From IMG/VR virus record IMGVR_UViG_3300032334_000254, positions 1 through 25,850 of that record: a DNA stretch of 25,850 nucleotides, one strand, 5' to 3'. The notes beneath the pieces were generated by a model, which made no database searches, was not told the DNA's origin, and saw only the letters and a list, made by a program, of their open reading frames with translations. This document shows, one piece after another, positions 1 through 25,850 of this stretch. Position numbers and translations under genes: made by a program. Within the stretch, counting starts at the first letter, position 1. Every line of letters begins with the position of its first letter. The DNA is from a virus.

Positions 1-1230
1 CTACTGCTATCTGATTGTCCAGCTGTCCAATCATCAGGGAATCCCTGCAATCGTTCACACTCTACTGGTGTTAAGCGGCGAACAGTTCCTCTAGCAACAC
101 CGTGACCGCTTACTGAATCTAGTGTGTACATAGGATCTCCGTCCTCTCCGTAACCCTTACCCTGTGGACCAGCTTGGTCATTGCGACCAATGATTGTCCC
201 TTGTATAGGTATTGTTGCAACCATAGAAACGTTGTTCCCTCCTGTACCCATACGAGATGTAAGGGTATTCATAGTCTCTCCTTGTATTCTTGCTCCATCG
301 TGGTAGTGAGGGTGAAAGACAATGATAGTAGTACGCACATCGCCATTATCAAATGCGTTCATAGTAGGCATTACTCCTCCCTCGATCCAAGTTTCGTAAT
401 CATCTTCATTCTGCGCTCGCCTACTCTTTGTGAACCACAAGCTTGTTCTCTGCAACATACTGGTTGCCCACTCCCTTATAGTCTCGTGCTTGTAATGTGT
501 TTACCTTGTCTGCATAGACAACGACATTATCTTCAGGTCTCTTGTATGAGGTAGCAGTTATGGTTGCTGGTCCTTCTGTGTAGCCTGCGAAACTTGACTG
601 ACCAAAGCTTCTTGCAGTGCTGGTGGCAGAGTCTTCCCTCTGCGGTTTGCTCGGCGCAAGATTCCTTCGCACGCCTTGCTACTTAAATAGTATTTCTCCG
701 GCGCTTCCGCTTGAAGCACGTCGGCAAGCGATGAAGACACGCTTGCGCCGTTGGGGTACTCCGAAGTACTGAGCATCAAGCACGCGCCAGGCAACACTAT
801 ACCCGAGGTCTGCCATCGTCCCGAGTACGACAGCAAAGTCTGCTCCGTTGTTAGAGGATAAGAGACCAGGTACATTTTCGAGGATGGCGTACTCTGTTTG
901 CGTTTCTTCCACAATTCTTGCAATCTCCCAGAATAACCCGCTTCGTGCGCCAGCAAGACCAGCTCTTTTGCCAGCGACTGACAGATCTTGGCAGGGAAAT
1001 CCTCCTGTAATAATTCCTCTGCTTGGTTCAAATCCTGCTCCAATTAAATCACTCCCCTTTACTGTAGTTACATCATCAAATAATTTGCTATTAGGAAAAC
1101 GGTGTGCCAATACTTCTTGGCACTTCTTATCTATCTCAACTGAAGCTACAACATCAACGCCGTTGCGCTCCATAGCTAGGTCAAAGCCACCAACACCAGC
1201 GAATAGCGATACGCCTGTTAGTTTACTCAT
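1..1230 (-). pseudogene. DNA (cytosine-5) methyltransferase, interrupted; 3' end beyond window
   Basis: This is a C5 cytosine methyltransferase that would methylate phage or host DNA. From the ATG at 1228-1230 it reads the SAM-binding motif I (LFAGVGGFDLAM, about residues 9-20), motif IV with the catalytic Cys80 (GGFPCQDLS), the ENV motif (about 118-120) and QRRKRVF (about 160-166). Codon 184 is an amber TAG (679-681). Clear family sequence continues in the same frame after it (RRNLAPSKPQRE, then the target-recognition region) down to about position 435. There the frame must shift to continue as FTKSRRAQNEDDYETW and on to motif IX/X (VRRLTPVECERLQGFPDDW, near 50-110). One extra G at about 435 would explain the shift. 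The start overlaps the TAA and TGA of the two ORFs upstream. As written, only a 183-residue fragment without the recognition domain would be made. It is either a decayed gene or carries sequencing errors. The enzyme family is certain; functional status is not. Confidence 0.85.
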
Positions 1231-1522
1231 CAGTACCAGCCTCTTCCTCTGTGGTGGGCAAGAGCGCGGCACGCAGATCCTCGATAGCGGTATTCAAGGT
1301 ATCGTAAACCGTGAAGGATTTGAAGTTCAGGGCTTGAACTGCGCTCTCCAAGGAGTTGAGCAATTCCGTAAGCCGTGCTTCTTGGTACGCCCTGTGAGTT
1401 TCTTGGGCGAGCAAGGTGGTCGAAGCGGGATTCAGAGGACCAAAGGGTGTCAAGGCACTTCGCTTCTCGTCTCGTATATCCGAGAGCTTGACTATATTCT
1501 CGTGCTGTTCGTCTATTTTCAC
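1223..1522 (-). CDS. Hypothetical 99-aa protein overprinting the SLT gene
   Basis: I do not recognise this protein. It starts with GTG (1520-1522), which overlaps the TGA of the upstream 94-aa gene as GTGA, and a strong GGAGG lies just upstream. Its TAA overlaps the methyltransferase start. The product is acidic and helical-looking, rich in Ala, Leu, Glu and Thr, with no Cys or Trp (for example EARLTELLNSLESAVQAL). First codon positions are purine-rich, as in real genes. It lies in a different frame over nearly the whole SLT gene, which has the stronger family match. Either both are translated, making this an overprinted gene, or this one is a well-placed chance ORF. The start and stop junctions fit the operon's pattern very well, which is why it is kept. 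Confidence 0.5.
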   Translation of the reverse strand: MKIDEQHENIVKLSDIRDEKRSALTPFGPLNPASTTLLAQETHRAYQEARLTELLNSLESAVQALNFKSFTVYDTLNTAIEDLRAALLPTTEEEAGTDE

Positions 1523-1661
1523 GCTTCTCCTCCATTGTTGCCTTCGTTCTCGCCACTATTACCGGTATTTGTTTGGGCATTAGTGGTGGCATTGGATCGT
1601 ATATCCACACCAGCAGTAGTCCCGTCAATATCAAGCCACTTACGGCCCTGCGTCTCGTCAT
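1230..1661 (-). CDS. SLT-type lytic transglycosylase / muralytic enzyme
   Basis: Predicted peptidoglycan-cleaving enzyme of the SLT (lysozyme-like) fold. The domain covers about residues 66-143. The catalytic Glu is E77 in LWSSESRF, the AYGIAQLLGE motif follows at about 97-106, then QILHGLRYLEYRY, and the protein ends in GWY, an ending typical of actinobacterial and actinophage SLT proteins. The 143-aa form has an N-terminal Arg cluster and a hydrophobic stretch (about 6-21), which could be a signal anchor or SAR-type signal. A second possible start is the ATG at 1533-1535, preceded by GAAGG, giving a 101-aa form without the membrane segment. The stop TGA overlaps the methyltransferase ATG (TGATG). 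The gene overlaps the 94-aa gene and the whole 99-aa ORF in other frames. It is unusually Arg-rich. A role in lysis or cell entry is inferred. Confidence 0.75.
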   Translation of the reverse strand: MTRRRAVSGLILTGLLLVWIYDPMPPLMPKQIPVIVARTKATMEEKRENRRTAREYSQALGYTRREAKCLDTLWSSESRFDHLARPRNSQGVPRSTAYGIAQLLGERSSSPELQILHGLRYLEYRYRGSACRALAHHRGRGWY

Positions 1662-1803
1662 TAGCCTTCTCCTGTTCTAACAATTCCTTGTAGTCATCGG
1701 GGTAGGCATTAGCCAACCGCACCAACGCTCGATCTCTCGCTCGTCTGTAGTTTCTGTAGCTGACCGCTTGATTTGCTGCAGCCTTAAGCCGTCTCTCTGT
1801 CAT
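1519..1803 (-). CDS. Conserved phage hypothetical protein, 94 aa
   Basis: Function unknown. The N-terminal two thirds is a basic, helical region (RLKAAANQAVSYRNYRRARD and RALVRLANAYPDDYKELLEQ) that resembles small proteins I associate with actinophages. The C-terminal 30 residues are low-complexity, rich in Asn, Thr, Gly and Glu. The ATG overlaps the TGA of the 22-aa gene (ATGA), with GGGAG upstream. The stop overlaps the GTG of the next ORF (GTGA). The low-complexity tail coincides with the part overlapped by the long form of the SLT gene, as expected if the tail tolerates overprinting. Confidence 0.75.
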   Translation of the reverse strand: MTERRLKAAANQAVSYRNYRRARDRALVRLANAYPDDYKELLEQEKANDETQGRKWLDIDGTTAGVDIRSNATTNAQTNTGNSGENEGNNGGEA

Positions 1804-1868
1804 ACTCTCCCTCTCTTAATCATTGTGTAGCCTACCAGTAGAATCAGGCATAGTGCTAACCAATACAT
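1800..1868 (-). CDS. 22-aa single-span membrane microprotein
   Basis: This is a very short ORF: a hydrophobic segment (WLALCLILLVGYTMI) followed by a basic tail (KRGRV). It has a clear GGGAGAGGG ribosome binding site about 5 nt before the ATG (1866-1868). Its ATG overlaps the upstream TAA as TAATG and its TGA overlaps the downstream ATG as ATGA. Such tight junctions on both sides argue for real translation. It would insert in the host membrane. A holin-like or antiholin-like role near the SLT enzyme is possible but unproven. Confidence 0.55.
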   Translation of the reverse strand: MYWLALCLILLVGYTMIKRGRV

Positions 1869-2125
1869 TACAGCCCTCTCCCTTTTGTGATTGCTTGGTT
1901 GATGATGTGGGTAATGTCCACCGGTTGGCCGATAAGTACGGCATCCTCCTCGTCTGATGACCAGGCAGAGACTAATAAGCGTGATCCGATAGGGGCACGG
2001 GTGTACCACTCAACAGCAACGTGGGGTTTCTCTCCGCCCCACGTTGCCACCCCTTCCGAATCTGTGACTTCGTAAAGGTTAATCAAATCGTATTTAGTAG
2101 GGTGAAAACTGATTACGTTACTCAT
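1868..2125 (-). CDS. Hypothetical protein, 85 aa
   Basis: Function not recognised. It is a soluble, mixed alpha/beta-looking protein with no Cys and a preserved ATG (2123-2125, MSNVISFHPTKYD). A GAGGG about 8 nt upstream serves as ribosome binding site. The start overlaps the end of the 41-aa gene by 8 nt and the TAA overlaps the 22-aa gene's ATG. An in-frame extension upstream to 2143 is possible, but it lies inside the preceding gene and lacks a better start signal. Confidence 0.7.
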   Translation of the reverse strand: MSNVISFHPTKYDLINLYEVTDSEGVATWGGEKPHVAVEWYTRAPIGSRLLVSAWSSDEEDAVLIGQPVDITHIINQAITKGRGL

Positions 2126-2243
2126 CGCCTTCGCCCTCTTCATCTATCCCAAAGATACGCGAGAGGGCACGGTTAGCCCTGTTGAGCGTAGCGATAGCCT
2201 CGTTCAGTTCTTGATTCATTAGTTCCTGCATATCCTCGCTCAT
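2118..2243 (-). CDS. Hypothetical acidic helical protein, 41 aa
   Basis: A short, strongly helical and acidic protein (LNEAIATLNRANRALSRIF, then an acidic tail EEGEGDE). Its heptad-like spacing of Leu, Ile and Ala suggests a small coiled coil or helical hairpin. The ATG at 2241-2243 overlaps the TGA of the Cys-rich gene (ATGA). A longer reading back to 2333 would begin inside that gene and gives an unlikely Arg-rich extension, so the internal start is chosen. Function unknown. Confidence 0.65.
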   Translation of the reverse strand: MSEDMQELMNQELNEAIATLNRANRALSRIFGIDEEGEGDE

Positions 2244-2341
2244 CGTAGGCACCCGCAATTTTCTACCGGTGTTAGGCAATCGCCACAAAATACGGTGCAC
2301 ATAGTGCAGCCGTCTCCTTCGCACTCTTTGCATATAGCCAT
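2240..2341 (-). CDS. 33-aa Cys-rich zinc-binding-type microprotein
   Basis: Eight cysteines in 33 residues, starting MAICKECEGDGCTMC. The first part matches the CxxCxGxG pattern of DnaJ-type zinc fingers, followed by CTVFCGDC and CGC. It almost certainly binds metal. The start ATG (2339-2341) directly follows the TAA of the 45-aa gene, with GAGGGGG as ribosome binding site. The TGA overlaps the next ATG (ATGA). A protein-binding or nucleic-acid-binding adaptor role is inferred from the motif only. Confidence 0.6.
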   Translation of the reverse strand: MAICKECEGDGCTMCTVFCGDCLTPVENCGCLR

Positions 2342-2479
2342 TTACTTCGCCCCCTCTAACGCTTGCCGATTGGCGTGGTCGTAGCAGATAGTTTCAGTCT
2401 CGACACCGAGTAGGAACGCGTCCACTCCAGAGTATACGAGTTCGGTTGAATTGCATCCTTCTACTTTGCATTGTTTCAT
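2342..2479 (-). CDS. 45-aa putative zinc-binding protein
   Basis: A small protein with CKVEGC near the N-terminus and CYDH near residue 32, a C-x4-C...C-x2-H set that could hold one zinc ion. An AAGGAGAAGG ribosome binding site precedes the ATG (2477-2479), which overlaps the upstream TGA (ATGA). The TAA is directly followed by the ATG of the 33-aa Cys-rich gene. Exact function unknown. Confidence 0.6.
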   Translation of the reverse strand: MKQCKVEGCNSTELVYSGVDAFLLGVETETICYDHANRQALEGAK

Positions 2480-2619
2480 TTGCCTTCTCCTTTATCTATA
2501 CAAGCGGGGCAGATATTGCCACCGTCTTCGTCTTGCTGGTCGAAGTACTCGCCACACTCCGCACATTTGATTTCGTTCAGCTCGTGGTTAGCCCACGGAT
2601 CAGCGTCGTAGTAACTCAC
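2476..2619 (-). CDS. 47-aa zinc-ribbon-type protein
   Basis: Two CxxC knuckles (CAEC at 19-22 and CPAC at 37-40) separated by an acidic loop, the arrangement of a single zinc ribbon. The start is GTG (2617-2619), overlapping the TGA of the 103-aa gene as GTGA. The stop overlaps the next ATG (ATGA). Zinc ribbons of this size often bind nucleic acid or a protein partner; which applies here cannot be told. Confidence 0.65.
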   Translation of the reverse strand: MSYYDADPWANHELNEIKCAECGEYFDQQDEDGGNICPACIDKGEGK

Positions 2620-2927
2620 TCGTTACTCTCGGCCTCTAGTAGTTCCGCGATAGCGTCGTTTACTGTCTCGGGATTGCTTGCGTACTCTTTAAGAGCATCG
2701 CCTAGATAATCGAGTTCCATAAAGCCAAGGCAAGCGGTAGACATATTAGGCAACGCTAAAGGTTCGCCGTCTATCTCGTAAGAGATGAGCGCAAGGAAGA
2801 CCGTGGCCGGCCCCTTGCCTGCGTCAAAATTACGAGACCACTCAAAGAGCGCCGTGGTGTGTTCTGCGCCGTTGCGTGGTGTTTCGTAGATGTCCCAAGT
2901 GTTGCGTGTTGTTGTTTCTGTTGTCAT
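2616..2927 (-). CDS. Hypothetical protein, 103 aa
   Basis: Function not recognised. A soluble protein with a Thr-rich start, a central hydrophobic beta-like stretch (ATVFLALISYEIDG) and an acidic helical C-terminus (VNDAIAELLEAESNE). The ATG is preceded by AGGGG about 7 nt upstream. It starts 10 nt after the stop of the 71-aa gene, in the same operon, and its stop is coupled to the zinc-ribbon gene. Confidence 0.75.
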   Translation of the reverse strand: MTTETTTRNTWDIYETPRNGAEHTTALFEWSRNFDAGKGPATVFLALISYEIDGEPLALPNMSTACLGFMELDYLGDALKEYASNPETVNDAIAELLEAESNE

Positions 2928-2937
2928 TTTTTTGCCC

Positions 2938-3153
2938 CTATCCTCTAATAAAGCCGAAAGGCTTTTCTGTTGTGTTAATGATTGTGCAGCCGAAGTAATC
3001 TTCTAACTCTTTGTCGTTCATCTGTGCAGTTGGTGCTTGTGCTTTCTTAAGGAAACTGCTCACCAATCCCCAAAGGATTAGTTTCGCCTCTTCCTCTGTC
3101 TTTCCTGTTGCGTACATTTCTTGCGCTGTTCCGTCGCAGATTGCTACGAACAT
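2938..3153 (-). CDS. Hypothetical protein, 71 aa
   Basis: Function not recognised. It reads as a compact alpha/beta protein (MFVAICDGTAQEMYATGKTE, then a helix EEEAKLILWGLVSSFLKKA). The internal ATG (3151-3153) is chosen because GGAGGGC lies at ideal distance. The longer in-frame reading to 3234 crosses a strong RNA hairpin (3193-3227) that is better explained as untranslated leader. It ends in TAG, so amber is an ordinary stop in this phage. Confidence 0.7.
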   Translation of the reverse strand: MFVAICDGTAQEMYATGKTEEEAKLILWGLVSSFLKKAQAPTAQMNDKELEDYFGCTIINTTEKPFGFIRG

Positions 3154-3192
3154 TTTTTGCCCTCCTTCTCTGTCCTGTTGATTAGGTACAGA

Positions 3193-3227
3193 GTACCACA
3201 CTCTACCGTTTAAGTAGAGTATGATAC
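3193..3227 (-). promoter_or_regulatory. 14-bp RNA hairpin in the leader of the 71-aa gene
   Basis: On the minus-strand transcript, GUAUCAUACUCUAC pairs with GUAGAGUGUGGUAC around a 7-nt loop. All 14 positions pair, two of them as G-U, and one more A-U pair extends the base. In the plus-strand RNA those two pairs would be A-C mismatches, so the fold is specific to the minus transcript. No U-tract follows, so this is not a classical terminator. It sits 39 nt upstream of the 71-aa start, in the longest gap of the operon (3154-3234). A processing site or a protein or ligand binding site is possible. Confidence 0.6.
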
Positions 3228-3234
3228 TTCGCAA

Positions 3235-3372
3235 CTATTCGCCACCCTTTTCTTGTCTAGTCTTAATCTTCAAAAAGATCTGGCTGCCCAGCTCGAACAA
3301 GCCCCAGATGGCAAGCCCCTCGATAACAAGGAGGGCAAGCCCTCCCGCCATTTCCGCAATTTGTACGCCCAT
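3235..3372 (-). CDS. 45-aa single-span membrane protein
   Basis: It has a short N-terminus, one long hydrophobic helix (about residues 7-34: MAGGLALLVIEGLAIWGLFE and beyond) and a basic C-terminal tail (KIKTRQEKGGE). GGAGG lies about 6 nt before the ATG (3370-3372). The start is 1 nt after the TAA of the 60-aa gene. The layout fits a small inner-membrane protein; a holin-like role is possible but it lies far from the SLT gene. Ends in TAG. Confidence 0.65.
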   Translation of the reverse strand: MGVQIAEMAGGLALLVIEGLAIWGLFELGSQIFLKIKTRQEKGGE

Positions 3373-3373
3373 C

Positions 3374-3556
3374 TTATGCCTCCACCTTGTCAATGTCTGA
3401 ACCATAGAACTCGACGGTGTAAGTGACATCTGCACCCTCGCCGTCTACTGGTTCCTCCACTTGTGCGATTGTCTGTAGTTGCAGAGTTCCTAACTCTTCT
3501 TCTGTTAGTTCTCGGTCTGCTGTAAAACGGATACTTAGGTCGTAGGTTACTTTCAT
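3374..3556 (-). CDS. Hypothetical acidic protein, 60 aa
   Basis: Function not recognised. Alternating polar and hydrophobic residues at both ends (VTYDLSIRFTADREL and ADVTYTVEFYGSDIDKVEA) suggest a small beta-sheet protein with a central helix (EEELGTLQLQTIAQ). AAGGAGG lies 8 nt upstream, inside the end of the preceding gene, whose TAA directly touches this ATG. Confidence 0.7.
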   Translation of the reverse strand: MKVTYDLSIRFTADRELTEEELGTLQLQTIAQVEEPVDGEGADVTYTVEFYGSDIDKVEA

Positions 3557-3679
3557 TTATTTTGCCTCCTTGATTGTTTTGATTTCTGTTGTACACTCTT
3601 CGCAGATTTCGCCTAGTGGCTCAAAGAAAGAGTGCGCCTCTTCGTCTGTCATTACATTTCCACATAGATTGCAAAGCAT
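3557..3679 (-). CDS. 40-aa zinc-ribbon-type protein
   Basis: CNLC at residues 3-6 and CEEC at 26-29 form a minimal zinc ribbon, followed by a Lys-rich tail. The ATG (3677-3679) overlaps the TAA of the 119-aa gene (TAATG) and the TAA touches the next ATG. It resembles half of the 119-aa neighbour, so the two may be related or act on related partners. Function inferred only as metal binding. Confidence 0.65.
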   Translation of the reverse strand: MLCNLCGNVMTDEEAHSFFEPLGEICEECTTEIKTIKEAK

Positions 3680-4038
3680 TAGCGGATTTCCTTTTCTAGT
3701 TGGAAGCAATCATCGCAAATTGCTGGGTAGAAATCAACGCCTAACCAACCATCTTTGCGGTATTGCTCGCGGGTTTCTTCTGTTAATAGGTTTGTTGTTG
3801 TGTGGCAGACGAGGCACTCGTTACGCATCGCCTCAAAGCGGTTTGTATCTACATCGTCTGCATTTGTTGCTTGTGATGTAACTACGATTCCATTTGCAGA
3901 GTGCCACGCAACAGAGTGGAAACTGCAATCTGTGCAAGTTGGGTCTAAGTCATTGAGAATTTCTAACTGTGTTTCGTCTGTTGTTACCTTGCCGCAGTTC
4001 AAGCAGATTGCCTTTGTGATGCCGTGATATGTAGCCAT
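3679..4038 (-). CDS. Double zinc-ribbon protein, 119 aa
   Basis: Four CxxC knuckles: CLNC (about 12-15), CTDC (35-38), CLVC (75-78) and CDDC (108-111), which would form two zinc ribbons. The linker SANGIVVTSQATNADDVD is polar. It is the first gene of the leftward operon, about 25 nt after a likely transcription start, with AAAGGTG as ribosome binding site. First-gene position and zinc ribbons fit an early DNA- or RNA-polymerase-binding regulator, but this is inference. Confidence 0.75.
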   Translation of the reverse strand: MATYHGITKAICLNCGKVTTDETQLEILNDLDPTCTDCSFHSVAWHSANGIVVTSQATNADDVDTNRFEAMRNECLVCHTTTNLLTEETREQYRKDGWLGVDFYPAICDDCFQLEKEIR

Positions 4039-4069
4039 TTGCTAACACCTTTCTGTAGTTGATAGGGAG

Positions 4070-4099
4070 ATTCTATACCTGCCTCTGCCCTATATGCAA
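4070..4099 (-). promoter_or_regulatory. Likely sigma-70 promoter of the leftward operon
   Basis: On the minus strand TTGCAT (4094-4099) is followed after 18 nt by TAGAAT (4070-4075); TATAGA with a 16-nt spacer overlaps it. The start site would lie near 4063, leaving a short leader of about 25 nt before the 119-aa gene. Confidence 0.4.
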
Positions 4100-4172
4100 C
4101 ACCATTTGAAAGATTCTTTTTGTCGTGTCTTATGTTACTCACCGGTAAGTTACTGATCTTTAATCCTGGTAA

Positions 4173-4200
4173 CTTGGGAAAAGTCTGAGAGTTTCCCGAG
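4173..4200 (+). repeat. 9-bp inverted repeat upstream of the SOS boxes
   Basis: CTTGGGAAA and TTTCCCGAG pair around a 10-nt loop in plus-strand RNA (one G-U pair); the minus-strand RNA has an A-C mismatch. No T-tract follows. It could be a protein site or an RNA stem. Confidence 0.4.
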
Positions 4201-4222
4201 CTGAAACAACAGGGCAACAGAG

Positions 4223-4238
4223 TCGAACATCTGTTCGG
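4223..4238. promoter_or_regulatory. SOS-box-like palindrome 1
   Basis: TCGAACATCTGTTCGG contains the palindrome CGAACA-TC-TGTTCG and fits the GAAC-N4-GTTC core of the LexA box of actinobacteria and other Gram-positive bacteria. A near-identical copy lies 37 bp to the right. Confidence 0.6.
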
Positions 4239-4259
4239 TGCGGCAGGGTCATAGTCCAA

Positions 4260-4275
4260 TCGAACAACTGTTCGG
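4260..4275. promoter_or_regulatory. SOS-box-like palindrome 2
   Basis: TCGAACAACTGTTCGG differs from the first copy at one position in the centre. Two copies 37 bp apart suggest paired operator binding by host LexA or by a phage repressor with a similar site. Confidence 0.6.
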
Positions 4276-4294
4276 GGGTGCCGAGGGTACTGCC

Positions 4295-4324
4295 ACCCCT
4301 GCAAACCCCTGCAATATCTTGCAA
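4295..4324 (+). repeat. 10-bp tandem iterons
   Basis: ACCCCTGCAA occurs twice in direct tandem (4295-4304, 4305-4314), followed in register by the degenerate TATCTTGCAA (4315-4324). A further ACCCTGCAA lies at 4359-4367. The 10-bp spacing would put each unit on the same DNA face, as in initiator iterons. Confidence 0.55.
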
Positions 4325-4327
4325 AAG

Positions 4328-4348
4328 TTATCCACAGACTTATCCACA
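4328..4348 (+). promoter_or_regulatory. Two perfect DnaA boxes
   Basis: TTATCCACA appears twice (4328-4336 and 4340-4348), 12 bp apart start to start and each followed by G. This is the high-affinity consensus for bacterial DnaA. The boxes lie directly after the iterons and before AT-rich DNA. Confidence 0.7.
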
Positions 4349-4580
4349 GGCTGGGGATACCCTGCAACGCGGTCGGGCGCGCCAAAATACTGCTACCCCC
4401 CATATTAAAAAAACAGGCGTACGGACTATATACTCCCCAGAAAAATATATTTGCTAAAGTGAAGTTGATCTAATATGCAGCTTGACCTGCGGTTATACTA
4501 TATGTGTTACAACTCACAGAATAGAAAACGCGAATCGACTTAAATTTCGCGCCTTATATATAGTAGGGGAGTAAAGCGGG

Positions 4581-4645
4581 GAAGGGTCTGGTTTACGACC
4601 CGTACGCTACGGGTGAAACCCTTCGCGTAGCCCCCTAGGGCGAAG
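4581..4645 (+). ncRNA. Strongly folded leader element before terL
   Basis: ACCCGTA-CGC-TACGGGT (4598-4614) is a perfect 7-bp hairpin. It can be extended by GGTTT (4590-4594) with AAACC (4616-4620), or enclosed by GAAGGGT (4581-4587) with ACCCTTC (4618-4624); the two outer stems compete. CTTCGC (4621-4626) also pairs with GCGAAG (4640-4645). The competing pairings resemble a switchable leader. Whether it is transcribed is unknown. Confidence 0.4.
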
Positions 4646-4698
4646 CGAGCAGTACCACTAAATGCGGGATAGGTCTATCTAAATACAGATCTCTAGTA

Positions 4699-4720
4699 TC
4701 TCACTATGTGAGACTTTTCT
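4699..4720 (+). terminator. Weak hairpin with short T-run
   Basis: TCTCAC-TAT-GTGAGA is a perfect 6-bp stem followed by CTTTTCT. It could be a weak terminator or attenuator about 75 nt before terL. The stem is short and AT-containing, so this is uncertain. Confidence 0.3.
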
Positions 4721-4794
4721 AGCCCAGTAAAAACTCAACTTCCCTAGTATAAAAGAAGAGCCATCACGGCCGGTCTAACTATTAGGAGCATTAC

Positions 4795-6654
4795 GTGGCA
4801 GAGAATTCAGCAGATATAGCTAAGAGGATTATCCTCGGCTGCGTTGCAGAAGGTATGACTATCGACGCCGCTTGCGGTTCTGCCGGTAAGTCGATGAAGA
4901 CGTATGAGTACTACCGTCGCACCGATAAGGTATTTGCAGATAAGATTGATCGTACCCGGCTCGGCCTGAAGGACAAGCAGTTCCAAGGTGGAGACGTTCA
5001 CGATATCGATTTCGTCGAGTTCCGCCAGCGATTCCTACACTCCAAGACTTTTCCACATCAAATCAACCTAATAGATGTGATTGAAGGACGCAACCCATCG
5101 TGGTTGCACCCAAGTATGAAGTACGAACCGGGCCTAGCGGCAAACCGTGTACTTATTAACATTCCGCCAAACCACGCCAAGTCCATTACGGTCACGGTCG
5201 ACTACGTCACGTGGAAGGTAGCTCAGAACCCGAACTTCCGAGTTTTGATTGTATCCCAGACACAGCAGTTAGCTGCCGACTTTCTCTACGCCATCAAGCA
5301 AAGACTAACGCATCCTATGTATGCAGACCTCCAAAGTGCTTATGCTGCTGGTGTAGGGTTTAACTCTAAGACTGCATCTTGGCAGGCAACCCGCGTCACC
5401 TTCGGTGATGAGCTTCGTGAATCTTCTGAAAAGGATCCGAACATCGAGGCCGTCGGTATCGGCGGTCAAATTTACGGCAAGCGTGCCGATATGATTATTG
5501 TCGATGACGCGGTCACACTTAAGAACGCTAACGAGTTTGAGAAGCAGATACGCTGGTTAACCCAGGACGTACGCTCTCGTCTTAACCCTACCGGTAAGTT
5601 AATTGTTATTGGTACTCGTGTAGCCTCGGTTGACCTATACCGCGAACTACGTAACGAAGACCGCTACCCAGGCGGTCAGGTTCCGTGGAAGTATCTAGCG
5701 ATGCCGGCACTTCTTGAGATTGATGAGAACCCCGACAAGTGGGTTACCCTATGGCCAGCATCCGATGCTCCATTTGATGGACAGGGTGAGGACGATAAGA
5801 ACGAAGACGGTCTATATCCTAGATGGTCTGGTCGTAACTTATATAACGAACGCCAAGCGATGGATGCTTCGACGTGGGCGCTGGTCTACCAGCAACAAGA
5901 TGTATCTGAGAACGCAGCGTTTGACCCAGTATGTGTTCGTGGCTCTATGGATGGAATGCGTAAAGCAGGACGTCTGGAGATGGGACATCCCGGTCATCCA
6001 AAAGACTTAACAGGCTTCAGCTTTATCTGCGGTATGGACCCGGCGATTGTTGGCGATACCGCGGCAGTCTGCTACGCCATTGACCGTAATACTAGTAAGC
6101 GCTACATCGTAGACGTTATCAAGATTACCAAGCCTAGCCCGCAGCAAATCCGCGACATCATTCTTAACTGGACGCAGCTCTACAGTCCGTCCGAGTGGAT
6201 TATTGAGAAGAACGCTTTCCAGGCATTCTTGACGCAGGATGAAGGCATCAGATTATTCTTGGCAGGACGCGGCGTTATCTTGCGTGAACACCATACCGGT
6301 TCTAATAAATGGGACTCAGGCTTTGGTGTTGCATCTATGGCTACCTTATTTGGTACCAAGCAGCAAGACGGTAAGCATCACCGCGACAACTTGATACACC
6401 TACCGAGTGATCAGACAGAGAACATTAAGGCTCTAGTAGAGCAGTTGATTACGTGGACACCTACGACTAAGGGTAAGACCGATATCGTAATGGCGCTCTG
6501 GTTCTGTGAGATCCGAGCACGTGAGATGCTCAACTACGGTCAGTACGCAACGCACCACCTTAAGAATCCTTTCCTCTCCAGGGCGGAGTTGGGAAAGCGA
6601 GTGGTCATCAATATAGATGAGGCACTTGCAGCACAGAACAAAACATTCGTCTAG
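4795..6654 (+). CDS. terL: Terminase large subunit
   Basis: The packaging motor ATPase and nuclease that cuts concatemeric DNA and pumps it through the portal. ATPase domain: Walker A-like NIPPNHAKS (about 122-130), Walker B MIIVDD (233-238) and the coupling motif IGTR (272-275). RNase H-like nuclease: the acidic residues are D415 in GMDPAI, E471 in IIEKNAF and D563 in KTDIVMALWF. Length 619 is normal, but the first 55 or so residues look like a helix-turn-helix (IDAACGSAGKSMKTYEYYRR) of the kind found in small terminases, and no separate small subunit is seen. The start is GTG, with AGGAG 7 nt upstream, at the head of the rightward operon. Codons here look more GC-rich than in the genes at 9-17 kb. 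Confidence 0.93.
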   Translation: MAENSADIAKRIILGCVAEGMTIDAACGSAGKSMKTYEYYRRTDKVFADKIDRTRLGLKDKQFQGGDVHDIDFVEFRQRFLHSKTFPHQINLIDVIEGRNPSWLHPSMKYEPGLAANRVLINIPPNHAKSITVTVDYVTWKVAQNPNFRVLIVSQTQQLAADFLYAIKQRLTHPMYADLQSAYAAGVGFNSKTASWQATRVTFGDELRESSEKDPNIEAVGIGGQIYGKRADMIIVDDAVTLKNANEFEKQIRWLTQDVRSRLNPTGKLIVIGTRVASVDLYRELRNEDRYPGGQVPWKYLAMPALLEIDENPDKWVTLWPASDAPFDGQGEDDKNEDGLYPRWSGRNLYNERQAMDASTWALVYQQQDVSENAAFDPVCVRGSMDGMRKAGRLEMGHPGHPKDLTGFSFICGMDPAIVGDTAAVCYAIDRNTSKRYIVDVIKITKPSPQQIRDIILNWTQLYSPSEWIIEKNAFQAFLTQDEGIRLFLAGRGVILREHHTGSNKWDSGFGVASMATLFGTKQQDGKHHRDNLIHLPSDQTENIKALVEQLITWTPTTKGKTDIVMALWFCEIRAREMLNYGQYATHHLKNPFLSRAELGKRVVINIDEALAAQNKTFV

Positions 6655-6663
6655 GAGACAATA

Positions 6664-6852
6664 ATGGCACTAACACCAAGTTGGATGACCAACGCAGAAG
6701 GTGAAGAAGAATACATTGATAAGGGCGCTGTAAAGATGCCTCAAATCAACCCAGTAGTAGATGCTCGCTACGCAGCAGGCAAAGCACAGGCTATTAAAAA
6801 CGATTACGTTGAATGGCCAACTCGCATTCACGCTGACGACGAAGGATACTAA
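6664..6852 (+). CDS. Hypothetical protein, 62 aa
   Basis: Function not recognised. A small acidic soluble protein (SWMTNAEGEEEYIDKGA..., ending HADDEGY) between terL and the next head gene, with AGGAG before the ATG. Its position suggests a minor role in packaging or head assembly. Confidence 0.7.
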   Translation: MALTPSWMTNAEGEEEYIDKGAVKMPQINPVVDARYAAGKAQAIKNDYVEWPTRIHADDEGY

Positions 6853-6853
6853 T

Positions 6854-7390
6854 ATGGCAATGACACGCGAGCAATATGAAAATCGACGCTCTTGGCTTAT
6901 CGATACAGCGGAAACTCCTGAAGATAAGAAGAAGCTTGCATCTGATCTAGCAAAGCTAGATGCTGCTTACAAGGCACAGGTTCTTGCAGAAAAGAAGAAA
7001 GAACTTACTCCAGCACAGCGTGCAAAGATTGTTAATGATTCACGTCGTAGTAATCAACCTCGCATTGGTACAAGGTTAGAAGAAGACCAGCAAGATGATT
7101 ACCATATGGCAGTTGAAGTAGCTGGTCAGTCAGCAGATACACCAGCTCAGAAGTCTGCTAAGAAGCGTGCGGAAGCTACTGCTCGTGATTTTGAAAGACG
7201 CTTCCCAACTTTGTCTGAACGACCATCTGGAACACAAGCAGGACACCACGTTACTAGTGGAGATAATCATACTAAGCCAGTATCTGCTGCTGATAAGCAA
7301 GCAGAGGCAAAGCGTCCAGCTGTCGGTAACGACAAGTCTGCAGCTAAGAAGGCAAACGGTCCTTCTTGGAACAACGGATACACTAACTAA
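6854..7390 (+). CDS. Charged helical protein, 178 aa, between terL and portal
   Basis: Function not recognised. Highly charged, Lys-, Ala- and Gln-rich, with long predicted helices (REQYENRRSWLIDTAETPED; LASDLAKLDAAYKAQVLAEK) and a disordered, basic C-terminal half ending in NGPSWNNGYTN. The first ATG after the 62-aa stop (6854) has GAAGG upstream; an upstream in-frame extension to 6761 overlaps the previous gene and is less likely. Composition and location fit a head-assembly or DNA-binding accessory protein, but a second scaffold candidate lies just before the capsid gene. Confidence 0.7.
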   Translation: MAMTREQYENRRSWLIDTAETPEDKKKLASDLAKLDAAYKAQVLAEKKKELTPAQRAKIVNDSRRSNQPRIGTRLEEDQQDDYHMAVEVAGQSADTPAQKSAKKRAEATARDFERRFPTLSERPSGTQAGHHVTSGDNHTKPVSAADKQAEAKRPAVGNDKSAAKKANGPSWNNGYTN

Positions 7391-7398
7391 GGATTACA

Positions 7399-9156
7399 AT
7401 GCTAACAGTTAAAGAGGTTACCGCTAAGGTATCTCGCTTACAGACCAAGTACGCAGCGCGTGATGGTCGTATGCGTGACGTCCTTGCCGTACGTCAGGGA
7501 GACATCTCCAAGGTCTACCCATCAATGTTTTCTGATGAGTACCCAAAGCCACTCGTCGCTAACATCATTGACGTCGCAGCACGTGACCTTGCAGAGTCTA
7601 TGGCACCACTGCCATCATTTAACTGTTCAGCATCTAATACCGTATCTGATACAGCACGCAAGGCAGCAGACCTACGTGGTCGTATCGCTAATTACTATGT
7701 AGATCGTTCAGAACTAGGCGTACAGATGTACACCGGTGCTGATTGGTATAACACTTACGGTATGTTGATTGGTCGCGTTGAGCTTGATTATGAGCACGAC
7801 AACCCAATTATTAAGATGATTAACCCGTTTGGTACATACCCAGAGATTGACCGTTTTGGTCGTTGCCTATCTTTGACACAGATTGTTGGTATGGATGCAC
7901 AGACCTTGGCTTCTATGTACCCTGAGTTCTACAACGAAATCGTTGGAAAGAACCAGTACACGCCAGGTTCTCCTTATCTATCTTTGGTCAGATACCACGA
8001 CAAAGACCAAGATCTTATTTACCTACCAGAACGAAACGGCTTAGTTCTATCTAATACGCCAAACCCAGTTGGTGAATGTATGGCACGCGTTGCTATGCGT
8101 CCATCTATTGACGGTGAAGCACGTGGTCAGTATGACGATGTGCTTGGTGTTCAGCTTGCTCGTGCTCGTATGGCAGTACTTCAGATTCAAGCAGCAGAAA
8201 AATCTATCCAAGCACCTATTGCTATCCCACAGGATGTGCAAGAACTTGCTCTCGGACCAGATTCTATTATGCGTTCTGCTAACCCACAGGGTATTCGTCG
8301 CGTTCCTCTTGAACTTCCAGCTGGTGTATTTGGTGAATCAAGCGTACTAGAGCGTGAACTCCGCACGGGTGCACGCTATCCAGAGACTCGTGGTGGTAAC
8401 TCAGATGCGTCTATCGTCACAGGCCGTGGTGTACAGGCTCTTCAAGCTGGCTTTGATACACAGATCAAGGCAGCGCAGTCACAGTTTGCTCGTATGTTTG
8501 TTGAACTCGTTGGCCTTTGCTTTAAGACTGACGAAAAGATTTTTGGTAACAAGGTCAAGGAAATTCGTGGCGTCGATGACGGCACACCTTATACAATAAA
8601 GTATTCACCAGCTAAAGCAATTAACGGCGATTACACCGTAGATGTTCGCTACGGAATTATGTCTGGTATGAATCCAAACAACGCAACAGTAGCTTTGCTA
8701 CAGATGCGTTCAGATAAACTTGTTTCACGCGACTATGTACGTCGTGAACTTCCAATCGAAATTAACGTCGGTCAGGAAGAACAAAAGGTTGACATCGAAG
8801 AGATGCGTGATGCACTTCGTGCAGCTATTGGGCAGACTGCTCTTGCAATCCCACAGATGGTTGCACAGGGTCAAGACCCAATGAAAATTATTACTTCCTT
8901 TGCAGAGATGATCAAGAATCGTCAAAAGGGAATGAGTATTGAGACTGTTGTGGAGAAGGCGTTTACGCCAGAACCTCAGCCTGAGACAGCAGCGATGCAG
9001 CCTCAGCCCCCAGTAGCAGGTATGGCTCCCGCCTCTGCCTCGCAGCCAAGTATGGAACAACCTGGCGGTGCAGCCCCTGCTGCTGGCGGTCCACAAGCCC
9101 CACAAGGAAAACCAGATATTGCATCATTGCTCGCATCAATCAGCGGCGCGGCATAA
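7399..9156 (+). CDS. Portal protein
   Basis: The dodecameric ring at the capsid vertex through which DNA enters and leaves. The sequence follows the portal pattern: helical N-terminus, the conserved region ANIIDVAARDLAESMAPLPS near residue 55, a central clip/stem region (INPFGTYPEIDRFGR at about 140-155), and the later helical segment with RYPETRGGNSDASIVTG, typical of actinophage portals. The last 60 or so residues are Pro-, Gln-, Ala- and Gly-rich and probably disordered. Length 585 is usual. AAGGA lies upstream. Its place after terL supports the call. Confidence 0.85.
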   Translation: MLTVKEVTAKVSRLQTKYAARDGRMRDVLAVRQGDISKVYPSMFSDEYPKPLVANIIDVAARDLAESMAPLPSFNCSASNTVSDTARKAADLRGRIANYYVDRSELGVQMYTGADWYNTYGMLIGRVELDYEHDNPIIKMINPFGTYPEIDRFGRCLSLTQIVGMDAQTLASMYPEFYNEIVGKNQYTPGSPYLSLVRYHDKDQDLIYLPERNGLVLSNTPNPVGECMARVAMRPSIDGEARGQYDDVLGVQLARARMAVLQIQAAEKSIQAPIAIPQDVQELALGPDSIMRSANPQGIRRVPLELPAGVFGESSVLERELRTGARYPETRGGNSDASIVTGRGVQALQAGFDTQIKAAQSQFARMFVELVGLCFKTDEKIFGNKVKEIRGVDDGTPYTIKYSPAKAINGDYTVDVRYGIMSGMNPNNATVALLQMRSDKLVSRDYVRRELPIEINVGQEEQKVDIEEMRDALRAAIGQTALAIPQMVAQGQDPMKIITSFAEMIKNRQKGMSIETVVEKAFTPEPQPETAAMQPQPPVAGMAPASASQPSMEQPGGAAPAAGGPQAPQGKPDIASLLASISGAA

Positions 9157-9173
9157 CGCGAGGGAGGTGAAAT

Positions 9174-9311
9174 ATGAAAAAAGGAACACAGGCACCAGCT
9201 CCAATGTCTCAGCCAGTTGAAGGCAGCAAGGCAGGAGATAAGGTATCAGGCGGTAAGGTAATGGCTCCATTCGCTGGAGCAGCTAAGCCAGGCAAAGCAG
9301 TTAAGAAGTAA
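9174..9311 (+). CDS. Small basic protein, 45 aa
   Basis: A tiny Lys-, Ala- and Gly-rich protein (MKKGTQAPAPMSQPVEGSKA..., ending KAVKK) with an excellent GGGAGGTGA ribosome binding site. Predicted disordered and basic. Similar in style to the 54-aa protein at 19337, and may be a minor virion protein. Function unknown. Confidence 0.6.
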   Translation: MKKGTQAPAPMSQPVEGSKAGDKVSGGKVMAPFAGAAKPGKAVKK

Positions 9312-9338
9312 ATAACTTTACGAAGCGGAGTGTACTGG

Positions 9339-9557
9339 ATGGATAAGAATAAAGTTCGACGTCCAGTACGCTTCGCTGACTTCTTAGTAGTTGGCGCGGA
9401 ACTTGTATATAACATAATGCAAGTGTTTACAGCAGCCACAGAAGATTTATTAGAATTATCCGTTTACAATGCGAATCGCACAACGGAATTAAACAAAGCG
9501 TGGGAAGACTTCGCTACAGATTTAGAAACTATTCAGGAGGATACAGATGGCGCTTGA
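9339..9557 (+). CDS. Hypothetical protein, 72 aa
   Basis: Function not recognised. A helical protein with a hydrophobic middle (FADFLVVGAELVYNIMQVF) and an acidic C-terminus. The ATG at 9339 (MDKNKVRRP) is preferred, with GGAG 8 nt upstream; a GTG at 9330 would add three residues. It overlaps the next gene's start by 11 nt. Confidence 0.65.
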   Translation: MDKNKVRRPVRFADFLVVGAELVYNIMQVFTAATEDLLELSVYNANRTTELNKAWEDFATDLETIQEDTDGA

Positions 9558-9966
9558 AGACGCTAAGAACCCTATGCAGGGTGTATCAGGTCCTGGACCT
9601 TACGCAAAGCGTACAGATTTGCAATACAAGCCAGATGCTTACGGCGAAGGTGTTGCATACGAAGCAGCAAAATCTGGTGCCCCATTAGCGCGTGCACCAA
9701 AATCACCAATGCTTTCAGAGGCACCAGTAGTTCCTACACTGCAGACTCCAGTCACAGGATTATTTGAACCAACACAGCGCCCTGATGAACCAGTAACACA
9801 CGGTATTGACTTAGGCCCTGGCGGTGGAGCAAATGTACTTGCTATGCCAGATCAAGCACAGTCTCAATATACAAATGCTTACGACATATTTACTCAAATG
9901 GCATCAAGCCCTGATGCTTCTCCAACAATCAAGTATTTGGCGCAGCGTATTCAGCAGGGATTTTAA
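9547..9966 (+). CDS. Hypothetical virion-operon protein, 139 aa
   Basis: Function not recognised. A Pro-, Ala- and Gly-rich, probably disordered protein ending in a helix (SPTIKYLAQRIQQGF). AGGAGG precedes the ATG. Its stop touches the start of the giant virion protein, so it may be a chaperone or a partner of that protein; this is inferred only from position. Confidence 0.7.
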   Translation: MALEDAKNPMQGVSGPGPYAKRTDLQYKPDAYGEGVAYEAAKSGAPLARAPKSPMLSEAPVVPTLQTPVTGLFEPTQRPDEPVTHGIDLGPGGGANVLAMPDQAQSQYTNAYDIFTQMASSPDASPTIKYLAQRIQQGF

Positions 9967-12900
9967 ATGGGTTCTAGTTCATTTATTAACAACTGGGTTA
10001 CTCCAGACCTTGCTCGAACACCAGCACTTGCTGCTGATGTTTCTAATTCTCCTCAACCTCATCTTGTTGCACCTATTGCATCATTTGCAAATAAAGGCGT
10101 TGCAGTACAGAACGCTATTCAAGATCACCAAGAGGGAAACGGTTCACAAAGCTTTTGGGCTAAGTTAGCAAGCCCTGCTCTTACTGGTCTTGAATGGCTT
10201 GGTAAGGGTATCAAAGAAGTCCAAAGAGACTATAAGTTTACTCACGCTGTATATACAGACCACGGTTTCCTACAAGGATTTGCTGTAACACTTGGTGTTA
10301 TTGGCGGCGGTGTAGGTGGCGCTCTCCTTGGTGGTCCTGTTGGTGCCATCGTTGGAGCAGACCTTGCAGGTGCTGGTCTTCGCAAACTATCACAAGTTCC
10401 AATCTGGAAAGATACCTATAGCGATTCATACGCTAAGAGCGAAGATGAGAACTATGTTGTTTCACCAGGACGTGACTTTACTAATGCTGCATCTAAGGCA
10501 TTTCAGGCAGTTGGCGCTGAAGGCGTAGCGAAGTCTTTAAAAACAACAGATGTAAAGTCTGGTTCAGTAGGAACACCTATTGGAAACATTGATTTTAAAC
10601 TTGGCTCAGCAGGCTCTGTCATTTCTGGTATTGGCGATTTAACTTTTGACATCGTTGCAGATCCTGTAATGATTATAGGTCGCTTCAACCAGTTGATGAA
10701 GACTGGTAAATTATTTAAGGCTGGCACTACAGAACTTAAGTATCCTATTATGGAGACAGTTCCAGGCGTCAAAGATTTTATTACGGCGCGTACTAAACTT
10801 GCTATTAACTCTGAGCAAATCGATGCTGTACGAGCAGGTAATACTGCAGTAAATGCTGTTTCAAGAACTTACAACAGAGCACTTGAAGATATTGCAGATA
10901 CTGTTAAAAATGCTAAGCCTACTGAAAATGCTACAGCAACTCAGGTAGCAGCTGGTGATTTGGCTGCAAAGTATCCACAACTTGGCCCAGTAAACGTGGG
11001 ACGTATGGCTGTAGAAAAAATGGATACACCTGATAAGGTACACGATTTTATTAAGACAGCACTTTATCTAGGTGAACTAGATGGCAACCTTGCTGGTCAA
11101 GCTATGCTTCCATCACGCACTTTGCTCCGAGCAAAGCTTGGCGACCTAACAGTCGTAGATGCTTTAAGAAACTCTAATGTTGCAAAATATATTATTGACG
11201 CTAATGGCAATAAGGTCATCAATCCAGAATACAAAGATTTAAGCATTGCTGGTAAAGTAAAGAGAAACTCTTCAAACATCTACAAGACATTCTCTGGATA
11301 TATGCCATATTCAGTAGATCCTGTAACTCAGAAACTTTCGCTTACTAAGTTCCGTTGGAACGCACCAGATGCAGCAACAACTGTATATCGTATTGGTCGC
11401 GTAGGTATGAGCGACAGTGCTTCTAGAATTATGGCTGGTAAGTATGCTGAAGCAGTAGCAACTAACAACCTTGCTCTTGCTCGTAGCATTAAGAATCAAA
11501 CTTTATTCGATACATTTAAAGCTCTTGGCCTACCAGAAGATAACGAATTTGTTAAGAGCGTCTACGATCAAATCAATATGATTGATACTCCGCTTACTGG
11601 TTCACAGGTATACGGAACAGATGTAGCCGGTAATATCCTTGGCGAATATATGACAGCACAAGGACCCAAGACAGCAGGTATTGTTTCTCATCAAGCACAG
11701 GATATGTTTGATATTCCTGACTTCTTTGAAATAAAGAAGATAATGCGTGATGCTGGCTTGCATACCAAGTTTGTAGGTAAACTTGATGACTTCACAGCAA
11801 AGTTTTATACAAACTCAATCTTTAAACCTTTAGCCCTTGCTACAGCAGGATTTGGTATTCGCGTAGCAGCAGCTGAAATGATTCCTACATTTGCTCGTTA
11901 TGGTGTAATCAATACATTTAAAGCTAAACTTGTTACAGCAGTAGCAAAGTCTCGCTATGATTTAGCGCCTAAAGAAGCAAGCAACGTATTTAGCGCTACT
12001 ATGACTGCACTTGGCTTGCACGCTGGAATTGGCCCAGATGTATTGCAGGCGGGATTCCCTGCTTTCCAAGAAGCAAAGCGTCGTGGTCTTGAGTTTGCGG
12101 CAAAGTTGCTTCCAGAAGATCAGATTGAATTGGCAACTCGTATTGTTCTAACAAACAATGGTCACTTCCTTTCAGAAGCAGTATCTACTGGACACGGATA
12201 CGATGCTGATGTTCAGTATCAGATGAATCAAGCTGCACATTACTATTTCCAGATTCAGAAGAACAGTCCTCTATATCGAGACTTGCCTCAATGGACAACA
12301 TATTCTCCATCTGATATCCATTATCCAACACGCTATGCAACAAACCTTAATAAGGCAGCACAAGAAGCGTCTAATAAAAATATCGCTCAGGATTTACTTA
12401 ACGAAGTAAATGCTGGTAAGGGTTACCTTCCTAAGAAGGGTCAAGTTACAAAGCCAAGCGCTGGAGTTATTTCTTCAGAGTTTCATAACACAGATGAATT
12501 TCAAGCTTTGCGCGAAGCGCTTGTTAACAAAGAATATGCTCGTATGCTTGACACCGTTAAGGGAACATACAAGCCATATGCTCCAGAAATGTCAGTACTT
12601 ACTCGTTGGGTAGACTCTGTCTCTAACGGCTCACTTCGTACCTTTGCTCAAGACCGTGTAGATATGACACTAGGAATGCTATTCGGAAAGAATGGCACAT
12701 TCCATCAAGACTTTGCAGAAGCAATAGCAAAAGGTCAGAATGTAGATTTTGACAAGATTGTTGCTTTGACTCGTAAGGATCCGCAGTCTATGCCAGCAGC
12801 AGTTGCTGGACCAATGCTTCAGCCTTATGTGCCATCTAAGAATCCTTTGGTATATATTACAAACCTTGGATTTAAAAAGGTTATTGACCCAATCGTTAAT

Positions 12901-14610
12901 GGTCTTTCACGTGAACCTTTGTACTTAATGCACGTAGCAGATGCCTATGGACGTATGTTGCCACAGATTAAGAATGGCTTCCTTACAGAAGACCAAGCTT
13001 TGCGTATTGCACAGACTCAGGGATCGCTCTCAATGCTTCCTCAGATTCACAATACTGCACTACGTAATCAGTTTGCTCAGATTGCACGTAACTTCTTGCC
13101 GTTCTACTTTGCTCAAGAACAGTCACTTAAACGTGCATTTGCAACACTTAAAGACACAAGCATTGCAAGTCCAGTATTCTCACGAGGTATTCGTTTTTAC
13201 CAACTAGTAGAGCACGCTTTATCTGACCCAACATTTGTTCAAACAGATGACCAAGGAAATAAGTACATCAACTTCTTTGGAGTTGGAGCTTTGGGTGAAG
13301 GCTTCCAAGCAGCGCTACAAGCATATGGTGTTCCTATGGTTTCAGGACTTCCTATCTCTGCTAAGGGTTCGCTTATATCACTTAAGTCAGTTCTTCCAGA
13401 ACTACAAATGCCTGGTGTTTCACCGGTCTTGGCTGTAAGTGCAAACCTTTTGACAGACTGGTTCCCAGAACTAGGTCCTATTACAAAGGGAACTGTTGGC
13501 GATATTTCATATCAGCGTGGAGTATTAGATACACTCCTTCCTGCAGCGTGGCTAAAGACATTGCTTGCTTCAGGAACAGATGTAGTTAACGGCGTATCAT
13601 TTGATATTAGCGGTCAGTACAAGAACGCTCTAGCGTCAGCAATGGCTACTGCTTACTACTATAATCAGGTACCAGATGAGTCAGCAAGCGCACCTGAAAA
13701 ACAAGAGTTTATTGACAGAATTCAGAACAATGCACGATCTGTATTGATTATTAAGACATTTCTCAATCTAGTATCTCCGCTTGCACCACAGGTTAAGCAA
13801 GAAGACTTTGGTCTTCGAGATGAATTCTGGAAGCTCTTTAAGCAAAAGGATGATTTCGGTAGCGCACTCGTAGAGTTTATGGGTACACACGGAAGCCGTT
13901 CTGTATCATTTACTGTAGGCAAGACTGTATCTAATACAGCTGGAGCAAAGTATCCGTACATCCAGAGCACTCTAGACTTTATCAAGGATAACCACGATAA
14001 GTTCTTTACTAAACCTGGACAGCCAACCGTATCTCAGGGCTACTTCTTCTTGATTCCACAAGAAAACCCTAAGAAGGAATCTGATAGAGCCGTATACAAT
14101 ACGCTTCTTAAGATGCACTTGCGTGAGCAAAAGACTCCACAAGAACTTCTTAATAGCTTCTATGTATCACAAGGTGATGCTTTGATGGATCAGCCTATTA
14201 AAGACCACATTGCTAAAATGCAAGAATATCAGTTCTCTCCATTCCTCAAGCAGCAGGAATTGAAGAACTGGTCTGAAACAATGAAGAAGATGGCTAACCT
14301 TCATCCAGTTTGGTATGACGCTTACACAAGTGGTGACGCTCGTCGTCAAGCACAGAACACATACAACCAACTTGTAACTATTTTCTCAGACACTAACCCA
14401 CCTCAGCACGACCAGGCTAAGTTGGTTCAAGGTCTAATCAAGGACTATCAAACTCATCAGCAAAGAATGGCTTCTTTTAAGAGCCTTAACTTGCAGGGTG
14501 TTGCCTCAACATCTGAGGCTCAAAACTGGGAAACATATCTTTTGACACTGTCAGAAAAAGAACCAAAGTTAAAATCTGTAATCAATAGTGTATTCAGGAA
14601 GTTAGGCTAA
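9967..14610 (+). CDS. Very large virion protein, 1547 aa, possible ejected internal protein
   Basis: I do not recognise a named family. The size and its position between portal and capsid genes fit an internal virion or ejection protein rather than a tape measure, which would normally follow the tail genes. Near the N-terminus (about residues 104-138) is a Gly-zipper hydrophobic segment (LGVIGGGVGGALLGGPVGAI), which could insert in a membrane. The rest is mostly alpha-helical with several hydrophobic stretches, for example RNFLPFYFAQEQSLKR in the C-terminal half and repeated Ala/Leu segments, and few Cys. No muralytic motif could be seen. Codons are visibly more AT-rich at third positions than in terL. 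The TAA is followed 1 nt later by the next ATG. Confidence 0.7.
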   Translation: MGSSSFINNWVTPDLARTPALAADVSNSPQPHLVAPIASFANKGVAVQNAIQDHQEGNGSQSFWAKLASPALTGLEWLGKGIKEVQRDYKFTHAVYTDHGFLQGFAVTLGVIGGGVGGALLGGPVGAIVGADLAGAGLRKLSQVPIWKDTYSDSYAKSEDENYVVSPGRDFTNAASKAFQAVGAEGVAKSLKTTDVKSGSVGTPIGNIDFKLGSAGSVISGIGDLTFDIVADPVMIIGRFNQLMKTGKLFKAGTTELKYPIMETVPGVKDFITARTKLAINSEQIDAVRAGNTAVNAVSRTYNRALEDIADTVKNAKPTENATATQVAAGDLAAKYPQLGPVNVGRMAVEKMDTPDKVHDFIKTALYLGELDGNLAGQAMLPSRTLLRAKLGDLTVVDALRNSNVAKYIIDANGNKVINPEYKDLSIAGKVKRNSSNIYKTFSGYMPYSVDPVTQKLSLTKFRWNAPDAATTVYRIGRVGMSDSASRIMAGKYAEAVATNNLALARSIKNQTLFDTFKALGLPEDNEFVKSVYDQINMIDTPLTGSQVYGTDVAGNILGEYMTAQGPKTAGIVSHQAQDMFDIPDFFEIKKIMRDAGLHTKFVGKLDDFTAKFYTNSIFKPLALATAGFGIRVAAAEMIPTFARYGVINTFKAKLVTAVAKSRYDLAPKEASNVFSATMTALGLHAGIGPDVLQAGFPAFQEAKRRGLEFAAKLLPEDQIELATRIVLTNNGHFLSEAVSTGHGYDADVQYQMNQAAHYYFQIQKNSPLYRDLPQWTTYSPSDIHYPTRYATNLNKAAQEASNKNIAQDLLNEVNAGKGYLPKKGQVTKPSAGVISSEFHNTDEFQALREALVNKEYARMLDTVKGTYKPYAPEMSVLTRWVDSVSNGSLRTFAQDRVDMTLGMLFGKNGTFHQDFAEAIAKGQNVDFDKIVALTRKDPQSMPAAVAGPMLQPYVPSKNPLVYITNLGFKKVIDPIVNGLSREPLYLMHVADAYGRMLPQIKNGFLTEDQALRIAQTQGSLSMLPQIHNTALRNQFAQIARNFLPFYFAQEQSLKRAFATLKDTSIASPVFSRGIRFYQLVEHALSDPTFVQTDDQGNKYINFFGVGALGEGFQAALQAYGVPMVSGLPISAKGSLISLKSVLPELQMPGVSPVLAVSANLLTDWFPELGPITKGTVGDISYQRGVLDTLLPAAWLKTLLASGTDVVNGVSFDISGQYKNALASAMATAYYYNQVPDESASAPEKQEFIDRIQNNARSVLIIKTFLNLVSPLAPQVKQEDFGLRDEFWKLFKQKDDFGSALVEFMGTHGSRSVSFTVGKTVSNTAGAKYPYIQSTLDFIKDNHDKFFTKPGQPTVSQGYFFLIPQENPKKESDRAVYNTLLKMHLREQKTPQELLNSFYVSQGDALMDQPIKDHIAKMQEYQFSPFLKQQELKNWSETMKKMANLHPVWYDAYTSGDARRQAQNTYNQLVTIFSDTNPPQHDQAKLVQGLIKDYQTHQQRMASFKSLNLQGVASTSEAQNWETYLLTLSEKEPKLKSVINSVFRKLG

Positions 14611-14611
14611 T

Positions 14612-15868
14612 ATGGCAAAGATAGTAAGTGCAGTTAAAAATGCACAGGGTATGATAGTTGTTTCATACGACGATCAAACAAATGTCATCCTTACTCCTGA
14701 CCAAGCCAAGAAAAAGGGCATTAAGGTTACTGCTCCTTCAGGACCTACCGGTGGTGCTGGACCAACAGGTGGCACTGGCGCTACAGGCGGAACTGGTGGT
14801 ACTGGCCCTGGTTCTTATGGAAATGTTTCAGGCGCTTTTACTGATACTAATACTGGACTTCAGTTATCTGGAACAGTTACTTGGGATGGTAAGCCTACTG
14901 ATATTGCTTCAGCAATTTATGCTGCAAACAATGTCAAGACTCTTGCAAAGATTAGAAGCCTTCTTTTAAATAATGCTCAGATTACAGCAGATAATGCTAA
15001 AGATGATAAGGCAGTTAAGAAGCGCTGGCAGGACCTTGTAGTAGCAGCAGCTACTTCTGGTGAAGCAAACCCAGATGTTACAAAATATATCCAGTCTCTT
15101 AAGGGGCAAGGCTTTGTTCAGACTACAGCAGCGGCTGCAACACCAACTCCTTACTCACAGATTACTGTCTATACACCTGAAAAGGCACAGGCTCTTGTAA
15201 TCAAGCAGTATAACGATTTACTTCATCGTGACCCAAGCGCGGAAGAATTAACTACTGCAGTAAATGACCTTATCAAGCAACAGCAAAAGGCTTCAAGTGC
15301 TTCAAAAACAACCTACAAAAAGGTAGGCGGATCTACACAATCAACAACTGTTACTGGATTTGATGAGGCGCAGTATCTATCAAACAAGATTACTAGTACT
15401 CCAGAGTATAAGAAGGCTCAGGAAGAACTTAATAGCGTTGCAGTTCAGCAACTCAAGAAGATTGCAGCAGATAACGGAGTTCCAATATCTGACCAGCAAC
15501 TCGTTGACTGGAGCAAGCGTTTAGCAGGCGGAGAAAGTGCAGAAGTATTTAAGACTGCTATTCGAGGCATTGCAAAAATGGGTCAGCCTGATAGCGTAAA
15601 GAATCTACTAGACCAAGGCGTTGACCTTAATACTATCTATCAGCCATACAAACAAGCGATGGCTACTACGCTTGAGATTAACCCAAACACAATTACTCTT
15701 GATGACCCAACGCTTCGAGCAGCCATTGGGCCTGATAAGGAAATGACTCTATACGATTACCAGCGCTCACTCCGCAAGGATCCACGTTGGCAGTACACAA
15801 ACAATGCACGTTCAGAAGCAGCTGATGTAGCAACACAGGTGCTTAAAGACTTTGGATTTATGGGGTAA
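14612..15868 (+). CDS. Virion protein, 418 aa, with a short collagen-like tract
   Basis: A probable structural protein. Residues 1-42 form a small beta-like domain, 44-67 are eight Gly-X-Y triplets of the same Gly/Thr style as the fibre protein (GPTGGAGPTGGTGATGG...), and the remainder is helical. YNDLLHRDPSAEEL (about 198-211) recalls the calcium-binding-like DUF4214 helix pair, but that is tentative. The end (TLYDYQRSLRKDPRWQYTNN to the C-terminal DFGFMG) matches a C-terminal motif I associate with actinophage virion proteins. The downstream 413-aa protein has a similar TPEY...YGLP-type helical core, so the two may be distant paralogues. Confidence 0.7.
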   Translation: MAKIVSAVKNAQGMIVVSYDDQTNVILTPDQAKKKGIKVTAPSGPTGGAGPTGGTGATGGTGGTGPGSYGNVSGAFTDTNTGLQLSGTVTWDGKPTDIASAIYAANNVKTLAKIRSLLLNNAQITADNAKDDKAVKKRWQDLVVAAATSGEANPDVTKYIQSLKGQGFVQTTAAAATPTPYSQITVYTPEKAQALVIKQYNDLLHRDPSAEELTTAVNDLIKQQQKASSASKTTYKKVGGSTQSTTVTGFDEAQYLSNKITSTPEYKKAQEELNSVAVQQLKKIAADNGVPISDQQLVDWSKRLAGGESAEVFKTAIRGIAKMGQPDSVKNLLDQGVDLNTIYQPYKQAMATTLEINPNTITLDDPTLRAAIGPDKEMTLYDYQRSLRKDPRWQYTNNARSEAADVATQVLKDFGFMG

Positions 15869-15870
15869 AA

Positions 15871-17112
15871 ATGGCTAGACCATCAGTAGATGAATTTGGT
15901 GATTCACTAGGTTTTTACTCTCCTAGTTTTTCATCTGACGGAGAAAAAGGTAGAGAATCAACTGTTACGGATGAATCTCTACCAGAAGGTGTAGTTCCAG
16001 GATATGGCGCTGGTACACCTATGAGCGTGTACAACCAAGCATCAAATGTTGAAGAGCCAAGTTACGGCATTCAGACAAATGCTGAGACTGGTGCTAGAAC
16101 TATTACAAACCGTGTAGTAAATGCGGATGGTTCTGTAACTATTATCTATAGCGATGGAACTTCAGAAAAAGTAGGCGGTACAAACACACTTCCTAAAGCA
16201 GTTGCTGATACTTCAGCGACTGATTTGCTTAAGCAACAGCAGCAACAAGAACGCGTAAGCGCATTTAACATTCTTAAAGAACAGTTCAACCAGTATGGAT
16301 TAGGTTCTCTTGTAGAAAATATCAGAAACCTTCTAACTGATGGAACTCCAGCATCTGAATTCGCTCTTAAGTTACAACAGACTCCTGAATATCAAAAGCG
16401 TTTTGCAGCTAATGCTGACCGCATCAAGGCTGGACTAGCAGCTTTAACACCAGCGCAATATATTGCTATGGAAGACCAGTACCAGAACCTAATGCGTAAC
16501 TATGGACTGCCAGCATCTTATTATGCTAAGGATGATATTGGAACACAGGCAGGATTCCAGAAACTTCTTGCTAATGACGTCTCTGCAGCAGAACTAGAAG
16601 ATCGTATTGCTACAGCGCAACAGCGTGTACTGAACTCTAACCCAGAAGTTCTCAAGGCTCTTCGTCAGTTCTACCCAGACCTTAACAACGCAGACATTCT
16701 TGCTTATACTCTTGACCCACAGAATGCACTTTCTAATATCAAGCGTAAGGTAACTGCAGCTGAGATTGGTGGAGCAGCACTTGCTCAAGGCCTACAGGCT
16801 CAAGGCGGTACAGCAGAATCACTAGCAGGCCAAGGCATTACTAAGGCTCAGGCTCAGCAGGGTTACACAGAGATTGCTGGCATTTTGCCTCGTGCATCTC
16901 AACTATCTGATATCTATGGACAGGGTCCTTACACACAGGGAACTGCAGAAGCAGAAGTATTTAACACAGCAGGTGCAGCAGATGCTGCAGCAAAGCGCAA
17001 GAAACTTACCGAACTTGAGAAGGCACAATTTGGTGGCCAAGCAGGTGTTGGTGCGCTAGGAAGAGATAGGTCCCTTTACGGACAATCGTACGGTCAAACT
17101 GGCCAGTACTAA
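15871..17112 (+). CDS. Virion protein, 413 aa
   Basis: A probable structural protein. It has an acidic, Gly/Ser-rich N-terminal 120 residues with a beta-like segment (RVVNADGSVTIIYSDGTSEK), then a helical domain containing LQQTPEYQKRF, LMRNYGLPASYY and DVSAAELEDRI, a pattern shared with other actinophage virion proteins. The C-terminus is Gly-, Gln- and Tyr-rich and disordered (RDRSLYGQSYGQTGQY). It follows the 418-aa gene after 2 nt. Exact role (head-internal or connector) unknown. Confidence 0.7.
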   Translation: MARPSVDEFGDSLGFYSPSFSSDGEKGRESTVTDESLPEGVVPGYGAGTPMSVYNQASNVEEPSYGIQTNAETGARTITNRVVNADGSVTIIYSDGTSEKVGGTNTLPKAVADTSATDLLKQQQQQERVSAFNILKEQFNQYGLGSLVENIRNLLTDGTPASEFALKLQQTPEYQKRFAANADRIKAGLAALTPAQYIAMEDQYQNLMRNYGLPASYYAKDDIGTQAGFQKLLANDVSAAELEDRIATAQQRVLNSNPEVLKALRQFYPDLNNADILAYTLDPQNALSNIKRKVTAAEIGGAALAQGLQAQGGTAESLAGQGITKAQAQQGYTEIAGILPRASQLSDIYGQGPYTQGTAEAEVFNTAGAADAAAKRKKLTELEKAQFGGQAGVGALGRDRSLYGQSYGQTGQY

Positions 17113-17121
17113 ATAGACCTG

Positions 17122-17205
17122 CCACTGGAACGACCGGCCCAGTGGAGTGACATCAATCGGTAGCAAGAGCCATACTGGAGATCCCCAGAACTGTATGAGG
17201 CTTGC
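17122..17205 (+). promoter_or_regulatory. Two RNA hairpins in the scaffold/capsid leader
   Basis: CCACTGG (17122-17128) pairs with CCAGTGG (17139-17145). A longer nested stem follows: GCAA 17163-17166 with TTGC 17202-17205, GCC 17169-17171 with GGC 17199-17201, ATAC 17172-17175 with GTAT 17193-17196, and an inner TGG/CCA. They fill the only sizeable gap in the late operon upstream of the capsid module. No U-tract follows. They could protect or process the capsid mRNA, or modulate transcription. Confidence 0.5.
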
Positions 17206-17234
17206 GACTAACTAATACGAATGGGAGATGGACT

Positions 17235-17711
17235 ATGTCCAATTTCGAGTACGAGGACGACGAAGATGACTTCACTACACCAGTAGCGGATTCAGGTAAT
17301 GATCTCGTCAAACAACTGCGTAAAGCAGCAAAGCAGAAGGATAAAGAACTCGCTGAGCTTCGTGCCCAGTTTGAGGGAGTATCCAAAGCACAACGTGAAC
17401 GAAACATTAAAGATGTTCTCGAATCTCGCGGGGTGAATAGCAAGATTGCTAAATTCATTCCATCGGACTTAGACCCAACTGAGGAGTCTTTGTCTAAGTG
17501 GCTTGACGATAACGGAGACGTTTTCGGATTCCAAGCTACTGAATCCAACCAGCCTGTCGTCGACCCAGCTCAAGCTGCGGCGTACAAGAAGATGAACAAT
17601 GTTACAGAGCAAGGGCTAACGCCTGATTCTCACGATGACATTATGCGTCGTCTTATGAACGCTAACAGCAAGGAAGAGTTGGACGAAGTTATTCGACAGT
17701 CTGGACTCTAA
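17235..17711 (+). CDS. Probable capsid scaffolding protein
   Basis: A scaffold guides capsid assembly and is then removed. This 158-aa protein has an acidic N-terminus (EYEDDEDDF), a coiled-coil stretch (about 27-60: LVKQLRKAAKQKDKELAELR and on) and an acidic helical C-terminus, and it lies directly before the major capsid gene, the usual arrangement. The ATG at 17235 with GGGAGATGG upstream is preferred to 17202, which would overlap the leader hairpin. Confidence 0.7.
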   Translation: MSNFEYEDDEDDFTTPVADSGNDLVKQLRKAAKQKDKELAELRAQFEGVSKAQRERNIKDVLESRGVNSKIAKFIPSDLDPTEESLSKWLDDNGDVFGFQATESNQPVVDPAQAAAYKKMNNVTEQGLTPDSHDDIMRRLMNANSKEELDEVIRQSGL

Positions 17712-17735
17712 CCAACTAACCGAAAGGCAAACCTA

Positions 17736-18677
17736 ATGGCAGTTCCAGGTGGTACACTCACCGGTACATCCGCGATTAGCAACCTAGTCCAAACAGCATA
17801 TGATCAGTATGTTCGTATGGCACTTCGTAGCATTCCAGTAATGCGTGCTCTTGCAGATGTAAAGCCGGTACAGCAAGCAATGCCAGGTTCATCAGTTGTA
17901 TTCTCGATCTATTCAGACCTCGCTCAGGCGACATCTACTTTGACAGAAACATCAGATGTATCTTCTATTGCGCTTGGTAATCCAAACCAGATTACAGTAA
18001 CACTACAAGAATACGGCTCAGCCGTAACAACAACAAAGAAGCTCAATATGACTTCTTTCAACGATGTTGACACAGCTCTTGCTGACATCATCGCTTACAA
18101 CGCTGCAGACTCTATCGATGCTGTTGTTGCTGCTGTCCTCACAGGCGCAGGCAACACAAACATCGTCTACGGTGGCAACGCAACAACAACCAACACAATC
18201 GACTCAGCAGACACAATGACTGTTGCAGCGATTCGTAAGGCTGTAACAGAACTTCGCACAAACAAGGCTTTGCCTCGTATTGGTGAACTTTACGCAGCTT
18301 ACCTCCACCCACGTCAGACAGCCGACCTTCGTGCTGAAACTGGTACAGGCGGATTCCAGGCACTCACACAGTACGTAGACCGCACACCATTCGTGGCTGG
18401 CGCAGTCGGCGTTCTTGAAGGTGCGTTCGTTGTTGAAACACCTCGTGTTCCATACGCAGTGAACACAAACTCACCAGCAGTCAACGTCTACAAGGCGATT
18501 GTTGCTGGTCGTGAAGCACTCGCAGAAGCTCAGGGACAGGACATCTCAACAGTTGTCGGTCCTCAGATCGATGCGCTCCGTCGTTACCACACCATCGGTT
18601 GGTACTACTTCGGTGGCTTCAACATCCTTCGTACAGCGGCTCTTTACCAGATCCAGACTGCAGCGACAAACGGATAA
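17736..18677 (+). CDS. Major capsid protein, N4-gp56-like
   Basis: The main shell protein, with the HK97-type fold expected. The 313-aa sequence shows the family's features: an N-terminal helical arm (residues 15-45), a beta-rich segment (GSSVVFSIYSDLAQATSTL), the VTTTKKLNMTSFNDV region near 95-110, a helical spine (AAIRKAVTELRTNKALPRIG) and the conserved end IGWYYFGGFNILRTAALYQI, typical of the N4-gp56 family. AAAGG lies upstream of the ATG. It follows the scaffold by 24 nt and is followed by a hairpin that may set the 3' end of the abundant mRNA. Confidence 0.88.
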   Translation: MAVPGGTLTGTSAISNLVQTAYDQYVRMALRSIPVMRALADVKPVQQAMPGSSVVFSIYSDLAQATSTLTETSDVSSIALGNPNQITVTLQEYGSAVTTTKKLNMTSFNDVDTALADIIAYNAADSIDAVVAAVLTGAGNTNIVYGGNATTTNTIDSADTMTVAAIRKAVTELRTNKALPRIGELYAAYLHPRQTADLRAETGTGGFQALTQYVDRTPFVAGAVGVLEGAFVVETPRVPYAVNTNSPAVNVYKAIVAGREALAEAQGQDISTVVGPQIDALRRYHTIGWYYFGGFNILRTAALYQIQTAATNG

Positions 18678-18698
18678 TCATTTAGTTGATTGACGGGT

Positions 18699-18720
18699 GG
18701 GGCTAGGGCAACCTAGCCTC
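18699..18720 (+). terminator. GNRA-capped hairpin after the capsid gene
   Basis: GGCTAGG and CCTAGCC enclose the tetraloop GCAA, extended by a G-U and a G-C pair to 9 bp. No T-tract follows, so it is probably a partial terminator or an mRNA-stabilising 3' hairpin. Confidence 0.5.
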
Positions 18721-18746
18721 ATCAGTAAGTTCACTAAGGAGAACTA

Positions 18747-19073
18747 ATGGCATACACAGCAACAACTCCCTGGCAATACCAGACTTGGGGCGCTAACAAC
18801 CCTTGGCCTGATAAGTACACACGTCTATCACAACGTCGTATTACAGGTGGTACAGAGACTGGCGAGATTAACCCGTTTATGACTGACATTGCTCGTGGTG
18901 TAACTCTTATTGCCAAAGATGGAGTAGTTGAAGCAACTATGTATCCATATCAAGACACACTATTTAATGCAGACTTCTATATACTAGGTGGGCACACTCA
19001 AACAATTACGGATGCTCAAGCAGCAATCCTTATTGCTAACGGCTATGGAGATTACGTGGAGCCTATTATATGA
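18747..19073 (+). CDS. Hypothetical virion protein, 108 aa
   Basis: Function not recognised. A beta-rich, aromatic-rich protein (MAYTATTPWQYQTWGANNPW...) that follows the capsid gene; position suggests a head-decoration or head-completion role. AAGGAG lies upstream of the ATG. Its TGA overlaps the next ATG (ATGA). Confidence 0.75.
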   Translation: MAYTATTPWQYQTWGANNPWPDKYTRLSQRRITGGTETGEINPFMTDIARGVTLIAKDGVVEATMYPYQDTLFNADFYILGGHTQTITDAQAAILIANGYGDYVEPII

Positions 19074-19324
19074 AACATTGGGAATGGCATCCTGAACCAG
19101 TAGAGACGTGCTTTGGTTGCAAAGCGCTAGGTCTGCAGTTTGATTTAGGAGCAGCCAAGTCAAACGGTGTACCTCACGCCAAGGAGCACGACAAGGAATT
19201 AGGTTCCTACTATGACGCACTGCGTCAAGGTATTGAACCAGTATCAACTAAACAAAAAGATATTGATGCAGCGGTACGCCTATCAAATGATATGGGTGTT
19301 GCATTCGATGGCAATAAAATCTAA
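19070..19324 (+). CDS. Conserved phage protein with CxxC knuckle, 84 aa
   Basis: Begins MKHWEWHPEPVETCFGCKAL and carries one CxxC plus His residues (HAKEHDKE), so metal binding is possible. The segment GCKALGLQFDLG...VPHAKEHDKELGSYYDALRQGI resembles small conserved proteins near the capsid genes of actinophages. Coupled to the previous gene by ATGA. Role unknown. Confidence 0.7.
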   Translation: MKHWEWHPEPVETCFGCKALGLQFDLGAAKSNGVPHAKEHDKELGSYYDALRQGIEPVSTKQKDIDAAVRLSNDMGVAFDGNKI

Positions 19325-19336
19325 CAAGGAGCAAAT

Positions 19337-19501
19337 ATGAATACAGACAAGGGAACTGCTGCTGAGTCGACAAACGACAAGGGCTACGGAATGGGATCTA
19401 CTAAGAACATCCCTGCTTCTATGCCAGCGGGTGGACAGACAGCAATGACAAAAGGTAACACTGCAAAGTTTACTGCAGGCAAGAAGTCGGTGAGCAAGTA
19501 A
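19337..19501 (+). CDS. Small Gly/Thr/Lys-rich protein, 54 aa
   Basis: A short, low-complexity, basic protein ending in AGKKSVSK, with AAGGAG upstream. No family recognised. Its stop overlaps the next ATG (TAATG). Likely a minor virion component, by position. Confidence 0.6.
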   Translation: MNTDKGTAAESTNDKGYGMGSTKNIPASMPAGGQTAMTKGNTAKFTAGKKSVSK

Positions 19502-19614
19502 TGTGCGCTAGCTGTGGTTGCGGATATGCAACATACGATGACATTGAGACGGGTGCTCCGGCAAACGAAATGGGATACACAAACGAACTTACAGAAAAGA
19601 CTGAGGTCGAATAA
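19501..19614 (+). CDS. 37-aa protein with Cys cluster
   Basis: It starts MCASCGCGYATYDD, three Cys within the first seven residues, then an acidic tail. It could bind metal or form disulphides. TAATG junctions link it on both sides, which supports translation. Function unknown. Confidence 0.55.
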   Translation: MCASCGCGYATYDDIETGAPANEMGYTNELTEKTEVE

Positions 19615-19799
19615 TGGCAGCGAAGAAAGCTCATCCAGGATTCAAGGCAGTACAGAAGAAAGTTGCTGCGAAGCAAGGTGTCTCAATGGAGCGTGCCGGT
19701 GCGATAGTTGCTGCGGGTGCTCGGAAAGCCTCGAAGGCAGCAGTAAAGGCTAACCCAAACCTTAAGAAGGTTTCTGGTATGAAGAAGAAGATGGGATAA
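19614..19799 (+). CDS. Small highly basic protein, 61 aa
   Basis: Rich in Lys and Ala (GFKAVQKKVAAKQGVSMERA, then RKASKAAVKANPNLKKVSGM). The VSMERAGAIVAAGARKAS segment is a pattern seen in many phage basic proteins of unknown function. Probably binds DNA or RNA, or packages with DNA; inferred from charge. It touches the next ATG. Confidence 0.7.
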   Translation: MAAKKAHPGFKAVQKKVAAKQGVSMERAGAIVAAGARKASKAAVKANPNLKKVSGMKKKMG

Positions 19800-20105
19800 A
19801 TGGCAAACACTCCAGCGTGGCAACGCAAAGAAGGTCAGAACCCAAAGGGTGGCCTCAATGCTAAGGGACGTGCATCTGCAAAAGCAGAAGGTCACAACCT
19901 TAAAGCGCCAGTAAAATCTGGAGATAACCCACGCAGAGCATCATTCCTTGCTCGTATGGGTAACGCTGCAGGACCAGAGCGTAAGCCTAATGGAGAACCA
20001 ACCCGCTTGTTGTTATCACTACAGGCGTGGGGTGCATCCAGTAAAGCAGATGCAAAGAAGAAGGCAGCAGCCATTTCTAAGCGTAATCAATCAAAGAAGA
20101 AGTGA
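19800..20105 (+). CDS. DUF6321-like basic phage protein, 101 aa
   Basis: The sequence WQRKEGQNPKGGLNAKGRAS, then SGDNPRRASFLARMGNAAGP and ERKPNGEPTRLLLSLQAWGA, matches a highly conserved small protein family of many phages that I recall as DUF6321. Role unknown; the strong conservation and charge suggest nucleic-acid or capsid contact. The family number is from memory. Confidence 0.8.
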   Translation: MANTPAWQRKEGQNPKGGLNAKGRASAKAEGHNLKAPVKSGDNPRRASFLARMGNAAGPERKPNGEPTRLLLSLQAWGASSKADAKKKAAAISKRNQSKKK

Positions 20106-20113
20106 GGTAGTAG

Positions 20114-20400
20114 GTGTCCTACGGTACAGCAGGTTCAACACTTAACGACGAGTTAAATCGTCTAGCAAACGGGGGCACCTACCCTGCAATCTCTGCATAC
20201 TACGATCAGGCAAAGGCAGCGCAGGTATGGGCTGCAACTAAGAGCATTAACCTTAATGGAGTTTCTGACCTAGTAGGTGTAATCAACTATGTTGGCGGTA
20301 TTACTACTCGTGCAACGATGCTTGACATCGCTGGTATCTGCAACAAGATTGCTGGTACTTCAGGGCTAGAGCCTGCAGCTGCGCTGCGTGAGGTGGCTAA

Positions 20401-20404
<4 letters not shown>
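20114..20404 (+). CDS. Hypothetical virion-operon protein, 96 aa
   Basis: Starts with GTG (20114), with GAGG upstream. A helical protein (TLNDELNRLANGGTYPAISA; GLEPAAALREVAN). Resembles small tail-region proteins of actinophages. The TGA overlaps the next gene's TTG start (TTGA). Function not established. Confidence 0.7.
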
Positions 20405-21929
<1,525 letters not shown>

Positions 21930-21940
21930 ACTTATACCTT

Positions 21941-22519
21941 ATGAAGGTAAATGAGTATTTTGACCGAGTTGTGGTGATTAACTTAGACCGACGAACAGAT
22001 CGTATGGAGAAGTTAGACGCTCAACTCAAAGAGTTGGGGATTGAGTACGAACGATTCTCTGCAGTAGACGCTCAGGCGTTAGGCATAGAACCGATACAAG
22101 CGTGCAGACAGTCACACCTAAAGGTGTTAGAAGAATCAACTGGTAGAACTTTGATACTAGAAGATGACGCAATCTTTATGGAAGACTTCAACAATAGGTT
22201 TGCTCAGTTCATAGAACTGCTACCTGATGATTGGGATATCTTTTACTTAGGCGCAGTACTGCTTAACAGTCTGCCTTGTAACGAGATGATGGTACGAGCG
22301 ATGGACACTTCATCGCTACACGCTTACTGTATCAATCCAGCTTTCAAAGAGAAAGCGCTGGCGCAGGGTAGAGAATACCCAGAGCATATTGATGTAGCCT
22401 ATAGGTTGCTTCATAGAGAATGCAAAGCCTATGCTGCTAGACCACCGCTAGCCAAGCAATACCCAAGTTATTCAGACTTGATGTTAAAAGACGTTGACTA
22501 TATGAGTTGGTACAAATGA
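21941..22519 (+). CDS. GT25-family-like glycosyltransferase
   Basis: Resembles glycosyltransferase family 25, which holds bacterial LOS galactosyltransferases and animal collagen galactosyltransferases. The start is VVVINLDRRTDRMEKL (about residues 10-25), followed by ACRQSHLKVLEES (54-66) and LILEDDAIF (71-79), whose acidic EDD is the expected nucleotide-sugar/metal site, and PEHIDVAYRLL near 145-160. At 192 aa it is shorter than many relatives. It lies 11 nt after the collagen-like gene and its TGA overlaps the GT2 start (ATGA). The acceptor is unknown; the neighbouring fibre is the natural candidate. Confidence 0.75.
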   Translation: MKVNEYFDRVVVINLDRRTDRMEKLDAQLKELGIEYERFSAVDAQALGIEPIQACRQSHLKVLEESTGRTLILEDDAIFMEDFNNRFAQFIELLPDDWDIFYLGAVLLNSLPCNEMMVRAMDTSSLHAYCINPAFKEKALAQGREYPEHIDVAYRLLHRECKAYAARPPLAKQYPSYSDLMLKDVDYMSWYK

Positions 22520-23604
22520 AGGTAGCCGTATACACAATCTGTAAGAATGAGGAAAAGTATGTCCAGCGCTGGTATGAATCTACCAGAGATGCCGACTACC
22601 ATATCCTCACAGATACAGGATCAACAGACGGAACAGTCGAACTCGCTAGAAGTCTTGGTATCACTGTTAACGAAATTGTACTCAAACCCTTTAGGTTTGA
22701 TGACGCGAGAAATGCATCGCTGATATCAATACCCACAGATGTTGATTACTGCATAGCGTTAGACGTAGATGAAGTATGTGCACCAGGCTGGCGCGAAGCG
22801 TTACAGGTAGCATACGACAAAGGTATCGATAGACCAACCTATCGTCGTATCGAAGCATTCAATGAAGACGGTTCACCGCTTACAGAGTTTAATGGCTTTA
22901 AGGTACACCGTCGCTTTGGTATCAGATGGCACTACCCGATTCACGAGGTACTGGACTGGTATTCAACAGAGCCAGAAAAGTCTGAGTACATCGAAGGCTT
23001 TGAGATTCACCATCACCAGAACAAAGAAACATCTAGAGCGCAGTATCTACCGCTACTAGAGATGGCAGTTAAAGAAAAGCCAGACGCTAGAAACTTGTAC
23101 TACCTAGGACGAGAACTGTCCTACTACAAGGAGTATGAGCGAAGCAAAGAGATGCTATTGAAGTATCTTGAAGTATCTATCTTTAAGCAGGAACGCAGTT
23201 CAGCTTGTCGCATCCTAGGTATCGTCGATCCTAAGAATGCAGAAGAGTGGTTCACCCGTGCTACAGAAGAATGGGAAAGCCGTGAGTCTTTCTTAGCACT
23301 GGCTAACTATTACTACCTCCGTAAGGAGTGGGATGAGTGCCACCTTGTGGCAAAGACTGCACTGCAGTTCGACAAGAAGCCTATGGAGTTTCTAGTAGAA
23401 GCCTGGGCGTGGGGCCATATGGCAGAAGACTTAGTTGCAGTAAGTGCGTGGCAACTAGGAGATTACAAGACAGCACTACATCACGGCCTCAAGGCGTTAG
23501 CACTAGCGCCTGATAATGAAAGACTTAAGAGCAATGTTCAATTCTATGAAAGTAAGGTAAGCGATGCCAACATTCAGTCAGATGACGTCAGAGGTACAGA
23601 GTAA
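22516..23604 (+). CDS. GT2 glycosyltransferase with TPR-like C-terminus
   Basis: N-terminal GT-A domain: AVYTICKNEEKYVQRWYEST (4-23), DTGSTDGT (33-40, nucleotide-sugar site) and the DxD motif DVD at 83-85 in ALDVDEV. Residues from about 190 on form TPR-like helical repeats (ARNLYYLGRELSYYKEYERS; ALANYYYLRKEWDECHLVAK). The fusion resembles SPBc2 YokD/GT2-TPR enzymes that bind extended substrates. The start is the ATG at 22516, inside the upstream stop. The end overlaps the next gene by up to 41 nt. Confidence 0.85.
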   Translation: MKVAVYTICKNEEKYVQRWYESTRDADYHILTDTGSTDGTVELARSLGITVNEIVLKPFRFDDARNASLISIPTDVDYCIALDVDEVCAPGWREALQVAYDKGIDRPTYRRIEAFNEDGSPLTEFNGFKVHRRFGIRWHYPIHEVLDWYSTEPEKSEYIEGFEIHHHQNKETSRAQYLPLLEMAVKEKPDARNLYYLGRELSYYKEYERSKEMLLKYLEVSIFKQERSSACRILGIVDPKNAEEWFTRATEEWESRESFLALANYYYLRKEWDECHLVAKTALQFDKKPMEFLVEAWAWGHMAEDLVAVSAWQLGDYKTALHHGLKALALAPDNERLKSNVQFYESKVSDANIQSDDVRGTE

Positions 23605-24466
23605 CCTACAAGGATATTCTCTACGTCAAGACCGCATTACGTGGGTGGCAACAACAGGTGGCATTTCTGCTACCGACCTCAACATCAAGATTGGTTCAGC
23701 AGATAACCTTGCTAAAGGTATCGTGCAGATTGACAACGAACTTATCTGGGTCAACTCTTTTGACCGTCAGAACCTTACACTTAACGTAGCCCCAGGCTTT
23801 GGTCGTGGCTATATGGGTACAACACCAAGCCCACACGCTGAGAATGCACAGGTAATCCTTACACCTACATTCCCAATCACAATGATTCAGCAGGCTATCA
23901 ACGACACTATCAACTCGCTCTATCCAAAGTTGTTCCAAGTGGCGTCAACTACATTTACATTCAACGCAGCACAGATTGCATACCCACTACCAGACGATGC
24001 ACGAGATGTACTATACGGATCTTGGCAAACACCTGGTCCTTCTAAGGAATGGCTACCGATTAACCGTTGGCGTATTGACCGTATGGCAAACGTGCCAGCG
24101 TTTAATACTACAAAGACTGTGAACCTATATGAAAAGATTGTCCCTGGTCGTACGGTCCAAATCTACTATTCCACTATCCCAAGTAACCTCACTAACTATA
24201 ACGATGACTTTGCTGCTGTTACAGGCCTACCAGAATCGTCAAGAGATGTCGTTACGCTTGGTGCTGCTTACAGACTCCTTAGCTATATCGATACCGGTAG
24301 AATTAACCTCTCATCAGCTGAAGCAGATTTAGCAGATACAAAGCTTCCTTCTACTGCAGGTGCCTCAGCATCTAAGTACATCTTCGCGCTGTACCAACAG
24401 CGTCTACAAGAAGAGTCAACCAAACTTCAAGACCGCTTCCCTATCAGATTACACTGGACAAACTAA
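23564..24466 (+). CDS. Tail/head-tail structural protein, 300 aa
   Basis: Starts MPTFSQMTSEVQSNLQGYSL, a beginning I associate with actinophage tail-connector proteins. The body is beta-rich with a helical C-terminus (KYIFALYQQRLQEESTKLQD). The ATG at 23564 overlaps the GT2 gene by 41 nt; an ATG at 23582 is an alternative. The stop TAA overlaps the HNH gene's ATG. Probable neck or tail-tube adaptor. Confidence 0.7.
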   Translation: MPTFSQMTSEVQSNLQGYSLRQDRITWVATTGGISATDLNIKIGSADNLAKGIVQIDNELIWVNSFDRQNLTLNVAPGFGRGYMGTTPSPHAENAQVILTPTFPITMIQQAINDTINSLYPKLFQVASTTFTFNAAQIAYPLPDDARDVLYGSWQTPGPSKEWLPINRWRIDRMANVPAFNTTKTVNLYEKIVPGRTVQIYYSTIPSNLTNYNDDFAAVTGLPESSRDVVTLGAAYRLLSYIDTGRINLSSAEADLADTKLPSTAGASASKYIFALYQQRLQEESTKLQDRFPIRLHWTN

Positions 24467-24900
24467 TGAACAAACGTCCACCAAGCAAGCGTTGCAGTAC
24501 TTGCAAAGAAGCAAAGTACCTCAAGGATTTTTCAAAGCACAGAGGGCAGCCTGATGGACATCACCCGCAGTGTAAAGAATGCAGAAGTAAGTACAAGCCT
24601 TCACCTGAAATGCGTGAAAAGAACAACAAAAGATTACGCGAATGGAACAGACTCAAGACAACAGGGTTTACTCAAAAAGATTTTGAGCAGACACTAGCAA
24701 ATCAAAACGGTAAGTGTGCTATCTGTGGAACCGATGATCCTGGTAAAACAAACTGGCACGCAGACCACAATCATAAGACAAATGAAAAACGTGGGATTCT
24801 TTGTCACAAATGCAACACAGGGTTGGGACTACTACAAGATGATGTAGACGTTCTATGTGCAGCAATCAACTACCTCAAGAAATATAAGGAAAACCTATGA
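24466..24900 (+). CDS. HNH endonuclease, recombination endonuclease VII-like
   Basis: A nuclease of the endonuclease VII/HNH type. Zinc ligands are C84-C87 (CAIC) and C113-C116 (CHKC), with the HNH-like core NWHADHNH at 96-103 and the family tail [20 protein letters not shown] second zinc knuckle is at C10/C13 and C36/C39. It is inserted in a tail operon but coupled at both ends (TAATG, ATGA). It may be a homing nuclease or resolve branched DNA during packaging. Confidence 0.88.
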
Positions 24901-25748
24901 TACGCGTATATAGTTCGATCTCGGTTGAGACTATCCTCTCAGCCAGTATCACAAGCTCACAGACTTCTATTGTCGTAGCAACTGGTACAGCCTCAGCCCT
25001 GCTTGGTGGTGCACCGTTGACTCCTGCGGGTACATACCAGTTCACACTGGCACTTGACCCAGATACAGTCAACGAAGAACTTGTCTTTGCTACATACATC
25101 TCAGGCGATACATTCACAATCGTACGAGGCCGCGCAGGAACTACTGCAATCACACACGCATCAGGTGCAACAGTACGCCACGTACTTACATCTAATGACC
25201 TTGACTACTTCAACACAGCGCTACAGCCAAGCCAGTTAACCGCTAAGGCTGACTTGATTACAGCAAGCGCTGCAGGAACTGCAGCAATCCTTGCAGTAGG
25301 TACAGACGGTCAGGTGCTGACAGCAGATAGCACACAGACTAAGGGTATGAAGTGGGCTACGCCTTCATCATTACCATCACAGACTGGTAATTCTGGTAAG
25401 TATCTAACTACTAACGGAACTGCAACTTCTTGGGGAGTAGCAGTATCTACGCTTGATATTACGCTAAATGCTCAGACTGGTACCACATATACATTGCTAT
25501 CAAGCGATGTTAACAAGATGGTTACCCTATCTAATGCTGCAGCAATTACAGTAACTGTGCCTAATGGTGTCTTCACTACTGGTCAGACAGTTAACCTTCA
25601 GCAGATTGGCGCAGGGCAAGTAACTGTGCAGTCAGATGGAACTACAACTATTACCGGTACTGGTACCAAGCTACGCACACAGTACAGCGCAGCATCTCTG
25701 CTTTGCACAGGAACTAACACCTTCACATTGATCGGAGATATCGCTTAA
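24897..25748 (+). CDS. Appendage/tail fibre protein, 283 aa
   Basis: A beta-rich, Thr-, Ala- and Gly-rich protein. The first half ([40 protein letters not shown]) and the C-terminal half ([20 protein letters not shown]) resemble tail-spike/fibre domains; [20 protein letters not shown] is a common motif in phage tail fibres. The ATG is coupled to the HNH stop by ATGA. No enzymatic motif seen. Confidence 0.75.
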
Positions 25749-25850
25749 TGGCAACCTACGGAATCCTTGGTACGCAGACTAAACCTGCTGCCACAACTCT
25801 GACTACTCTGGTAACAGGTGGTAGCAACGGAACTATCGTTTCATCTTTTC
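25748..25850 (+). CDS. Structural protein, 5' fragment
   Basis: An ORF starting [20 protein letters not shown] that runs off the right edge. Coupled to the previous stop (TAATG). The opening resembles small phage tail-associated proteins; only about 34 residues are visible. Confidence 0.65.
   Translation, partial: MATYGILGTQTKPAATTLTTLVTGGSNGTIVSSF

Follow-up and report, generated by a model that had tools for sequence, protein, structure and literature searches.

The window analyzed here is a whole IMG/VR virus record of 25,850 bases. According to its open reading frames (ORFs) and family matches, it contains a 756-base divergent stretch without a credible gene (positions 4039–4794), which separates a leftward ORF of 119 amino acids from the gene for the terminase large subunit (4795–6654, + strand; phrog_38, E = 3.5e-63), with the portal and major capsid genes located downstream of the latter. 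With the leftward ORF starting at 4038 and the terminase at 4795, the gene-free divergent setting described in an earlier reading of the letters alone (the sequence-only reading), which had proposed an origin built from iterons, DnaA boxes, and AT-rich DNA, is borne out. Elsewhere in the window, a C5 cytosine methyltransferase is seemingly split over several ORFs in different frames (679–1272, 421–672, and 3–458; window 3–1272, − strand).

Two exact copies of the DnaA box TTATCCACA are located 12 bases apart within this stretch (box 1, 4328–4336; box 2, 4340–4348; both + strand), and no further exact copy occurs anywhere in the window. In first-order random sequences as long as the window, we counted a mean of 0.18 copies and found a pair within 30 bases in 0 of 300 sequences, so the two perfect boxes at 4328 and 4340 stand as they had been described. 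They are followed by a degenerate inverted box (4351–4359, − strand; CTGGGGATA on the + strand), whose counterpart in relatives is TGTGGACAG or TGTGGA; two consensus boxes 12 bases apart, together with the inverted box in relatives, form a cluster with oriC spacing. Beside the boxes we identified a conserved element overlooked so far, CAACGCGGTCGGGCG (4365–4379, + strand), whose core GGTCGGGCG/GCTCGGGCG is present in 12 of 19 box-bearing versus 5 of 37 box-free relatives, and in the distant locus L101 as well.

The supposed iterons are two tandem copies of ACCCCTGCAA (CTGCAA-N4-CTGCAA; 4295–4314, + strand). TRF reports just 2.0 copies, short of an array of at least three directly repeated initiator sites, and we therefore rule out an iteron origin; taken alone, the repeat is weak evidence, given that some perfect tandem 10-mer is expected in random sequence with P ~0.04, and the window holds a second one at 23158. 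No Rep/O-type initiator gene was found among the named protein families of the complete relative G006, in which several small ORFs are without a family. CTGCAA-N4-CTGCAA may nevertheless be a minor real element, which also occurs upstream of the terminase in four other loci (L002, L004, L008, and L011), as TTGCAG in L017, and nowhere else in the loci. The AT-rich DNA that had been noted after the boxes was confirmed: with 74% AT, positions 4427–4476 have the highest AT content of all 50-base stretches in the window and constitute a candidate unwinding region. Because box-free relatives keep this block too, it does not single out DnaA initiation.

A terminase search of IMG/VR yielded 80 related loci. 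Across 63 loci, the 1 kb upstream of the terminase holds 40 copies of TTATCCACA, against 3 in 735 kb elsewhere, an enrichment of ~160-fold at this site. Many relatives share the same order of elements, namely a left element, two TTATCCACA boxes at a 12-base period, the inverted box, CAACGCGGTCGGGCG, and ACCCC..TTAA, followed by TATACTCCCCAgAAAAATATATTT, TGACCTGC, a CRP-like palindrome, and TTATATATAGTAGGGG. The conserved left element (GCCG...TAGT-like; here GTGCCGAGGGTACTGCC, 4278–4294, + strand) was recognized partly by eye; a loose pattern for it finds matches in 43 of 56 relatives. At a terminase identity of 40%, L101 still carries the complete cassette, located about as far from the terminase, and the box pair is also present in L161 (48% identity). 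The pair lies 18–32 bases before the terminase start in L136 and L146 and ~190 bases before it in L109/L118, positions that would suit transcriptional control too. In L069 (G014), the conserved intergenic block is inverted at a contig end beside the terminase, which is either a real inversion or an assembly artefact. In five other phages without a terminase hit (L124, L128, L143, L152, and L158), pairs of TTATCCACA are joined by an inverted box, with GCAACAC/CCAACAC and a TTGACA after it; these may be cassettes of a similar kind in another location.

Roughly two thirds of the relatives have no boxes, close ones included. When box presence was mapped onto the terminase tree, at least 12 gain/loss changes were needed, 9 of which are forced by well-supported branches; judged by this distribution, the DnaA-box cassette is exchangeable between related phages. 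The sequence-only reading had counted box loss among close relatives against an origin, and this does occur in part, since the boxes are absent from some relatives with a 92–98% identical terminase. Some of these box-free close relatives, however, have a different dedicated motif at this place, which agrees better with the swapping of an initiation module than with boxes arising by chance. This motif is a 23-bp inverted repeat, AGACA-N13-TGTCT, with 24 copies upstream of the terminase and 0 elsewhere (63 loci), its spacing being almost always 13; it is carried by ~20 relatives (e.g., L026 and L061; L225:2742) and is found upstream of terL in the cultured ‘Ca. Planktophila’ phage E7. Among 56 loci, 18 have the boxes alone, 19 the inverted repeat alone, 1 both, and 18 neither. 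This near-exclusion is significant when kinship is ignored (Fisher P = 4e-4), and phylogenetically independent pairs point in the same direction, short of significance (median P 0.06–0.25). No gene in 14 genomes cleanly tracks either the boxes or the inverted repeat. We consider AGACA-N13-TGTCT a probable alternative initiation site. A separate palindrome, AGACAC..TATGCCTAGTATGTGTCT, lies ahead of the replication genes in G006 (~27.0 kb after terL), G005, and G008, with a shorter variant in G003, and is possibly an operator.

Searching 84,980 genomes for the TTATCCACANNNTTATCCACAGNCTGTGGA pattern (two boxes plus inverted box) returned only 20 loci, many of them actinobacterial; the pattern adjoins dnaA in L230 and L243, and a yidC-type gene in L232. 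The box pair was present in 16 of 198 Actinomycetota genomes, and in those with multiple hits every match falls into one cluster, which in some of them holds only with the chromosome closed into a circle. Four of these 16 genomes contain the exact 22-mer of the window, TTATCCACAGACTTATCCACAG. The box cluster is evidently oriC at the loci with dnaA and, by extension, probably so in the other Actinomycetota genomes. The window resembles actinobacterial oriC in having a TTATCCACA pair at a 12-base period with an inverted box after it, and in an exact 22-mer found in such clusters, but differs from it in having only two strong boxes and no adjoining dnaA/dnaN, in its position upstream of a phage terminase, and in being exchangeable between close relatives.

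This comparison covers Actinomycetota genomes at large, the host itself being deduced from phage features: we infer a low-GC freshwater actinobacterium because of the terminase kinship to phages E7 and F5, the presence of WhiB in a complete relative, and LexA boxes of actinobacterial type. A terminase search of the 84,980 genomes found neither a prophage nor a host. The ‘Ca. Planktophila’ phages E7 and F5, which have been cultured and infect low-GC freshwater actinobacteria (PMC10202952), share with the window's family a 47% identical terminase, whiB, sigma-70, and a size of ~39 kb, but have no DnaA boxes upstream of terL, where E7 has AGACA-N13-TGTCT instead. In lakes, freshwater Nanopelagicales rank among the most abundant bacteria; their first phages were cultured only recently (PMC10202952), and we found no account in the literature of how Nanopelagicales phages start replication.

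The same intergenic region contains further elements of regulatory type. Two LexA/SOS-box-like palindromes that had been overlooked, TCGAACATCTGTTCGG (4223–4238) and TCGAACAACTGTTCGG (4260–4275, 37 bases from the first), are perfect sites of the TCGAAC-N4-GTTCGA type; the Streptomyces LexA motif is tCGAAC-N4-GNNCGa (PMC9380542). Motifs of this type occur 11 times upstream of the terminase versus 0 times elsewhere (63 loci). LexA-box-like palindromes are also seen in L009, L010, L041, L043, and L046, paired 36–37 bases apart except for the one site of L010. Host SOS control of the leftward genes or of replication via these boxes is possible. On the terminase side, a CRP/FNR-like palindrome, TGTGTTACAACTCACA (4503–4518), precedes TTATATATAGTAGGGG (4554–4569, + strand), a putative promoter of the structural operon that is present in 58 of 63 relatives and accompanied by sigma-70-like hexamers (4535–4564). 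In 56 of the 58 relatives having TTATATATAGTAGGGG, GTG-N8-CAC lies 43–53 bases before it, as a perfect TGTGA-N6-TCACA in 20 relatives, and the combination suggests that CRP activates a promoter of the structural operon here. A T7-type RNA polymerase promoter at TTATATATAGTAGGGG was rejected, as the named G006 proteins include no RNA polymerase; a host-polymerase promoter is likelier because of the sigma-factor gene and the CRP-like site. We also discarded a conserved RNA in the terminase leader, for which Rfam gave no near-threshold match and the fold scored no better than shuffled sequences (z = −0.13).

The region may, in addition, contain a genome end. In five deposited Streptomyces Beephvirinae genomes (the podoviruses Immanuel3, Manuel, Stella, Dennebes, and FlowerPower), a direct terminal repeat of 253–276 bases ends at GGGGAGTG/AGTCCCC (the slash marking the edge), at the matching place upstream of terL. 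By short-motif alignment, the ACCCC...TTAA element of the window, TACCCCCCATATTAAAA (4394–4410, + strand), is the counterpart of GACCCGGGGGTTGTTAAAC near this edge, and TATATACTCCCCAG (4427–4440, + strand), the counterpart of GGGGAGTG/AGTCCCC, is the predicted right edge of a terminal repeat; at the level of profiles, nhmmer detects no homology between the block of the window's family and the Streptomyces repeat edge. The two regions are alike in their location upstream of terL, the replication gene set, and the motif order ACCC-TTAA, TCCCC, TGACCT, TATATATA, but the Beephvirinae have neither TTRTCCACA nor a LexA box in their terminal-repeat region. The ordered set of short motifs is confined to the terminal-repeat region in 4 of 6 genomes and found in 0 controls. 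By synteny and short motifs, the window region matches the Beephvirinae terminal repeat. A repeat of this kind, if the window's phage has one, would have its right edge near 4430 and contain the boxes. The records of the window's family are fragments or circularly assembled, and neither complete relative (G005 or G006) shows ends. Contig ends bunch 200–700 bases upstream of the terminase (19 seen versus 5.8 expected), which we attribute to assemblies breaking where the sequence varies and do not count as proof of genome ends.

G006, 39,000 bases long once a 113-base end overlap is removed, encodes an exonuclease, a DnaB-like helicase, RusA, CHC2 and Toprim primase parts, WhiB, and a sigma factor. 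Ten near-complete relatives contain no match to DnaA (PF00308), family-A polymerase (PF00476, the one polymerase family covered), or tyrosine integrase (PF00589), and a phage of the G006 type plausibly needs the host initiator and replicase. Beside the replication genes of G006, a proteasome/HslV-like peptidase match was observed (L216:13322–14023, − strand). A cumulative GC-skew minimum at the site, proposed in the sequence-only reading as a check, did not materialize: in G005 and G006 it lies ~25.4 kb from the terminase, with no skew switch at the DnaA-box site, a weak test given that the skew appears to follow gene direction and is thereby confounded.

The presence of a conserved oriC-type DnaA-binding cassette upstream of the terminase is well supported by these comparisons, and we estimate a probability of about 60% that positions 4295–4380 serve to recruit host DnaA and start replication of the phage genome. 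Of the iteron/DnaA-dependent origin originally proposed, the iteron half falls away, while use of the host initiator is well supported by box conservation, the oriC arrangement, and the lack of DnaA and family-A polymerase genes in the ten near-complete relatives. Host DnaA would oligomerize on the two boxes and help to open the nearby AT-rich DNA, after which a phage or host helicase and primase would be loaded and the host replicase would copy the genome. The same region would double as a genome end, with terminal repeat and packaging site, and the LexA and CRP-like sites would tie the neighboring genes to the state of the host. Phage-borne origins near AT-rich DNA are known from P1 oriR, which also has DnaA boxes, and lambda ori; the candidate origin of the window shares these traits but lacks an iteron array, and no initiator gene of the Rep/O type was found among the named families of G006. 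The origin reading is limited by the number of strong boxes, two being fewer than in most oriC.

The main rival gives the boxes a role in regulation or titration instead of initiation: bound DnaA would repress the structural operon and/or the leftward genes or set the timing of their transcription, or many copies of the phage would sequester DnaA and slow down initiation in the host. Their position between divergent transcription units, and directly before the terminase start codon in L136 and L146, agrees with this, as do the LexA and CRP-like sites that mark the region as a regulatory hub and the many relatives that do without boxes. We nonetheless regard it as rather improbable: a pair plus inverted box is the arrangement of oriC and not that of single regulatory boxes, and in a family without a recognized initiator something must start replication. 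It is less probable still that the region is a terminal repeat and packaging site only, with the conserved elements recognized by the terminase and the boxes incidental. The Beephvirinae, with a 43% identical terminase, a repeat ending in the corresponding intergenic region, and the ordered motifs confined to that place in 4 of 6 genomes and absent from the controls, lend this some weight, but the cassette changes completely between phages whose terminase is 86–98% identical, which makes the terminase an unlikely reader; the perfect DnaA consensus and oriC geometry would be left unexplained, and the family-wide model misses the Streptomyces edge. Nine-base motifs are short enough for two consensus-like nonamers without function to be conceivable, yet the empty tally of pairs in 300 random sequences and the strong enrichment at one site across 63 loci make chance very hard to credit, and the conservation of the boxes refutes it.

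Returning to a DnaA-recruiting origin, frequent exchange fits a cassette that matches the host. More tentatively, and with odds clearly against it, the family may carry a swappable initiation cassette at its genome end, consisting either of host DnaA boxes or of AGACA-N13-TGTCT with a putative reader protein. Repeated switching would then retarget initiation between control by the host and control of another kind, with the replication genes unchanged, and through the adjoining LexA and CRP-like sites the genome end would sense the state of the host. Near-identical phages in which a compact origin of host type gives way to a different motif would provide a natural experiment on the exchange of initiation control, and such cassette swapping could tell whether these phages follow the replication state of their host.
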